64,000 nucleotides of DNA from NCBI GenBank assembly GCA_018824085.1, contig JAHJHI010000001.1:1-64000 (forward strand), in the 5' to 3' direction. Source of the DNA: Gammaproteobacteria bacterium. Lineage in GTDB: Bacteria > Pseudomonadota > Gammaproteobacteria > Burkholderiales > Rhodocyclaceae. Positions 1 through 64,000 of the stretch are shown in pieces. Each line of letters opens with the position of its first letter. Position 1 is the stretch's first letter. The translations under genes were made by a program, and so were the position numbers. The notes beneath the pieces were generated by a model. That model worked only from the letters and a program-made list of their open reading frames with translations, made no database searches and was not told the DNA's origin.

Positions 1-2
1 AC

Positions 3-104
3 CCGGACGTGGGCGTGGCCTGGCCGCTGGACGGCGAACCGCTGCTCTCGCCCAAGGACATCGCCGGCAAGCCGCTCGCTCAGTGCGAACTGTTTGACGA
101 CTGA
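3..104 (+). CDS. rfbC: C-terminal fragment of dTDP-4-dehydrorhamnose 3,5-epimerase (RfbC-like), truncated at window start
   Basis: Frame ends ...PDVGVAWPLDGEPLLSPKDIAGKPLAQCELFDD*, typical of RfbC C-termini. Confidence 0.75.
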   Translation, partial: PDVGVAWPLDGEPLLSPKDIAGKPLAQCELFDD

Positions 105-232
105 CCGGCTTCAGTGGCCCTGGGGCGGGCCGCCCGTCCTGTTCAGCGGCTGTCGGGTGAGTGGAACCGGACTGTTGTCTGATCCTGCAATCCGCCCGTT
201 GCGCCCGTATGTTCAGGCTCGGTGCGAGGCAT

Positions 233-622
233 TCAATTGACCGTATCGCCGCTCTTCGGCGGGCCGAGCACTTCCAGTTCGGCTTCCTCTTCCGGCGTAT
301 ACAGCCTGGAACGTGTGAGGAAGCGGATGCCTTCCGGTGATTCGATCGAGAAGCCGGAGCCACGGCCGGGCACGACGTCGATGATGAGATGGGTGTGTTG
401 CCAGTACTCGAACTGCGACACGCTCATGCAGAAGGGCACGCCGCCGATTTCGCCCAGCTGCACGTCGGAGCTGCCGAGCACGAATTCGTTGCGCGGGTAG
501 CACATCGGCGCACTGCCGTCGCAACACCCGCCCGATTGATGGAACAGCAGCGGGCCGTGCTTGCCGGCGAGCTTTTCTATCCATTCCAGCGCCAGCGGGG
601 TTGCGGATACTCGCGTGACCAT
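233..622 (-). CDS. DUF779 domain protein, downstream of aldehyde dehydrogenase
   Basis: MVTRVSATPLALEWIEKLAGKHGPLLFHQSGGCCDGSAPMCYP...; start placed at 622 inside the 233..685 ORF. Confidence 0.8.
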   Translation of the reverse strand: MVTRVSATPLALEWIEKLAGKHGPLLFHQSGGCCDGSAPMCYPRNEFVLGSSDVQLGEIGGVPFCMSVSQFEYWQHTHLIIDVVPGRGSGFSIESPEGIRFLTRSRLYTPEEEAELEVLGPPKSGDTVN

Positions 623-644
623 ATGCGTCCTTTCGTTGAGGTTG

Positions 645-671
645 AAAAAAAGGCGGGGCATCAGCCCCGCC
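645..671 (-). terminator. Rho-independent terminator/attenuator between ALDH and DUF779 genes
   Basis: Perfect 8-bp stem GGCGGGGC-ATCA-GCCCCGCC (652-671) with 7 A (645-651), read as a T-tract on the minus strand. Confidence 0.75.
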
Positions 672-733
672 CGGACAACGAGCACTCCGGTCGCCTCATG
701 GGCGGCCGGGGCACCTGAACACTTGCACGCGAC

Positions 734-2248
734 TCAGAAGAAGCCGAGAGCCTTGGGCGAATAGCTCACCAACAGGTTCTTCGTCTGCTGGTAGTGATCC
801 AGCATCATCTTGTGGTTCTCACGGCCGATGCCCGACTGCTTGTAGCCACCGAACGCGGCGTGAGCCGGGTAGAGGTGGTAGCAGTTGGTCCATACGCGGC
901 CAGCCTGGATGGCACGACCCATGCGGTAGGTGCGGTGTACCGAACGCGACCACAGGCCGGCACCGAGACCGTACAACGTATCGTTGGCCATGGCGAGCGC
1001 GTCGGCGTCGTCCTTGAACGTGGTCAGTGCGAGCACCGGGCCGAAGATTTCTTCCTGGAACACGCGCATCTTGTTGTGGCCCTTCAGCACGGTCGGCTGG
1101 ATGTAGTAGCCGCCGCCTTCCGATTCCTGGCGCTTGGCACCGCCCGTCAGCACCTGCGCGCCTTCCTGGCGGCCGATGTCGATGTAGGAGAGAATCTTTT
1201 CCTGCTGGTCGGAGCTGGCCTGCGCGCCCACCATGGTGTCGGTGTCCAGCGGATGGCCGCCACGCACCGCCTTCACGCGCTCGATGGCGCGCTCGATGAA
1301 CTTGTCGGCGATCGATTCCTGAACCAGCGCGCGGCTGGGGCAGGTGCATACTTCACCCTGGTTGAGCGAGAACATCGCGAAGCCTTCGAGGCACTTGTCG
1401 AAGTAGTCGTCGTCCTGGTCCATCACGTCGTCGAAGAAGATGTTGGGCGATTTGCCGCCCAGCTCGACGGTCGAGGGGATTATGTTTTGTGAAGCATATT
1501 GCATGATCAACCGGCCGGTCGTAGTTTCGCCGGTGAAGGCGATTTTCGCGATGCGCGGGTTGGTTGCCAGCGGCTTGCCGGCTTCGATGCCGAAGCCATT
1601 GACGATGTTCAGGATGCCTTCGGGCAGCAGATCCTGGATCAGTTCGGCCAGCACGAGGATGCTGACAGGTGTCTGTTCCGCCGGCTTCAGCACGATGCAG
1701 TTGCCTGCGGCCAGTGCCGGAGCAATCTTCCATGCTGCCATCAGGATCGGGAAGTTCCACGGAATGATCTGGCCGACGACGCCCAGCGGCTCATGGAAAT
1801 GGTAGGCGACGGTGTCGTCGTCGATTTCGGACAACGCGCCTTCCTGGGCGCGGATGCAGCTGGCAAAGTAGCGGAAATGATCGATGGCGAGCGGGATGTC
1901 GGCGGCAAGCGTTTCACGCACCGGCTTGCCGTTTTCCCAGGTTTCGGCGACGGCCAGCAATTCGAGGTTCGCTTCGAGGCGGTCGGCGATCTTGAACAGC
2001 ACGGCGGCGCGTTGCGCCGGCGCGGTGCGGCCCCAGGCGTCGCGCGCCTTGTGGGCGGCGTCCAGAGCGAGTTCAATATCGGATGCGTTGGAGCGGGCCA
2101 CCTGGCAGAACGGCTTGCCGGTCACGGGGGAAATGTTGTCGAAGTATTGGCCTTCAACAGGCGCTACCCACTTGCCACCGATGAAATTGTCATAGCGGGG
2201 CTTGAAGGTGATTTTCGAACCGGGTTGACCGGGATCGGCGTAACGCAT
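734..2248 (-). CDS. NAD-dependent aldehyde dehydrogenase (AcoD/ExaC-like)
   Basis: [30 protein letters not shown]...; contains [26 protein letters not shown]; start placed at 2248. Confidence 0.92.
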
Positions 2249-2363
2249 GAACTTTCTCCTCGAATTGTCGGTTTCCCCCTGCGGCCGGCAATGCATGCGC
2301 GGCAAAAGAACACAGGGTCGGCCGACACGCTAGAGCGGGTCAGGTAGGTATCCGGTAGGTGGA

Positions 2364-3566
2364 GTGAGACAAATGACAGCAACGGCAACACGGCTGGCGG
2401 CACGCAGACGGCGCATCGAATCGCTGCGACGTGGCGAACGCAGCCCGGGCGAACACATACTCGTGGTCGGCATGGACATCGCGGGCTCATGGCAGCGTTC
2501 TCGCATCTGCGTGCCGGAAAGCTGCTCGGCGGCACCGCTTGACGAGAATGATGCGGACTGGACGACTTCCGCCTACGGTCAGGCGATCGCGTCGTGCGTC
2601 GACGAACTGGAAACTGCTGCACTGGAAAGCGGCATGGTCGCCGCGATCAGCGACGCCGACAGCCGGCTGCTCTGGACCGGTTGCAGCCGCAGCATGCGGA
2701 CCCGTGCTGAGCGCGTGCATTTCGTGCCGGGCGGGCGCTGGGACGAACGATCGGTCGGCACCAACGCGCTGGCGCTGGCGCTGCGCTACCGGCGCCCGGC
2801 CAGCGTTTTTTCGGCGGAGCACTTCATGCCGTCCGTGCAGGACTGGGTGTGTTACGCCGCCCCCGTGCGCGACTCGGTCAGCGGCGAGGTGCTCGGCGTG
2901 GTCGATCTGTCGACGATCTGGAACCGGCATTCGTCGCTCGCGCTGCATGCGGTTGAGCGCTTTGCCCAGCGTCTGTCGCAGGCCTTGCTGGACGTCAGCG
3001 AAGCGCCGGTGCTGCGGCTGCGCATGCTCGGGACGCCGCAGGCCTTGCTGCGGGGCAGGGTGCTGCCGCTTTCGCCGCGCCAGCTGGAAATCCTGTGTCT
3101 GCTCGCACTCTATCCCGAAGGGATGGATCTCGAACGCCTGCACGCGGCCATCTATGGCGACCGTCCGGTCGGTGCCGCCACGCTGAAGACCGAAGTGTCG
3201 CAACTGCGCGAACGCCTCGGCGGCGCGATCGGGTCGCGGCCCTACCGTCTGCTCGTGAACTGGCAGGCCGATTTCATGGATCTGGAACAGGCACTCGACG
3301 CCGGGCGCATCGAGAACGCGCTCGCCTGCTATCGCGGCGCCTTCCTGCCGCGTACCGAAAGCCCCTTGCTGCGCGCCTGGCGCGACTGTCTGGAGTCCCG
3401 CCTGTCCGACGCCATTTTCCGCATCGACGACCCGGACCTGCTGCTGAATCATCTCGGTCAGACGCCGGAGGCCGTCGACGCGCTGGAGCGCCTCGTGGAG
3501 CTGCTCCCGCCGGACCACCCCGGCAGAAACCTGCTGGCCAATACGTTCCGGGACGACGCGCGCTGA
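2364..3566 (+). CDS. GAF-domain transcriptional regulator with C-terminal winged-helix/BTAD-like region
   Basis: AcoR-like N-terminal GAF segment (GTNALALALRYRRPASVFSAEHF...), C-terminal LRMLGTPQALLRGRVLPLSPRQLEILCLLALYPEGMDLERLHAAIYGD...; divergent from ALDH. Confidence 0.7.
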   Translation: MRQMTATATRLAARRRRIESLRRGERSPGEHILVVGMDIAGSWQRSRICVPESCSAAPLDENDADWTTSAYGQAIASCVDELETAALESGMVAAISDADSRLLWTGCSRSMRTRAERVHFVPGGRWDERSVGTNALALALRYRRPASVFSAEHFMPSVQDWVCYAAPVRDSVSGEVLGVVDLSTIWNRHSSLALHAVERFAQRLSQALLDVSEAPVLRLRMLGTPQALLRGRVLPLSPRQLEILCLLALYPEGMDLERLHAAIYGDRPVGAATLKTEVSQLRERLGGAIGSRPYRLLVNWQADFMDLEQALDAGRIENALACYRGAFLPRTESPLLRAWRDCLESRLSDAIFRIDDPDLLLNHLGQTPEAVDALERLVELLPPDHPGRNLLANTFRDDAR

Positions 3567-3591
3567 ACCGGCACCCCTCCGTCCGGCGCGT

Positions 3592-4680
3592 TCAGGCGCC
3601 GAACAGCACCTGCTCGGCACCGGCGATGTCGTATTCGACGCCGGCGTCCTGCAGCGAATAGCCACTGAGATCCTGCGCGCGGGCGCGCCAGCTGTCCTGG
3701 CGCAGCAGCGCTGACAGCGCGTCCAGCGTTTCACGCGAAGCCGGCGTATCGCGCAGCGCGAGAAAGTACATTTCCTCGAACAACGGAATGAATTCCAGCC
3801 CGAGCCGGTGCGCAAACGCCTCCAGGCCGAGGCCGGCATCCGCCTCGTCGCTGGCGATCAGCGCGGCGACGGCCGCGTGCGTGTGCTCCTCGTCCGCCTC
3901 GTTCAACGCACTGGTGTCGAGCCCGGCCTGGCGGGCCAGCTGGTCGAACGCCAGACGCGTGCCGGCACCGGGCTGGCGATGCACGAAGCGCAGGTCGGCC
4001 CGCGACAGGTCGCTCAGCCCCCGTACTCCCTTCGGATTGCCGCGCGCGAGGATGAGGCCCTGGGTACGACGCGCGAAGCCGAGCAAGCGCAGCCGCGGCA
4101 GGCCGTGCTGCGCGCGATAGAGCGCCCAGATGTCGCGCCCGAGCTCGCCCAGCGGGCAGTGGAAACCGGCCACTTCGCAACGCCTCGCCGCGAGCGACAA
4201 CAGGGATTCGAGACTGCCGTGCGTGCTCAGCGTTGCGGTCACGCTGTCGCTGCGCAACTGGCGCAACAGGTCGTTCAGCAAGGGTTCATGGCTGGCGACG
4301 ATGCGCAGCGCCGCGTCGTGCCGGTCCGGCTGGCGGCCGGACAGCGCACGCATCGGCTGGCTCGCCGCGTCCAGCGCGCGCGCGAGCGACTGATGCGCGC
4401 CGCGATCGATACTCAGCAACTGCCGTGCGAAATCATCGAGCGTCGAGCCGCTGGCCCGTGCGGTGATGATCAGCGTCTGTCCGAAGTAGCCCTGCCAGGC
4501 GTTGATGAGCCCCCACGCATTGCGATAGGACAGGCTGGTGGCGCGCGCCGCGCCGGCGATGGATCCAGTCGCGTCTATCGCCGCCAGAAGCGTCAGCAGA
4601 CGGTCGGCGCCGGCCGGGGCATCGGGACCGAAATCCCACGCCAGACGCAGTGCAGGTTTGCTTTGTGCAGAATCTGACAT
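3592..4680 (-). CDS. ModE-like HTH fused to a periplasmic-binding-like (PBP) domain; putative regulator of tup operon
   Basis: N-term LLTLLAAIDATGSIAGAARATSLSYRNAWGLINAW; C-term LILARGNPKGVRGLSDLSRADLRFVHRQPGAGTRLAFDQLARQAG; divergent from tupB. Confidence 0.8.
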   Translation of the reverse strand: MSDSAQSKPALRLAWDFGPDAPAGADRLLTLLAAIDATGSIAGAARATSLSYRNAWGLINAWQGYFGQTLIITARASGSTLDDFARQLLSIDRGAHQSLARALDAASQPMRALSGRQPDRHDAALRIVASHEPLLNDLLRQLRSDSVTATLSTHGSLESLLSLAARRCEVAGFHCPLGELGRDIWALYRAQHGLPRLRLLGFARRTQGLILARGNPKGVRGLSDLSRADLRFVHRQPGAGTRLAFDQLARQAGLDTSALNEADEEHTHAAVAALIASDEADAGLGLEAFAHRLGLEFIPLFEEMYFLALRDTPASRETLDALSALLRQDSWRARAQDLSGYSLQDAGVEYDIAGAEQVLFGA

Positions 4681-4922
4681 ATAGGACAGGTGCCGTGGTT
4701 GCGATAGCTTCCGGCATCTTATGTGTTTTCACTTGCCGATTGATGCATCGCTCCTCATACGCGCCTCCGGCGCGCTGCCCTGCCCGGCCCGGTCGATCCC
4801 CTGCAGCAACGTCGGGGGCGGCCGCGTGAATCCGCTCCGCGAAATAGGATCATGAGTTCCGGTCTTCATCGGTGCGCAGCCTCCGCGACGGTCGTTGCTG
4901 CAGCGACGGCGGGAGCCGTCTC

Positions 4923-5627
4923 GTGAGTACCGTCGGCGAGAGCTTCGTGACAGCCGCCGGGCTGGTGGTGGCGGCCGATCCGCGGCTGCTGGACATCGTC
5001 TGCCTGAGCCTGACGGTGAGCCTGTCGGCGGTCTTCATCGCGTCCTGTCTCGGGCTGCCCATCGGCGCGGCGATCGCGGTCGGCCGCTTTCCGGGACGGC
5101 GCACACTCACCGTCGTGCTGAATGGCCTGATGGGTCTGCCGCCGGTCGTCGTCGGCCTGCTCGTCTACCTGCTGCTGTCGCGCGCCGGTCCGCTCGGCGC
5201 GCTCGGCCTGCTGTTTACGCCGTCGGCGATGGTGATCGCGCAGGTCGTGCTGATCACGCCCATCATCGCGGCGCTGTCGCGCCAGATCGTCGCCGACGCC
5301 TGGCGCGACTACGAGGAACAGCTGCGCTCGCTCGGCGCATCCACGCCGCGCGCCGCCTGCACATTGCTGATCGACACCCGCTTCTCGCTCAGCACGGCGG
5401 TGCTCGCCGGCCTCGGGCGCGCGGTGGCAGAGGTCGGGGCCGTCATGATCGTCGGCGGCAACATCGAAGGCGTGACCCGGGTCATGACGACCAGCATCGC
5501 GCTCGAAACGAGCAAGGGCGACCTGCCGCTCGCGCTCGCGCTCGGTTTCATCCTGATCGCCATCGTGCTCATCCTGAATGCGCTGGCACACGCCGTACGG
5601 GAATGGGCGGTGCGACGACATGGCTGA
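4923..5627 (+). CDS. tupB: Tungstate ABC transporter permease (GTG start proposed)
   Basis: Multi-TM permease with LGRAVAEVGAVMIVGGNIEGVTRVMTTSIALETSKGDLPLALALG. Confidence 0.85.
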   Translation: MSTVGESFVTAAGLVVAADPRLLDIVCLSLTVSLSAVFIASCLGLPIGAAIAVGRFPGRRTLTVVLNGLMGLPPVVVGLLVYLLLSRAGPLGALGLLFTPSAMVIAQVVLITPIIAALSRQIVADAWRDYEEQLRSLGASTPRAACTLLIDTRFSLSTAVLAGLGRAVAEVGAVMIVGGNIEGVTRVMTTSIALETSKGDLPLALALGFILIAIVLILNALAHAVREWAVRRHG

Positions 5628-6324
5628 AGCGCTGCTCACGCTGGAGGCGCTGCGCTTTGACGCCGGCGGACACACGCTGATCGACAGCGTGTCGGCACGG
5701 ATCGCGGCGCTGCGGCGCACCGTCATACTCGGCCCGAACGGCGCCGGAAAGAGCGTGCTGATGCGCCTGATGCACGGCCTGCTCGAACCGGTGTCCGGCC
5801 GCGTGCACTGGTCCGGCGGCAAGGCGCCGGTGCAGGCCATGGTGTTCCAGCGCCCGGTCATGCTCCGGCGCAGCGTGCTCGACAACCTCACCTATGCGCT
5901 TGCACTGGCCGGCGTGGCAGCGGGCGAACGCCGCACGCGCGCGATGGACGTGCTGCAGCGGGTAGGGCTGGCGCATCTCGCGTCCCGTCCGGCGCGCGTG
6001 CTCTCCGGCGGAGAGCAGCAGCGCGTGGCGCTGGCACGCGCCTGGGCCCTTCGTCCGGCCGTGCTCTTTCTGGACGAGCCGACGGCCAGCCTCGACCCGG
6101 GCGCCAGCGCCGAGGTGGAACGCCTCATCGGCGTCATCGCGGCCGACGGCTGCAGCATCGTCATGAGCACGCACAACCTCGGCCAGGCACGCCGCCTCGC
6201 CGACGACATCCTGTTTATCGACAGCGGTCGCATCGCGGAACACACGCCTGCGGCCGATTTCTTTGCAGCACCGAGATCGGCCCAGGCCGAGCAATTCATC
6301 AGAGGAGAACTTTCATGGACATGA
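5620..6324 (+). CDS. tupC: Tungstate ABC transporter ATP-binding protein
   Basis: Walker A GPNGAGKS, signature LSGGEQQR, Walker B VLFLDEPTASLDP. Confidence 0.88.
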   Translation: MAEALLTLEALRFDAGGHTLIDSVSARIAALRRTVILGPNGAGKSVLMRLMHGLLEPVSGRVHWSGGKAPVQAMVFQRPVMLRRSVLDNLTYALALAGVAAGERRTRAMDVLQRVGLAHLASRPARVLSGGEQQRVALARAWALRPAVLFLDEPTASLDPGASAEVERLIGVIAADGCSIVMSTHNLGQARRLADDILFIDSGRIAEHTPAADFFAAPRSAQAEQFIRGELSWT

Positions 6325-7145
6325 TCCGCCGCTCACTCATCAGTGCCGTTGCCGCCGCAGCCGTCGCATTCGCCAGCCCCGTCTCGTTCGCGGCTGAACG
6401 CTTCATCACCGTGTCGTCGACGACGTCGACCGAGAACTCCGGCCTGTTCAAGCACCTGTTGCCGGTGTTCGAAGCGAAGACCGGCATCCAGGTGCGCGTC
6501 GTTGCGCTCGGCACCGGCCAGGCGCTCGACATGGCGCGCCGCGGCGACGCGGACGTCGTGTTCGTGCACGACAAGAAGGCGGAAGAGAAATTCATCGCCG
6601 AAGGCTATGGCGTGTCGCGTCAGGACGTGATGTACAACGATTTCGTGCTGATCGGCCCGAAGGCCGATCCGGCCAAGGTCGTCGGCGGCAAGGACATCAC
6701 CGCCGCGCTGACGGCGATCCGCGCGGCCCAGGCGCCGTTCGTGTCGCGTGGCGACAAGAGCGGCACGCATGCGGCCGAGCTGCGCCTGTGGAAAGCGGCC
6801 GGCGTGGAAGGCGACGCGCCGACCGGCGACTGGTACCGCAGCACCGGCTCCGGCATGGGCGCCGCGCTGAACACCGCATCGTCGATGAACGCCTACATCA
6901 TGGCCGACCGCGGCACCTGGCTGTCGTTCAAGAACCGCGGCGACCTCACCGTCGTGGTCGAAGGCGACAACCGTCTGTTCAACCAGTACGGCGTCATTCT
7001 TGTCAACCCGGAAAAGCACGCGCATGTGAAGAAGGCCGACGGTCAGGCCTTCATCGACTGGGTGGTTTCGGCTGAAGGCCAGCAGGCGATCGCCGGCTAC
7101 AAGATCGGCGGCGAACAGCTGTTCTTCCCGAACGCGGCGAAGTAA
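6315..7145 (+). CDS. tupA: Tungstate ABC transporter substrate-binding protein
   Basis: Signal peptide then AERFITVSSTTSTENSGLFKHLLPVFEAKTGI...VVALGTGQALDMARRGDADVVFVHDK, TupA-type. Confidence 0.9.
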   Translation: MDMIRRSLISAVAAAAVAFASPVSFAAERFITVSSTTSTENSGLFKHLLPVFEAKTGIQVRVVALGTGQALDMARRGDADVVFVHDKKAEEKFIAEGYGVSRQDVMYNDFVLIGPKADPAKVVGGKDITAALTAIRAAQAPFVSRGDKSGTHAAELRLWKAAGVEGDAPTGDWYRSTGSGMGAALNTASSMNAYIMADRGTWLSFKNRGDLTVVVEGDNRLFNQYGVILVNPEKHAHVKKADGQAFIDWVVSAEGQQAIAGYKIGGEQLFFPNAAK

Positions 7146-7148
7146 GTC

Positions 7149-7934
7149 ATGCGCATCCGGATGGTTGCGATGTGCGCCTGTTTGCTGAGCGGCGGCGCGA
7201 TGGCGGACGGCGCGCAGGTGTACGCCGCCGGCAGCCTGAAGGCCGTGTTTTCGCGGCTGGGCGGGCTGTACGCGGAGCAGGGCGGGGCGGCCCCCCGCTT
7301 CGAATTCGGACCGAGCGGCCTGCTGCGCGAACGCATACAGGGCGGCGCGCCGGCCGACCTGTTCGCGTCCGCCAACATGAAGCACCCGCAGGCGCTGGTC
7401 GACGCCGGCAAGGGCGCGACGGTGACGCAATTCGCACGCAACGAGCTGTGCCTGCTGGTGCGTCCGGGCCTCGACGTGACATCCGGCAACGCGCTGGCGC
7501 AGATGCTGCGCCGTGACGTGAAGCTGGGTGTATCGACGCCGAAGGCGGATCCGTCCGGCGACTATGCGGTGGCGATGTTCCGGCGTGCCGATGCGCTGCG
7601 CCCCGGCATCGGCGAAGCGCTGCGCGCCCGCGCGATGCAGCTGACCGGCGGGCCTGCGTCAGCCAGGCCACCACAGGGCCGCAACAACTATGCATGGGTG
7701 GTCGACAGCGGTCAGGCGGACGTTTTCGTCACCTACTGCACCAATGTGCGGCTCGCGCGGCGCGAGGTGCCGACACTGCAGGAGGTTGCATTGCCCGAGG
7801 CGCTGCGGGTCGGCGCCGACTACGGGCTCGTCGTGCTGTCCGGTGCCGGCAGCGAAGGCGAGGCGTTCGCGCGCTTCCTGCAATCGCCCCCGGCACGCAA
7901 AGTGATGCAGGACGCCGGATTCAGCACGCCGTAG
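7149..7934 (+). CDS. ModA-like oxyanion (molybdate-type) substrate-binding protein
   Basis: AQVYAAGSLKAVFSRLGGLY...FGPSGLLRERIQGGAPADLFASANMKHPQAL; starts 3 nt after the tupA stop. Confidence 0.75.
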   Translation: MRIRMVAMCACLLSGGAMADGAQVYAAGSLKAVFSRLGGLYAEQGGAAPRFEFGPSGLLRERIQGGAPADLFASANMKHPQALVDAGKGATVTQFARNELCLLVRPGLDVTSGNALAQMLRRDVKLGVSTPKADPSGDYAVAMFRRADALRPGIGEALRARAMQLTGGPASARPPQGRNNYAWVVDSGQADVFVTYCTNVRLARREVPTLQEVALPEALRVGADYGLVVLSGAGSEGEAFARFLQSPPARKVMQDAGFSTP

Positions 7935-7980
7935 CTGCGTGCGCGGGCGGACGCAATGTCCGTCCGCGCCGCATCCCCTG

Positions 7981-8766
7981 CTAGCTAGTCGGTGTGGCGT
8001 CGCGCAGCCAGCCCAGCCCGGCTTCGGTCGTCGCGGCCGGCTCGTATTCCGCACTGACCCAGCCGGTGTAGCCGATGCGGTCGAGCCAGCGGAACAGGAA
8101 GGGATAGTTGATTTCGCCGCTGCCCGGTTCATGGCGGCCGGGGTTGTCGGCGATCTGGACGTGGCCGATGCGCGCCAGTTCGCGTTCCAGCGTGCGGGCC
8201 AGGTCGCCTTCCATGATCTGCATGTGATAGACGTCGTACTGCAGCCGCACATTGGGCTCGCCGACCCGTTCGATCAGCGCCAGCGTTTCCGCCGAACGGT
8301 TCAGCAGGAACCCCGGCATGTCGCGGTCGTTGATCGGCTCGACCAGCAGTTCGATGCCGGCGGGCGCCAGCGCCCGCGCGGCAAACCGAAGGTTGTCGAC
8401 GAGCACGTCGAGCAGGCCGGCGCGGTCGGCATCCGCAGGCGCGATGCCGGACAGACAGTTGATGCGCCGGCAGCCCAGCGCCCGCGCATAGTCCAGCGCC
8501 TGCGCCACACCCGCTTTGAATTCCTCGCGGCGCTCCGCCAGACAGGCGATGCCGCGCTCGCCGCCCGCCCAGTCGCCGGGGGGCAGATTGAACAGCACCT
8601 GTTCCAGCCGGTGCGCACGCAGCGCGGCGGCCAGCTCGGCAGCGGCGACCTCGTAAGGGAAATGACACTCCACGCCGCTGAAGCCGGCACGGGCCGCTGC
8701 CTCGTAGCGGTCGATGAAGGTGTGTTCGGTAAAAAGCAGTGACAGGTTGGCGCAGAAGCGGGGCAT
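7981..8766 (-). CDS. hyi: Hydroxypyruvate isomerase-like TIM-barrel (xylose isomerase-like) protein
   Basis: MPRFCANLSLLFTEHTFIDRYEAAARAGFSGVECHFPYE...LLVEPINDRDMPGFLL...QYDVYHMQIMEGDLA. Confidence 0.85.
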   Translation of the reverse strand: MPRFCANLSLLFTEHTFIDRYEAAARAGFSGVECHFPYEVAAAELAAALRAHRLEQVLFNLPPGDWAGGERGIACLAERREEFKAGVAQALDYARALGCRRINCLSGIAPADADRAGLLDVLVDNLRFAARALAPAGIELLVEPINDRDMPGFLLNRSAETLALIERVGEPNVRLQYDVYHMQIMEGDLARTLERELARIGHVQIADNPGRHEPGSGEINYPFLFRWLDRIGYTGWVSAEYEPAATTEAGLGWLRDATPTS

Positions 8767-8878
8767 GTGACATCACCGGAAGCGGGACAGCGATTCTAAA
8801 ACGCCGCTTGCGTGCGTTGCGACCGCGCGCGCGGTATTGTCGCTGCCTCCACGGTATTCATCGTCGTGTCACACATCC

Positions 8879-9628
8879 ATGCCCGATCACATCCCCTTCA
8901 GTGACAACGCCCGCGCGCTCGCCGAGAGCGTCGCCCGCCACGATTTCTGCTTTCTGCCGGCGGCGCGCGTACAGGAAGGGCTGGCCAGCCTGCGCGTCGA
9001 CTGGAATGCCGACTGGGACGCCTTTGCCGCCAGCTGGGGCGACCTGGAAACCGATACCTACATGGCTGACGGCGGCCGCTACCGGCGGCGCCGCTACGCC
9101 GTACTGAGCGCGCCGGCCGCGTCGCTGCGCGTGCGGTTCGAACCGCACCAGCCTCATTACCAGAGCCTGGACTACAACACGCTCAACGGCGGCGTTGCGC
9201 GCCACTTCGCGCCCGTCGTGCCGCAGGTGCTGGGCGGCGCGACGATGCAGACCGTCGTGAAGCTCGGGCTCGGCGTGTTCCAGCGGCTTCACGCGGACGA
9301 GGCGGCGCACATCGAAGTGCACCAGTTCCGCATCGAGGCGCGTCACGACGGTGCGGGCAAACCGACGCCCGAAGGCGTGCATCGAGACGGCGTGGACTTC
9401 GTGCTGGTCATGATGGTACGTCGCGAAAACGTGGTGAGCGGCACGACGGAAATCTTCTCGCCGGACGGCATCGCGCTCGACAGTTTCACGCTCACCGCGC
9501 CATGCGATGCGGCGCTGGTCAACGACCAGCGAGCGATGCACGGCGTGACGCCGATCGTGCCGATGGACGCCGAACGGCCAGCCTGGCGGGACGTGCTGGT
9601 GGTGACCTACCGGCGACGCCCGCGCTGA
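8879..9628 (+). CDS. 2OG-Fe dioxygenase family protein
   Basis: RYRRRRYAVLSAP...PTPEGVHRDGVDFVLVMMVRRENVVSGTTEIF...VNDQRAMHGVTPI; HxD and distal H pattern; start placed at 8879. Confidence 0.75.
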   Translation: MPDHIPFSDNARALAESVARHDFCFLPAARVQEGLASLRVDWNADWDAFAASWGDLETDTYMADGGRYRRRRYAVLSAPAASLRVRFEPHQPHYQSLDYNTLNGGVARHFAPVVPQVLGGATMQTVVKLGLGVFQRLHADEAAHIEVHQFRIEARHDGAGKPTPEGVHRDGVDFVLVMMVRRENVVSGTTEIFSPDGIALDSFTLTAPCDAALVNDQRAMHGVTPIVPMDAERPAWRDVLVVTYRRRPR

Positions 9629-9769
9629 ACCGGCAATTGTCGCCGGGACTGCGGCGGCGACCGCATGCATTGACAGCACGGGCGCGCACCGATGTAATCG
9701 CGGCCCTGACGGCGTCCGCCCGGGCGCACCGCGGCGGCATGCCGCGTCTGATCCGAGGTCCGTGCCCAC

Positions 9770-12700
9770 TTGAATTCCGCGCCTTCCGCCACGCCATTTC
9801 GCCAACGCCTGCGCCAGTGCTGCTGGCTGGCCATCACGGCACTGAGCCTGTGCCTTGCGTCGCCGGCCACCGTCCGGGCACAGCCGGACGGCGTCGCGCA
9901 GGCCGACACCCGGACAGACGCACGGCCGGCGGCGGGCACGGCCCCGAACGTCGACCAGCTGCGCGCGGAAATCGCCGAGCTGCGCGCCCTCGTTGACGGT
10001 CACCTTCCGTCGCATGTCCCGCTGTCCGCATTGTTTGAAATCGACCTGCAGGACGAGACTGCCGTCAGCCGGCGCGTGGCGACGCTCCGGGAACGCCTGG
10101 CCGCGCAGGACAGCGGGGCGCCGGACGAACTGACCGACGAAGCGGCACGATTGCGCATCGAACGCGATCGCGTGCGGCTGCAGTTCCTCAGCCTGCCGAT
10201 GGAAGGCCGCCACGCGCTGGGCGAACAGGACCGCCTGCGCCAGGAAGCGCTGGCGCTGGCCACGGAGAAGCAGGCCTCGGCCGCTGCGCTGGCCGCCAGC
10301 GAACAGGCCCGCGACTCCGCGCTGGCCGCGGCCGGTGTGGCCACGGACGACGCGCAACGTGCCACCGCCACGGAAGAGGCGCGCCTGCTGGCCCACCTCA
10401 GCGAGCTGGCGGCCCTTCGCCAGTCCTGGGCGCGCAGCAACGAAGTGCAGCTGGCGCGTGCCAGGGAACTGCTGCAACGCTACGCTGCCGTCGATGGCCG
10501 GGTCGCCCTGGCGCCTTCGCAAGCGGACGCGCTGTACGCACGGATCCGCAACGACCTGCGCAGCCTGCGCGCGGACGCCGACCTGGCGCTCGACGCGCTC
10601 GCAGCGCCATCCTCGGTCACGCCGATGGTGCCGGCTGCCACGGCGCAGGCGCAGGCACCTGAGCGCATCACCACGCTGCGCCGGCAGATCAGCCGCGAGG
10701 AAAGCGAGCTGCGGGCGCGCGAAACCGAAGAGCGCTATACGGCTGCGGAAGAGATCATGACGGCGCTGCGCATCCTGCAGGCCCGCCGCATCGCGCTGCT
10801 GCCGGCATTGTCGGCACCGTACCGCGCCAGCGTGAGCGGGTTCACCCGCGAAGGGCTGAACCGCGTGCTGAGCGAAATCGAGCACGTGCGGCTGATCGCG
10901 CGCTGGTACCCGGTGCAGCGCCTGCATCAGGCGCACGACTTCGCAGCGATGCTCAACAACGTGTTCACCGCCGGGCGCTTCGGTGTCGAACTGCTGGCGC
11001 TCGTCCTCGTGCTGGGCACGCTGCTCTTCATGCGTCGCGGCATCCGTGACTGGTCGAGCCGGCTGCGCGCCTGGCTGGCGACTCGCGTCCAGCCGCACTC
11101 GCTCATGCTGCGCGTGGACAGGCTCATGCAGATGTTCGTCGCCATCGCGCACGAACTGATCCTGGTATTCACCGTGTACGTGCTGTTCGACCTGCTGCTG
11201 CAGGAGCAGCGCGGCGCGCCGGAGCTTGCCGCATTGCGCCGTCTCGCCTACGCCTACGCCTGTTACCGCCTGGTGTTGGCCTTCATCCATCGCGTGCTGC
11301 TGACGGCGATTTCGCGCTACCGCACGGTGAACCTGGCGCTCGACCGCAAGGTGCTGCGCTCGCTGCGGCTGGTGGCGCGGCTGGTGCTCTTCATCAACGT
11401 CTACCTCATCCTCGCGCAGGCGATGCTGGGGCGCGGGGCGCTGTACGGCATCGCGCAGGACGTGGCATTCGTCGGCGCATTCCTCGTTGGCTGGCGCCTC
11501 ATCGGCAACTGGCGCAGCGAGGTGACGCAGGCCTATCTGAAGTTCTCGCCGGCCGGCCGGCTGGCAGGCCTCGTGCGCGCGAGCCAGGGCCGGACCTACG
11601 GCCTGCTGATCGCCAGCGCGGCCTTCCTGTTTGTCGCGGCACGGGGTATCTGGGTGTGGCTGTGCGACGTCGCGCTCGGGTTCGAACAGACGCGCAAGGC
11701 GCTGGCCTATCTGTTCCGTCGCCAGCTGGAACGGCAATCGAAGAACCAGGCGGCACCGGCGGCGGCAGAGACGTTGCCGCAGGCGCTGCAGGCGGCCTTC
11801 ACCGAAGATCCGACCGCGGAGGACAGCCTGCGCATCGACCACTACCCGGCGCTGGACGAGGTGCTCGCGATGGCATCAGCCCTGCGCGAAGGCGGCCACG
11901 GCGCGCTGGTCGCCCTGGCCGGCGAACGCGGCGCGGGCAAGACCTCGTGGCTGATGGCGCTGCACCGGCGTGCCGGCACCGAACTGCCCGGCACCCTGCA
12001 TGCGTTCGACACCCGGCTGTCGGGCGCCGACGCCGTCTGCCTGCAGCTGTGCACGATACTGGGGTGCGAACCGACCACCTCGCCGCAACGGCTCATCGAC
12101 GTCGTGCTGCAGCAGGCGCCGCGCATGGTGCTGCTCGATCTCGGACAGAATCTCATGCTGCGCACCGTCGGCGGACTGTCCGGCTACGCGCTGTTCATAC
12201 ACGTGGCGCAGGCAACCGTCAGCCGCGTGCTGTGGGTCGTCGCCTTTGCATACTGGCCGTTCGAGTATCTGCTGCGCACCCACCCGGATCGCGATGTCTA
12301 TGACCGGATCATCCGGTGCGAGCCCTGGTCCGAGCAGCAGATCAGCGCGCTGATCGACGCCCGGCTGGAGGCGGCGGGTTTCAGCGCCGATTACGACCAT
12401 CTGCTGCTCAATACGCCGTCGCTCGTGATGGCGCGCAGCCACACGCCGGCGCCGGGCCAGGAGGCCGAGCGCATCGCCGATCGCTATCACCGGCTGATCT
12501 GGGACTACGCGGATGGCAATCCGCGCATTGCGCTGCATTTCTTCCGGCTCTCGCTGTCCGTGGCGGGCGAGGGGCGTGTCAGCGTGCGTCTGTTTCCGAT
12601 TCCGGCCGGCAATGCGCTGGAAGGCTTCGAACTGCGTACGCGTTTCGTGCTGTCATGTGTCGTCCAGCACGAGAATCTCACCGACGAGGAAGCCGCTGAG

Positions 12701-12859
12701 TCCTTGCGCTTTCCGCTCGCCGAGTGCACCCGTGCGCTGCAGTTGTTGCAGCAGCAGGGGTTTCTGAGCCGGGAGGCCGACCTGCGCTATCGCGTCACCA
12801 GCCACTGGAACCGTGCGGTGCTGCGCTTTCTGCAACGCAAGAGGCTGCTGGCCGTATGA
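9770..12859 (+). CDS. Large membrane protein: signal peptide, periplasmic coiled-coil region, multiple TM helices and C-terminal P-loop ATPase domain
   Basis: N-term WLAITALSLCLASPATVRAQ; Ala/Glu/Arg-rich heptad-like region; TM stretches (LLALVLVLGTLLFM, LILVFTVYVLFDLLL, LLIASAAFLFVAARGIWVWL); Walker A LVALAGERGAGKTSW; Walker B-like RMVLLDLG; TTG start. Confidence 0.7.
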   Translation: MNSAPSATPFRQRLRQCCWLAITALSLCLASPATVRAQPDGVAQADTRTDARPAAGTAPNVDQLRAEIAELRALVDGHLPSHVPLSALFEIDLQDETAVSRRVATLRERLAAQDSGAPDELTDEAARLRIERDRVRLQFLSLPMEGRHALGEQDRLRQEALALATEKQASAAALAASEQARDSALAAAGVATDDAQRATATEEARLLAHLSELAALRQSWARSNEVQLARARELLQRYAAVDGRVALAPSQADALYARIRNDLRSLRADADLALDALAAPSSVTPMVPAATAQAQAPERITTLRRQISREESELRARETEERYTAAEEIMTALRILQARRIALLPALSAPYRASVSGFTREGLNRVLSEIEHVRLIARWYPVQRLHQAHDFAAMLNNVFTAGRFGVELLALVLVLGTLLFMRRGIRDWSSRLRAWLATRVQPHSLMLRVDRLMQMFVAIAHELILVFTVYVLFDLLLQEQRGAPELAALRRLAYAYACYRLVLAFIHRVLLTAISRYRTVNLALDRKVLRSLRLVARLVLFINVYLILAQAMLGRGALYGIAQDVAFVGAFLVGWRLIGNWRSEVTQAYLKFSPAGRLAGLVRASQGRTYGLLIASAAFLFVAARGIWVWLCDVALGFEQTRKALAYLFRRQLERQSKNQAAPAAAETLPQALQAAFTEDPTAEDSLRIDHYPALDEVLAMASALREGGHGALVALAGERGAGKTSWLMALHRRAGTELPGTLHAFDTRLSGADAVCLQLCTILGCEPTTSPQRLIDVVLQQAPRMVLLDLGQNLMLRTVGGLSGYALFIHVAQATVSRVLWVVAFAYWPFEYLLRTHPDRDVYDRIIRCEPWSEQQISALIDARLEAAGFSADYDHLLLNTPSLVMARSHTPAPGQEAERIADRYHRLIWDYADGNPRIALHFFRLSLSVAGEGRVSVRLFPIPAGNALEGFELRTRFVLSCVVQHENLTDEEAAESLRFPLAECTRALQLLQQQGFLSREADLRYRVTSHWNRAVLRFLQRKRLLAV

Positions 12860-12892
12860 GGCAGGGACGATTCATCGAGAGGAGGGCGCGCC

Positions 12893-13729
12893 GTGAGTGA
12901 TGCTGTCGAGGTGCTGAAATTCCTCCGTCCGGGCGGCCTGCCCACGGCACTGGTGATTTTCGTCGTGGGCTGGTTTCTGGTGCAGGTGCTGCGCAAGGGC
13001 GGCGAACAGCTGGGCGACCGCATGGTGGACCGGCGACTCGCGATCAACCAGGTCGTCACCTTCCTGCGCTTCGCGATCTACATCGCCGCGTTCGCGGCGG
13101 CCGTGCCGGTGGTTTTCGCGCTGACCGACGAAATGATGATTGCACTCGGCGGCACCGTTGCGGTCACCGTCGGGTTCGCGCTCAAGGACCTTGCGGCGTC
13201 CATCATCGCCGGCATCACGCTGCTGGTCGACAAGCCGTTCCAGGTCGGTGACCGGGTGAGCTTTGACGGCCATTACGGCGAAGTCGTGGCGATCGGCCTG
13301 CGTTCGGTCCGGCTGGTCACCCTCGACGACAATCTCATCACCATCCCGAACAACAAGTTCCTGAACGACAGTGTGTCCAGCGGCAATGCGGGCGAACTGA
13401 ACATGCTCATTCAGCAGGATTTCTTCATCGGCATCGATCAGGATCTCGAGACCGCAAAACGCATCGTCGAAGAGGCGCTGACCTCATGCCCGTATGCCTA
13501 TCTTGCCAAGCCGTGGACGGTGCTGGTCAATGAGGTCATACAGGATCAGTATTTCGCGCTGCGCCTGCGCGCCAAGGTCTACGTCATGGATATTCGATAC
13601 GAAAAGATGCTCGAATCCGATGTCACCCAGCGGATTGTCAGCGGCTTCGCGTCCGCCGGCATCCAGCGCCCCGCCATCCTCTATCGCAATGCGCCGATGG
13701 CCGCCGGCGAAGCAGGGGAGGCGTGCTGA
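12893..13729 (+). CDS. MscS-family mechanosensitive channel (GTG start)
   Basis: GGTVAVTVGFALKDLAASIIAGITLLVDKPFQVGDRVSFDGHYGEVVAIGLRSVRLVTLDDNLITIPNNKF. Confidence 0.9.
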   Translation: MSDAVEVLKFLRPGGLPTALVIFVVGWFLVQVLRKGGEQLGDRMVDRRLAINQVVTFLRFAIYIAAFAAAVPVVFALTDEMMIALGGTVAVTVGFALKDLAASIIAGITLLVDKPFQVGDRVSFDGHYGEVVAIGLRSVRLVTLDDNLITIPNNKFLNDSVSSGNAGELNMLIQQDFFIGIDQDLETAKRIVEEALTSCPYAYLAKPWTVLVNEVIQDQYFALRLRAKVYVMDIRYEKMLESDVTQRIVSGFASAGIQRPAILYRNAPMAAGEAGEAC

Positions 13730-14760
13730 TGCCGGTTCCCGCTTCCGCACCGCGTTCGCGCCTGTTCATGCAGCACCACAGCACGCCGGAACGGGTGCTG
13801 CTGGTGCGCTGCGCGATGCTTTTCGTGCTGGTGTCCACGGTGCTGGCGATATTCTGGTTCGACCGCGACGGGCTGCGCGACCACACCGACGGTCACATCA
13901 GTTTCAGCGACGTGGCCTACTTCACCGCGGTCACGATTTCCACGGTCGGTTATGGCGACATCGTGCCGGTGTCGGACCGGGCGCGCCTGGTCGATGCCGT
14001 GCTCGTGACGCCACTTCGGCTGGTGATCTGGCTGATATTCCTGGGCACGGCCTATGAGCTCGTGCTGCAACACTGGCTGGAGAACTGGCGCATGAGAAGA
14101 CTGCACGACAAACTGGATCAGCACATCATCATTTGCGGCTATGGCCACGGCGGCCAGAGTGCCGCCCGCGAGGCGGTTGCACGCGGCATGGACCCGCGCC
14201 AGATCATCGTCATCGACCGCAACGGCGGTCTGCTGTCGCAGGCGTGCGAAGACGGCTTCGTGGGGCTGCACGGCGACGCGACGCGCGAACAGGATCTCAG
14301 CGCCGCGTGCGCGACGCGGGCGAAGTCCATCATCATCTGCCTCGGTCATGACGACGCCACCGTGCTGTGCGTGCTGACGCTGCGACAACTCAACTCGAAG
14401 GCACGCGTCATCTGTTCGATCAGCGAGGAAGAGAACATCAAGCTGGTGCGCCAGGCCGGCGCCGACGCCATCATCGCGCCATCCATCGTCGGCGGCTACC
14501 TGATGGCCGATTCGATCGACTCCCAGTTCGTTGCCGATTACATCAGCGACCTCATGTGCTCGGAAGGGCGCGTGCGCCTGTGGGAACGCGTGGCGCGCGC
14601 CGACGAAGTCGGACGCCCGATGCGCGACCTGAGCCCGGAAATGGTGGTCCGCCTGCATCGGGGCGACGAGAAGATCGGTTTCTGGGAAGGCGACCGTTCC
14701 ATCATCCGCGCCGGCGACATCCTGCTGACGATCCAGCCCAACCCGCCCGGCGACGGCTGA
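13729..14760 (+). CDS. Ion-channel/TrkA-N (RCK) domain potassium channel
   Basis: Selectivity filter TISTVGYGDIVP; RCK segment HIIICGYGHGGQSAAREAVARG; ATG overlaps the MscS stop (TGATG). Confidence 0.9.
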   Translation: MPVPASAPRSRLFMQHHSTPERVLLVRCAMLFVLVSTVLAIFWFDRDGLRDHTDGHISFSDVAYFTAVTISTVGYGDIVPVSDRARLVDAVLVTPLRLVIWLIFLGTAYELVLQHWLENWRMRRLHDKLDQHIIICGYGHGGQSAAREAVARGMDPRQIIVIDRNGGLLSQACEDGFVGLHGDATREQDLSAACATRAKSIIICLGHDDATVLCVLTLRQLNSKARVICSISEEENIKLVRQAGADAIIAPSIVGGYLMADSIDSQFVADYISDLMCSEGRVRLWERVARADEVGRPMRDLSPEMVVRLHRGDEKIGFWEGDRSIIRAGDILLTIQPNPPGDG

Positions 14761-14782
14761 TCCCCGGTTGCGCGGCCGGCAG

Positions 14783-15409
14783 TCAGACACCGGCCGCCGG
14801 CAGCACGGCGTTGTGCGGGCGCGTGACGAGCGCGCCGCGCCAACCGGCGGCCTGCGCGCCAACCGTGTCCCACAGGTGACAGGCGACCAGACACAGCTGT
14901 GAGGTGTCGACGCGCAGCGCATTTGCCACGACAGCGTAGGTCTCGGGTGCCGGCTTGAATCGGCGTACCGTTTCAACGCTGAACGCGCACTCGAAGAATC
15001 CGTCGATCCCGGCACGCTCCAGCGGCGTCGGCGACGACGCCTGCGCCGAATTCGTCAGCGTCGCGAGCCTGAAGCCGGCGTCGCGCAGACGCACGAGAGC
15101 CGGTACGACGTCGGGGTGCGCCGGCATCGCACCCATCCGCATCCTCATGTCGTCGACGTCCGCGTCGGAGACGGTGGCACCGTGGATGTCCGCCACCATG
15201 CGCAGCGTTCCCGCCGCCAGTTCGCCGAACGGCGTGTACAGCCCTGACAGGGTCAGCGTCTGCGAATAGAGGATCAGTTGCGCAAACCATTCCCGCAGAA
15301 CGAGCCGGTCACCGAAGACGCGATCGAACAAGGGCTCCAGCGTCGTGAGGTCGAGCAGCGTTTCGTTCACATCGAAGACGATGATCGAAACGGGCGTGTC
15401 ATGGAACAT
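14783..15409 (-). CDS. (S)-2-haloacid dehalogenase-type HAD hydrolase
   Basis: IIVFDVNETLLDL...LATLTNSAQASSPTPLERAGIDGFFECAFSVETVRRFKPAPETY. Confidence 0.85.
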   Translation of the reverse strand: MFHDTPVSIIVFDVNETLLDLTTLEPLFDRVFGDRLVLREWFAQLILYSQTLTLSGLYTPFGELAAGTLRMVADIHGATVSDADVDDMRMRMGAMPAHPDVVPALVRLRDAGFRLATLTNSAQASSPTPLERAGIDGFFECAFSVETVRRFKPAPETYAVVANALRVDTSQLCLVACHLWDTVGAQAAGWRGALVTRPHNAVLPAAGV

Positions 15410-15461
15410 GGGTCATCCTTTCGAACAACATCGTTAGCTCGAATGTCCTGCCTCTTTGGTA

Positions 15462-15487
15462 GTTCTGAAAACAGTAATTTTCAGAAC
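15462..15487. promoter_or_regulatory. Perfect inverted repeat, candidate operator upstream of HAD dehalogenase
   Basis: GTTCTGAAAA-CAGTAA-TTTTCAGAAC (10-bp arms, 6-nt spacer). Confidence 0.5.
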
Positions 15488-15508
15488 AAAAGAAACATGG
15501 GCTGAACG

Positions 15509-15526
15509 AGCCGGCCCGGGCCGGCT
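15509..15526. repeat. 18-bp perfect palindrome downstream of mrpG
   Basis: AGCCGGCCCGGGCCGGCT. Confidence 0.4.
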
Positions 15527-15532
15527 GCGCAT

Positions 15533-15937
15533 TCACGCCGCCGGTTTCCCTTTCGATCGCACGGGCTTCGCCTTCTTCCTGGGCGAATCGCCGCCTGTCG
15601 TCGTCCGGCGCGCCACGTCCGGGTGACCGGCACCGGACGGCACCTTCAGGTGCAGCGCGGCCTTGGACAGCAGATTGGCCGACACCGGCGCCGTGATGAA
15701 CAGGAACATCGTGATCAGCAACTCGTGGATGCCGTAGCGTCCGTGCGCAACGCCATGGATCATGCTGGCGATGAGGATGCCACCCACGCCGAGCGTCGTC
15801 GCCTTGGTCGGCGCATGCAGCCGCTGGAAGAAATCGCGGAAGCGCACCATGCCGATCGCGCCGACCAGCGTGAAGAAGGCGCCGACCAGCAACATGATGG
15901 AAACGATGATTTCAACCGCCGAATTGACCGTGTCCAT
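15533..15937 (-). CDS. mrpG: Na+/H+ antiporter subunit G
   Basis: IIVSIMLLVGAFFTLVGAIGMVRFRDFFQRLHAPTKATTLG, MnhG/MrpG pattern. Confidence 0.9.
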   Translation of the reverse strand: MDTVNSAVEIIVSIMLLVGAFFTLVGAIGMVRFRDFFQRLHAPTKATTLGVGGILIASMIHGVAHGRYGIHELLITMFLFITAPVSANLLSKAALHLKVPSGAGHPDVARRTTTGGDSPRKKAKPVRSKGKPAA

Positions 15938-15946
15938 GTCAGGCCC

Positions 15947-16216
15947 TCACTCGATCACGTCGCCGCGCGTCAGATAGCGCGCCAGCGCCACCGTCGACAC
16001 GAAACCCAGCATCGCCACGATCAGTGCCGCCTCGAACAGCAGCTCGGTGCCAAGACGCATGCCGAGCACGATGACCAGCGCGACCACATTCACGTACAGC
16101 GTATCGATGGCGAGCAGTCGATCCGGAATCTCCGGGCCGCGCAGCAGGCGCAGGCCGCACAGCAGCATGGCGACCGTGATGGCGCCCGTCGCGATGTCCA
16201 GTGCCAGCGGAATCAT
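15947..16216 (-). CDS. mrpF: Na+/H+ antiporter subunit F
   Basis: LRLLRGPEIPDRLLAIDTLYVNVVALVIVLG; start at 16216. Confidence 0.88.
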   Translation of the reverse strand: MIPLALDIATGAITVAMLLCGLRLLRGPEIPDRLLAIDTLYVNVVALVIVLGMRLGTELLFEAALIVAMLGFVSTVALARYLTRGDVIE

Positions 16217-16725
16217 CCGAATATCTCCTTCAGCGGTTGTTCGTAACGGGCTTTGATGTCGCGCGCCATCGCGGCCGGATCGTCGCAATCGAGCGCGTGC
16301 ACCATGATCCGGCGCCGCTCCTGATCGACGACGCAGGACACCGTTCCGGGCGTCATCGTGATGATGCTCGCGAGCAAGGCAATACCGTTCTCGTGCGTGA
16401 TGTCCAGCGCCACCGGCACCCAGGCCGGTGTCGGCGAACGCAACGGATTCAGCACGATTTTCGCCACCGTCAGGTTGGATACGACGATGTCCCACAGCAC
16501 GATGCGCAGCAGCCGGATGACGGCGCCCACCGATTGCAGCTTCGCGCCGTTGCCAATGAAACCCGCCGTCACACGCGGCACGACGAGCGCCAGCACGCAG
16601 GCGGCCAGCAGATCCGCCGGCGCGACCGAGCGCTGCAGCAGCAGCCAGCTGCCGGCGAGTATCAGCGACAGCACGGGATGCGCCAGCCAGAGCCGGCCGG
16701 TCTTGTGTTCAACCATGGACATCAA
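16213..16725 (-). CDS. mrpE: Na+/H+ antiporter subunit E
   Basis: VLNPLRSPTPAWVPVALDITHENGIALLASIITMTPGTVS. Confidence 0.9.
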   Translation of the reverse strand: MMSMVEHKTGRLWLAHPVLSLILAGSWLLLQRSVAPADLLAACVLALVVPRVTAGFIGNGAKLQSVGAVIRLLRIVLWDIVVSNLTVAKIVLNPLRSPTPAWVPVALDITHENGIALLASIITMTPGTVSCVVDQERRRIMVHALDCDDPAAMARDIKARYEQPLKEIFG

Positions 16726-18341
16726 TGCCCTCCTTCGTCACTGTCCGTCGCCGGGCGCGGAAAAACATAAGGTTGCGTCGTGCGCACGCCCTCCCCGCCC
16801 AGCACGGCGCGCGCATACGCATCGCGGTCCGCAAGCTGTTCGGCCGCGGCGTCCGTGTATCGCTTGAGCGGGCCGGCCAGCACGCTCATCGCAACACCGG
16901 CCGCCAGCAGCGACAGCGTTGCGGCCAGCAGCCGCGGGCTTGCCCCCGCGGCGTTGCCGGTTCCCGCGAGCTCCGGACGCACGCTCCAGAACAGCAGGCT
17001 GCCCGCGCGCGCCAGTCCGATCAATGTGAGGAAACCGACGCTGAGCACCACGGTCCAGATCCACGCTTGCGCGGCGTGGCCGCTGGACGCCTGCAGCACC
17101 ATGAGTTTGCCGATGAAGCCCGGCAGTGGCGGCAGGCCGGCAGAGGACGCCGCCGCGAGCAGCAGCATCAGACCGAGCAGCACCGGCTGCGCCACCGGCG
17201 CGCCCGGCTCGAGCCGGTCGGCCGCGTCGCCGCGCTGTGCGGCCACCAGTTCCACCAGCAGGAACAGCGCGGCGATCACCAGCGTGCTGTGCGCCATGTA
17301 ATAGAAGGCCGCAGACCAGGCGAGCGTCGTGAACAATCCGATCGCCGCCAGTATGGTGCCGACCGACGCCACCGTCAGATAGGCCACCAGACGCGGCAGC
17401 GTGTTCGCCGCCAGCACGCCGAACACCGCGAACACGCCGGTCGCCAGTGCCAGCGGCAACAGCCAGGGCTCGACCACGAGCGCCGCCGCGCCGGCCGCGT
17501 CGCCGAAAATGACGCCGTGCACGCGCACGATGCTGTAGACGCCCACCTTGGTCATGATCGCGAACAGCGCGGCCACCGGCGCGCTCGCCGCGGCATAGGT
17601 CGCCGGCAGCCACAGGCAGAGCGGCAGCAGCGCCGCCTTGACGCCGAACACGACCAGCAGGATGAGCGCAGCCGCCTTCAGCACCACCGCGTCGTCGCCC
17701 GTCACCCGCGGCACGCGCTGTGCGAGATCCGCCATGTTCAGCGTGCCGACGGTGGCGTAGATCAGCGCCACGCCGATGAGGAACAGCGCCGACGCAGCGA
17801 GATTGATCGCCACGTACTGCACGCCGACCCGGAAACGTTCGCGCCCCTGCCCGTGCGCCAGCAGCACGTAGGAGGCGATCAGCAGGATTTCAAAGAAAAC
17901 GAACAGGTTGAACAGGTCGCCGGTGACGAAAGCGCCGTTCAGCCCCATGAGCTGGAACTGGAACAGCGCATGGAAATGCCGGCCGTGGCTGTCCCAGCCG
18001 CCGCTCGCATAGAGCAGCACCGGCAGCGCAATGGCCTGTGTCAGCAGCAGCATCAGCGCCGACAGGCGGTCGACCACCAGCACGATGCCGAACGGCGCCG
18101 GCCAGTCGCCGACCCGATAGACGCGCAGCACGTCGGCGTTGGCGTCGAGTGCCAGCTTGAGCACGATCAGCCCGCCGATCGCCGCCGACGCGAGCGCGAT
18201 GCGGCGGCGCAGCCGCAGCGATTCGTTCCGGTCGCCGACGAGCAGCAGCACCATCGCGGTGAACGCCGGCAACAGCACCGGCAGCACGGCGAGATGCGGC
18301 TGGATGACCCGCATCAGCAGTTCGACGAAACCGGAGTTCAT
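16722..18341 (-). CDS. mrpD: Na+/H+ antiporter subunit D
   Basis: Multi-TM proton-translocating subunit; FVTGDLFNLFVFFEILLIASYVLL. Confidence 0.9.
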   Translation of the reverse strand: MNSGFVELLMRVIQPHLAVLPVLLPAFTAMVLLLVGDRNESLRLRRRIALASAAIGGLIVLKLALDANADVLRVYRVGDWPAPFGIVLVVDRLSALMLLLTQAIALPVLLYASGGWDSHGRHFHALFQFQLMGLNGAFVTGDLFNLFVFFEILLIASYVLLAHGQGRERFRVGVQYVAINLAASALFLIGVALIYATVGTLNMADLAQRVPRVTGDDAVVLKAAALILLVVFGVKAALLPLCLWLPATYAAASAPVAALFAIMTKVGVYSIVRVHGVIFGDAAGAAALVVEPWLLPLALATGVFAVFGVLAANTLPRLVAYLTVASVGTILAAIGLFTTLAWSAAFYYMAHSTLVIAALFLLVELVAAQRGDAADRLEPGAPVAQPVLLGLMLLLAAASSAGLPPLPGFIGKLMVLQASSGHAAQAWIWTVVLSVGFLTLIGLARAGSLLFWSVRPELAGTGNAAGASPRLLAATLSLLAAGVAMSVLAGPLKRYTDAAAEQLADRDAYARAVLGGEGVRTTQPYVFPRPATDSDEGGH

Positions 18342-18679
18342 GCGCCGGGCTCCCGGCCGTCAACGTGGTCGGTGCCGGATTCCGCCCGACTGCGCAACGC
18401 CAGCTCGATGACGAAACCGGTGGTCGCGAAACCGATGACGATGGCGGTCAGCACCAGCGCCTGCGGCAGCGGATCGGCCACCACGTCGCCGGTGCCGAGA
18501 ATGGGCTGTGCGTCGCTCCACAAGCGGCCCATCGTGAAGATGAACACATTGACCGCGTAGCCGATCAGCGTCAGCCCGAGCACCACCGGAAAACTGCGCC
18601 CGCGCAGCATCAGATACACACCGCAGGCGGTGACCCAGCCGATGCCGCTGGCCACGAGAAACTCCATGCTGACTGTCAT
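18338..18679 (-). CDS. mrpC: Na+/H+ antiporter subunit C
   Basis: ACGVYLMLRGRSFPVVLGLTLIGYAVNVFIFTMGRL. Confidence 0.9.
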   Translation of the reverse strand: MTVSMEFLVASGIGWVTACGVYLMLRGRSFPVVLGLTLIGYAVNVFIFTMGRLWSDAQPILGTGDVVADPLPQALVLTAIVIGFATTGFVIELALRSRAESGTDHVDGREPGA

Positions 18680-21489
18680 GCGTGCTGCTCCTTGCTCGCC
18701 GCGCCCAGCACCGACAGTGTCAGCAAGGTGGCTCCGACGACGGTGATATAGACGCCCAGATCGAACATCGCCGCGCTGGCGAGCGGGATGTCGCCCAGCA
18801 CCGGCACGTGCGGATGTCCGTGCGCGCTGGTCAGGAACGGGCGGCCGAACAGGAATGCCGCGATGCCGGTCAGGCCGGCGATCGACAGGCCGCTGCCTAT
18901 CCAGCGCGTGAAGCGGCGGCCGGCTGCGCCATGCAGCAGCATTTCCGCGCGCGCCTGGCCGAGTGCCATGTACTGCAGCACCAGCGCCACGGCCGTGATC
19001 AGGCCGGCGATGAAGCCGCCGCCCGGCATGTTGTGGCCGCGCCAGAAAATGTAGGCCGACACGATGAGCGCCAGCGGCAGCACGAGGCGGGCGGCAAAAC
19101 GCAGCAATAGCGGCTGCTGTTCGAACTGCCAGGAACGCCCCTGTTCATCGGCCGCCGGGCGGCGCGTGCGGAAACCGTCCAGCAGCGCCAGCACGCCGAC
19201 CGCAGCGATGCCGAGCACGGTGATTTCGCCGAAGGTGTCGTAGCCGCGGAAGTCCACCAGGATGACGTTCACCACATTGGTGCCGCCCCCCTCGCTCAAC
19301 GCCTTGTCCAGGAAGAACCAGGAAATCGACTCGTGATTGCGGGTCAGCATGAGCCAGGCAAAACCGGCGATGCCACCGCCCGCGGCGAGCGCCAGCACGG
19401 CGTCGCGGCCACGGCGCAGCGCGCCGGACTCAAGCGGAGAGCGTTGCGGCAAGAGCGCCAGGCCCATCAGCAGGATGACCGTCGACACCACCTCGACCGA
19501 CAGCTGGGTCAGCGCGAGATCCGGAGCCGACAGCGCGACGAAGGTGAGCGCGGTGACCAGTCCGACGACACCGGTCAGCACCAGCGCCTGGAAGCGCCTG
19601 TGGTGCGTGAGCACCAGCACGGTCGCGCTGACCAGCAGCAGCGCCCACAGCGCGAGTGCGAGCGGCGGCGCAGGCATCAGCGCGCGCGTGCCGGCCCCCG
19701 GCAGGCTGTCGGCCATGTAGAAGGGCGCGCCGGCGAGCAGCACGGTCAGCGCCACCATCAGCGCCATGGAGCGCTGCAGCGAGCCGTTCTCGATGCGTGA
19801 CGTGAGACGGCCGGCAAACGCGAACAATCGTTCGACCATGCAGGTGAACGTTGCCTTGCCGGACCAGCCGCGCGGCGTGTAGTCGTGCAGGCTGAGCGGC
19901 CGCAGCAAGGCCACGTACAGCCCGATGCCGGCCACCACGGCGATGGCGCTCATCAGCAGCGGCAGGTTCAGGCCGTGCCAGATCGCGAGGTGATACGCCG
20001 GCGGCGCGGTACCCAGCATGGCCGATGCGGCGGCCTGCACCAGCGGGCCGTAGGTCAGCGCCGGCAGCACGCCGACGACGACGCACAGCACGGCGAGCAG
20101 CGCCACCGGCGCCAGCATGCCGAGCGGCGGATCGTGCGGATGCGCGTGCGGCAATTCCTTCGGCGGGCCATTGAAGAACACGTCGTGCACGAAGCGCACC
20201 GAATAGGCCATCGAGAACACCCCGCCCAGCGCGGCCACGACCGGCACCGCGGCGCCCCAGAACATGCTCGCCTCGACCGCCTCGTGGAAGAACATTTCCT
20301 TCGACAGGAAACCGTTGAACAGCGGAATGCCCGCCATCGACGCGGCAGCCGTCATGGCGAACGTGGCCGTCCAGGGCATCAGCCGCAGCAGGCCGCCCAG
20401 ACGTCGCAAATCGCGCGTGCCGGTTTCATGGTCGATGATGCCGGCGCTCATGAACAGCGCCGCCTTGAAGGTGGCGTGGTTGAGCACGTGAAACACCGCC
20501 GCCACGGCCGACAGCGGCGAATTCAGCCCGATCAGGAAGGTGATCAGGCCGAGATGGCTGATCGTCGAATACGCCAGCAGCGCCTTCAGGTCATGGCGGA
20601 AAATCGCGACCCACGCGGCGAAGGCCATCGTGGCCAGGCCGAAACTCGCGACGATGCCCTCGAACAGTCCGGTGCCGCCGAGCGCCGGATACAGGCGCGC
20701 CATCAGGAACACGCCCGCCTTAACCATGGTGGCCGAGTGCAGGTAGGCGGACACCGGCGTCGGCGCCGCCATCGCTTCCGGCAGCCAGAAATGGAAGGGC
20801 ACCTGCGCACTCTTGGTGAAGCAGCCGACCAGCACGAGCACCAGCATCAGCGGGTACATCGGGTCCGCCTTGATGACGTCGCCGCGCGTGAGCAGCTCGC
20901 TCAGCTCATAGGTGCCGGCAATCTGGCCGAGCAGCACGAAGCCGGCCAGCATGACCAGCCCGCCGCCGCCGGTGATTGCCAGCGCCATGCGCGCGCCGTC
21001 GCGCGCGTCGGCGCGGTGGCCCCAGTAGCCGACCAGCAGGAAGGATGACACGCTGGTCAGCTCCCAGAACACGACCAGCAGCATGATGTTGTCCGACATG
21101 ACGACACCCAGCATGGCGGCCATGAACAGCATGAGCAGCGTGTAGAACTTGCCGGCGGGGTCCGCCTCGCCCAGATAGAAATGGGCGTAGATGACGATGA
21201 GCAGGCCGATGCCGGTGATCAGCAGCGCGAACAGCAGCGCCAGCCCGTCGAGTCGCCAGCCGATCGACAAGCCGAGCGACGGCACCCAGTCGGTATGCGC
21301 GAGCAGCGTCTGACCGGCCATCACCTGCGGGGCGAGCGACAGCAGCAGCGACAGCGCCAGCAGCGTCACCGCACCGGCGGCGAACGCCGTCAGCGTGCGT
21401 CGGGCGGCCGAATTGTCACGACCGAAGGAAAAACATAGCAGCGTGCCGGCCACGAGGGGCAACAGCACAATTGTCGCAAGTGGATTCAT
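18676..21489 (-). CDS. mrpA: Na+/H+ antiporter subunit A (fused A/B)
   Basis: 937-aa multi-TM; VFWELTSVSSFLLVGYW, KSAQVPFHFWLPEAMAAPTPVSAYLHSATMVKAG; MrpB-like C-term FIFWRGHNMPGGGFIAGL. Confidence 0.92.
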   Translation of the reverse strand: MNPLATIVLLPLVAGTLLCFSFGRDNSAARRTLTAFAAGAVTLLALSLLLSLAPQVMAGQTLLAHTDWVPSLGLSIGWRLDGLALLFALLITGIGLLIVIYAHFYLGEADPAGKFYTLLMLFMAAMLGVVMSDNIMLLVVFWELTSVSSFLLVGYWGHRADARDGARMALAITGGGGLVMLAGFVLLGQIAGTYELSELLTRGDVIKADPMYPLMLVLVLVGCFTKSAQVPFHFWLPEAMAAPTPVSAYLHSATMVKAGVFLMARLYPALGGTGLFEGIVASFGLATMAFAAWVAIFRHDLKALLAYSTISHLGLITFLIGLNSPLSAVAAVFHVLNHATFKAALFMSAGIIDHETGTRDLRRLGGLLRLMPWTATFAMTAAASMAGIPLFNGFLSKEMFFHEAVEASMFWGAAVPVVAALGGVFSMAYSVRFVHDVFFNGPPKELPHAHPHDPPLGMLAPVALLAVLCVVVGVLPALTYGPLVQAAASAMLGTAPPAYHLAIWHGLNLPLLMSAIAVVAGIGLYVALLRPLSLHDYTPRGWSGKATFTCMVERLFAFAGRLTSRIENGSLQRSMALMVALTVLLAGAPFYMADSLPGAGTRALMPAPPLALALWALLLVSATVLVLTHHRRFQALVLTGVVGLVTALTFVALSAPDLALTQLSVEVVSTVILLMGLALLPQRSPLESGALRRGRDAVLALAAGGGIAGFAWLMLTRNHESISWFFLDKALSEGGGTNVVNVILVDFRGYDTFGEITVLGIAAVGVLALLDGFRTRRPAADEQGRSWQFEQQPLLLRFAARLVLPLALIVSAYIFWRGHNMPGGGFIAGLITAVALVLQYMALGQARAEMLLHGAAGRRFTRWIGSGLSIAGLTGIAAFLFGRPFLTSAHGHPHVPVLGDIPLASAAMFDLGVYITVVGATLLTLSVLGAASKEQHA

Positions 21490-21715
21490 GGGGCCTGCTG
21501 GCTTCAGGGTGCGTCAAACGGGCCGAAGGATAACCCGATTACCGGCCGGTGCCGGGCATTGCAGCGCCCGGGCGGTATGGCGGGCGACTGTTGCACGGCT
21601 GGCTGACGGGTTGCTGACCGGCGTTCACTTTCATGGTTCCGGCCGACGCGAGCGGAGAGGCGGGGATTGACGCGCGCAGGCGGTAACATCCGGCATCACC
21701 GCCCACCACGGCCCA

Positions 21716-22987
21716 GTGCCGTTGCGCTCAGTCATGCCGCCGTCCGCCGAAAACCCGACAACCGCCCGCCCCGACCTGCCGCTGCGTCCGCTCGACGAGA
21801 TCGCCGTACCCGAAGCGCTCGACGGGCACGACGGCGTGAACCGCGCAGACCGGGTACGCCTGCAGATCGGCGCCGGCAACGACGTGGACGCGATCCGCTG
21901 CTTTCTCGCCGAATATGACCGCTCGCCCGGCACGCACCGCATTTACCAGCGCGAGTGCGAACGCCTGCTGCTGTGGTCGCTCATCGAATGCGGCAAGCCG
22001 CTGTCCAGCCTGAACCGCCAGGATTTCGAAGGCTATTTGCACTTTCTGGCCGACCCGCAGCCCGCCGCGCTGTGGTGCGGTCCCAAGGTGGCGCGCGTGA
22101 AGGCGCAATGGCGCCCCTTCGTCGGCCCGCTGTCGGACGCCGCCGTGCTGACGGCGATCGCCGCGATCAATTCCCTGATGGCCTATCTGGTGGATGCCGG
22201 CTACCTCGCCGGCAATCCGCTCGGCCTCATCCGCCAGCGCCGGCGCAAGCTCGCCAGTGCCAACGCCGGGCCGGCGCAGGTCATCGCGCAGACCGAGGAA
22301 ATGCTGAAGGTCGAGCGTTTCCTCGACGCGGAAATGTGGCAGGCGGTCACGCGGGCAATCGAGGCGATGCCGCGCGACAGCGCGGTCGCCTGCGACGAAT
22401 ACGAGCGCGCGCGCTTCGTTGCCGCGCTGCTTTACATGCTGGCGCCGCGCGCCGGCGAACTCGAGTCGCACCGCATGAACAGCTTTCGTGAAGAGCGCGG
22501 CCGCTGGTGGTGGCATGTCGTCGGCAAGGGCGGCAAGCAGGCCCGCGTGCCGGTGGCCGACGACATGGTTCACGCGCTGGTTCGCTATCGCAAGCATCTC
22601 GGCCTGTCGGCCATGCCCCGGCGCAATGACCTGACGCCGCTGCTGGTGTCGCTCAAGGACCGCAGCCCGATCACCGCGCGCCGGCTCAACCAGATTCTGA
22701 AGAAGATCTTCTGCGCCGCGGCCGGACTGCTGCCGGAGGAATCCGAGCACAAGCGCGAAAAGCTGCGTGCCGCGTCGGCCCACTGGGGACGTCATACCGG
22801 CATCACGGCCAAGCTCGACAGCGGCATGAACGAACGCTATGTCCAGAAGGACGCCCGCCACACCGACGCCCGCACGACACAGCGCTACATCCACGAAGAA
22901 GAGGAGCGCTGGCACGACGAGGCACAGAAGCAGCAATTGCCCTGGGCCACGCCGAACGACACGGACGGCAAACGCGGGGCGGACTGA
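21716..22987 (+). CDS. Tyrosine recombinase/phage-type integrase
   Basis: Catalytic-type motifs LAPRAGELESHRM, GKGGKQARVPV, SAHWGRHTGIT, KDARHTDARTTQRYIH. Confidence 0.88.
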   Translation: MPLRSVMPPSAENPTTARPDLPLRPLDEIAVPEALDGHDGVNRADRVRLQIGAGNDVDAIRCFLAEYDRSPGTHRIYQRECERLLLWSLIECGKPLSSLNRQDFEGYLHFLADPQPAALWCGPKVARVKAQWRPFVGPLSDAAVLTAIAAINSLMAYLVDAGYLAGNPLGLIRQRRRKLASANAGPAQVIAQTEEMLKVERFLDAEMWQAVTRAIEAMPRDSAVACDEYERARFVAALLYMLAPRAGELESHRMNSFREERGRWWWHVVGKGGKQARVPVADDMVHALVRYRKHLGLSAMPRRNDLTPLLVSLKDRSPITARRLNQILKKIFCAAAGLLPEESEHKREKLRAASAHWGRHTGITAKLDSGMNERYVQKDARHTDARTTQRYIHEEEERWHDEAQKQQLPWATPNDTDGKRGAD

Positions 22988-23139
22988 CCGAATGTTTTTT
23001 CCGGTGCCGAAGTAAGCAAATGGCACGCCCCCGGGTCTGGTGTCCGGAGAGCGCAATGCGAAGGCCCGAGGGCCCGCAGATGCTGTTCTCGCCAGACCGT
23101 ATTCCGGGCGTCTTGCCCCTCACTCAGGAGAGTACTCAC

Positions 23140-23430
23140 ATGTCCAAGTTCAATTTCGGCGCTTCCGTCGCCGCCGCTGCCGCCGCTCTCGCCCTGTCGG
23201 GCTCCGTGTTTGCCGGTGACATGCCCGCCGGCAGCAAGGGCGCCGCCGTCGGCGCCAGCGACAAGGTGCATTGCTACGGCCTGCACGCCTGCAAGGGCAA
23301 CAGCGACTGCGCAACCGCCGAGCACGGCTGCAAGGGCCAGAACGCCTGCAAGGGCCACGGCTTCAAGGCCACCTCGGCCAAGGAATGCCTGACCCAGGGC
23401 GGCACCATCGGCGACATCGCCGCGAAGTAA
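23140..23430 (+). CDS. bufA2: Bufferin-type (BufA2-like) Cys-rich metallophore RiPP precursor
   Basis: Signal peptide [10 protein letters not shown] then [33 protein letters not shown]...KECLTQGG (6 Cys); followed by MNIO and DUF2063 genes. Confidence 0.85.
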
Positions 23431-23485
23431 TCGTGTTGTGCCGCGCGGCGCCCGATGCGCCGCGCGGATCCTGATGAGGCCATGC

Positions 23486-24337
23486 ATGCAAGCACTGACC
23501 CGCCCCTCCCCCGGTTTCGGGCTCGGCCTGCGCCCGCCGCACTACGCCGCGCTGCTTGAAACCCGCGCGCCGCTGGAGTGGCTTGAAATCATTTCCGAAA
23601 ACTTCATGGTCGACGGCGGCAAGCCGATGGCCATGCTCGATCGCCTGCGCGCCGACTATCCGATGGCGATGCACGGCGTCGCACTGTCGATCGGCGCCGA
23701 CGAAGACATCGATCGCGACTACATCGCGCGACTGAAGACGCTGGCGGCACGCGTCGATCCGCTGTGGATTTCCGACCATCTGTGCTGGACCGGCATCCAG
23801 GGCCGCAACGCCCACGACCTGCTGCCGCTGCCCTATACGGAAGAGGCGGCACGCCTGCTGGTGCGCAAGATCGGTCAGGTGCAACACGAGCTCGGACGCC
23901 GCCTGGTGCTGGAGAACGTGTCCAGCTACCTCACCTATGGCGTGTCGAGCAGCACGGAATGGGACTTCATCCGCGAAGTCGCCGACGAGGCTGACTGCCT
24001 GCTGCTGCTCGACGTGAACAACGTCTATGTCAGCAGCGTCAATCACGGTTTCGACCCGATCGACTATCTGCAGGCCCTGCCGGCCCGGCGCGTGCAGCAG
24101 ATCCATCTGGCGGGCCATTCCACGCACGAAGACCACCTTGTCGACACGCATGACCATCCGGTATGCGAGGACGTGTGGGCGCTCTACGACGTCGCCTGCG
24201 GCATGTTCGGCCCGGTGGCGACGATGATCGAACGTGACGACAACATTCCCGAACTGCCCGAACTGCTGAACGAACTGGCGCGTGCGCGCACCATTGCCGC
24301 GCTCGCTGCCGGCGCCGGAACGCGGGCCGTCGCATGA
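23486..24337 (+). CDS. bufB: Multinuclear non-heme iron oxygenase (MNIO/DUF692), BufB-like
   Basis: [32 protein letters not shown]...[12 protein letters not shown]...ENVSSYLTY...[13 protein letters not shown]...HLAGH. Confidence 0.9.
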
Positions 24338-25104
24338 GCGCGCTCAGGCCGATGCAGCAGCTGTTCATGGACTATCTGCATGATCGTCCGAACCATTTTC
24401 TCGACACGCTGGCCGACACCGGCGGCCTCGCCCGCGACGCACGCGCCAACATCTATTTCAACGCCTACCGCGTGCGCCTGCTCGACACGCTGAAGGACAG
24501 CTTCGACAAGACGTGGAGCTGGCTCGGCGACGAGCGCTTCGAGGATGCCGCGCTGCGCTACATCGCGCAGCACCCGCCGACGCATTTCAGCCTGCGCCCG
24601 TATGGCGACCGCTTCGCCGACTGGCTGCAGTCCGCCATGCCGGACGACGCCGAAGTCGCCGAACTGGCCCGGCTGGACTGGGCACTGCGCAACGCCTTCG
24701 ACGGTGCCGACGCTTCAGCGCTGACCGGTGACACGCTGGCCGGCTTCGGCGACGACGACTGGGCGCAGGTCGTGTTCAGGCCGCATCCGACAACGCAGTT
24801 GCTGCCGCTGACGCACAACACGATCGCGTTGTGGCACGCGATGGATCGCGAAGACACGCCGCCGCCGGCGCATCGCCTCGCGCGCCCGGCAACGCTGCTG
24901 GTATGGCGCAAGGGGCTGCAGCCGCATTTCAGGTCGATCGACGATGCGGAAGCACACATGCTGCACGCGATGCTGCGCGGCGAGCGCTTTGCCGACGCCT
25001 GCGAAAGCCTCGCCGGAACGCTGCCCGGCGACAGCGACCTGCAGTCGCTCGTCGGCGCCTTCATCGCGCGCTGGCTGGAAGAGGAACTGCTGCAGGCGCC
25101 CTGA
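24334..25104 (+). CDS. bufC: DUF2063 putative DNA-binding/RiPP recognition partner, BufC-like
   Basis: [47 protein letters not shown]; 4-nt overlap with MNIO gene. Confidence 0.88.
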
Positions 25105-25116
25105 AGCGCGCGAGCC

Positions 25117-26088
25117 TCAGTCGCCGCGCGTCAGGGTGCCCGCGCGGTCCAGGCTGGCGCGGCATTCATCCACCATGCGCGCAATCAGTTCGGCGCAGCT
25201 GGGTACGTCGCGGATCAGCCCGATCACCTGACCGGCGGTGATCACGCCGCCATTCACCTCGCCCTGCGCCAGCGCCGCCGCACCGCGCGCGCCGCTGACC
25301 AGCGGGCGGATGTCGTCGAAGGTGCAGCCACGGCTTTCCGCCTCGACCACCGCATCCGACACCGCGTTGCGGAACACGCGCGCCGTGTTGTGCAGGCTGC
25401 GCAGGATGAGCCGCGTGTCGCGCTCGCTCGCATTCACCAGCGCCTGCTTGATGCTGTCGTGGATCGGCGCCTCCTTCGTCACGCAGAAGCGCGTGCCCAT
25501 ATTGACCCCCTCGGCGCCCAGCGCCAGCGCCGCCGCCATGCCGCGGCCGTCGCCGATGCCGCCGGAAGCGATGACCGGAATGTCCAGCGCCTGCGCCGTG
25601 ATCGGAATCAGCACCAGGCCCGGCACGTCGTCCTCACCCGGATGGCCGGCGCACTCGAAGCCGTCGATGCTCACGATATCCACGCCCTTCTTCTGCGCCG
25701 ACAGCGCATGCCGCACCGCCACGCACTTGTGGATGATGGTCGCGCCTCGCGCCTTCGCCTTGGCGATGAAAGCCTCCGGATTGTTGCCCGCCGTTTCGAT
25801 GATGCGGACGCCCGAATCCAGCATCGCGTCGAGATAGGCCTCGTAAGGCGGCGGCTTGATCGCCGGCAGGATGGTCAGATTCACGCCGAAAGGCTGATCC
25901 GTCATGTCGCGACAGCGCGCAATCTCCGCCAACAGCGCCTCCGGCGTCGGCTGCGTCAGCGCCGTCAGAATGCCCAGCCCGCCGGCATTCGACACCGCAG
26001 AAACCAGCTCCGCCCGACCCACCCACATCATCCCGCCCTGCACGATGGGGTAGCGGATGCCCAGAAGTTCGGTGATGCGCGTTTTCAT
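25117..26088 (-). CDS. Nitronate monooxygenase (2-nitropropane dioxygenase family)
   Basis: ELLGIRYPIVQGGMMWVGRAELVSAVSNAGGLG...IASGGIGDGRGMAAALALGAEGVNMGTRF. Confidence 0.92.
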   Translation of the reverse strand: MKTRITELLGIRYPIVQGGMMWVGRAELVSAVSNAGGLGILTALTQPTPEALLAEIARCRDMTDQPFGVNLTILPAIKPPPYEAYLDAMLDSGVRIIETAGNNPEAFIAKAKARGATIIHKCVAVRHALSAQKKGVDIVSIDGFECAGHPGEDDVPGLVLIPITAQALDIPVIASGGIGDGRGMAAALALGAEGVNMGTRFCVTKEAPIHDSIKQALVNASERDTRLILRSLHNTARVFRNAVSDAVVEAESRGCTFDDIRPLVSGARGAAALAQGEVNGGVITAGQVIGLIRDVPSCAELIARMVDECRASLDRAGTLTRGD

Positions 26089-26387
26089 GCCTTGTGTCCG
26101 GTGAAGAGGAACAGAGGGTGATGATGCGCCAGCGGGGTGGAGACAGGGCGTTTGAAACGGTCCGAAAAGTCACTGGCAGGTCACGAGCAGCGCACGAAGA
26201 AGCGGTTCAGGTGGAATCGACCAAGGGCCGATATCCGAGTAGCGCTGTTCCAAGCTCACGTAGCTAAACCTCAACGCCTTAGGACTCTTTTGGCCACGCA
26301 CCGGAAATCAGGAAAAGTAGCAGGACGATTCGGTGCGGGAGTCTGCCTCAAAACCCATGGCACGAGCAGGGAGGTTAAGGCTGCCTG

Positions 26388-29300
26388 TCAGGTGGTTGCT
26401 TCTGACCGAATCTCATCTGGCCCATCAGGTCCATCTTGGAGGACGTCATCTTTTGGAAACGCCACCACCCTCCTCGACTCAACGTGAATACTGGTAACCG
26501 GAGCGTCCACACTGCTAGGCTGAATGCCATGTGCGGCAAGCGTGTCGACGAGGTCTCGAACAACGTCATCCTTGTGAAGCACAAAGGTTGATGCAAAGCA
26601 GCGCCAGAATCGCCACCCGGCTCTTTCCAATATACGCTGCCGGCGCATATCGCTATCCCACTGGTCAGGGCCGTGATACCGATCACCATCGCACTCGATT
26701 GCTAGGCGGCTGTCAGCATCCCCTTCTACAACCATGTCGATTCGGTAGGAGCCGACCGGCACTTGTGGAATTACTCGATAACCACGAGCAACCAAGATGT
26801 CGAAGACTTCCCGTTCAAAGGGCGATTCGCAGCGCTCACGAAGATTCTCCAGTTGCTCCTCGTCCTGGAAGAACGGCGCCTGGAAATGCTGAATGAGATT
26901 TGAGCGCAATTGGTCCGCCTGGCTCAACTCTTCGGCTTGAATACTGCGAACAAGGTACATGCGGTCTCGAGCTCTGGAAGCAGCGACGTTAAAGCGTTGT
27001 GCCACCATATCTTGCGTCTGTGCGTGCGCCTGACCAAGAGAAGCAACCATGGACAAGAACATGATGTCCCGCTCCTTACCTTGGAAGGTGCGTGCGTCAC
27101 CGCAGGTAATTTTGTATTGCGTGACGACCTGCTCGCCAAGCTCATCATTGAGCATCTGCATGACTTTGAGCGCCTGCTCGTTACCCAATAGGGAGACGAC
27201 ACCAATAGTCCGCCCATCAAATGCGCGGTTCTCAACGATGGCCCGGATTTCATCAACAATGAAGCGAGCTTCGGGCAGGTTGATGTCTTTGTTGCGGTAT
27301 CCGTCGGTGACGTAAACATCCACGAGTGGCGGGTCTAGGCGCTCTGAGGCCTTTGGCATCCGTAATGGCTTGAGTTCATGGTTATAGAACTCACGTTTTG
27401 AATACTCGATGATCGGCGCCACGCAGCGGAAATGCTCCCGCAACATCACAGCGCTCTTGGCGAATACCACCTTGAACAAATCATAGATGGACCGCTCTGG
27501 GGTCATCTGAGGCCGGTAGATGTCCACTTGGTTGGCAAGGAAGCGAGTCATCAGATTCCTGATTTTCTCTTCCTCAAGACCAACCCCTTCCGGCGAGACC
27601 TGCTTGTCGTCACCAACAATCAAAACCTTCTTTGCACGCAGAATGGCGGGCAATGCGGTCAGGTCAGATTGGGAGGCCTCATCGATAATAACCAGGTCAA
27701 AGCACCCGAAGCTGGCCGGCAGCGACTCGCAAATACGGTAGTGCGGCATAATCCAGCAAGGAATCGCACCATTAGCCCGCTCAGCAGCGAATCGCGCGTC
27801 CTGGCGGTAACGCCCGGCGCGGATACCGGTGCCTTTCCCAATCTTTTTGATGGCCGACCGGTAGGCCTCCAGAGCCGCCCTAACGTCATGTGTAGCGTTT
27901 TCAGCGAGCTTGAGCCACGTCCGCTTATTGACTGCATCCTGGTAGAGCTTGGCTAGGTCATGCTCTAGGTCCATCCGCAGCTTTGACAGTCGCTTCAATT
28001 CGTGACGGCCGTCAATCTTGTCGACAAAGCTAACTAACCTGCACAGGCGCCATACCTCACGCCAATTGTCCGGCAGCAAAGCATCATGAGCCCCCGGGTG
28101 TGCCTCAGTGCGAAGCTTCAGCGCCCATTTCTGGGCACCGGAGGACTCAATCAACTGGGTAACGTCAGAAATCGTCTTAAGGCTTCCGGCCAAAGAGTGA
28201 ACCCGACGGAGTTCTTCCATCAATTTCGACCACTCAGCCTGAATATCACTGTCAGTGCATTCCTGACTGCCCAACCGCTTGTTAAGAAATTCTCTCAGCT
28301 GCTCAGTAATTGCACCCTCGCAACCAAAAATCGCTTTCATGAAGGACTCCTTGACCACCCAGGTTTCGGCAAGACGATGACGTGTCAGGTGATGTTGGAA
28401 AATACCCTCAACCTCACCAAGCAACTCCTTGGTGTACGGTGTTTGTATGGCTTTCGGCCAGGTTGGCAGCAACGGCTGCACGGCCGTAACCACCTCCAAC
28501 TCATCGGAGATACTGGCTGCAACCTTGTTGTAGAGGTCTATTGCCATGCCAGCAGCAACCAGGCGCTCTGGCTTAGGTTCGAATCTTGGAAGCGAGATTT
28601 CATCCGCCAAAGTGTTCCAACGAACAAGTAGTGCCTTGCTCAACTGCTGGAACTTTATGAACTGCAGCACGTGTTCCCACTCCGACGTTGATTCGGGCTT
28701 TGCACTGACTACTACAACCGCGTCCAAGACCCGCTTCTGCTCGGTTTTTCCGAACATTCCAGCCAGCCCGAATGGCTTTTTTCCTTGTGACAAATTGGTG
28801 ACTGCCTCGACCAACTCACTGTTGGCTTCGAAGCCATCAGACAAAGTCACCGGCTTAGCCAAGAACTGCTTCCGCGTATCCAGCGCGGCAAGGATTTCAT
28901 CCTTAAGTGTCAGGAACAAATCCAGGATTTCGTTCTTTGAACTGCGACGTAGGTATTGCTGCAACCCAGCAGTCCAGGCCTGCTGTGCATTGTCGATTTC
29001 CCGGAGCAACAGCCTGAGATTCGACACCTTAGAGGTGGCCGTCATCGCAGCCTGAACAGTCTCCGGGGTAGTGCTGACAAGGCTTGGAACCACGCCGTCA
29101 GACTCTTGAGCCTTCAACTCACTCAGGCGAGACAGGTCTTGATGAACCTGCAACAGCTTTCCCGTTTCAGGAAAGTCACCAATCTGGGGAACCCGTTTGC
29201 AGAGGTACGCCAAGTCGGGCCCGACAGCGAGTCGTGCTTCGCGCAACGTGGAAATCTCAGCATTCCCAAACTGCGGCTTGTGGCTGGATTCGATGGTCAG

Positions 29301-31022
29301 GACATCCGGGAACCACGAAACCTCATTGCGGTTTACTGCAACATCTTCAGCAACCTCGACAGGCGTCAGGGACTCATCGTCAATCTGTACTTTGTCCAGG
29401 TTCAAACTCGCCCAGTTTGCGATTTCCTTATCCGTCTTGGCGATTCGCCCATGCAGCGCATCAATTTGCACGTCGATTTGCTCGATTTCACGACGATAGA
29501 CTGAGCGGTCGATTCGGGTGACCTCCGCAGCAATCTTATTGATGGCGAACTCGAATTGCTTCATGCCCTCAGCTTCACTGGTCAGCAGACTGATAGCTAG
29601 TGGCCGAATGGACTCAGGTAGCTTCTCCTGCAACACAGTGAGTGCCGGGTCCTTCATCGAGGTAACCAGCACTCGCTTTCCCAAAGCAAGGTAGTGGCAG
29701 ATTACGTTCGCGATGGTGTGCGTCTTACCTGTTCCTGGTGGGCCCTGAACTACCACGCCATCATGCGCTTCCAGCATCTGAATAATCTGGACTTGCTCAT
29801 CGTTGTAGGCCATTGGGAAGTACAGTTCCGAAACGTGGCCAGTCCCGGACCCAGTGCCACCACCACTGCCACTAACCACTGATAGCCCACGAAATGGAGG
29901 GAGGGTCACTTCTTCGTTTTCAGACGAAGGCTCCGTTACAAGGGACAAGACGGCGTCTGGCAAGGGGCCAAGGTTTTCAGCGGCAAGCTTGGCCTCAAAA
30001 CGCTCCAAGTCTTGAACCAGCAGGTTGCTAGTCCGCGGACGTGCCAGCAGCACCCAGGTATCCGTGACCACCAGGTTCTCGGTGGACTTGGGAAGACTTC
30101 GGTCGTCAGCGGTAGTTTGAGGTGGCCAGTAGGTTCCGGATGCGTCCAAGAACGTGGCAGCCGACTGCAGAAGCGGCTCAAAGGTGCTTGGCTCAAAGGG
30201 ATTAAGCACACCGCCAGTCGACTCGAAGAACTTCTTGCTTGTCTCGACCAGCTTGGCTACCCCTGGATTATCCATCGACGCATAGATGTCGACCTCTAAT
30301 CGCGGCTCTGAGGAGCGAGGCCGGATTTCCAGCGCCATAGTCGTTTCGTTGAGCGAAATCTCGACGAGCTGAGTTAGCAGTGGATAAGCGAGAGCACCCG
30401 AGGGCAAGGACCAGAGCGCCACACCGACGCCCCAAACCAACTCGAGCTGGGAGTCGACGAGGTTGCCCTGCATTTTCTGGGAGAGCATGAACAGCTCGGA
30501 GTAGAGCGAAATGCTTTTCCGAACCTCCTTTTCGCGCTCGGACCACGGGCGCCATAAAGCCTCAACATAAGACTTGAGCTGCCCCTTGAGCAACTCCCTG
30601 TCCGGGAAGTCTTCCAAGGAAATAACGAGGGACGCTACCTTCTCCTTGGCCACTTCGCCTTCTGCGACAGGCACATCTGGACTAACAACCAACGCCCCGA
30701 TGTCGATGAGGGATTGGCGTACCGCGTGAGTCTTGAGGCTGGGCTCTTTATTCGGTGCCCTAGGAAGGTCAATCCAGAGGTTGAGAAGCTTGCTATCTGG
30801 TACGGGGGGACGAGTCTCGTGCAGCCGGTCCAAGCGAAGCCAAACCTCATCAAACTCCGTTTCCTGGCAATTGAATGACACACTAGGCAAGCCCTTGATA
30901 CGCTCTTCCGTGCGAGTGAAATCCTTGTGCTGCGAGAAATTCTGCAGCGGCGTCTTTTTCAACAGGGCAGTTTGTTTCGCAAACTCGATGAGTGCGGCTA
31001 GGCGTTCGTTTTTAATGTCCAT
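26388..31022 (-). CDS. 1544-aa Upf1-like superfamily I helicase with C-terminal PD-(D/E)XK-like nuclease domain
   Basis: Walker A VVVQGPPGTGKTHTIANV; Walker B CFDLVIIDEASQSDL; motif III IVGDDKQVSP; late motifs GDARTFQGKERDIMFLSM and RFNVAASRARDRMYLV; C-term SYRIDMVVEGDADSRLAIECDGDRYHG...ILERAGWRFWRC. Confidence 0.85.
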   Translation of the reverse strand: MDIKNERLAALIEFAKQTALLKKTPLQNFSQHKDFTRTEERIKGLPSVSFNCQETEFDEVWLRLDRLHETRPPVPDSKLLNLWIDLPRAPNKEPSLKTHAVRQSLIDIGALVVSPDVPVAEGEVAKEKVASLVISLEDFPDRELLKGQLKSYVEALWRPWSEREKEVRKSISLYSELFMLSQKMQGNLVDSQLELVWGVGVALWSLPSGALAYPLLTQLVEISLNETTMALEIRPRSSEPRLEVDIYASMDNPGVAKLVETSKKFFESTGGVLNPFEPSTFEPLLQSAATFLDASGTYWPPQTTADDRSLPKSTENLVVTDTWVLLARPRTSNLLVQDLERFEAKLAAENLGPLPDAVLSLVTEPSSENEEVTLPPFRGLSVVSGSGGGTGSGTGHVSELYFPMAYNDEQVQIIQMLEAHDGVVVQGPPGTGKTHTIANVICHYLALGKRVLVTSMKDPALTVLQEKLPESIRPLAISLLTSEAEGMKQFEFAINKIAAEVTRIDRSVYRREIEQIDVQIDALHGRIAKTDKEIANWASLNLDKVQIDDESLTPVEVAEDVAVNRNEVSWFPDVLTIESSHKPQFGNAEISTLREARLAVGPDLAYLCKRVPQIGDFPETGKLLQVHQDLSRLSELKAQESDGVVPSLVSTTPETVQAAMTATSKVSNLRLLLREIDNAQQAWTAGLQQYLRRSSKNEILDLFLTLKDEILAALDTRKQFLAKPVTLSDGFEANSELVEAVTNLSQGKKPFGLAGMFGKTEQKRVLDAVVVVSAKPESTSEWEHVLQFIKFQQLSKALLVRWNTLADEISLPRFEPKPERLVAAGMAIDLYNKVAASISDELEVVTAVQPLLPTWPKAIQTPYTKELLGEVEGIFQHHLTRHRLAETWVVKESFMKAIFGCEGAITEQLREFLNKRLGSQECTDSDIQAEWSKLMEELRRVHSLAGSLKTISDVTQLIESSGAQKWALKLRTEAHPGAHDALLPDNWREVWRLCRLVSFVDKIDGRHELKRLSKLRMDLEHDLAKLYQDAVNKRTWLKLAENATHDVRAALEAYRSAIKKIGKGTGIRAGRYRQDARFAAERANGAIPCWIMPHYRICESLPASFGCFDLVIIDEASQSDLTALPAILRAKKVLIVGDDKQVSPEGVGLEEEKIRNLMTRFLANQVDIYRPQMTPERSIYDLFKVVFAKSAVMLREHFRCVAPIIEYSKREFYNHELKPLRMPKASERLDPPLVDVYVTDGYRNKDINLPEARFIVDEIRAIVENRAFDGRTIGVVSLLGNEQALKVMQMLNDELGEQVVTQYKITCGDARTFQGKERDIMFLSMVASLGQAHAQTQDMVAQRFNVAASRARDRMYLVRSIQAEELSQADQLRSNLIQHFQAPFFQDEEQLENLRERCESPFEREVFDILVARGYRVIPQVPVGSYRIDMVVEGDADSRLAIECDGDRYHGPDQWDSDMRRQRILERAGWRFWRCFASTFVLHKDDVVRDLVDTLAAHGIQPSSVDAPVTSIHVESRRVVAFPKDDVLQDGPDGPDEIRSEATT

Positions 31023-31034
31023 TAGATAGCTTTC

Positions 31035-31544
31035 TTATTTGGCCATGAGCACGATAATTACCAGCACAACCAGGCCGATGAGAATCCATTTAATGCCGGC
31101 ACTTCCGGACTCAGTCGTAGTTTTGGCCTGGAATATAGTGCGCATCACACCGTATTTGAATTGGGCTTCGTACGCTGTTTTACAGGCAGAGCACGAAAGA
31201 TGCTGCACAACACCTTCAAGAGTAGAGACGAAATTGGGTGTTTTGCAGTTAGCGCAATCAACAACCACACGGTCGGGTGCAACCGGAGGAGTCTGAATTA
31301 CTGGCGCTTCAGGCACACACTCTTTCGGAAGTGACTTAACTGGAGGCGCGGGGGGCAGAACCACTCCTTCAGATAGTCTCCGAACAAGCTCATCAACCTC
31401 AGCCTTCAATGCACGTGCTTTCGGGCGGTCGCGATGCCCTAACTCGTATTGAATAACTTTGAGTGCTTTTAAGTCACTGCGTGCCGTTGAAATCAACTCT
31501 TGAATCTGTTCGATTCCATGCTTAAAATAAGGGCGATAGCGCAT
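31035..31544 (-). CDS. Small zinc-ribbon protein with C-terminal TM helix
   Basis: VVVDCANCKTPNFVSTLEGVVQHLSCSACKTAYEAQ (CxxC...CxxC), C-term KWILIGLVVLVIIVLMAK; 12 nt upstream of the helicase start, same strand. Confidence 0.7.
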   Translation of the reverse strand: MRYRPYFKHGIEQIQELISTARSDLKALKVIQYELGHRDRPKARALKAEVDELVRRLSEGVVLPPAPPVKSLPKECVPEAPVIQTPPVAPDRVVVDCANCKTPNFVSTLEGVVQHLSCSACKTAYEAQFKYGVMRTIFQAKTTTESGSAGIKWILIGLVVLVIIVLMAK

Positions 31545-31639
31545 GTTGTTGCTTTGATTTTAACTAATTAGTAAAACAAGCGGTGTTTCGCATTCTACAA
31601 AAAACACGACTATCAAACATTCCAATCACGTGCAATAGC

Positions 31640-31860
31640 CGAACCGCCCCGAGGCTGGTTGGGGTAAGTCAGGCGGCGACCTCGGACGCCTGGCGGCCGC
31701 AGCCGGTGGAACTGAGCAGGCAATGGTGGTTGAACAAGGACACCCATTCAAGTGTTGCCAGTTCTACCACCGCCTCCGGGGTCTTCCACGGCGCACGGCA
31801 TGAATCATTCGGCTTTGTACAACCCGTTGACGGTCTCGGCCAGAGCGTTGTCACCCCACC
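31640..31860 (-). pseudogene. Degenerate, frameshifted 3' remnant of an IS3-family transposase (OrfB)
   Basis: Minus strand reads DNALAETVNGLYKAE(stop), then in a shifted frame RAPWKTPEAVVELATLEWVSLFNHHCLLSSTGCGRQASEVAA*, matching the canonical DNALAETINGLYKAEVIH..PW...EYATLEWVDWFNNRRLLEPIG.. C-terminus; possible IR CGAACCGCCCCG at 31640-31651. Confidence 0.7.
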
Positions 31861-31881
31861 CTTCTGAATGGAGAGCAGGCG

Positions 31882-32331
31882 ATGCGATTCATCATCACGG
31901 CGCAGTCCGATCCGGCGAACCGGAGCGCCGAGCAGACGGACGAGTTCGATGCCGAACTGTTCAAGGCCTATATGCGCTTCAACGAAGAGATGCACACCGC
32001 CGGGGTGCTGGTGGCGTCCGAAGGTCTGAATCCGGCGGCGCAAGGCGCGCGGATTGCTGTTGCGGACGGGAAACGCTATGTCGTCGATGGTCCGTTCGCA
32101 GAGTCCAAGGAGCTGGTCGGCGGCTTCTACATCATCGAGGTCACGTCTCTCGATGAAGCCATCGGGTGGGCGCTGCGCGCGCCCTGCGGCCTGGGTACGG
32201 ACGACATTCTGGAAGTGCGCCAACTGACCGGTTCGGACGACCTGCCGGCTGATCTTCTTCAGCTCATCGAGGAAGCCGCGCCGACCTGGAGTGCCGATAC
32301 CTGGCAGTCGCGCAGCCGCGAGGCGCGTTGA
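31882..32331 (+). CDS. YciI/DGPF-domain protein
   Basis: MRFIITAQSDPANRS...GKRYVVDGPFAESKELVGGFYIIEVTSLDEAIGWA. Confidence 0.85.
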   Translation: MRFIITAQSDPANRSAEQTDEFDAELFKAYMRFNEEMHTAGVLVASEGLNPAAQGARIAVADGKRYVVDGPFAESKELVGGFYIIEVTSLDEAIGWALRAPCGLGTDDILEVRQLTGSDDLPADLLQLIEEAAPTWSADTWQSRSREAR

Positions 32332-32376
32332 AGCGTTCCGATCCGTCCGGCATCTTCGCCTTCGAGGAGAACCATC

Positions 32377-32862
32377 ATGGTCACACCCGCAAAGAACACC
32401 GTCTGTCTTTGGTTCAACGGCGGTGCAGAGGACGCGGCGCGGTTCTACGCCGCCACCTTTCCCGATTCCTTCGTCGGCAACGTGTATCGCGCGCCGGCTG
32501 ACTATCCATCCGGCAAGGAAGGCGATGTGGTGACGGTGGCGTTCACCGTCATGGGCATCCCCTGCCTCGGGCTGAACGGCGGGCCGGCCTTCCCGCAGAC
32601 CGAGGCATTCTCCTTCCAGGTGGCGACGGCGGATCAGGCGGAAACCGACAGGCTGTGGAACGCCATCGTCAGCAACGGCGGCCAGGAAAGCGCCTGCGGC
32701 TGGTGCCGGGACCGCTGGGGCCTGTCCTGGCAGATCACGCCGGTGGCGCTGATGAACGCCATCGCCCACCCCGACCCGGCGACGGCGAAGCGGGCGTTCG
32801 AGGCGATGATGGGCATGACGAAGATAGACATCGCGGCGATCGAGGCGGCGGTGCGCGGCTGA
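32377..32862 (+). CDS. PhnB/VOC-family protein (3-demethylubiquinone-9 3-methyltransferase-like)
   Basis: NTVCLWFNGGAEDAARFYAATFPDSF...GLNGGPAFPQTEAFSFQV...CGWCRDRWGLSWQITP. Confidence 0.88.
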   Translation: MVTPAKNTVCLWFNGGAEDAARFYAATFPDSFVGNVYRAPADYPSGKEGDVVTVAFTVMGIPCLGLNGGPAFPQTEAFSFQVATADQAETDRLWNAIVSNGGQESACGWCRDRWGLSWQITPVALMNAIAHPDPATAKRAFEAMMGMTKIDIAAIEAAVRG

Positions 32863-33061
32863 ACCGCATCGGTCCGGGCCAGACCACGCTGTGGACCGCC
32901 CGATCGGTGTTGCCCGCCGTTTTCCAGGGCCTTTATGATGCGCACATCGCTTCAGCGGCCGCCGTCCGATACGGGTGCGGCCGTGCTGCGCTTCTGACTG
33001 CACGCCGTCGGCCCGGTCGCACAGACCGGTGCCGCGGTTCGGCTCACCCGGGAGTTCGCGC

Positions 33062-33436
33062 ATGGGCGTTCTTGACGATCACAACCGCCTGCACACTTAT
33101 GGCGACAGCCTCGGCCCGCCGACAACCGTCGTCGGCGTTTCCGCCCGGCAGGCGATCGAGGCGAACAGGCGCCCGCTCGATGCGGGCGCGCAGGGCGCGT
33201 CTTCCGGTCGGACACTTCACGGCAAGGAGCACCTCAAACTGGCCGTGGGCGGATTGATGATTTCGGTGGTCTTCGCGCTGGCTGCCTGGATCGTAGGCGG
33301 CATCGGCGCGGTGGCGCTCGGCTTGCTCGCGGTCATCTCCGGACTGTTCAGCGCCTGCTTTCTGGTCGCTGCGCTGATCAGCGCAGCGAAGGCCACGGCA
33401 TCCCGCGGGCGTGGTGGCTCGTCACCGGGGCCCTGA
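33062..33436 (+). CDS. Small hypothetical membrane protein
   Basis: MGVLDDHNRLHTYGDSL...LAVGGLMISVVFALAAWIVGGIGAVALGLLAVISGLFSACFLVAALISAAK; about two TM segments. Confidence 0.55.
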   Translation: MGVLDDHNRLHTYGDSLGPPTTVVGVSARQAIEANRRPLDAGAQGASSGRTLHGKEHLKLAVGGLMISVVFALAAWIVGGIGAVALGLLAVISGLFSACFLVAALISAAKATASRGRGGSSPGP

Positions 33437-33439
33437 GGC

Positions 33440-33844
33440 GTGACGCGACCTCCCCCTGCTTCGGTATCCGGCACCCGGGTGCGCCCGGCCTTCACCGAAC
33501 ACCTGAACGAGGTGTTCAGGGCGTTCGGCGCCATCGACGCACGACGCATGTTTGGCGGCTACGGCATCTACCATGAAGGCGTCATGATCGGCCTGGTCAT
33601 CGACGAAACGCTCTATCTGAAAACCGACGCCGGCACGCATGAGCGCTTCCAGGATGCCGGTGCCGAACCCTTCCGGTACGAAAAGCGTGGCGAGACGGTC
33701 GTTACGTCCTACTACTCGATGCCGGTCGATGCGTTTGACGATCCGGATCTGGCCCGGAGCTGGGCGAGTGTTGCGTATGAAGCGGCGCTGAGAACCAGGC
33801 AGCGTGCACCGAAGCGCAAACGGAAGTCCGCAAAGGCAGACTAG
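33440..33844 (+). CDS. TfoX/Sxy N-terminal domain protein
   Basis: FRAFGAIDARRMFGGYGIYHEGVMIGLVIDETLYLKTD. Confidence 0.88.
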   Translation: MTRPPPASVSGTRVRPAFTEHLNEVFRAFGAIDARRMFGGYGIYHEGVMIGLVIDETLYLKTDAGTHERFQDAGAEPFRYEKRGETVVTSYYSMPVDAFDDPDLARSWASVAYEAALRTRQRAPKRKRKSAKAD

Positions 33845-34521
33845 GCACGCTGCGGTACGCGGAGCGACGGGTACCGATTACCCTCCCCTTTCAAGCGTGT
33901 GCGACGGCACGCAGGTTTCGCCCTCGCCGCATACCTGTGCCGCGCCGGCGATGAGTCAGGCCAGCATCGGCCGCTTCGAGCAGTAGCCGGCCTCAAGTCC
34001 GCGAGCCCAGGCCCCGTACTGCGCCTCGTCGACGAACAGGTCGTGGCCGTTCGTTGCCAGCGCGATTACGCAACTGAAGGGGCATGCACCCCGCATCGCG
34101 TTCGCCCGCCCGCCTGTGATCGCTTCCGCTCAGCCCGCACCCCGGCGGGGTTCGCAAGCCCCGAAACTACAGAGAGGTCGGCCGTGAAGTCGCTGCAGGT
34201 TGTCATCGTGATGAATGCGCCTGTCAAGACCGACCCGACATTCGGAAGCCTGCATCCCGTTGAAGCAGTACCCGGCACGAAGGCATGTTTCTCTGCTCAT
34301 TGCGGCTGCCCCGCGGTGTGTGATCCGCTCGAATCCGGTCACGTACCGGGCTTCGGGAATCGGCAGCCGTCGACCGCGCAGACTACGGGTACCAAGCAAG
34401 GCTGGACGTGGCGCGGGGGCTCGCCCGGCATGCTGCTCCAGTCACACATTGCATTCGCGCGGAGTCCAAACATTCCAGAGCGCACGATTCCGCCGCTCGA
34501 TCTTGAGAAAGGACTTTCACG

Positions 34522-34929
34522 ATGAAAACGTACGATGTTCAATCCGTTTCCCTGCACGTATCCCGGGAACAGGCTTTTGCCTTCATTTCGGACGCGCGGT
34601 GCCTGCCCCGCTGGACCAGCGCCTTTGCAGCCGTGGACGGAAAACGGGCATTGATGAGGACCCCGGCAGGCGAAGTGCTCGTCGATCTTGAAGTACACGC
34701 GTCCTCTGATACGGGTTCGATAGACTGGGCCATGACCTTTCCCGACGGAACGTGTGCCGGTGCGTACTCGCGCGTTGTCGAGCTTGGCCCCGATCATTGC
34801 GTCTACACGTTCGTCCTCACGCCACCGCCCGTCGCTCTGGAACAGCTCGAAGGAACGCTCGAAGTGCAGTCCGGGATTCTCGCGGGGGAACTGCGTACGC
34901 TGAAGGACGTGCTCGAACATGCCCGATGA
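34522..34929 (+). CDS. SRPBCC-like hypothetical protein
   Basis: MKTYDVQSVSLHVSREQAFAFISDARCLPRWTSAFAAVDG...; polyketide cyclase-like fold inferred. Confidence 0.6.
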   Translation: MKTYDVQSVSLHVSREQAFAFISDARCLPRWTSAFAAVDGKRALMRTPAGEVLVDLEVHASSDTGSIDWAMTFPDGTCAGAYSRVVELGPDHCVYTFVLTPPPVALEQLEGTLEVQSGILAGELRTLKDVLEHAR

Positions 34930-35773
34930 CCAGCAGACGGATCTGAACGCACTGGCTGCGCTCGCGCGGAAAGGCGATCGCGACGCACTGGAAGTGCTCG
35001 TGCGCGCCATTCAGAAGGACGTGTACAACCTCGCAGTGCGCTTTCTCTGGCATCCGCAGGATGCGGAGGACGCCACGCAGGAAATACTGATCCGCATCAT
35101 TACGGGCCTGGCCACCTTCGAAGGACGAAGCCGGTTCCGCACATGGGTCTACCGCGTGGCCAGCAACGCCTTGCTGACGCAAGGCAGGAAACGGATGGAG
35201 CAGGCGGCGCTGTCCTTCGACGCATTCGCCGAAGCGCTGGCCGACGGCCTGGCCCCTGGCACACCCGAACCGAGCTCGAGCGCCTCTGATGATCCCGCTG
35301 AAGCCCTCATGCTCGAAGAGGTCAAGGTCGGCTGCACCCATGCGATGCTGCTCTGCCTGGACCGCGACCACAGACTTGCCTACATACTCGGCGAAGTGCT
35401 CGATCTCGACCATGGCGAAGGCGCGGACATTCTCGTCATTACGCGCGCAGCGTTCCGCAAGCGGCTGTCACGTGCCACTCAGCGCATCACTTCTTTCATG
35501 ACCGGGCATTGCGGCCTCATTGATTCCGGCAATCAATGCCGGTGCAGGCTCAAGATCGGATGCGCCATCAAACGGGGACACGTTCGCCCGGAAGCCCCCC
35601 TGTTCGCACAGTCCCTGACGCATGCACAGCGTTTTCCGGAGGTGCTCAGAACCATCCGCCAGCTCGAACAGGGGCGCCGGGCTGCGGCGCTGTACCGGTC
35701 TCATCCCGATCTGGCGCCTTCGACGCCGTTCAACACCTGGCTGAAGCAGCTCCTGACGTTCGAATCCGGTTGA
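34919..35773 (+). CDS. ECF-type sigma-70 factor with Cys-containing C-terminal extension
   Basis: VRFLWHPQDAEDATQEILIRIITGLATFEGRSRFRTWVYRVASNALL; C-term GHCGLIDSGNQCRCRLKIGCA; 11-nt overlap with upstream gene. Confidence 0.8.
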   Translation: MPDDQQTDLNALAALARKGDRDALEVLVRAIQKDVYNLAVRFLWHPQDAEDATQEILIRIITGLATFEGRSRFRTWVYRVASNALLTQGRKRMEQAALSFDAFAEALADGLAPGTPEPSSSASDDPAEALMLEEVKVGCTHAMLLCLDRDHRLAYILGEVLDLDHGEGADILVITRAAFRKRLSRATQRITSFMTGHCGLIDSGNQCRCRLKIGCAIKRGHVRPEAPLFAQSLTHAQRFPEVLRTIRQLEQGRRAAALYRSHPDLAPSTPFNTWLKQLLTFESG

Positions 35774-35943
35774 GGTCCGACACCTTCCTCAGGCGTCTGC
35801 CCTGCCAAAAGCACCGGACAGACGCCCGGAATCCGTTGCGGATGGCTGACCTATGCAATGGTCTCCAGGGCAGGCCGCGTGTCCAATTTCGTCCTCGTGC
35901 GGATGATTCCCGTACCCGCCGGACGGCAGGCGTCAGGCGTGCG

Positions 35944-37590
35944 TCACATGCCGTTGTAGATCGGCCCCTCACCGCCTTGCGGCACCGTCCAGTCGATGTT
36001 CTGCGTCGGGTCCTTGATGTCGCAGGTCTTGCAGTGCACGCAGTTCTGCGCGTTGATCTGCAGACGCGGGCCGTCCGGTTCCCGCACGATTTCATAGACG
36101 CCCGCCGGGCAGTAGCGCTGCTCCGGCGCATCGTAGGCCGCAAGGTTCACGCTGATCGCGACCTGTTCATCCCCGAGCTTCAGATGACAGGGCTGGTCTT
36201 CCTCGTGGTTCGTGTTCGACAGGAACACCGACGACAGGCGGTCGAACGTGAGCACGCCGTCCGGCCTGGGGTAGTCGATCGGCGTACAGGCGGCGGCCGG
36301 CTGCAGCGCCGTGTGGTCGGCGTCGTTGCGCAGCGTCCACGGCACGTTGCCCTTGAACAGCAGTTGCTCCGCACCATAGAGCAGGGAGCCGAGCCACAGC
36401 CCGCGCTTCATGTACGGTTTGAAGTTGCGCGTGCGGTACAGCTCCTCGCGCAGCCAGCTTGCGCGGAACGCCGTGGGGTAGTCGGCGAGCGCGTCACCGG
36501 CGCGCCCGGCGACGATGGCGTCGACGGCCGCGTCGGCGGCCAGCATGCCGCTCTTGATCGCCGCGTGGCTGCCCTTGATGCGCGCCGCGTTCAGGAAGCC
36601 GGCGTCGTCGCCGATCAGCGCGCCGCCCGGGAACACGAGCTTCGGCAGGCTTTGCAGGCCGCCGGCCGCAATCGCCCGCGCGCCGTAGGACACGCGCGTG
36701 CCGCCTTCGATGTGTGCGCGGATGGACGGATGCGTCTTGTAGCGCTGGAACTCGTCGAACGGCGACAGGTGCGGATTGCTGTAATTGAGTCCGACGACGT
36801 AGCCGATGGCCACCAGATTGCCGTCGAGGTGATAGATGAAGCCGCCGCCATAGGTTGCGTTGTCCATCGGCCAGCCGGCCGTGTGCACGACGAGACCGGG
36901 CCGGCTTTGCGCGGCCGGCACTTCCCACAACTCCTTGATGCCCAGGCCGTAGCTCTGCGGATCGACGCCGTCACGCAGGTCAAAGCGCTGTTCCAGCGCC
37001 TTGCCCAGATGCCCTCGACAGCCTTCGCCGAACAGCGTGTATTTCGCGCGCAGCACCATGCCGGGCTGGAAGGCGGGGCCGGGCGTGCCGTCGCGCGCAA
37101 CGCCCATGTCGCCGGTGATCACGCCGGCCACGGCGCCGTCGTCGTCGAACAGCACGCTGGCGCCCGCGAATCCGGCATAGACCTCGACGCCCAGCGCTTC
37201 CGCCTGTTCGCCCAGCCACTTCACGACATGGCCGAGGCGAACGATGTAGTTGCCGTCATTGCGGAAGCTGTCCGGCAACAGGGCGTGCGGCACTTCCCGC
37301 GCGCCGGTCGCGGACAGGAAGAGCACGCTGTCCCGCGTGACCGCCGTGTGCAGCGGCGCACCGGTGCTCGCCCACTCGGGCAGCAGCTCGGTCAGCGCGC
37401 GCGGGTCCATGACGGCGCCGGACAGGATGTGCGCCCCGACTTCGGACGCTTTCTCGATGACGCATACCGACAGTTCGATGCCGGCTTTGAGCGCCTGTTG
37501 CCGTGCCCGGATCGCTGCCGCGAGCCCGGCCGGCCCGGCGCCGACCACCAGCAGGTCAAACTCCATGGAGTCGCGTTCGATTTCACTCAT
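35944..37590 (-). CDS. Electron transfer flavoprotein-ubiquinone oxidoreductase
   Basis: FDLLVVGAGPAGLAAAIRARQQ...; C-terminal 4Fe-4S region INAQNCVHCKTCDIKDPTQNIDWTVPQGGEGPIYNGM. Confidence 0.93.
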   Translation of the reverse strand: MSEIERDSMEFDLLVVGAGPAGLAAAIRARQQALKAGIELSVCVIEKASEVGAHILSGAVMDPRALTELLPEWASTGAPLHTAVTRDSVLFLSATGAREVPHALLPDSFRNDGNYIVRLGHVVKWLGEQAEALGVEVYAGFAGASVLFDDDGAVAGVITGDMGVARDGTPGPAFQPGMVLRAKYTLFGEGCRGHLGKALEQRFDLRDGVDPQSYGLGIKELWEVPAAQSRPGLVVHTAGWPMDNATYGGGFIYHLDGNLVAIGYVVGLNYSNPHLSPFDEFQRYKTHPSIRAHIEGGTRVSYGARAIAAGGLQSLPKLVFPGGALIGDDAGFLNAARIKGSHAAIKSGMLAADAAVDAIVAGRAGDALADYPTAFRASWLREELYRTRNFKPYMKRGLWLGSLLYGAEQLLFKGNVPWTLRNDADHTALQPAAACTPIDYPRPDGVLTFDRLSSVFLSNTNHEEDQPCHLKLGDEQVAISVNLAAYDAPEQRYCPAGVYEIVREPDGPRLQINAQNCVHCKTCDIKDPTQNIDWTVPQGGEGPIYNGM

Positions 37591-37724
37591 GTGCTTCGCT
37601 TCTTTCCGCTTGATTCGCCTGCGCCACGCCGGCGCCCACTGCGATCAGAACAGACCGGCGTTGCTACGCAAAGCCCGGCGCGGCTTATCGGTTCATAACG
37701 CCCCGAAAGCCGCACCGGCCGGTG

Positions 37725-38588
37725 TCAGCCCTTGCCACCGGCGCGCGCGAAGATGCCGGCCACTGCGTCCTTCAGGTCGGCCGGCAGCACGACCACCTTG
37801 GCGTTCGGCGATTCACCCAGCTTGTTCAGCGCAGCCACGTACTTTTCACCCAGCAGATACATCATCGGCAGTTGCTGGTCGCCGAGCGAAGCCATGACCC
37901 GGCGGATCGACTCCGCGCTCGCTTCGGCCAGCGTCACCTGCGCGGTCGCGTCGCGCTTGGCGGATTCCAGCCGCGCTTCCGCTTCCAGGATCATCGACTG
38001 CTTCTGCCCTTCCGAGCGCGTCACCATCGCCTTGCGTTCGCGCTCGGCGCTCGCCTGCTGTTCCATCGCGCGCTGCATGGAATCGGACGGATTGATGTCC
38101 TGGATTTCCACCGATTTCACCGTCAGGCCCCAGTCGATCGCCTCGTCGGCGATGCTCTCGCGCAGCCGCACCTTGATCTTGTCGCGGCTCGACAGCGCCT
38201 GGTCGAGATCCATTTCGCCGACGATGGAACGCAGCGTCGTCATGATGAGGTTGCGGATCGCCTCGGTGAAGTCGGTCACGCCGTACACCGCCTTCACCGG
38301 GTCGGTCACCTTGATGAAGGCCACCGCATTGGTGCGGATGACCGCGTTGTCGCGCGTGATCACCTCCTGCTCCTGCACGTCCAGGATGATGTCCTTCGTG
38401 ACAACACGGTAGGCCACGTCATCGAGATACGGAATGATGATGTTGAGTCCCGGCAGCAGCGTGCGCAGGTATTTGCCCATGCGCTGCACCACCCATTCTT
38501 CGCCCTGCGGCACGATGCGCAGCCCCTTGGCAAGCGTGACGACCGCGAACGCCAGCAGCGCGATGACAACGACCAGACCTGAACTCAT
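37725..38588 (-). CDS. SPFH/stomatin-like (QmcA/paraslipin) protein
   Basis: LRIVPQGEEWVVQRMGKYLRTLLPGLNIIIPYLDDVAYRV... Confidence 0.92.
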   Translation of the reverse strand: MSSGLVVVIALLAFAVVTLAKGLRIVPQGEEWVVQRMGKYLRTLLPGLNIIIPYLDDVAYRVVTKDIILDVQEQEVITRDNAVIRTNAVAFIKVTDPVKAVYGVTDFTEAIRNLIMTTLRSIVGEMDLDQALSSRDKIKVRLRESIADEAIDWGLTVKSVEIQDINPSDSMQRAMEQQASAERERKAMVTRSEGQKQSMILEAEARLESAKRDATAQVTLAEASAESIRRVMASLGDQQLPMMYLLGEKYVAALNKLGESPNAKVVVLPADLKDAVAGIFARAGGKG

Positions 38589-39043
38589 GCTGTTCCTCCC
38601 GTATTGACCCGACCCACCTTGAGCAGGCTGCCCTCGACCGACAGCACCTTCACCCGTTCTCCGACCGCCATCGCTTCGTCACCGATGCAGTCCCACACAT
38701 CGGTGCCGAGCAGCGGTTTCTGAAAGCGCACCTGGCCACGCCCGAACGGCGTCACTTCGCGCACCACCAGCCCGACCTCTCCCAGCACGTCGTCCGACAT
38801 GCCGCTGCGCGTCTCGTGCTGGTCTGCGCGGAATACGCGGAACCAGAAGAACACCAGCGCGCACGACAGCACGGTCCACAGAGCCACCTGCAGCGTGAGC
38901 GTCAGCCCGGGCATGGTCGCCAGCAGCAGGCCGATGCCCAGGGCACCGACACCGAACCACACCAGCACCATGCCGGGCACCGCCAGTTCGGCCACGATCA
39001 GCGCCAGCCCGGCCACCAGCCAGTGCCACCATTCGATATCCAT
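38585..39043 (-). CDS. NfeD-family membrane protein
   Basis: MDIEWWHWLVAGLALIVAELAVPGMVLVWFGVGAL...; overlaps SPFH gene start. Confidence 0.9.
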   Translation of the reverse strand: MDIEWWHWLVAGLALIVAELAVPGMVLVWFGVGALGIGLLLATMPGLTLTLQVALWTVLSCALVFFWFRVFRADQHETRSGMSDDVLGEVGLVVREVTPFGRGQVRFQKPLLGTDVWDCIGDEAMAVGERVKVLSVEGSLLKVGRVNTGGTA

Positions 39044-39083
39044 GCGTAATCCCCGCGTCAGGTCCGGACCGCAGTGTAGCCTT

Positions 39084-40010
39084 TCAGCGACCGCAATCGC
39101 CGAGCGCCATCAGGTGGGCGGCCACGGCGCCGCCCAGCGTATCGAGCCGATAGCCGCCCTCCAGCGTCGACACGATGCGCCCCTGCGCGGACGCTTCCGC
39201 GATGTCCCGCAACTCGTGCGTGAGCCAGCGGTAGTCCGATGCGTCGAGCCGGACGTCTGCCAGCGGGTCTTCGACATGGGCGTCGAACCCGGCCGACACC
39301 AGCAGCAGTTGCGGCCTGAACGCGCGCAGCGCCGGCAGGCCGGTGTCGCGCCAGTGGCGGCGGAACGCCTCGGCGCCGTCACCGGCGGCGAGGCGCATCG
39401 GCACATAGCCGGCGCGCTCGGGGAAATCACCCAGCGGGTAGTAGGGATGCTGGAAGCTGTCCGCCATCAACACCCGCGCGTCGCGCCGGAACATGCTTTC
39501 GGTGCCGTTGCCGCGATGCACGTCGAAATCCGCGATGGCCACGCGCTCGACACCATGGCTGGCGAGTGCATGCGCAACGCCGATCGCTGCATTGCCGTAA
39601 ATGCAGAAACCCATCGCGTCGCCCGCGCGCGCATGGTGGCCGGGCGGACGGGTGGCGCAGAACGCCGCTGTTGCGCGGCCGCTCATCACCAGATCGACCG
39701 CATGCACGACGGCGCCCGCCGCACGCGATGCCGCCGCCAGCGAACCGGGCGACATGACGGTATCCGCGTCGAGGGCGTGCACGCCACTGGACGGCGCCGC
39801 GCGCTCGACCGCATCCAGATAGTCCGCATGGTGCACCCGTGCCAGCTGTTCCCGGCTCGCGCGCGGTGCGTCGACCCGCTGCCAGGTCCGCGCCAGCCCG
39901 CCGGCCGCCAGCGCTTCGAGCACGGCTTCGAGGCGCGCGCGCGATTCGGGATGGCGGGGCCCGGGCTGGTGCTCCAGACAGTCGGCGTGGGTGACGAGCG
40001 CGCATTTCAT
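39084..40010 (-). CDS. Histone deacetylase/acetoin utilization (AcuC-like) family protein
   Basis: MKCALVTHADCLEHQPGPRHPESRARLEAVLEAL...RPPGHHARAGDAMGFCIYGNAAIGVAHAL...IADFDVHRGNGTE. Confidence 0.92.
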   Translation of the reverse strand: MKCALVTHADCLEHQPGPRHPESRARLEAVLEALAAGGLARTWQRVDAPRASREQLARVHHADYLDAVERAAPSSGVHALDADTVMSPGSLAAASRAAGAVVHAVDLVMSGRATAAFCATRPPGHHARAGDAMGFCIYGNAAIGVAHALASHGVERVAIADFDVHRGNGTESMFRRDARVLMADSFQHPYYPLGDFPERAGYVPMRLAAGDGAEAFRRHWRDTGLPALRAFRPQLLLVSAGFDAHVEDPLADVRLDASDYRWLTHELRDIAEASAQGRIVSTLEGGYRLDTLGGAVAAHLMALGDCGR

Positions 40011-40145
40011 GTGCGCAGTGTAAGGGGAGCCGGTTTCTCCGCGCGCCGCCGTCTGCGCGCAGCGGGAAAGTCGCCAGCGCGGAGCGGGAGGATTTCCCGA
40101 AGGCCTTCGCATTAGCATGCGTTTTTGAACAGTCGGGACAGCAGC

Positions 40146-41498
40146 ATGAGTCTGCGCTTCAGACTCACCCTCATCATCGGCTCGCTGATGACCTTGCTGG
40201 TCATCGTGGACAGCGTACGCAGACTCTACGACGCCCACGACGACGCGATTGCCGAGATGGATTCGGTCGCCCTGCTCGCGCACGCCCTGCTGCCCAGCGC
40301 GCTGTCGCCCCCGCCGCCCGGCATGAGCGCAGAGACGCTGCTTTCACACATTGAACTGACACGACACCTGAGCACGCTGCGCCACCTCACCGTCGAGATC
40401 CACGCGCTTGACGGCCGTCTGGTGCAGACCTCGCGCGCCCTGCCCCAACCGGCCGCCCCGGCGGCACTCGGCTGGATGGGTGACCGCCTGCGCAGCAAGG
40501 CGCCACTGCGCAAGGACATCCTCGTGGGCGAGCGGGTCATCGGCTACTACCTGCTGGTGCCCAACGCCGACGACGAATTGCGCGAGATATGGGCTGACTA
40601 CGTGAAGCAGACGTCGATGGTGGTCGCCATCGGCCTGATTGCCTGCGCACTCGTTTTCTGGGCCGTCGGACGCGCGCTGCATCCGCTCGGCAGCGTCATG
40701 CGCGCGCTGTCGGCGATCGGCGAGGGGCGACTGGACGCGCGGCTGGACAACGTCGGGCCGGGCGACCTGCTGCCGCTGTCGAATTCCTTCAATGCGATGG
40801 CCGCGACGCTGGAAATCGCGGTCAACGAGCGCGCCCGGCTGCTGCGAAAACTGATCACGCACGAAGAGGAAATACGGCAGTCGCTCGCGCGCGACCTGCA
40901 CGACGAACTGAGCCCGTACCTGGTCGCGATCCACCCGCACGCGCGCCTGCTGGCCGACGCCTGCAACGAGCGCCCGGAACTGGTCGAGCACCGCGACGCG
41001 GCGCGCTGGATGTCGGACCAGGTCGGCCACCTGCTGCGCCTCGTGCGCAACCTGCTGGAGCACCTGCGTCCGCCGGACATCGAGGAACTGGGCCTGAAGC
41101 ATGCGCTGACGGAACTCGGCACGCAGCGCAGCCGGGGGCATGACCGCGCCCAGGTCGTGTTCCACCTCGACGACTCGCTGGAGCGACTGTCGCCGATGCA
41201 TGACATCACGCTTTACCGCATCGTCCAGGAATGCCTGACCAATACCGTCAAGCACGCTCGCTGCACCCGCATCGACATTTATCTGGATATCGACGAAGCG
41301 GCCTCGCGCGTGGTGCTGCGCGTGACCGACGACGGCGCACCACTGCCGCACGCACCGCCGGACAGCGGCTTCGGGCTGGTCGGCATGCGCGAACGCGCCC
41401 TTGCGCTGGGCGGAGACTGCCAGGCCGGTCCGCGCAATGGCGACGGCTGGGAGGTCACCGCCTGGCTGCCACTGAAAACCTCGCTACAGGAAAAATGA
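40146..41498 (+). CDS. Sensor histidine kinase, NarX-like (HAMP + HisKA_3 + HATPase)
   Basis: EEEIRQSLARDLHDELSPYLVAIHPHARLL; HATPase segments LTNTVKHARCT and SGFGLVGMRERALALGG. Confidence 0.9.
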   Translation: MSLRFRLTLIIGSLMTLLVIVDSVRRLYDAHDDAIAEMDSVALLAHALLPSALSPPPPGMSAETLLSHIELTRHLSTLRHLTVEIHALDGRLVQTSRALPQPAAPAALGWMGDRLRSKAPLRKDILVGERVIGYYLLVPNADDELREIWADYVKQTSMVVAIGLIACALVFWAVGRALHPLGSVMRALSAIGEGRLDARLDNVGPGDLLPLSNSFNAMAATLEIAVNERARLLRKLITHEEEIRQSLARDLHDELSPYLVAIHPHARLLADACNERPELVEHRDAARWMSDQVGHLLRLVRNLLEHLRPPDIEELGLKHALTELGTQRSRGHDRAQVVFHLDDSLERLSPMHDITLYRIVQECLTNTVKHARCTRIDIYLDIDEAASRVVLRVTDDGAPLPHAPPDSGFGLVGMRERALALGGDCQAGPRNGDGWEVTAWLPLKTSLQEK

Positions 41499-42181
41499 TG
41501 ACGCCGAACACTGCCATCCGGGTTCTACTTGTCGACGACCACGCAGTCGTCCGTGCCGGCTACCGGCGCTTCCTCGAGCACAGCCGGATCATGGAGGTCG
41601 TCGGCGAAGCAAGCACCGCCGACGAGGCTTACCAGCAGTTCCGCCTGATGAAGCCGGACGTCGTGGTGATGGACATTTCATTGCCCGGCGCGAGCGGCAT
41701 CGAAGCGGCGCGCCGCATCCTCGCGCTCGACGGGCGGGCCCGCGTGCTCATCTTCTCGATGCACGCGCAGCCGGCCTTCGCGCGCCAGGCGCTGGAAGCG
41801 GGCGCCATCGGCTTCCTCACCAAGGACACCGAGCCCGAGGCGCTGGTGCAGGCCGTTCAGGCCGCCGCCCACGGACGGCGCACATTGAGCCCGCGCGTGG
41901 CGGAACTGCTCGCGCTCGACAACGTGATGCCGGACGAACGCCGGCTCGACGTGCTGACGCCGCGCGAATTCGAAATCTGCCGCTTGCTGCTGGCCGGCAT
42001 GTCGGTGGACGAGATCGCCGACGCGCTCAAGCTCAGCCCGAAGACGATTTCCAACCGCATGAGCGAAATCCGCCAGAAGCTCGACGTGCGCAGCGACGTG
42101 GAACTGGTTCGCCTGGCGACCGCCGCCGGGCTGGTGCCCTGGGCGGCGCGGCCCGACGTGTCCGGCGAATCGGTCGCCTGA
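41495..42181 (+). CDS. LuxR-family (NarL-type) response regulator
   Basis: IRVLLVDDHAVVRAGYRRFLE; LTPREFEICRLLLAGMSVDEIADALKLSPKTISNRMSEIRQKL. Confidence 0.92.
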   Translation: MMTPNTAIRVLLVDDHAVVRAGYRRFLEHSRIMEVVGEASTADEAYQQFRLMKPDVVVMDISLPGASGIEAARRILALDGRARVLIFSMHAQPAFARQALEAGAIGFLTKDTEPEALVQAVQAAAHGRRTLSPRVAELLALDNVMPDERRLDVLTPREFEICRLLLAGMSVDEIADALKLSPKTISNRMSEIRQKLDVRSDVELVRLATAAGLVPWAARPDVSGESVA

Positions 42182-42188
42182 TGTCACC

Positions 42189-45100
42189 TCAGCGCGGATC
42201 GAACTGGTAGCTCAGGCTCAGCCAGATGCCGCGCCGAGCGCCCGGCGCCAGGAAATTGGCACTCAGCCAGTCGCTCGAATTGTGGTTGAAACCGTCCGGG
42301 CCAATGGCGCCGTGGATCGACGGCGAGAACGGATTCACGCCGAGACGGCCGGCGCTGAAGTATTCCTTGTCGAGCACGTTGTTGATGCGCATGCCGAACG
42401 TCCATTCCGGCGTGAGCTTGTAGCTGGTCTGGAAATTGAAGACGACGTGGCCCGGAACGGAACCCTTGTTCCCGGTCGGCTGCAGACTGACCATCTGCGT
42501 TCCGGTGATGACGCCGCTGCCGTTGTAGGTATTGACCGGCACCTGCCGCACGACACCTTCCCTGTGCTCGTTGTTTTCGTTGCCGCGTACATAGGCGGTC
42601 GAGTGCGCGATCGCCGTCACCCCGACCGTCCACCGGTCAGTCACGTCATAGCTCAGCGTGGCGTTCAGGTTGTGCAGCGGAATGCCGGGCATGCGATTGC
42701 CCGGCTTGACGCGAATGCGTCCGACCGGTTCGTCCCGGTCGTAGATGCACTGGCCGGATGCGTTGCAGTACGGCTCAAGCGTCGCACTGCTGTTGTCGTT
42801 CGACGCCATGATGAAGGTGTCCTGGAAGGTGGCGTCGGTCAGCGCGTAGTTCAGCCGCACGCGTGCCTTGCCCAGCCGGGCGGAAATGCCGGCTTCGATG
42901 CCCTGCCGCCGCGTATCGCCGATGCTGTCGAAGAAGCTGCGGTTGCCCGGATAGGTCACCAGATAGATGTCGTCCTTCAGATTGGTGCGATAGGCGCCCA
43001 GATTCCACTCGATGTTCTCGCCCCAGCTGCCGCGCATGCCGAAGTCGATCGTCTCCGCGCGGATCTGCGGCAGGTAGGGATCACCCGACAGCGTCGAGGG
43101 CAGCGAACATGAGCGGTTTTCGAGCAGGCCTTTCTCGATGTACTTGTTGCCGCCCATGCTGACCGGCGTGCGGTCGAGCGCGCAGCCCAGTTCGATGACC
43201 GACGGCGTGCGCGCGCCGCGCGCCCAGTTGCCGTAGATGTTCAGGTCCGGTCTGGCCTGCCAGGCGCCGCCGACGGACGGATTCAGCGAACGATAGGTGA
43301 ACGCTTCGGTTTCCGCGGGATTGACGACGCGCGCCAGGTCCGGCACGCGATAGCCGGTGGCCGGGCAGACGCCATCGACGCAGATGTCGTAGAAGTTCGG
43401 ATAGGCCTCGTACTGGGACAGATCGAATACCGTGAAGCCGTGACTGCGCGATGCCAGCACGTTCCTGACCCGGGTGTGGTTGAAACGCACGGCGCCGGTC
43501 AGATGCACCGTCTCGACCGGGCTCCAGGTTTCGCTGGCGTACAGGCTCTTGGTGATCGAGGTGCCGGCGAAATCGTTGTTGCGCACTTCCTCGTCGGCCG
43601 CCGCGTACTGATCCAGTATTTCGTCCGGCGCCAGGTAGGCATTGCGTTCGGCGTCGAGCAGTCCGAGCATCTGGCCGCTGCCATAGCTCGCCTTCGCGCT
43701 GTCGATCGAGGCGCCGACCATGAACTTGTGGCGATCCAGGTTCCAGTTCAGCTGCATCGATGCACCGAGCACGAGCTGTTCGATCCGCGTCCGGGTCAGC
43801 ACGGCCGTCGGGACGCCTTCGACGACGCCGGGACGCGTCGTGCCGAAGCCGTCGGTGACCAGCACGCCGCCGGTGACCGGATCGCGCTGGGTCAGTTCGC
43901 CCTTCTCGGATGTGACGTCCCGCGTCTGCGAGGCGGCGCATTTGTCGCCATTGAGGGGATTGATCACCATGACGGCATGCTTCACGCCGTCCGGCGTGTA
44001 GAAGAAGTTTCCCGTCATGCCGCCCAGCACGTCGACGTCGCCCGCCGGTACACGGGGGGCGGATCCACCGACCCATACGGCGTTGTAATACGCAGGTTCT
44101 CCGTTTGAATAGGCGGTGGTTTCGCCCGGATTCACGGTGGTGAATCCGGATGCCTGAGGGCCATAGAAGAGGTACTGGTGGTAGTTCTTCCAGATCGTGA
44201 ACTCGCTGATCGCATGCGCGGCGTAGTCGTCCGGAAGGTCGGCGTTGAACGCGCCGGCCGGCAGCAGGGACGGATCGGCGACGCCGTTATTGACGTAATC
44301 CATCAGGAAGTCCAGGAATTCCGGATACGCCGGCGAGAACCAGTCGTTCGGGTCGAACGCGACGACGTAGTAGTCGGGCAGGCCGTACTTGTTGGTGCTG
44401 TTGTACAGGCAGGTGTACTCCTCTCCGGGATCGAGCTTGCGCCGCGCGTAGTCGCCCCTGTGCTCGGTATAGACGTCGGCGCCCAGTGCACGGCGATCGC
44501 TGTTGCGCCGATATACCTGACCGGTGATCGTGAAGTTGTCATTGACGATGAAGCTGCCGGACAGCTGCAGTTGCAGCAGCCGGTTCTTCGTCGTGTCCGG
44601 CGAGGTGAACACGCCGTTGCGGTCCTGCGCGTACATCTGGCCGGGAATCAGGCCATTGCCGACGAGGTCGTTCCAGACATAGAGCGAGCTGAGATTCAGG
44701 TCCAGCCGGTCGCTGCGGTAACTGCCCTTGCCGAACACCTGGTTTACCTTGCTCGGCGAATTGTCGCGCCAGCCGTCCTCGACGAAGAAGTTGCCCGCAC
44801 CGAACAGGCCCGCGCTGCCGTTGTTCCAGCCGCCGGACACCTGCAGCTGGTTGCGGCCGAAAGCGCCGGTGAGCAGTTCGGCGTCGACGCCCGGACTGTC
44901 GAAACCGCTCTTGGTGCGCATCGAGAATGCGCCGCCCAGCGTACCGAGGCCGAAGATGGGGTTGGAGCCCGGAAAGACGTCGAATCCCGACAGCGCGTTC
45001 ATCGGAATCATGTCCCAGTTCACGACGTCACCGAACGGCTCGTTCACGCGGATGCCGTCGATGAACACCGACAGGCCCTGCGGCGTGCCGAGTTGCGGAC

Positions 45101-45755
45101 TCGCGGTGAAGCCGCGGTAATTCACGTCCATCTGGAAGGGGTTGCCCTGATAGTCATTCACATTGACCGACTGCATGGTCGAATTCAGCAGATCGGCAAT
45201 GCTCACCGAGTGGGCGTTGCGAATGTCTTCCGCGGTGAGGCTCTGCACATTGCCCGGAATCTCTTCCTTCGTCAGCCCCAGCCCCGGAAGCGGCCCGATC
45301 TCGTGGAAGCGCCTGGCGCGCACCTTGATCTCTTCAAGCCGATGCGCGGACGACGTCTCGTCACCCAGCGCCGGCAACGGCTGCGGCGCGGCCCTGCGCA
45401 AGGTGTATCCGCCCGCGTCATCGACGCGTATTTCCAGCCCGCTGCCCTGCAGTGCTGCAGAGAACGCGTCGCGTACCGAAAAATTTCCGCGCACGCCGGT
45501 GCTGCGCTTGCCGCTGACCAGCGAGGGATCAAACGTGAACATCACGCCGGCACGGCGCGCGACGCGATTGAGCGCGTCGCCGAGCGGCCCCGCCGCGATG
45601 TCGTAGTGACGCACCGGGTCATTGCGCGTCGCCTCGGCCAGTTCGAGCCTGAGCGCATCGGCCGCCGCCAGCGTGCTGCCTGCCACCAGCCCGAGCATGA
45701 CTGCGCCGAGCACCTTCCTGCCGGTGCCCGCACCGGTATCTGCTGACCTCCTCAT
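42189..45755 (-). CDS. TonB-dependent receptor with N-terminal STN signalling domain (FecA-type)
   Basis: YDIAAGPLGDALNRVARRAGVMFTFDPSLVSGKRSTGVRGNFSVRDAFSAALQGSGLEI (STN); plug IADLLNSTMQSVNVND...; C-terminal barrel strand ending SLSYQFDPR. Confidence 0.9.
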   Translation of the reverse strand: MRRSADTGAGTGRKVLGAVMLGLVAGSTLAAADALRLELAEATRNDPVRHYDIAAGPLGDALNRVARRAGVMFTFDPSLVSGKRSTGVRGNFSVRDAFSAALQGSGLEIRVDDAGGYTLRRAAPQPLPALGDETSSAHRLEEIKVRARRFHEIGPLPGLGLTKEEIPGNVQSLTAEDIRNAHSVSIADLLNSTMQSVNVNDYQGNPFQMDVNYRGFTASPQLGTPQGLSVFIDGIRVNEPFGDVVNWDMIPMNALSGFDVFPGSNPIFGLGTLGGAFSMRTKSGFDSPGVDAELLTGAFGRNQLQVSGGWNNGSAGLFGAGNFFVEDGWRDNSPSKVNQVFGKGSYRSDRLDLNLSSLYVWNDLVGNGLIPGQMYAQDRNGVFTSPDTTKNRLLQLQLSGSFIVNDNFTITGQVYRRNSDRRALGADVYTEHRGDYARRKLDPGEEYTCLYNSTNKYGLPDYYVVAFDPNDWFSPAYPEFLDFLMDYVNNGVADPSLLPAGAFNADLPDDYAAHAISEFTIWKNYHQYLFYGPQASGFTTVNPGETTAYSNGEPAYYNAVWVGGSAPRVPAGDVDVLGGMTGNFFYTPDGVKHAVMVINPLNGDKCAASQTRDVTSEKGELTQRDPVTGGVLVTDGFGTTRPGVVEGVPTAVLTRTRIEQLVLGASMQLNWNLDRHKFMVGASIDSAKASYGSGQMLGLLDAERNAYLAPDEILDQYAAADEEVRNNDFAGTSITKSLYASETWSPVETVHLTGAVRFNHTRVRNVLASRSHGFTVFDLSQYEAYPNFYDICVDGVCPATGYRVPDLARVVNPAETEAFTYRSLNPSVGGAWQARPDLNIYGNWARGARTPSVIELGCALDRTPVSMGGNKYIEKGLLENRSCSLPSTLSGDPYLPQIRAETIDFGMRGSWGENIEWNLGAYRTNLKDDIYLVTYPGNRSFFDSIGDTRRQGIEAGISARLGKARVRLNYALTDATFQDTFIMASNDNSSATLEPYCNASGQCIYDRDEPVGRIRVKPGNRMPGIPLHNLNATLSYDVTDRWTVGVTAIAHSTAYVRGNENNEHREGVVRQVPVNTYNGSGVITGTQMVSLQPTGNKGSVPGHVVFNFQTSYKLTPEWTFGMRINNVLDKEYFSAGRLGVNPFSPSIHGAIGPDGFNHNSSDWLSANFLAPGARRGIWLSLSYQFDPR

Positions 45756-45834
45756 GAGCCTCGCCTTTTTGTTGTGTGGTCGCGGGCAATGACGAAGGAC
45801 GGCGGCGAAAGTACAGCGCGCGCAAAAAAAAAGA

Positions 45835-46839
45835 TCAGCGTCGGTCGATGCGGACGATGTAGGGCGTGAAGCGGGTGACGCGCAGTGGCAGGTTCGCGCT
45901 CAGGGCGGCGAGCGCCCGGTCGGTGTCGTCGAGCGGAAACACGCCGGACACCGACAGTCCACGCAACGCTTCGGCATCGTAGGAGAAGGCGCCGCGACGA
46001 TAGCGCTCGAGTTCGGCAAGCACTTCGGCGAGCGGGCGGTCATTGACCGCCAGCACGCCGTCGCGCCAGCCGGTGAGCGTGTCGATGTCGACCGCTTCTG
46101 CGTCAGTCACGCCGTCGCGCGTGATCAGGGTTGCTTCGCCGGCGCCAAGTGTCACGCAGGCATCGGAGGCCCGGCTGCACGCTTCGACCGTCGATTCGAT
46201 CACGGCCACGGTCGTGGCGACGGCGTCATCCCGGACGATGTACTGCGTGCCGAGCGCACGCGCGGTGGCGTGCCGGCTTTCGACGACGAACGGGCGTTGC
46301 GGATCGGCCGTCACCTCGACCAGTATTTCGCCTTGCTGCAGCACGATGCGGCGCTCCGAGCCGTCATAGCGCACGTCTATCGCCGAATCGGTGTTGAGCG
46401 TGACGCGGCTGCGGTCAGCCAGCGTGATCGTGAGCCGCTCGCCCGGCACCGTGCGGTGATCGGCCAGCAGATAGCGAGCGGTCTGTGTCTGCAGCGCCAG
46501 CCAGCCGCTTGCCGCAACGGCGCAAGCCAGCATCAGCCCGCCGGCCATACTGCGGCGGCGCCGACCGGCACCCGACAAACCTGTATCCAGCGCGGCCTTG
46601 CCCGCCTGCGCATCGACCTGTCCGAAACGTGTCCAGATCTCGTCGATGCGCCCGTAGGCCAGCCGGTGCATCGGGTCGGCGCACAGCCAGTCCTGCAGCG
46701 CCGCGCGCACCTCGGACGGGCAATCGTCGTCCTGCGCCTTCAGGTACCAGTCCGTCGCCTGCGCAACGATTGCCGCGGACGGCGCATCGTCGCCCCGGCG
46801 ACCTTCCGGCTGTGTGGACGTGAGTGTCGCGTGCCGCAT
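45835..46839 (-). CDS. FecR-family anti-sigma/signal transducer
   Basis: ATDWYLKAQDDDCPSEVRAALQDWLCADPMHRLAYGRIDEIW...TVPGERLTITLADRSRVTLNTDSAIDV. Confidence 0.9.
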   Translation of the reverse strand: MRHATLTSTQPEGRRGDDAPSAAIVAQATDWYLKAQDDDCPSEVRAALQDWLCADPMHRLAYGRIDEIWTRFGQVDAQAGKAALDTGLSGAGRRRRSMAGGLMLACAVAASGWLALQTQTARYLLADHRTVPGERLTITLADRSRVTLNTDSAIDVRYDGSERRIVLQQGEILVEVTADPQRPFVVESRHATARALGTQYIVRDDAVATTVAVIESTVEACSRASDACVTLGAGEATLITRDGVTDAEAVDIDTLTGWRDGVLAVNDRPLAEVLAELERYRRGAFSYDAEALRGLSVSGVFPLDDTDRALAALSANLPLRVTRFTPYIVRIDRR

Positions 46840-46842
46840 GCG

Positions 46843-47355
46843 TCAGCCGTGCAGCACGCGGTAGCACTGCATCAGCACCGCCGCCAGATACTGCTTGACC
46901 ATGCTGACAGACACGCCAAGCCGGGCCGCGATATCGGCGTGCGGGACACCTTCGAGGCGATACATCAGGAAGGCCTGGCGCGGCTTCGGGGGCAGCATCT
47001 CCAGCATGGTCGCCAGCGCGGCTAGCGTTTCCAGCGCGGCCTGATGTTCTTCCGCGGACGGCGCCGCAACGTCCGGCGCGTGCAGCGCGATGGCGGCCAG
47101 ATAAGACTGTTCGAGCTTGCGCCGGCGCAGGTGGTCGATCAGCAGGCGCCCGGCGGTCGTCGTCAGGAAGGCGCGCGGCTCGCGCAGTTGCGCAAGCCCG
47201 TCACTCTGCATGACGCGCACGAAGGTGTCCTGCGCCAGATCGGCGGCATCCGAGGGGCAGCGGAGCTTCTTGCGCAACCAGCCGAAGAGCCATCCGTGAT
47301 GGTCGATGTACAGCTCCCTGACGAGACGCTGACGGACGGGATGTTCGATCTGCAT
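46843..47355 (-). CDS. FecI-like ECF sigma factor
   Basis: RELYIDHHGWLFGWLRKKLRCPSDAADLAQDTFVRVM...VPHADIAARLGVSVSMVKQYLAAVLMQC; start placed at 47355. Confidence 0.9.
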   Translation of the reverse strand: MQIEHPVRQRLVRELYIDHHGWLFGWLRKKLRCPSDAADLAQDTFVRVMQSDGLAQLREPRAFLTTTAGRLLIDHLRRRKLEQSYLAAIALHAPDVAAPSAEEHQAALETLAALATMLEMLPPKPRQAFLMYRLEGVPHADIAARLGVSVSMVKQYLAAVLMQCYRVLHG

Positions 47356-47471
47356 GGCGGGGATCGGAGGGCGGGCGCGGCGCGTTCGGCGATGGCCCGA
47401 TTCTCGAAAGCGCCTTGCCGCTTGTACAGGGAAAAGCTCCCTCGTCCATGCCGCGCAAAGGTGCCGGCGGC

Positions 47472-48245
47472 TCAGGCGCCCGCGCGCTGCCTCGCCTGTT
47501 CGAACAGGCACACGGTGGCCGCCATCGCGACGTTGAGTGATTCCGCAGCACCCGGCATCGGAATGATGACCGGGTGTGTCGCGAGCGCGCTCAGTGCCGG
47601 TGACAGGCCCGCGCCCTCATTGCCGAACAGCCACGCGACCGGGCCCCGCAGGTCCAGCGCGTAGAGCGATTCACGCGCGTCCAGGCGGGTGGCGACGATC
47701 TTGCCGGCGTGATCCGCCAGCGCAGCCGCCACATCGCAGTGCTCGCGGATGTCGAGTCCGAAGTGCGCGCCCTGCCCCGCACGCAGCACCTTGGGGCTCC
47801 AGGCCTGCGCGCAGCCGGTGGTCAGCAGCACGTCGCGCACGCCCACCGCCCAGGCGGCGCGCAACAGCGTGCCCAGATTGCCGCTGTCCTGCACGGCGTC
47901 CAGCACCAGACAGTCGCCGCGCACCGGGGTGTCCGGCGGCGGGGGAATGTCGATCAGTCCGAGCAGGCCGGTCGGCGTGTCACTCGGACTCAGTTCGTCG
48001 AACAGCGCGTCGCCGAGCAACAGTACGTCACCCGGGCCGGTCAGCAGCGCAGCGATCTCCGGGTGATGCAGCGCGCGCTCCGCAACGATGGTCTGGCGCG
48101 GCCGCACGCCCGCTTCGAGCGCGCTGCGGTACAGGTGGATGCCGTCGATGAGCGTGGCCGACGCGTTGCGCCGCTCGCGCGACGAGGTGGCGAGGCGGCG
48201 CAGCTGCTTGAGCTGCGGGTTGTCACGCGACTGGATCTGCTTCAT
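47472..48245 (-). CDS. SpoU/TrmH-family RNA 2'-O-methyltransferase
   Basis: MKQIQSRDNPQLKQLRRLATSSRERR...LDAVQDSGNLGTLLRAAWAVGV...AWLFGNEGAGLSPALSALATHPVIIPMPGAAESLNVAMAA. Confidence 0.92.
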   Translation of the reverse strand: MKQIQSRDNPQLKQLRRLATSSRERRNASATLIDGIHLYRSALEAGVRPRQTIVAERALHHPEIAALLTGPGDVLLLGDALFDELSPSDTPTGLLGLIDIPPPPDTPVRGDCLVLDAVQDSGNLGTLLRAAWAVGVRDVLLTTGCAQAWSPKVLRAGQGAHFGLDIREHCDVAAALADHAGKIVATRLDARESLYALDLRGPVAWLFGNEGAGLSPALSALATHPVIIPMPGAAESLNVAMAATVCLFEQARQRAGA

Positions 48246-48709
48246 CCGGCCACCAGCAGGCGACCGGCGGTGGCCAGCGCAATGGTGACGAAACCCAGCA
48301 AGGTATTGAGCGCAACGAGCTTGCGGATCTGCGCGAGCGCGGCACCGCCGGCCGGCCAGTCGGCGGCGTCGACGGCGCGCAGCAGGCGCTTGTACGGTGC
48401 GAAATACACGTGCATGAAAATGAGCATCATGCCGAGGCCGACGCCGAACATCAGATGCCAGTGCACCGGGGCATTCTTCATGCCGACCGCCAGCATCATC
48501 GCCAGGCCGGTGGCGAAGGTGGCGATGACGGCGGCCCACACCCACGGGAAGAAGCGACCGAACACACCGCGCCAGAGCCTGAGGCGTGCCGGCGGTTCGA
48601 GTTCCAGTGCGGCGACCGGACGCAGGCAGACGTAGGCGAAGAACATGCCGCCGACCCACAGCGTGATGGCTGCGACATGGAGAAAGAGCAGGACGGGAGT
48701 GAGTGTCAT
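48242..48709 (-). CDS. CopD-like/DUF membrane protein
   Basis: VLLFLHVAAITLWVGGMFFAYVCLRPVAA...; four hydrophobic helices. Confidence 0.75.
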   Translation of the reverse strand: MTLTPVLLFLHVAAITLWVGGMFFAYVCLRPVAALELEPPARLRLWRGVFGRFFPWVWAAVIATFATGLAMMLAVGMKNAPVHWHLMFGVGLGMMLIFMHVYFAPYKRLLRAVDAADWPAGGAALAQIRKLVALNTLLGFVTIALATAGRLLVAG

Positions 48710-48736
48710 GGTCGGGAGGAGGTCCGGAAATGAAGA

Positions 48737-48764
48737 AGCCCGCACATCGCGTGATGCACGGGCT
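48737..48764 (-). terminator. Putative terminator hairpin downstream of ahpF
   Basis: AGCCCGCACATC-GCGT-GATGCACGGGCT (one mismatch), T-rich on minus strand after the stem. Confidence 0.55.
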
Positions 48765-48787
48765 CCGATGTTAACGCGAGCGGCGCG

Positions 48788-50362
48788 TCAGGCCGGCGCC
48801 GATGTGCGAATCAGGTGATCGAAAGCGGAAATGGCCGCCTTGGATCCTTCACCCATCGCGATGACGATCTGCTTGTACGGCACGGTGGTCACGTCGCCGG
48901 CGGCAAAGACGCCCGGCGTCGACGTTTCGCAGCGCGCATCGACCTGGATCTCGCCGTACTTCGTCAGCTCGATCGAACCCTTGAGCCACTCGGTGTTCGG
49001 CACCAGACCGATCTGCACGAAAATGCCCTCCAGCTCGACGGCATGCGACGCGCCGCTTGCGCGGTCCGTGTACTTCAGCGCGTTCACCCGGCCGTCCGCA
49101 CCGCCCGTCACTTCCGTGGTCTGCGCCTGCAGGATCACCTTCACGTTCGGCAGGCTCAGCAGCTTGCGCTGCAGCACGGCGTCGGCGCGCATCTGCTTGT
49201 CGAATTCCAGCAGCGTGACGTGACCGACGATGCCGGCCAGATCGATCGCCGCCTCGACGCCCGAATTGCCGCCACCGATCACCGCCACGCGCTTGCCCTT
49301 GAACAGCGGGCCGTCGCAGTGCGGGCAGTAGGCCACGCCCTTGTTGCGGTATTCGCGCTCGCCCGGTACATCCATTTCACGCCAGCGCGCGCCGGTCGCG
49401 AGAATGACGGCGCGCGACTTGAGCTGTCCGCCGTTGGTCAGGTGCAGCGTGATCAGGCCGTCGCCCGACTCTGCCGCCGGAATCAGCTTGTCGACGCGCT
49501 GCAGCGCCATCACATCGACGTCGTAGCTCTTCACATGCTCTTCGAGCGCGGCGGCAAGCTTGGGCCCCTCCGTCTCCTTGACCGAAATGAAGTTCTCGAT
49601 GCCCAGCGTGTCCATCAGCTGGCCGCCAAAGCGCTCGGCGACGATGCCGGTGCGGATGCCCTTGCGCGCGGCGTAGATGGCCGCCGCCGCGCCGGCCGGG
49701 CCGCCGCCGACAATCAACACGTCGAACGCAGCCCTGGCGCTCATCTTCTCGGCGTCGCGCTTTGCCGCACCGGTATCGACCTTGCCCAGTATTTCCTCGA
49801 TGGTCATGCGCCCCGCCCCGAACAGCTCGCCATTCAGGAACACCATCGGCACCGCCATCACCTGGCGGTCGTCGACTTCCTTCTGGAACAACGCGCCGTC
49901 TATCGTGACGACCTTGACGCGCGGATTCAGCACTGCCATCAGGTTCAGCGCCTGCACCACGTCCGGGCAGTTGTGGCACGACAGCGACATGAACACTTCG
50001 AAGTTGTAGTCGCCGTCGAGCGACCTGATCTGCTCGATGATGTCGTCCGGCACGCGCGGCGGGTGGCCGCCGGCCTGCAGCAGCGCGAGCACCAGCGACG
50101 TGAATTCATGGCCGAGCGGAATGGCTGCGAAGCGCAGCGACATGTCGCCGCCCTGGCGGTTGATCGCGAACGACGGCACGCGCGCGACGGCGTCGCTGTC
50201 CGGCGTCAGCGAAATCTTGTCCGACAGTCCGGCGATGTCGTCCAGCAGCCCCCGCAACTCACGCGCGGCGTCGCTGTCGTCCAGCGTGGCGCTCAGTTCG
50301 ATCGGGTACTGCAGCTTTTCGAGGTAGGCCTTCAACTGGGCCTTGAGGGAGTCGTCCAGCAT
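48788..50362 (-). CDS. ahpF: Alkyl hydroperoxide reductase subunit F
   Basis: [23 protein letters not shown]...; [20 protein letters not shown] motif [28 protein letters not shown]. Confidence 0.95.
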
Positions 50363-50402
50363 GATGTGCTCGGCTTTCCAGAAGACAGGGGATGCAGAAA
50401 AG

Positions 50403-50444
50403 AAAACACCCGGGCCGGCGCGTCAGGCACCTGACCCGGGTGTT
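50403..50444 (-). terminator. Intrinsic terminator/attenuator between ahpC and ahpF
   Basis: 11-bp stem AAACACCCGGG...CCCGGGTGTTT; minus strand continues TTTTCTTTTC. Confidence 0.65.
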
Positions 50445-50463
50445 TCAGCGAAGCGGTGCTCGC

Positions 50464-51027
50464 TCAGATCTTGCCGACGAGGTCCAGCGACGGCGTCAGC
50501 GTGTCCGCGCCTTCTTTCCACTTGGCCGGGCAGACCTGACCCGGATGGCTGGCGACGAACTGGGCAGCCTTGAGCTTGCGCAGCGTTTCGTTCATGTCGC
50601 GGGCGATCGCGTTGTCGTGGATTTCGGCGGTCTTGATGACGCCTTCCGGATTGATGATGAAGGTGCCGCGCAGCGCCAGGCCCTCTTCCTCGATATGAAC
50701 GTCGAAGGCGTGCGTGAGCTGGTGCGTCGGATCGCCGACCAGCGGGAACTTGGCCTTGCCGACGGCCGGCGAGGTTTCGTGCCACACCTTGTGCGAGAAG
50801 TGCGTGTCGGTCGTGACGATGTAGATCTCGGCGCCGGCCTTCTGGAACTCGGCGTAGTTGTTCGCTGCGTCCTCGACTTCGGTCGGGCAGTTGAACGTGA
50901 ACGCGGCCGGCATGAACACGATCACCGACCATTTGCCCTTCAGGCTTTCGTCAGTGACGGTGATGAACTTGCCGTTGTGGAAAGCGTTGGCCGTGAAGGG
51001 CTGGACGGTGCTGTTGACGATGGGCAT
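50464..51027 (-). CDS. ahpC: Alkyl hydroperoxide reductase subunit C (peroxiredoxin)
   Basis: MPIVNSTVQPFTANAFHNGKF...FTFNCPTEVEDAANNY...HPGQVCPAKW. Confidence 0.95.
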   Translation of the reverse strand: MPIVNSTVQPFTANAFHNGKFITVTDESLKGKWSVIVFMPAAFTFNCPTEVEDAANNYAEFQKAGAEIYIVTTDTHFSHKVWHETSPAVGKAKFPLVGDPTHQLTHAFDVHIEEEGLALRGTFIINPEGVIKTAEIHDNAIARDMNETLRKLKAAQFVASHPGQVCPAKWKEGADTLTPSLDLVGKI

Positions 51028-51121
51028 CTCGAGGTCCTTTGTCGTGGGTTGGGGGATGAAAGCCGCAATGATAGGGCGAAACGTCCCGTTTGTTTAGACT
51101 TGATCTAAAAAAGTTCCGGCC

Positions 51122-52129
51122 TCACGGAAACATGTACGCACGCCGCTTCGTGATGGCCACGAGCGACAGCATGACGGGCACCTCCACCAGCACGCCGACG
51201 ACGGTGGCCAGCGCCGCGCCGGAATGCAGCCCGAACAGTGAAATGGCGACGGCAACCGCCAGTTCGAAGAAGTTGGATGTCCCGATCAGGCACGCAGGTG
51301 CCGCGATGCCGTACGGCAGCTTCATCATCCGCGCAGCGAAGAAGCCGAGCGCATAGATGCCGTAGGTCTGCAGCACCAGCGGTACGGCGATCAGCGCGAT
51401 GACGAAGGGCTGGGCGACGATGGTTTCCGCCTGAAAGCCGAACAGCAGCACGACGGTCGCCAGCAGACCGATGATGGACCAGGGCTTGAGCGCCGCCACG
51501 AAGTGCGCCAGGGCCGTACCGCCGCCCAGGGCCTGGCGCGTGAGCACTCCCGCCACCAGCGGCAGCACGACGTAGAGCGCGGTCGACAGCAGCAGCGTCT
51601 CCCAGGGCACAGCGATATCGGTCACGCCGAGCAGGAAACCCGCGATCGGCGCGAAGGCGAACACCATCACCAGATCGTTCACCGATACCTGCACCAGCGT
51701 GTACGCCGCGTCGCCCTTCGTCATCTGGCTCCACACGAACACCATGGCCGTGCATGGCGCCACGCCGAGCAGGATCATGCCGGCGATGTATTCCGACGCC
51801 GACTGCGGATCAACCCAGGGCGCGAACAGGTGCTGGAAGAACAGCACGCCGAGCGCAGCCATCGTGAATGGCTTCACCAGCCAGTTGATGACCAGCGTGA
51901 GCACCAGACCCTGCGGCCGGCGCCCGACATCGCGCACGGCAGCAAAATCGATCTGGATCATCATCGGATAGATCATTATCCAGATCAGCACCGCCACGAC
52001 CAGATTGACGTGCGCCACTTCCAGCGCGGCAACCGTCGCGAAAAAACCAGGCACGATCATGCCGAGGGCAACGCCCGCGACGATGCCCAGCCCGACCCAC
52101 AGGCTGAGCCAGCGTTCAAAAATTCCCAT
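51122..52129 (-). CDS. acr3: ACR3-family arsenite efflux transporter
   Basis: [28 protein letters not shown]...[32 protein letters not shown]. Confidence 0.93.
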
Positions 52130-52138
52130 GATGTGGCC

Positions 52139-52630
52139 TCAATGTGCGGACAGGTCGCGAGCCGTCTGTTGCAGCGTCGGCGCCTGCAACCGTTCGTCCG
52201 GCAGCGCCACCAGTTTGTCGAGCCGGCGCCGGATCAGCGCAAGCGTGTCGCGGAAGGCGGCGAGCTTCGCCGCATCGTCGCCGGACGTGGCCGACGGATC
52301 GGCATACCCCCAGTGCGCCGTGGCAGGGTGCCCCGGCCATACCGGACAGGCTTCGCCCGCGGCGCCGTCGCATACCGTGATGATCAGGTCCATCTGCGGC
52401 GCACCGGGCACCGCGAACTCGTCCCAGGCCTTGCTGCGCACGCCGGCAGTATCCACGCCCGCTTCCGCCAGCGCCTGCAGCGCAAACGGATTGACCTTGC
52501 CGCTCGGCTGGCTGCCTGCCGAGAAGGCGCGGAAGCGTCCGCTTCCCAGATGATTGAGCAGACATTCGGCGAGCACGCTGCGCGCCGAATTGTGCGTGCA
52601 CAGGAACAGCACGTTGACCGGATGGCTCAT
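52139..52630 (-). CDS. arsC: Arsenate reductase (LMW-PTP family, ArsC)
   Basis: VNVLFLCTHNSARSVLAECLLNHLGSGRFRAFSAGSQPSGKVNPFALQAL. Confidence 0.92.
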   Translation of the reverse strand: MSHPVNVLFLCTHNSARSVLAECLLNHLGSGRFRAFSAGSQPSGKVNPFALQALAEAGVDTAGVRSKAWDEFAVPGAPQMDLIITVCDGAAGEACPVWPGHPATAHWGYADPSATSGDDAAKLAAFRDTLALIRRRLDKLVALPDERLQAPTLQQTARDLSAH

Positions 52631-52631
52631 G

Positions 52632-53108
52632 TCAGCAGCACCCCGAGCCGGAGGACTTGACGCCGAACGGCAGCGGCTTGCCGCGCGTGACCGGCGCCTT
52701 CGGCTCACAACTCGCCGCGGCGGTGCCGGCCGCTTCGTTGAACACCGGAATGTCGCCGAGCGTATGGAAGTGCTCCCACGCAATGCCCTGCGGATCGGTC
52801 ACCCAGTGCTTTTCGCTGCGCGCGTAGCAACAGGTGGTTTCGCCCTCGTCCAGCAACGCCAGGTCAGCCGCGCCGGCACGCGACTTCATTGCCGCAAGTT
52901 CGCCGGCGTCGTCTGTCTGTATGCCGAGATGGTCGATGCCCGATGCGTGGCCGCGTGTCGAGATCGCGAAATTGACCGGCGGATCCTCGATCATCCACTT
53001 CGCGTAGTCGGCTTCGCTGCGGGTTGGCGCGGCATCGAACAGCCGGTTGTAGAAGGCGATGCTCTTTGCGAGATCGTCGACGTGGAGGTGGACGTGAAAG
53101 CGCTTCAT
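52632..53108 (-). CDS. arsI: ArsI/CadI-family VOC protein (putative C-As lyase)
   Basis: MKRFHVHLHVDDLAKSIAFYNRLFDAAPTRSEADYAKWMIEDPPVNFAIS...ETTCCYARSEKHWVTDPQGIAWEHF. Confidence 0.85.
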   Translation of the reverse strand: MKRFHVHLHVDDLAKSIAFYNRLFDAAPTRSEADYAKWMIEDPPVNFAISTRGHASGIDHLGIQTDDAGELAAMKSRAGAADLALLDEGETTCCYARSEKHWVTDPQGIAWEHFHTLGDIPVFNEAAGTAAASCEPKAPVTRGKPLPFGVKSSGSGCC

Positions 53109-53121
53109 TCGGGTTCTCCGG

Positions 53122-53445
53122 TCAGCAGTTGGTGCAGGAAGGCGCGGCCTCGGCACAGGGCGTGCCACGGCAGCAATTCTCGGTCAGGTAGGCCATCAGG
53201 TCGCCCATGCAGGCGTAGTCGGCGCGATAGATCAGGTTGCGGCCCTCGCGCGACTGCATCAGCAATCCGGCATTCGTCAGTTCCTTCAGATGAAAGGACA
53301 GGCTGGTCGGTGCGACAGCCAGCGCGGCGGCCAGCGCGCCCGGTGTCATCCCTTCCGGGCCGGCGACGACAAGTGCCCGGAAGACACGCAGGCGCACTTC
53401 CTGGGCAAGCGCGGCAAGCGCGCGGATGACGTTCTGTTCATTCAT
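53122..53445 (-). CDS. arsR: ArsR-family HTH regulator
   Basis: EVRLRVFRALVVAGPEGMTPGALAAALAVAPTSLSFHLKELTNAGLL. Confidence 0.92.
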   Translation of the reverse strand: MNEQNVIRALAALAQEVRLRVFRALVVAGPEGMTPGALAAALAVAPTSLSFHLKELTNAGLLMQSREGRNLIYRADYACMGDLMAYLTENCCRGTPCAEAAPSCTNC

Positions 53446-53446
53446 T

Positions 53447-53469
53447 ATTCAATAATAATTGAATTATTG
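53447..53469. promoter_or_regulatory. AT-rich overlapping inverted repeats, candidate ArsR operator
   Basis: ATTCAA-TAATAA-TTGAAT (53447-53464) overlapping CAATAAT-AATTGA-ATTATTG (53450-53469 less flanks), immediately upstream of arsR. Confidence 0.55.
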
Positions 53470-53532
53470 GATTGTGTGAAGCGACACTGCGCGTCCGGCC
53501 CCTGTCGCCGCAATTCCGCTACGCTGCCGCGC

Positions 53533-53910
53533 ATGACGTCCGAACCATCCATCCCGCTCGTGCTGGTCAGGCCACGGCTGTACATCGGTGACCGCATCGC
53601 CATCGGCCCGGGCAAGATCGACCTGCTGCGCCAGGTGGCCGACACCCGTTCGATCAGCGCCGCAGCGCGCGCGATGGGCATGACCTACAAGCGCGCGTGG
53701 CTGCTCATCGACTCGCTGAATCAGGGATTCGGTCGTCCCGTCGTCGAAGCATCTTCCGGCGGGCGCGGCGGCGGCGGCGCGCGGCTCACACCGCTTGGCG
53801 ACAGCCTGATCGAGGCTTACACAAGGCTTGAACGCGCGCTGTCCGGCACCTGCGCGGCGGAGCTGGATGCGCTGCGCGCACTGGCGGAGATGTCGATTGC
53901 GCGCGACTGA
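53533..53910 (+). CDS. modE: ModE-like winged-helix protein (HTH domain only)
   Basis: GKIDLLRQVADTRSISAAARAMGMTYKRAWLLIDSLNQGFGRPVVEASSGGRGGGGARLTPLGDSLIEAY. Confidence 0.85.
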   Translation: MTSEPSIPLVLVRPRLYIGDRIAIGPGKIDLLRQVADTRSISAAARAMGMTYKRAWLLIDSLNQGFGRPVVEASSGGRGGGGARLTPLGDSLIEAYTRLERALSGTCAAELDALRALAEMSIARD

Positions 53911-53950
53911 GCGAGCGTTATATCCTTTATGTCAACACGCCACCCCGGTC

Positions 53951-54739
53951 ATGGCCCGCATGCTCAGATTGCTGCTCAGACTCGCCTTGCTGTGCCTGCC
54001 GGCCTTCGCCCAGGCCGCGGATGTTCCGGCCATCGCGGCGGCGGCCGACCTCAAGTTCGCGCTGACCGATCTCGCGCAGCGATTCGAGAAAGACACCGGC
54101 CGGCGCGTTCGCCTGAGCTTCGGCTCGTCCGGCAATTTCACGCAGCAGATCGAACAGGGCGCGCCATTCGAACTTTTCCTCAGCGCCGACGAACAGTTCG
54201 TGTTCCGTCTGGCTGACCGGGGCCTGACGACCGACCGCGGCGTGCTCTATGCGATCGGCCGGCTGGTGCTGTTCGCGCCCGCCGGCTCGGCCCTGCGCCC
54301 GGACGAGGACATGAAGGATCTGCGCGCGGCGCTGGCCGACGGGCGCCTGCGTCGTTTCGCCATTGCAAACCCTGCCCACGCGCCGTATGGCCGCGCCGCG
54401 CGCGCCGCGCTGCGCCACGCCGGGCTGTGGGACGACATCGAACCCCGGCTGGTGCTCGGCGAGAACGCCGCGCAGGCCACGCAGTTCGCCGCGTCCGGCG
54501 CAAGCCAGGGCGGCATCGTGCCGTTGTCGCTGTCAAAGGCGCCGGAAGTGGCCAGCCTGGGCACCTTCGCGCTGATCCCCGCGCAATGGCATGCGGACGA
54601 GCCGTTGCGCCAGAGAATGGTGCTGATGCGCGGCGCCGGCGCCACCGCGCGCGCCTTCCACGATTACCTGCAGCAACCGGCCGCGCGTGCGCAGCTTGCC
54701 CGTTCCGGTTTCACGCTGCCGGACGAGCGCAGCCACTGA
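53951..54739 (+). CDS. modA: Molybdate ABC transporter substrate-binding protein
   Basis: ADVPAIAAAADLKFALTDLAQRFEKDTGRRVRLSFGSSGNFTQQIEQGAPFELFLSADEQFVFRL. Confidence 0.92.
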   Translation: MARMLRLLLRLALLCLPAFAQAADVPAIAAAADLKFALTDLAQRFEKDTGRRVRLSFGSSGNFTQQIEQGAPFELFLSADEQFVFRLADRGLTTDRGVLYAIGRLVLFAPAGSALRPDEDMKDLRAALADGRLRRFAIANPAHAPYGRAARAALRHAGLWDDIEPRLVLGENAAQATQFAASGASQGGIVPLSLSKAPEVASLGTFALIPAQWHADEPLRQRMVLMRGAGATARAFHDYLQQPAARAQLARSGFTLPDERSH

Positions 54740-55413
54740 TGGACTGGGCCGCCATCGTCCTGTCGGCGAAGCTGGCCGCCGTCACGCTCGTCATCCTGAT
54801 ACCGATGGCCGTGGGCGTCGCGCGCTGGCTTGCCGTCACGACGAATCGCGCCAAGCCCTGGCTGGAGGGCCTGCTGGCACTGCCGCTGGTGCTGCCGCCC
54901 ACCGTCGTCGGCTACTACCTTCTGGTCGCAATGGGCAACCGGTCGGCGCCCGGACGACTGTTCGAATCGCTGACGGGGCACACGCTGGCGTTCAGTTTCA
55001 GCGGTCTGGTGCTGGCGTCCATCGTTGTCAACGTGCCGTTCGCCGTTCAGCCGGTACAGCGGGCGTTCGAATCCATCGCGCCTGAAATACGCGAAGCGGC
55101 GCAATGCTGCGGCCTCTCCTTCTGGCAGGCCATGTTCAGGATCGAATTGCCCCTCGCCTGGCCCGGCATCCTGTCGGCCTGTGTATTGACGTTCGCGCAC
55201 ACGCTGGGTGAATTCGGTGTCGTGCTCATGGTGGGCGGCAACATTCCGGGCGAAACGCAGACGGTGGCGATTTCGATCTACGACCGCACCCAGGCCTTCG
55301 ACCATGCATCCGCCGGCGCGATGGCGGCCGCGCTGCTCATCGTGTCGCTGGTGACCATCGCGGTCAGCTACGGTCTGGTCGAACGCTTGATGCGGCGCCG
55401 GCGCAGCGCATGA
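54739..55413 (+). CDS. modB: Molybdate ABC transporter permease
   Basis: ALPLVLPPTVVGYYLLVAMG...FAHTLGEFGVVLMVGGNIPGETQTVAISIYD. Confidence 0.93.
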   Translation: MDWAAIVLSAKLAAVTLVILIPMAVGVARWLAVTTNRAKPWLEGLLALPLVLPPTVVGYYLLVAMGNRSAPGRLFESLTGHTLAFSFSGLVLASIVVNVPFAVQPVQRAFESIAPEIREAAQCCGLSFWQAMFRIELPLAWPGILSACVLTFAHTLGEFGVVLMVGGNIPGETQTVAISIYDRTQAFDHASAGAMAAALLIVSLVTIAVSYGLVERLMRRRRSA

Positions 55414-56495
55414 CGCTCGCGCTCGATCTGCGCCACGGCGCGCCGCGGCTGGATTTCCACGCCGAACTGCCGACCGGGCGCATCACGGCACTGCTCGGCC
55501 CCTCGGGCAGCGGCAAGACATCGATATTGCGAGCGATCGCCGGCCTCATCCGGCTTGAAGGCGCGGACATCCGCCTTGGAACCGATGTCTGGAACGACGA
55601 CCGGACGCACCGACCCACGCGCGAGCGCTCGATCGGACTGGTGCCGCAGCAATACGGCCTGTTCCCGCACATGAGTGCGCTGCGCAACGTGGAAACCGCA
55701 CTTGGCAACCTGCCGCCGGCACAGCGCAGCGAACGCGCGCATGCGGCGATCGAACTGGCCCACGTCGCCGGGCTGGAAGCGCGCTATCCGCATGAACTGT
55801 CCGGAGGACAGAAGCAGCGCGTCGCGCTGGCCCGCGCCATCGCACGCCAGCCGGCCGTGCTGCTGCTCGACGAGCCGTTCTCGGCGGTCGACCGCAGCAC
55901 GCGCAAGCGGCTATATGTGGAATTGCGTCGCCTGCACGGGCAGTTGCAGAACACCATCGTGCTGGTCACGCATGATCTCGATGAAGCCGCGCAGCTCGCC
56001 CATCACCTGTGTCTGATCCGCCATGGCCGCCTGCTGCAGTCCGGCCCGACCGGTGACGTGCTGACCCGTCCGCGCAGCGAGGAGTCAGCCCGCCTGCTGG
56101 ACATTCCGAACGTTTTCGACGGTCGTGTGGAAAGACTGAGCGACGGCAACTGCCTCCTGCACTGGGGCCCGCATGCGTTGCGCGTGCCCTGCCCTGACGC
56201 CCCGGATGGCGCGCGCATCCGCTGGGCCGTGCTGCCGTCAAACGTCCTGCTCGCGCGCCCCGACAAGCCCTGGGAAAGCCATCTCGAAAACCCGGTTCCG
56301 GCGCAGGTACTGGAGGTGATCGAGCTGGGCGGCGAAGCCGTCGTGCGGGTGAAGGTGTTCGGCCTGGACGACTGCATGCTGCAGCTGCGCCTGCCGATGC
56401 GGGCGATCCGGCGCTATCACGTCGCACCCGGTCATGCGATCACGATCTGCCTGCGCTCCGCGGACATCGTGCCGCTGCTCGACAGCGGGGACTGA
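55410..56495 (+). CDS. modC: Molybdate ABC transporter ATP-binding protein
   Basis: Walker A GPSGSGKTS, LSGGQKQRVALARAIARQPAVLLLDEPFSAVD; C-terminal TOBE-like domain. Confidence 0.93.
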   Translation: MTLALDLRHGAPRLDFHAELPTGRITALLGPSGSGKTSILRAIAGLIRLEGADIRLGTDVWNDDRTHRPTRERSIGLVPQQYGLFPHMSALRNVETALGNLPPAQRSERAHAAIELAHVAGLEARYPHELSGGQKQRVALARAIARQPAVLLLDEPFSAVDRSTRKRLYVELRRLHGQLQNTIVLVTHDLDEAAQLAHHLCLIRHGRLLQSGPTGDVLTRPRSEESARLLDIPNVFDGRVERLSDGNCLLHWGPHALRVPCPDAPDGARIRWAVLPSNVLLARPDKPWESHLENPVPAQVLEVIELGGEAVVRVKVFGLDDCMLQLRLPMRAIRRYHVAPGHAITICLRSADIVPLLDSGD

Positions 56496-56502
56496 AGCTG
56501 CG

Positions 56503-57069
56503 TCAGAAGTCTGGCGCGCACTGCGCCACTGGCGCGAAGCTGCGCCGATGTATGGGTGACGGACCGTGCGCCCGCAGCGCGGCCAGATGCTCCGGCGTCG
56601 GATAGCCCTTGTGGCGGGCAATGCCGTACAGCGGATACTGCTCGGCAAGGCGCAGCATTTCGTGGTCGCGATCGGTCTTTGCCAGTATCGACGCTGCCGA
56701 AATTGCGGCTTCAAGGGCATCGCCGCCAACGACGGCCCGCGCCGGCATCAGCAGGCCCGGCGGAATCCGGTTGCCGTCGATCAGTACCTGCGTCGGTTGC
56801 ACGGCGAGCGCTTCGATCGCGCGTCGCATCGCCAGCATGCTGGCGTGCAGGATGTTCAGGCGATCGATTTCCTCGACGCTGGCAACGCCCACCGCCCAGG
56901 CCAGCGCACGCTCGCGAATCAGCGGCGCCAGCGCTTCCCGTTTTTTCTCCGACAGCTTTTTCGAATCCGCCAGACCGTCGATCGGGCGTGCCGGATCGAG
57001 AATCACGGCGGCTGCGTAGACCGGTCCGCACAACGGCCCGCGACCCGCTTCATCCACACCCGCAATCAT
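56503..57069 (-). CDS. rnhB: Ribonuclease HII
   Basis: [44 protein letters not shown]. Confidence 0.95.
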
Positions 57070-58223
57070 GGCGCCGCCGCCGGAAGGTGCGCCAGGATGG
57101 CCGCCGCGGCGCGGCTCGCGGTGTCGCAGCGCAAGGCGGTGTGTATGCGCTCGAAATGCTCCAGCTGCGTGGCTCGCGCAGCCTCGTCGCCGAGCAGCGC
57201 ATCCAGCGCGTCTGCCAGCTTCAGCGGCGTGGCATCGTGCTGCAGCAGTTCGGGCACCACGGCGCTGCCTTCCAGTATGTTTGGCAGTCCGACCCAGGGC
57301 TGGTAGGCCATGCGCTTCATGATCTGCCAGGACACCGGATGCATGCGGTAGGCGATGACGTGCGGCGCGCGGCACAACGCGGCCTCCAGCGTGGCCGTGC
57401 CACTGGCGACGAGCGCGGCATCGCAGGCCATCATCGCGTCACGGGCATGGCCGAACAGGATGGAGATCGGCAGGTCGGTGGCCTTGCGCTCCCACAGCGC
57501 ATGCTCGAACAGCTTGCGTGTTTCGCGCGTGGTCAGCGGCACGAGGAAGCGCAGCGCCGGGTGACGGTCGTGCAGCTCGCGCGCCGCGTCGATCCAGGTG
57601 GCCGCGTTATAGCGCAACTCGGACTGGCGGCTGCCCGGCAGCAAGGCCACGACGCGTGCGCTGGCGGGAAGTGCCAGCCGCTCACGCGCCGCCTGGCGCT
57701 GCGGCGCGGGCGAGATCTCGTCGGCGAACGGGTGTCCGACGTAGCTCACCGGCACGCCCGCCTTTTCGTACAACTCGGGTTCGAACGGGAACAGACAGAG
57801 CATGCGCGACACGCTGCGTGCGATGCCCTTGATCCGTCCACCGCGCCAGGCCCAGATCGACGGACTGACATAGTGGATGGCCGGTATGCCCGCATCGCGC
57901 AGGTTCCGCTCCAGCCACAGGTTGAAGTCAGGCGCGTCAACGCCGATGAAGGCCGCCGGGCGCGCTGCCAGCAGCCGCTGCAGCAGTCGCTTGCGGATGC
58001 CCGACAGCTCGCGGTAGTGACGCAGAACTTCGACGTAGCCGCGAACCGACAGCTTCTCCGCCGGCCACCAGGCATCCAGCCCGGCCGACGCCATGCGCGG
58101 GCCGCCGATGCCGACGAAATCGATATCGGGTCGCGCGCTGCGCAGCGCTTTCATGAGGTGTGCGGCCAGCTGGTCGCCGGATGCTTCCCCGGCGACCATG
58201 GCCACCGTGATGCGGGAGGCCAT
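57066..58223 (-). CDS. lpxB: Lipid-A-disaccharide synthase
   Basis: [24 protein letters not shown]...[40 protein letters not shown]. Confidence 0.95.
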
Positions 58224-59002
58224 TATCGGATGATGCCGCGTCCGCCGGAGGCAAGAAAGTCTGCGAGCAGGCCAACCTCGGGCACGCTTTTCGCCGCATC
58301 TGCGACGGCCTGCTTTGCGTCCTCGAGCGACAGGCCCTCGCGATACAAGGTCTTGTAGGCGCGCTTGATGGCCGTGATGGCTTCACTGCTGTAGCCGCGC
58401 CGACGCAGTCCTTCGCTGTTGATGCCGTGCGGCGTGGCCGGCACGCCGTTGGCGAGCACGAATGGCGGCACGTCCTGCAGCACGCTGGAATGCACGCCGC
58501 AGAAACTGTGAGCCCCTACGCGGACGAACTGATGAACCCCGGTGAAGCCGCCGAGAATCGCCCAGTCGCCGATATGGACATGCCCGGCCAGCGCGGTGTT
58601 GTTCGCCATGATCGTGTGGCTGCCGACCTGGCAGTCATGGGCCACGTGCACATAGGCCATGATCCAGTTGTCGTCACCGACGCGCGTCACGCCGACGTCC
58701 TGCGTGGTGCCGCAATTCATCGTCACGTATTCGCGCACGGTGTTGCGGTCGCCGATTTCGAGTCGGGTCGGCTCGCCTGCGTACTTCTTGTCCTGCGGCG
58801 CACCGCCGATGGAGCAGAAGGGGTGGAACACGTTCTCGCGACCGATGCGCGTATGCCCGTCGATGACGACGTGCGGATGCACTCGCGTGCCCTCGCCGAT
58901 CTCGACGTGGGCGCCGATCACGCTATAGGCGCCGATCTCCACGCCATCCGCGATACGGGCGGTCGGCGCGACGATGGCGGTCGGATGGATGACGGAGCCC
59001 AT
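58223..59002 (-). CDS. lpxA: UDP-N-acetylglucosamine acyltransferase
   Basis: [54 protein letters not shown]...; hexapeptide repeats. Confidence 0.95.
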   Translation of the reverse strand: MGSVIHPTAIVAPTARIADGVEIGAYSVIGAHVEIGEGTRVHPHVVIDGHTRIGRENVFHPFCSIGGAPQDKKYAGEPTRLEIGDRNTVREYVTMNCGTTQDVGVTRVGDDNWIMAYVHVAHDCQVGSHTIMANNTALAGHVHIGDWAILGGFTGVHQFVRVGAHSFCGVHSSVLQDVPPFVLANGVPATPHGINSEGLRRRGYSSEAITAIKRAYKTLYREGLSLEDAKQAVADAAKSVPEVGLLADFLASGGRGIIR

Positions 59003-59436
59003 CAGGTCGGGCGCACCGCACAGAGCAACTCGGTTTCGGCGACGACATTGCCGTCGACGACCGCGCGCGCCGCGTACTTCCAGATGCCGCGCATGTTGCG
59101 GATCAGATCGACTTCGAGAATGAGCTGGTCGCCCGCCATCACCGGTTTCTTGAACCGTGTGTTGTCGATGCCGCACAGGTAATAGACGGAGTCCTTGTCG
59201 GGTGTCGTACCCAGCGTTTCAAAGGACAGGATGGCCGCAGCCTGCGCCAGCGCTTCCACGATCAGCACGCCCGGCATGACCGGGTGGTTCGGGAAGTGGC
59301 CGGGGAAAAACGGCTCGTTGATCGATACGTTCTTCAGCGCACGGATGTATTTGTTCGCTTCGACATCGAGCACCCTGTCCACCAGCAGGAAGGGAAAACG
59401 GTGCGGCAGCGACTTCAGCACCTCGTGTATGTCCAT
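59002..59436 (-). CDS. fabZ: 3-hydroxyacyl-ACP dehydratase
   Basis: [25 protein letters not shown]...[32 protein letters not shown]. Confidence 0.95.
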
Positions 59437-59446
59437 GGATTTCAAT

Positions 59447-60487
59447 TCAGTCTTCCTTGATGCTTTGCAGTGATGCAAGTTGGCGCTCGAGCGTGCGCAC
59501 CCTGTCTGCCAACGCGTCGAGCTGACGCAGGCGGGCGAAATTGCGGGACCATTCACGATGTTCCATGAAGGGCACCGAGCCGGTATAGGTACCGGGCGAA
59601 ACGATGGATTTCGTCACCAGCGTGGCGGCTGAAACCATCACGTCATCGGCGATTTCCAGATGGCCGACAATGTTGGCGGCGCCGGCGATCATGCAGCGCC
59701 GGCCGATACGGGTGCTGCCCGCAACGGCGCAGCAACCGGCCATCGCGGTATGCTCGCCGATGTGCACGTTGTGTGCGATCTGTATCTGGTTGTCCAGCTT
59801 CACGCCGTCACCGATCACCGTGTCGTCCAGTGCGCCCCGGTCTATCGTCGTGCTGGCGCCGATCTCCACATCGTCCCCGATGAGTACCCGCCCGATCTGC
59901 GGAATCTTCACCCAGTGCGCCTCTGCATCCCGTGCAAAGCCGAAGCCGTCCGCTCCGATGACGGCACCGGAGTGGATGATGCCGCGCACCCCGACAACGC
60001 AGCGCGGATAGATGACAACCCGCGGATACAGGCGAGTGCCCGCGCCGACAACGCAGTCATCGCCCACGTTCGATCCGGCGCCGATGATCGCGCCGTCCCC
60101 GACGACCGCACGGGCCCCGATCACCGCGCCGGCACCGATGTGGGCACCGACGCCGATCTGCGCGGTTTCATGCACCGACGCACCAGGCTCGATGCCGGCT
60201 GCCGGCACCACTTCGGGATTGAGCACCTGCGCGACGCGCGCAAAATACAGGTAGGGATTGCGGATGCGGATGTGCGGCCTGAGCAGCCCGTCCCCATCGC
60301 CCGGCGACACGATCACGGCGCCCGCCGCGCTCGTCGCCAGTGCGCCCCTGTATCTGGGATTGGACAGGAAGGCGATCTGGCCTGGCCCGGCCTTATCCAG
60401 CGACGCGACCTGCTCGATCAGCAAATCCGCGTCGCCGTGCAGCTCGCCCCCCAGCCGGGCGACCAGGTCGCCAAGTCGGGCTGGCAT
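59447..60487 (-). CDS. lpxD: UDP-3-O-(3-hydroxymyristoyl)glucosamine N-acyltransferase
   Basis: [42 protein letters not shown]...; hexapeptide repeats. Confidence 0.95.
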
Positions 60488-60494
60488 GATCTTC

Positions 60495-61016
60495 CTACTT
60501 GCTCGCCGGCGGATCGGCCAGCGCCTTCAGTACCTTCTCGGTGATGTCGATGCGCGCGCTGCGATACACCACTTCCTGGAAGATGATGTCGTACTTGTCC
60601 GCCTCGGCGATGACCTTGATCGCCTTGTTGGCTCGATCAAGCACGCCGGCAAGCTCTTCGTTGCGACGCTGGTTGAGGTCTTCGCGATACTCGCGTTCCC
60701 GGCGTTGCATCTCCCGCGTCAGATCGTTGAACTCACGCTCCTTGGCACGGCGATCGCTGTCCGACAGCGTCACGGCGTTCTTTTCCATGTTCTGCTGCAT
60801 GCCCTGCAGCTGCTTGGCGAGCTTTTCGAGCTCCTGGCTGCGTTTCTCGAATTCCTTCTCGAGTTTCTTTTGCGCCCGCACGGCCGGTGCAGCCTCGCGC
60901 AGAATGCGCTCCGTATCGACGAAACCGATCTTGAAATCGGATTCGGCGCGCGACGAAGTGCTGACGCCGAGCGACAGCAGTGTGAGCAAGACGATTGATA
61001 GCGTGCGCAAGGACAT
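60495..61016 (-). CDS. skp: OmpH/Skp-family periplasmic chaperone
   Basis: FKIGFVDTERILREAAPAVRAQKKLEKEFEKRSQELEKLAKQLQ. Confidence 0.92.
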   Translation of the reverse strand: MSLRTLSIVLLTLLSLGVSTSSRAESDFKIGFVDTERILREAAPAVRAQKKLEKEFEKRSQELEKLAKQLQGMQQNMEKNAVTLSDSDRRAKEREFNDLTREMQRREREYREDLNQRRNEELAGVLDRANKAIKVIAEADKYDIIFQEVVYRSARIDITEKVLKALADPPASK

Positions 61017-61045
61017 ACTCGACCTGTTTTCTGGGTGTTTCCGGA

Positions 61046-63340
61046 TCAGAACACGTTACCCAACTGGAACTGGAAGCGCTGAAGGCGATCCAGCGGGTCC
61101 TTGTTCAGCGGCTGGGCGATACTGAATTTGAGCGGTCCCATGGGCGAACTCCAGCCCACGGAAAGGCCAGCACTATAACGCAAATCCCCGAGATTCAAGG
61201 TCTGGTCACTACTCCAGACCTGACCGGCATCGACGAACGTACCCAGGCGCAGCGTCTTGTCCTGTCCCATGCCGGGGAAGGGAAACAGCAGTTCGGCATT
61301 GGCCACGACACGGCGATCACCGCCGATCGAGCTTTCAAGGATGTTGCCGGCGGCGTCACGGTCACGCTCGCCGAGCGATGCCGTCTGGAAACCGCGCACC
61401 GAACCGATGCCGCCCGCGTAGAAATTCTTGTAGAACGGCAGCGGCTTGCCGCCATAGCCCTTGCCATAGCCGATTTCGCCATTCAGTGACAACACGAAAT
61501 CGCCGAACAGCGGGAAGAAGCGCTGGTGCTGATAGGACGCCTTCGCATAGCGCAGCGACCCGCCTGGCAAGGCCAGTTCGGCATTCACGCGCTGATAGGT
61601 ACCTGTCGTCGGATAGATGAAGCTGTCACGCGTATCGCGCGACCAGCCCACGGTGCCGACCAGCGACGTATTGGTGTCGCCGAATTCGCTGACGAAATTC
61701 TTGTAGCGCTGCGGACTGTCGTCGTACACATCGATCGAGGTCTGGTCGACGGCCAGACCGAAATTGATGCGGTCGTCCTCCTCGATAGGGAAACCCCAGC
61801 GAAGGCCCGCACCGATCGACGACGTGCGGTAGTTGCCGATGTTCAGGCTCGTCGGATCGACATTGCGCAGATAGACGTCAAAGCCGCGCGAAATGCCGTC
61901 CGGCGTGTAGTACGGATCGGTGAACGACAGCGCGTAGGTCTTGTTGATGCTGCCGCTGTTCAGGCTCAGCGACAGCGCCTTGCCGCTGCCGAACAGGTTC
62001 TGCTGCGACACCGACGTCGACAGGATCAGGCTTTCCGAACTGGAAAAACCTGCGCCGAACATCAGGTTGCCGGTCGGCTTCTCCTTGACCGTCAGGTTCA
62101 CATCGACCTGGTCGGTCGAACCCGGCACGGCTGGCGTCTCCACCGTCACGCCGTCGAAGTAGCCGAGGCGGTCCACCCGGTTGCGCGAGCGCGTGATCTT
62201 CGCTCCGTCGTACCAGGCGCCTTCCATCTGGCGGAACTCGCGGCGGATCACCTCGTCACGCGTCTTGCTGTTGCCCTGGACGTTGATGCGGCGCACATAG
62301 ACGCGGCGGCCCGGATCGACGAACACGGTGAAGGACACCGTGCGATTCGCCTTGTCGGGCTCCGGCACCGCATTCACGTTCGCGAAGGCGTAGCCCTCGT
62401 TCGACAGGCGATCGTTGATCGCCTTCGTCGTTTCGGTCAGGTTGCGGCGCGAGAACTCGTCGCCGGTCTTCAGCTTGACCAGCGGACGCAGTTCCTCTTC
62501 CGGCAGCAGCAGATCACCCGACAGCTTCACGCTGGATACCGTGTACTTCTCGCCCTCGCTGATCGAGATCGTGATGTAGATGTCCTGCTTGTCCGGCGTG
62601 ATCGACACCTGGGTCGAATCGACGTTGAACTCCAGATAGCCGCGATCGAGGTAATGGCTGCGCAGCGTTTCGACATCCGCGCCGAGCTTCTGGCGGGAAT
62701 ACTGGTCGTTCTTCGTATACCAGGTCAGCCAGCCCGGCGTCGTCAGCGTGATCAGCTTGAGCAGTTCCTTCTCGGAGAACGCCTTGGCACCAACGATGTT
62801 GATCTGCTTGATGTGGGCGACCTCGCCCTCGTCGACCTGGAAATTGATGCCGACCCGATTGCGTTCGAGCGGCGTGACCGTGGTCTTGATCTCGACCGAA
62901 TAGCGGCCGCGAGACAGATACTGGCGCTTCAGTTCCTGCTCGGCGCGATCCAGCACGCTGCGGTCGAAAATACGTGATTCGGCCAGGCCGAAATCACGCA
63001 TGGCCTTCTTGATCTGTTCCTTGTCGAATTCCTTCATGCCGACGAATTCGAGCGAAGCGATCGCCGGACGTTCTTCGACGACGACGACCAGCACGTCACC
63101 CTCGACCTCGATCCGCACATCCTTGAAGAACCCGGTCGCGAACAGCGCCTTGATGGCCTCGGCAGCCTTGTCTTCTGTAAAGCTCTCGCCGACGCGGATC
63201 GGCAGGTAGTTGAAGACGGTACCGGCCTCGGTGCGCTGGATGCCCTCGACCCGGATGTCGCGGACGACAAAGGAATCAAAAGCGTGGGCATGAGCCGACA
63301 GCAATCCCGCGATCAGGGCGGGCACTAGAAACTTGCGCAT
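61046..63340 (-). CDS. bamA: Outer membrane protein assembly factor BamA
   Basis: POTRA repeats (FVVRDIRVEGIQRTEAGTVFNYLPIRVGESF), barrel end PLDRLQRFQFQLGNVF; start placed at 63340. Confidence 0.95.
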   Translation of the reverse strand: MRKFLVPALIAGLLSAHAHAFDSFVVRDIRVEGIQRTEAGTVFNYLPIRVGESFTEDKAAEAIKALFATGFFKDVRIEVEGDVLVVVVEERPAIASLEFVGMKEFDKEQIKKAMRDFGLAESRIFDRSVLDRAEQELKRQYLSRGRYSVEIKTTVTPLERNRVGINFQVDEGEVAHIKQINIVGAKAFSEKELLKLITLTTPGWLTWYTKNDQYSRQKLGADVETLRSHYLDRGYLEFNVDSTQVSITPDKQDIYITISISEGEKYTVSSVKLSGDLLLPEEELRPLVKLKTGDEFSRRNLTETTKAINDRLSNEGYAFANVNAVPEPDKANRTVSFTVFVDPGRRVYVRRINVQGNSKTRDEVIRREFRQMEGAWYDGAKITRSRNRVDRLGYFDGVTVETPAVPGSTDQVDVNLTVKEKPTGNLMFGAGFSSSESLILSTSVSQQNLFGSGKALSLSLNSGSINKTYALSFTDPYYTPDGISRGFDVYLRNVDPTSLNIGNYRTSSIGAGLRWGFPIEEDDRINFGLAVDQTSIDVYDDSPQRYKNFVSEFGDTNTSLVGTVGWSRDTRDSFIYPTTGTYQRVNAELALPGGSLRYAKASYQHQRFFPLFGDFVLSLNGEIGYGKGYGGKPLPFYKNFYAGGIGSVRGFQTASLGERDRDAAGNILESSIGGDRRVVANAELLFPFPGMGQDKTLRLGTFVDAGQVWSSDQTLNLGDLRYSAGLSVGWSSPMGPLKFSIAQPLNKDPLDRLQRFQFQLGNVF

Positions 63341-63359
63341 TGGGGGATTCAGCTGGCAG

Positions 63360-64000
63360 TCAACCGAAAAGGCGATTGATATCGTTATAGAAGGCAAAGG
63401 CCATCAGCATCAGCAGCATGGCCAGACCGATCTGTTGCCCGATCTCCATGATCCGCTCGGACACCGGACCGCCCTTGATCACTTCGATCGTATAGTACAT
63501 CAAGTGTCCACCGTCCAGCAGCGGGATGGGCAGCAGGTTCAGCACCCCCAGACTGATGCTGATGAGCGCGATGAACTTGATGTAGTGGCTCGCGCCCATG
63601 CGGGCTGACTGCCCCGCGTAGTCGGCGATCGTGACCGGTCCGCTGAGGTTCTTCCAGGACAGTTGTCCGGTGATCATGCGCCCGAAGGCCTTCAGGCTGA
63701 ACAGCGCGGTATCCCACGTCTGGACCACGCCCAGCGTGAAGGCATCAAGCACGCCGTGCTGCACGGTGACGAACAGCCTGTCGCGCAATGCCAGATCCGG
63801 TTCCGGCGTCACGCCCAGCCGGCCGAACACCTGTCCGCCCTCCTCGACCTGCGAAATGTCCGCCGTCAGATCAAGCGTCTCGCCATTGCGGAGTACGCGC
63901 AACGGCACCGACTTTCCGCCGCGCTCGCGCACCACGCCGACCATCGTGCTCCAGTCCTCCATGGGCTGACCATCGATCGTCACGATGCGGTCCCCGACCT
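63360..64000 (-). CDS. rseP: RseP site-2 protease (5' end beyond window)
   Basis: MTIDGQPMEDWSTMVGVVRERGGKSVPL...(PDZ); LISISLGVLNLLPIPLLDGGHLMYYTIEVIKG. Confidence 0.93.
   Translation of the reverse strand, partial: VGDRIVTIDGQPMEDWSTMVGVVRERGGKSVPLRVLRNGETLDLTADISQVEEGGQVFGRLGVTPEPDLALRDRLFVTVQHGVLDAFTLGVVQTWDTALFSLKAFGRMITGQLSWKNLSGPVTIADYAGQSARMGASHYIKFIALISISLGVLNLLPIPLLDGGHLMYYTIEVIKGGPVSERIMEIGQQIGLAMLLMLMAFAFYNDINRLFG

Follow-up and report, generated by a model that had tools for sequence, protein, structure and literature searches.

The window, that is the whole stretch of 64,000 nucleotides analyzed here, contains three adjoining genes for a large P-loop protein with membrane segments, an MscS-family channel and a potassium channel. 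A first-pass annotation had described them as a three-gene operon. This raises the question of which of these genes belong together in other genomes and what a P-loop protein might contribute to a mechanosensitive pore.

Gene layout and domains of the P-loop protein

The three open reading frames were confirmed at the positions proposed for them, all on the forward strand. Gene 1 (9770..12859) has a TTG start and encodes 1029 aa. It is followed after the previously noted gap of 33 nt by gene 2 (12893..13729; GTG start, 278 aa). For gene 3 (13723..14760), the likelier start is an in-frame ATG at 13729, which has GGGGAGG just before it. This ATG has one A in common with the stop codon of gene 2 (13727-13729), resulting in the overlap TGATG (13727-13731) that had also been recognized. 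Gene 2 encodes an MscS channel (PF00924, E 2e-19; solved MscS structures, E ~1e-13) with the MscS beta domain and the TM3 pore helix, and is predicted to open under tension.

The neighbors of the locus are housekeeping genes. Together with a HAD gene, the triad occupies a segment (9636..15460, no strand assigned) that is missing in relatives. In other genomes of the genus, the dioxygenase and mnh genes that flank the segment are positioned near each other or are separated by other genes, and thus triad and HAD gene are located at a variable site here. Locus L139 represents a near-empty site, with ~112 nt between the end of the dioxygenase match and a conserved palindrome. A candidate helicase-nuclease defence gene lies ~12 kb from the triad segment.

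The product of gene 1, referred to as the partner, did not reach the cut-off of any family in Pfam, NCBIfam or PADLOC. The signal peptide, helical periplasmic region, TM segments, P-loop and RMVLLDLG stretch read from the sequence in the first-pass annotation were all recovered. According to sequence and hydropathy, the signal peptide comprises aa 1-37 (9770..9880; ...PATVRA/QPDG). It is followed by a putative periplasmic alpha-helical/coiled-coil region at aa ~60-395 (9947..10954). AlphaFold2 modeled the N-terminal half of the protein as all helix, mostly with a pLDDT of 70-85 to ~aa 350. The predicted TM region (aa 403-630; 10976..11659) consists of approximately six hydrophobic segments, which were identified across homologues by the Kyte-Doolittle and Wimley-White scales. 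As six segments and a cleaved signal peptide would put the AAA domain outside the cell, at least one of these segments is probably misassigned. A cytosolic AAA part is argued for by certain homologues that are soluble and have no signal peptide.

The C-terminal part harbors a Walker A motif (GERGAGKT, aa 718-725; 11921..11944), recognized in several alignments including one of 20 sequences, and a Walker B strand (MVLLD; 12125..12139), in which Asp790 is invariant and is not followed by a glutamate. A conserved GNP motif (aa 916-918; 12515..12523), similar to the GxP motif of STAND NTPases, and a winged helix (aa 955-1029; 12632..12856) complete the protein. Foldseek analysis of two structure models of modest quality (pLDDT 54 and 57, TM region at low confidence) related the C-terminus to RuvB (E 6e-7) and to ORC/Cdc6 AAA+ proteins with winged helices. 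The winged helix of gene 1 is closest to MarR/ArsR folds, also resembles ORC winged helices, and shows a weak Pfam match to MarR. The match to AAA_22 is weak for the gene 1 protein, and relatives reach the Pfam cut-off for this family. The C-terminus is thus modeled as an AAA-type P-loop domain with a winged helix. STAND, KAP and AAA had been named as candidate clades for this domain. The AAA fold was retained, and KAP was ruled out by zero matches to the KAP Pfam domain. The GxP-like motif and the winged helix are STAND features, but the partner proteins stay below the curated STAND Pfam cut-offs and no STAND membership is claimed.

Pairing of partner and MscS genes

Close homologues of gene 1 were absent from 12 other genomes of the genus and from 199 others of the order. 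Named relatives occur in a Pseudomonadota MAG (54%) and in Solimonas (46%), while the relatives on plasmids of Caulobacter and two Novosphingobium show ~28% across the AAA region. A profile (HMM) search for the partner in 399 proteobacterial genomes identified 14 strong homologues, including the one in the window. An MscS gene is located directly downstream of all 14, as well as of two more distant homologues. The reverse search of the 399 genomes with an MscS profile at E<=1e-35 yielded one best MscS set from 23 genomes, and all 23 genes have a partner gene directly upstream on the same strand. The top 14 genomes in this search are the same 14 that were found with the partner profile. In the remaining nine, the gene directly upstream on the same strand encodes a soluble protein of 370-415 aa. 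Homology of these soluble proteins with the AAA/winged-helix domain was shown by hhalign (287 columns, P 1.5e-15; 0.14 for the reversed control). Among the relatives of the partner, the membrane part is thus short or absent in some. No exception lacking the partner was found in this MscS clade among the MscS matches passing the cut-offs.

The pair was also found in 44/44 further loci from two genera, and it is chromosomal and stable in two genera (66/118 and 58/82 genomes). Of the two genera behind the 44 loci, one is Halomonas-like, as it matches a Halomonas record at 81%. The other, g131, is represented by large chromosomal contigs with 44-46% GC and may correspond to Vibrio. On plasmids the pair is present in 3/3 bacterial cases (Caulobacter and two Novosphingobium) and in one haloarchaeal case. 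The two genes overlap or almost abut; in the haloarchaeon Salinirubellus the overlap amounts to 4 nt.

Phylogenetic analysis placed 22 MscS sequences of the module, including gene 2, in one clade (99/99). This clade is apart from four other MscS sequences of the same genome, from other neighbors and from E. coli MscK. In its TM3, beta and C-terminal domains and its length of ~280 aa, the pore protein resembles E. coli MscS. The latter has been studied as a stand-alone channel, whereas members of the module clade are always accompanied by a partner gene among the loci examined.

An MscS gene adjoins every partner homologue examined, rather than being a rare neighbor, and thus the adjacency is not explained by chance. 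This is in agreement with the initial proposal of a single functional module that combines a membrane P-loop partner with a separate MscS. The proposal of a three-gene operon as the unit holds for partner and MscS, but not for the triad, since the K+ channel gene is confined to one clade with four loci (window, L007, L008 and L043; 99/99 in the tree). As judged from gene order and phylogeny, the conserved unit is the pair of an AAA/winged-helix partner followed by MscS.

Nucleotide-binding motifs and proposed mechanism

The window protein contains both the Walker A lysine (K724) and the Walker B aspartate (D790). This lysine is retained in the window clade, in the alphaproteobacterial plasmid forms and in L053-L055. 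The window clade (DLG) and almost all other members lack the Walker B glutamate: DE occurs solely in L055, and DD is found in L010, L011, L056 and L057. In genus g131 the lysine was lost in 21/21 further loci, while GERGxG was kept. T, S or A takes the place of the lysine in every locus examined of this genus and in L046, and R does so in the archaeal partner; L056 and L057 have lost the lysine as well. In Halomonas-type partners the entire P-loop is unrecognizable, and soluble, fully degenerate partners still remain beside MscS. As the MscS neighbor persists in all of these forms, a structural or regulatory function of the partner, combined with nucleotide sensing in certain clades, is suggested rather than that of an obligatory ATP motor, and a gating or sensor subunit is more likely. 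The system had been proposed to be ATP-controlled. The intact P-loop lysine in the window is consistent with this, but the missing Walker B glutamate and the loss of lysine or P-loop in sister clades weaken it.

The same data bear on the idea that the partner is an ATP-driven motor opening MscS for active export of solutes such as amino acids. MscS homologues can act in export, for which MscCG provides a precedent (PMC6110860), and Walker A is intact in the window as well as in gamma and alpha members. However, nearly all members lack the Walker B glutamate, and genus g131, L046, the distant pair and the soluble forms no longer have the Walker lysine. This motif loss across clades disfavors a catalytic ATPase motor and makes the idea quite improbable.

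Genes 1 and 2 probably encode a two-component mechanosensitive channel with an AAA-fold regulatory subunit. The MscS protein would form a heptameric, tension-gated pore, and the gene 1 protein would be its dedicated regulatory subunit, with periplasmic helices and a TM bundle flanking the pore. Its cytosolic AAA-type/winged-helix domain may touch the cytosolic vestibule of MscS and thereby shift gating or inactivation. With an intact P-loop and no catalytic glutamate, the domain in the window most likely binds ATP or ADP as a slow switch instead of driving the channel as a motor. Its counterparts in other clades, having lost nucleotide binding, would play a structural role. The RCK K+ channel would be a co-transcribed additional efflux path that was recruited once in the window clade. 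The likely role of such a complex is the controlled release of K+ and solutes under osmotic or ionic change. The gene pairing, the clades, the gain and loss of motifs and the class of fold are direct results of the analysis, and the physical complex, its gating role and the osmotic function are inferred.

A wider reading, which is less probable and offered tentatively, is that an MscS class in bacteria and at least one archaeon is gated from the cytosol by an AAA/STAND-fold subunit. This subunit would have begun as a nucleotide switch and repeatedly become a pseudo-enzyme. In the window clade, opening would be set by tension together with the ATP/ADP state and would be coupled to the RCK K+ channel.

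Relation to known systems

MscK (KefA) and MscM of E. coli likewise combine a helical periplasmic domain, a peripheral TM bundle and an MscS-type pore as one unit, and in the MscK heptamer the periplasmic ring and peripheral helices tune the MscS-like pore (PMC9653487). By analogy, MscK is the nearest working model for the partner/MscS pair. It is a single chain without an AAA domain, whereas the window has separate genes for sensor and pore: the gene 1 chain has no MscS pore and ends in the AAA/winged-helix part, and the pore is encoded by the next gene. The first-pass annotation had compared the periplasmic and TM part of gene 1 with MscK, as if MscK had been split and its channel part were supplied by the next gene. 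In this view, the pore would have passed into gene 2, and an ATPase would have been joined to the N-terminal sensor part. The order of the parts, with a TM bundle after the helical periplasmic region in both proteins (PMC9653487), is in line with this origin. So is a co-linear hhalign match of the N-terminal half of gene 1 to MscK 480-722 (231 columns, P 1e-5; reversed control 4e-4), and the TM part alone also scored better (P 9e-4) than the best of 30 shuffles (0.016). The match is nevertheless weak, with an hhalign probability of 82%, or 23% for the TM part alone. MscS_porin (PF12795) and MscS_TM (PF12794) were matched neither in the gene 1 protein nor in the host genome. The resemblance to MscK is suggestive only, and full-length homology to MscK was not established. 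In addition, the membrane part is short or absent in certain relatives, and in the tree the module MscS belongs to another clade than MscK. A split MscK is therefore considered rather unlikely; it concerns the origin of gene 1 and is compatible with a two-component channel. A 1247-aa open frame with an MscS domain in the host genome was rejected as a full MscK, as the frame is overlong and the true protein is a short MscS.

A possible defence role had also been raised. In an abortive-infection module, a STAND-like NTPase would sense infection and open the MscS and K+ channels to depolarize the cell. The order of P-loop, GxP-like motif and winged helix recalls STAND NTPases, membrane-depolarizing effectors are known in defence from Cam1 (PMC10808066), and the triad segment is located at a variable site with the helicase-nuclease candidate in its vicinity. 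However, C-terminal sensor repeats are absent and the NTPase motifs are degenerate in several clades. PADLOC models identified no family on the three window proteins or the other partners tested, except for weak matches in the P-loop region of the plasmid homologue L010. Phage records and viral contigs gave zero matches to the module, and a phage or viral origin was rejected on this basis. The housekeeping neighbors and the stable presence on chromosomes of two genera also count against defence, which is possible but poorly supported and, as an explanation of the module, highly improbable. The similarity of the winged helix to MarR/ArsR folds would fit a membrane-tethered DNA-binding regulator of transcription with a purely regulatory link to MscS. 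As a winged helix could bind DNA, the pair could be co-conserved through expression control instead of a complex. However, winged helices are regular constituents of ORC/Cdc6/RuvB and STAND AAA proteins, and the gene order, in which MscS follows the partner closely or overlaps it, points to stoichiometric co-translation. Such a regulator is hence very unlikely.

With AAA_22/STAND/ORC-Cdc6-type ATPases the partner shares the P-loop, the Walker B aspartate, a GxP-like motif and the C-terminal winged helix. It differs from them in the fusion to periplasmic and TM parts, the pairing with MscS, the missing catalytic glutamate and its frequent state as a pseudo-enzyme. The first-pass annotation could not match the module to a named system. 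Consistent with this, gene 1 reached the cut-off of no curated family, and no published description of a pair of MscS and an AAA-fold partner was found in the open-licence literature. The pair thus appears to be widespread and undescribed. MscS-type channels are usually viewed as autonomous tension sensors, and a conserved AAA-fold partner would, if true, represent a new intracellular control of a mechanosensitive pore. It would give functional meaning to many proteins annotated merely as AAA family ATPase, ATP-binding protein or hypothetical protein, and would provide a case in which nucleotide binding was repeatedly lost while the relation between the partners persisted.

Gene 3 resembles MthK-type RCK channels in its 2TM architecture, TVGYGD filter and RCK domain (PF07885 and PF02254; MthK, E 2e-31 over 314 residues), but it is part of an MscS operon. 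Its near relatives are restricted to the triad clade: profile scores of ~700 bits were obtained solely for the triad genomes of the sample, and the next best matches, channels of other genomes, reached ~330 bits. This distribution is most simply explained by a single recruitment of the K+ channel in the triad clade, where it would be an accessory to the partner/MscS pair on one branch only.

Partner–MscS pairs on plasmids and in triad relatives

The gene pair formed by MscS and its directly upstream partner, which encodes the protein with an AAA fold and a winged helix, occurs across domains, as it is also found on a haloarchaeal plasmid of Salinirubellus (L145, 3018-4819), where the two genes overlap by 4 nt. 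On a Caulobacter plasmid (L009, 9113-10956) a second MscS gene, which is very divergent, comes after the pair. In a Pseudomonadota MAG (L007, 9059-10606) and in another triad locus (L043, 9114-10984), the triad of partner, MscS and RCK K+ channel genes is succeeded by two more MscS genes in divergent orientation. In the tree these additional genes of the two loci are pairwise each other's closest relatives. In L007 a GGDEF (diguanylate cyclase) gene (7050-7909) is located between the MscS and K+ channel genes, and the reading frame of the latter is broken, possibly due to an assembly error.

Inverted repeat adjoining the mnh operon

The mnh operon, which flanks the variable segment of the window, is adjoined by a perfect 10-bp inverted repeat (15462-15487) with the arms GTTCTGAAAA and TTTTCAGAAC and the spacer CAGTAA. 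The repeat is kept throughout the genus, while the surrounding DNA is not conserved. Because no T-run is present downstream of it, its sequence perhaps represents an operator rather than a terminator.

Other gene clusters of the window

A small gene, an MbnB/TglH/ChrH enzyme gene and a DUF2063 protein gene (23020-25104) form a RiPP-type modification cluster, near which a tyrosine integrase is encoded at 21716. An island of lower GC (26388-31544) harbors a gene for a 1544-aa protein combining an SF1 helicase with an MTES_1575 nuclease, which matches the PADLOC candidate PDC-S37 and Hhe and is adjoined by a 169-aa ORF.
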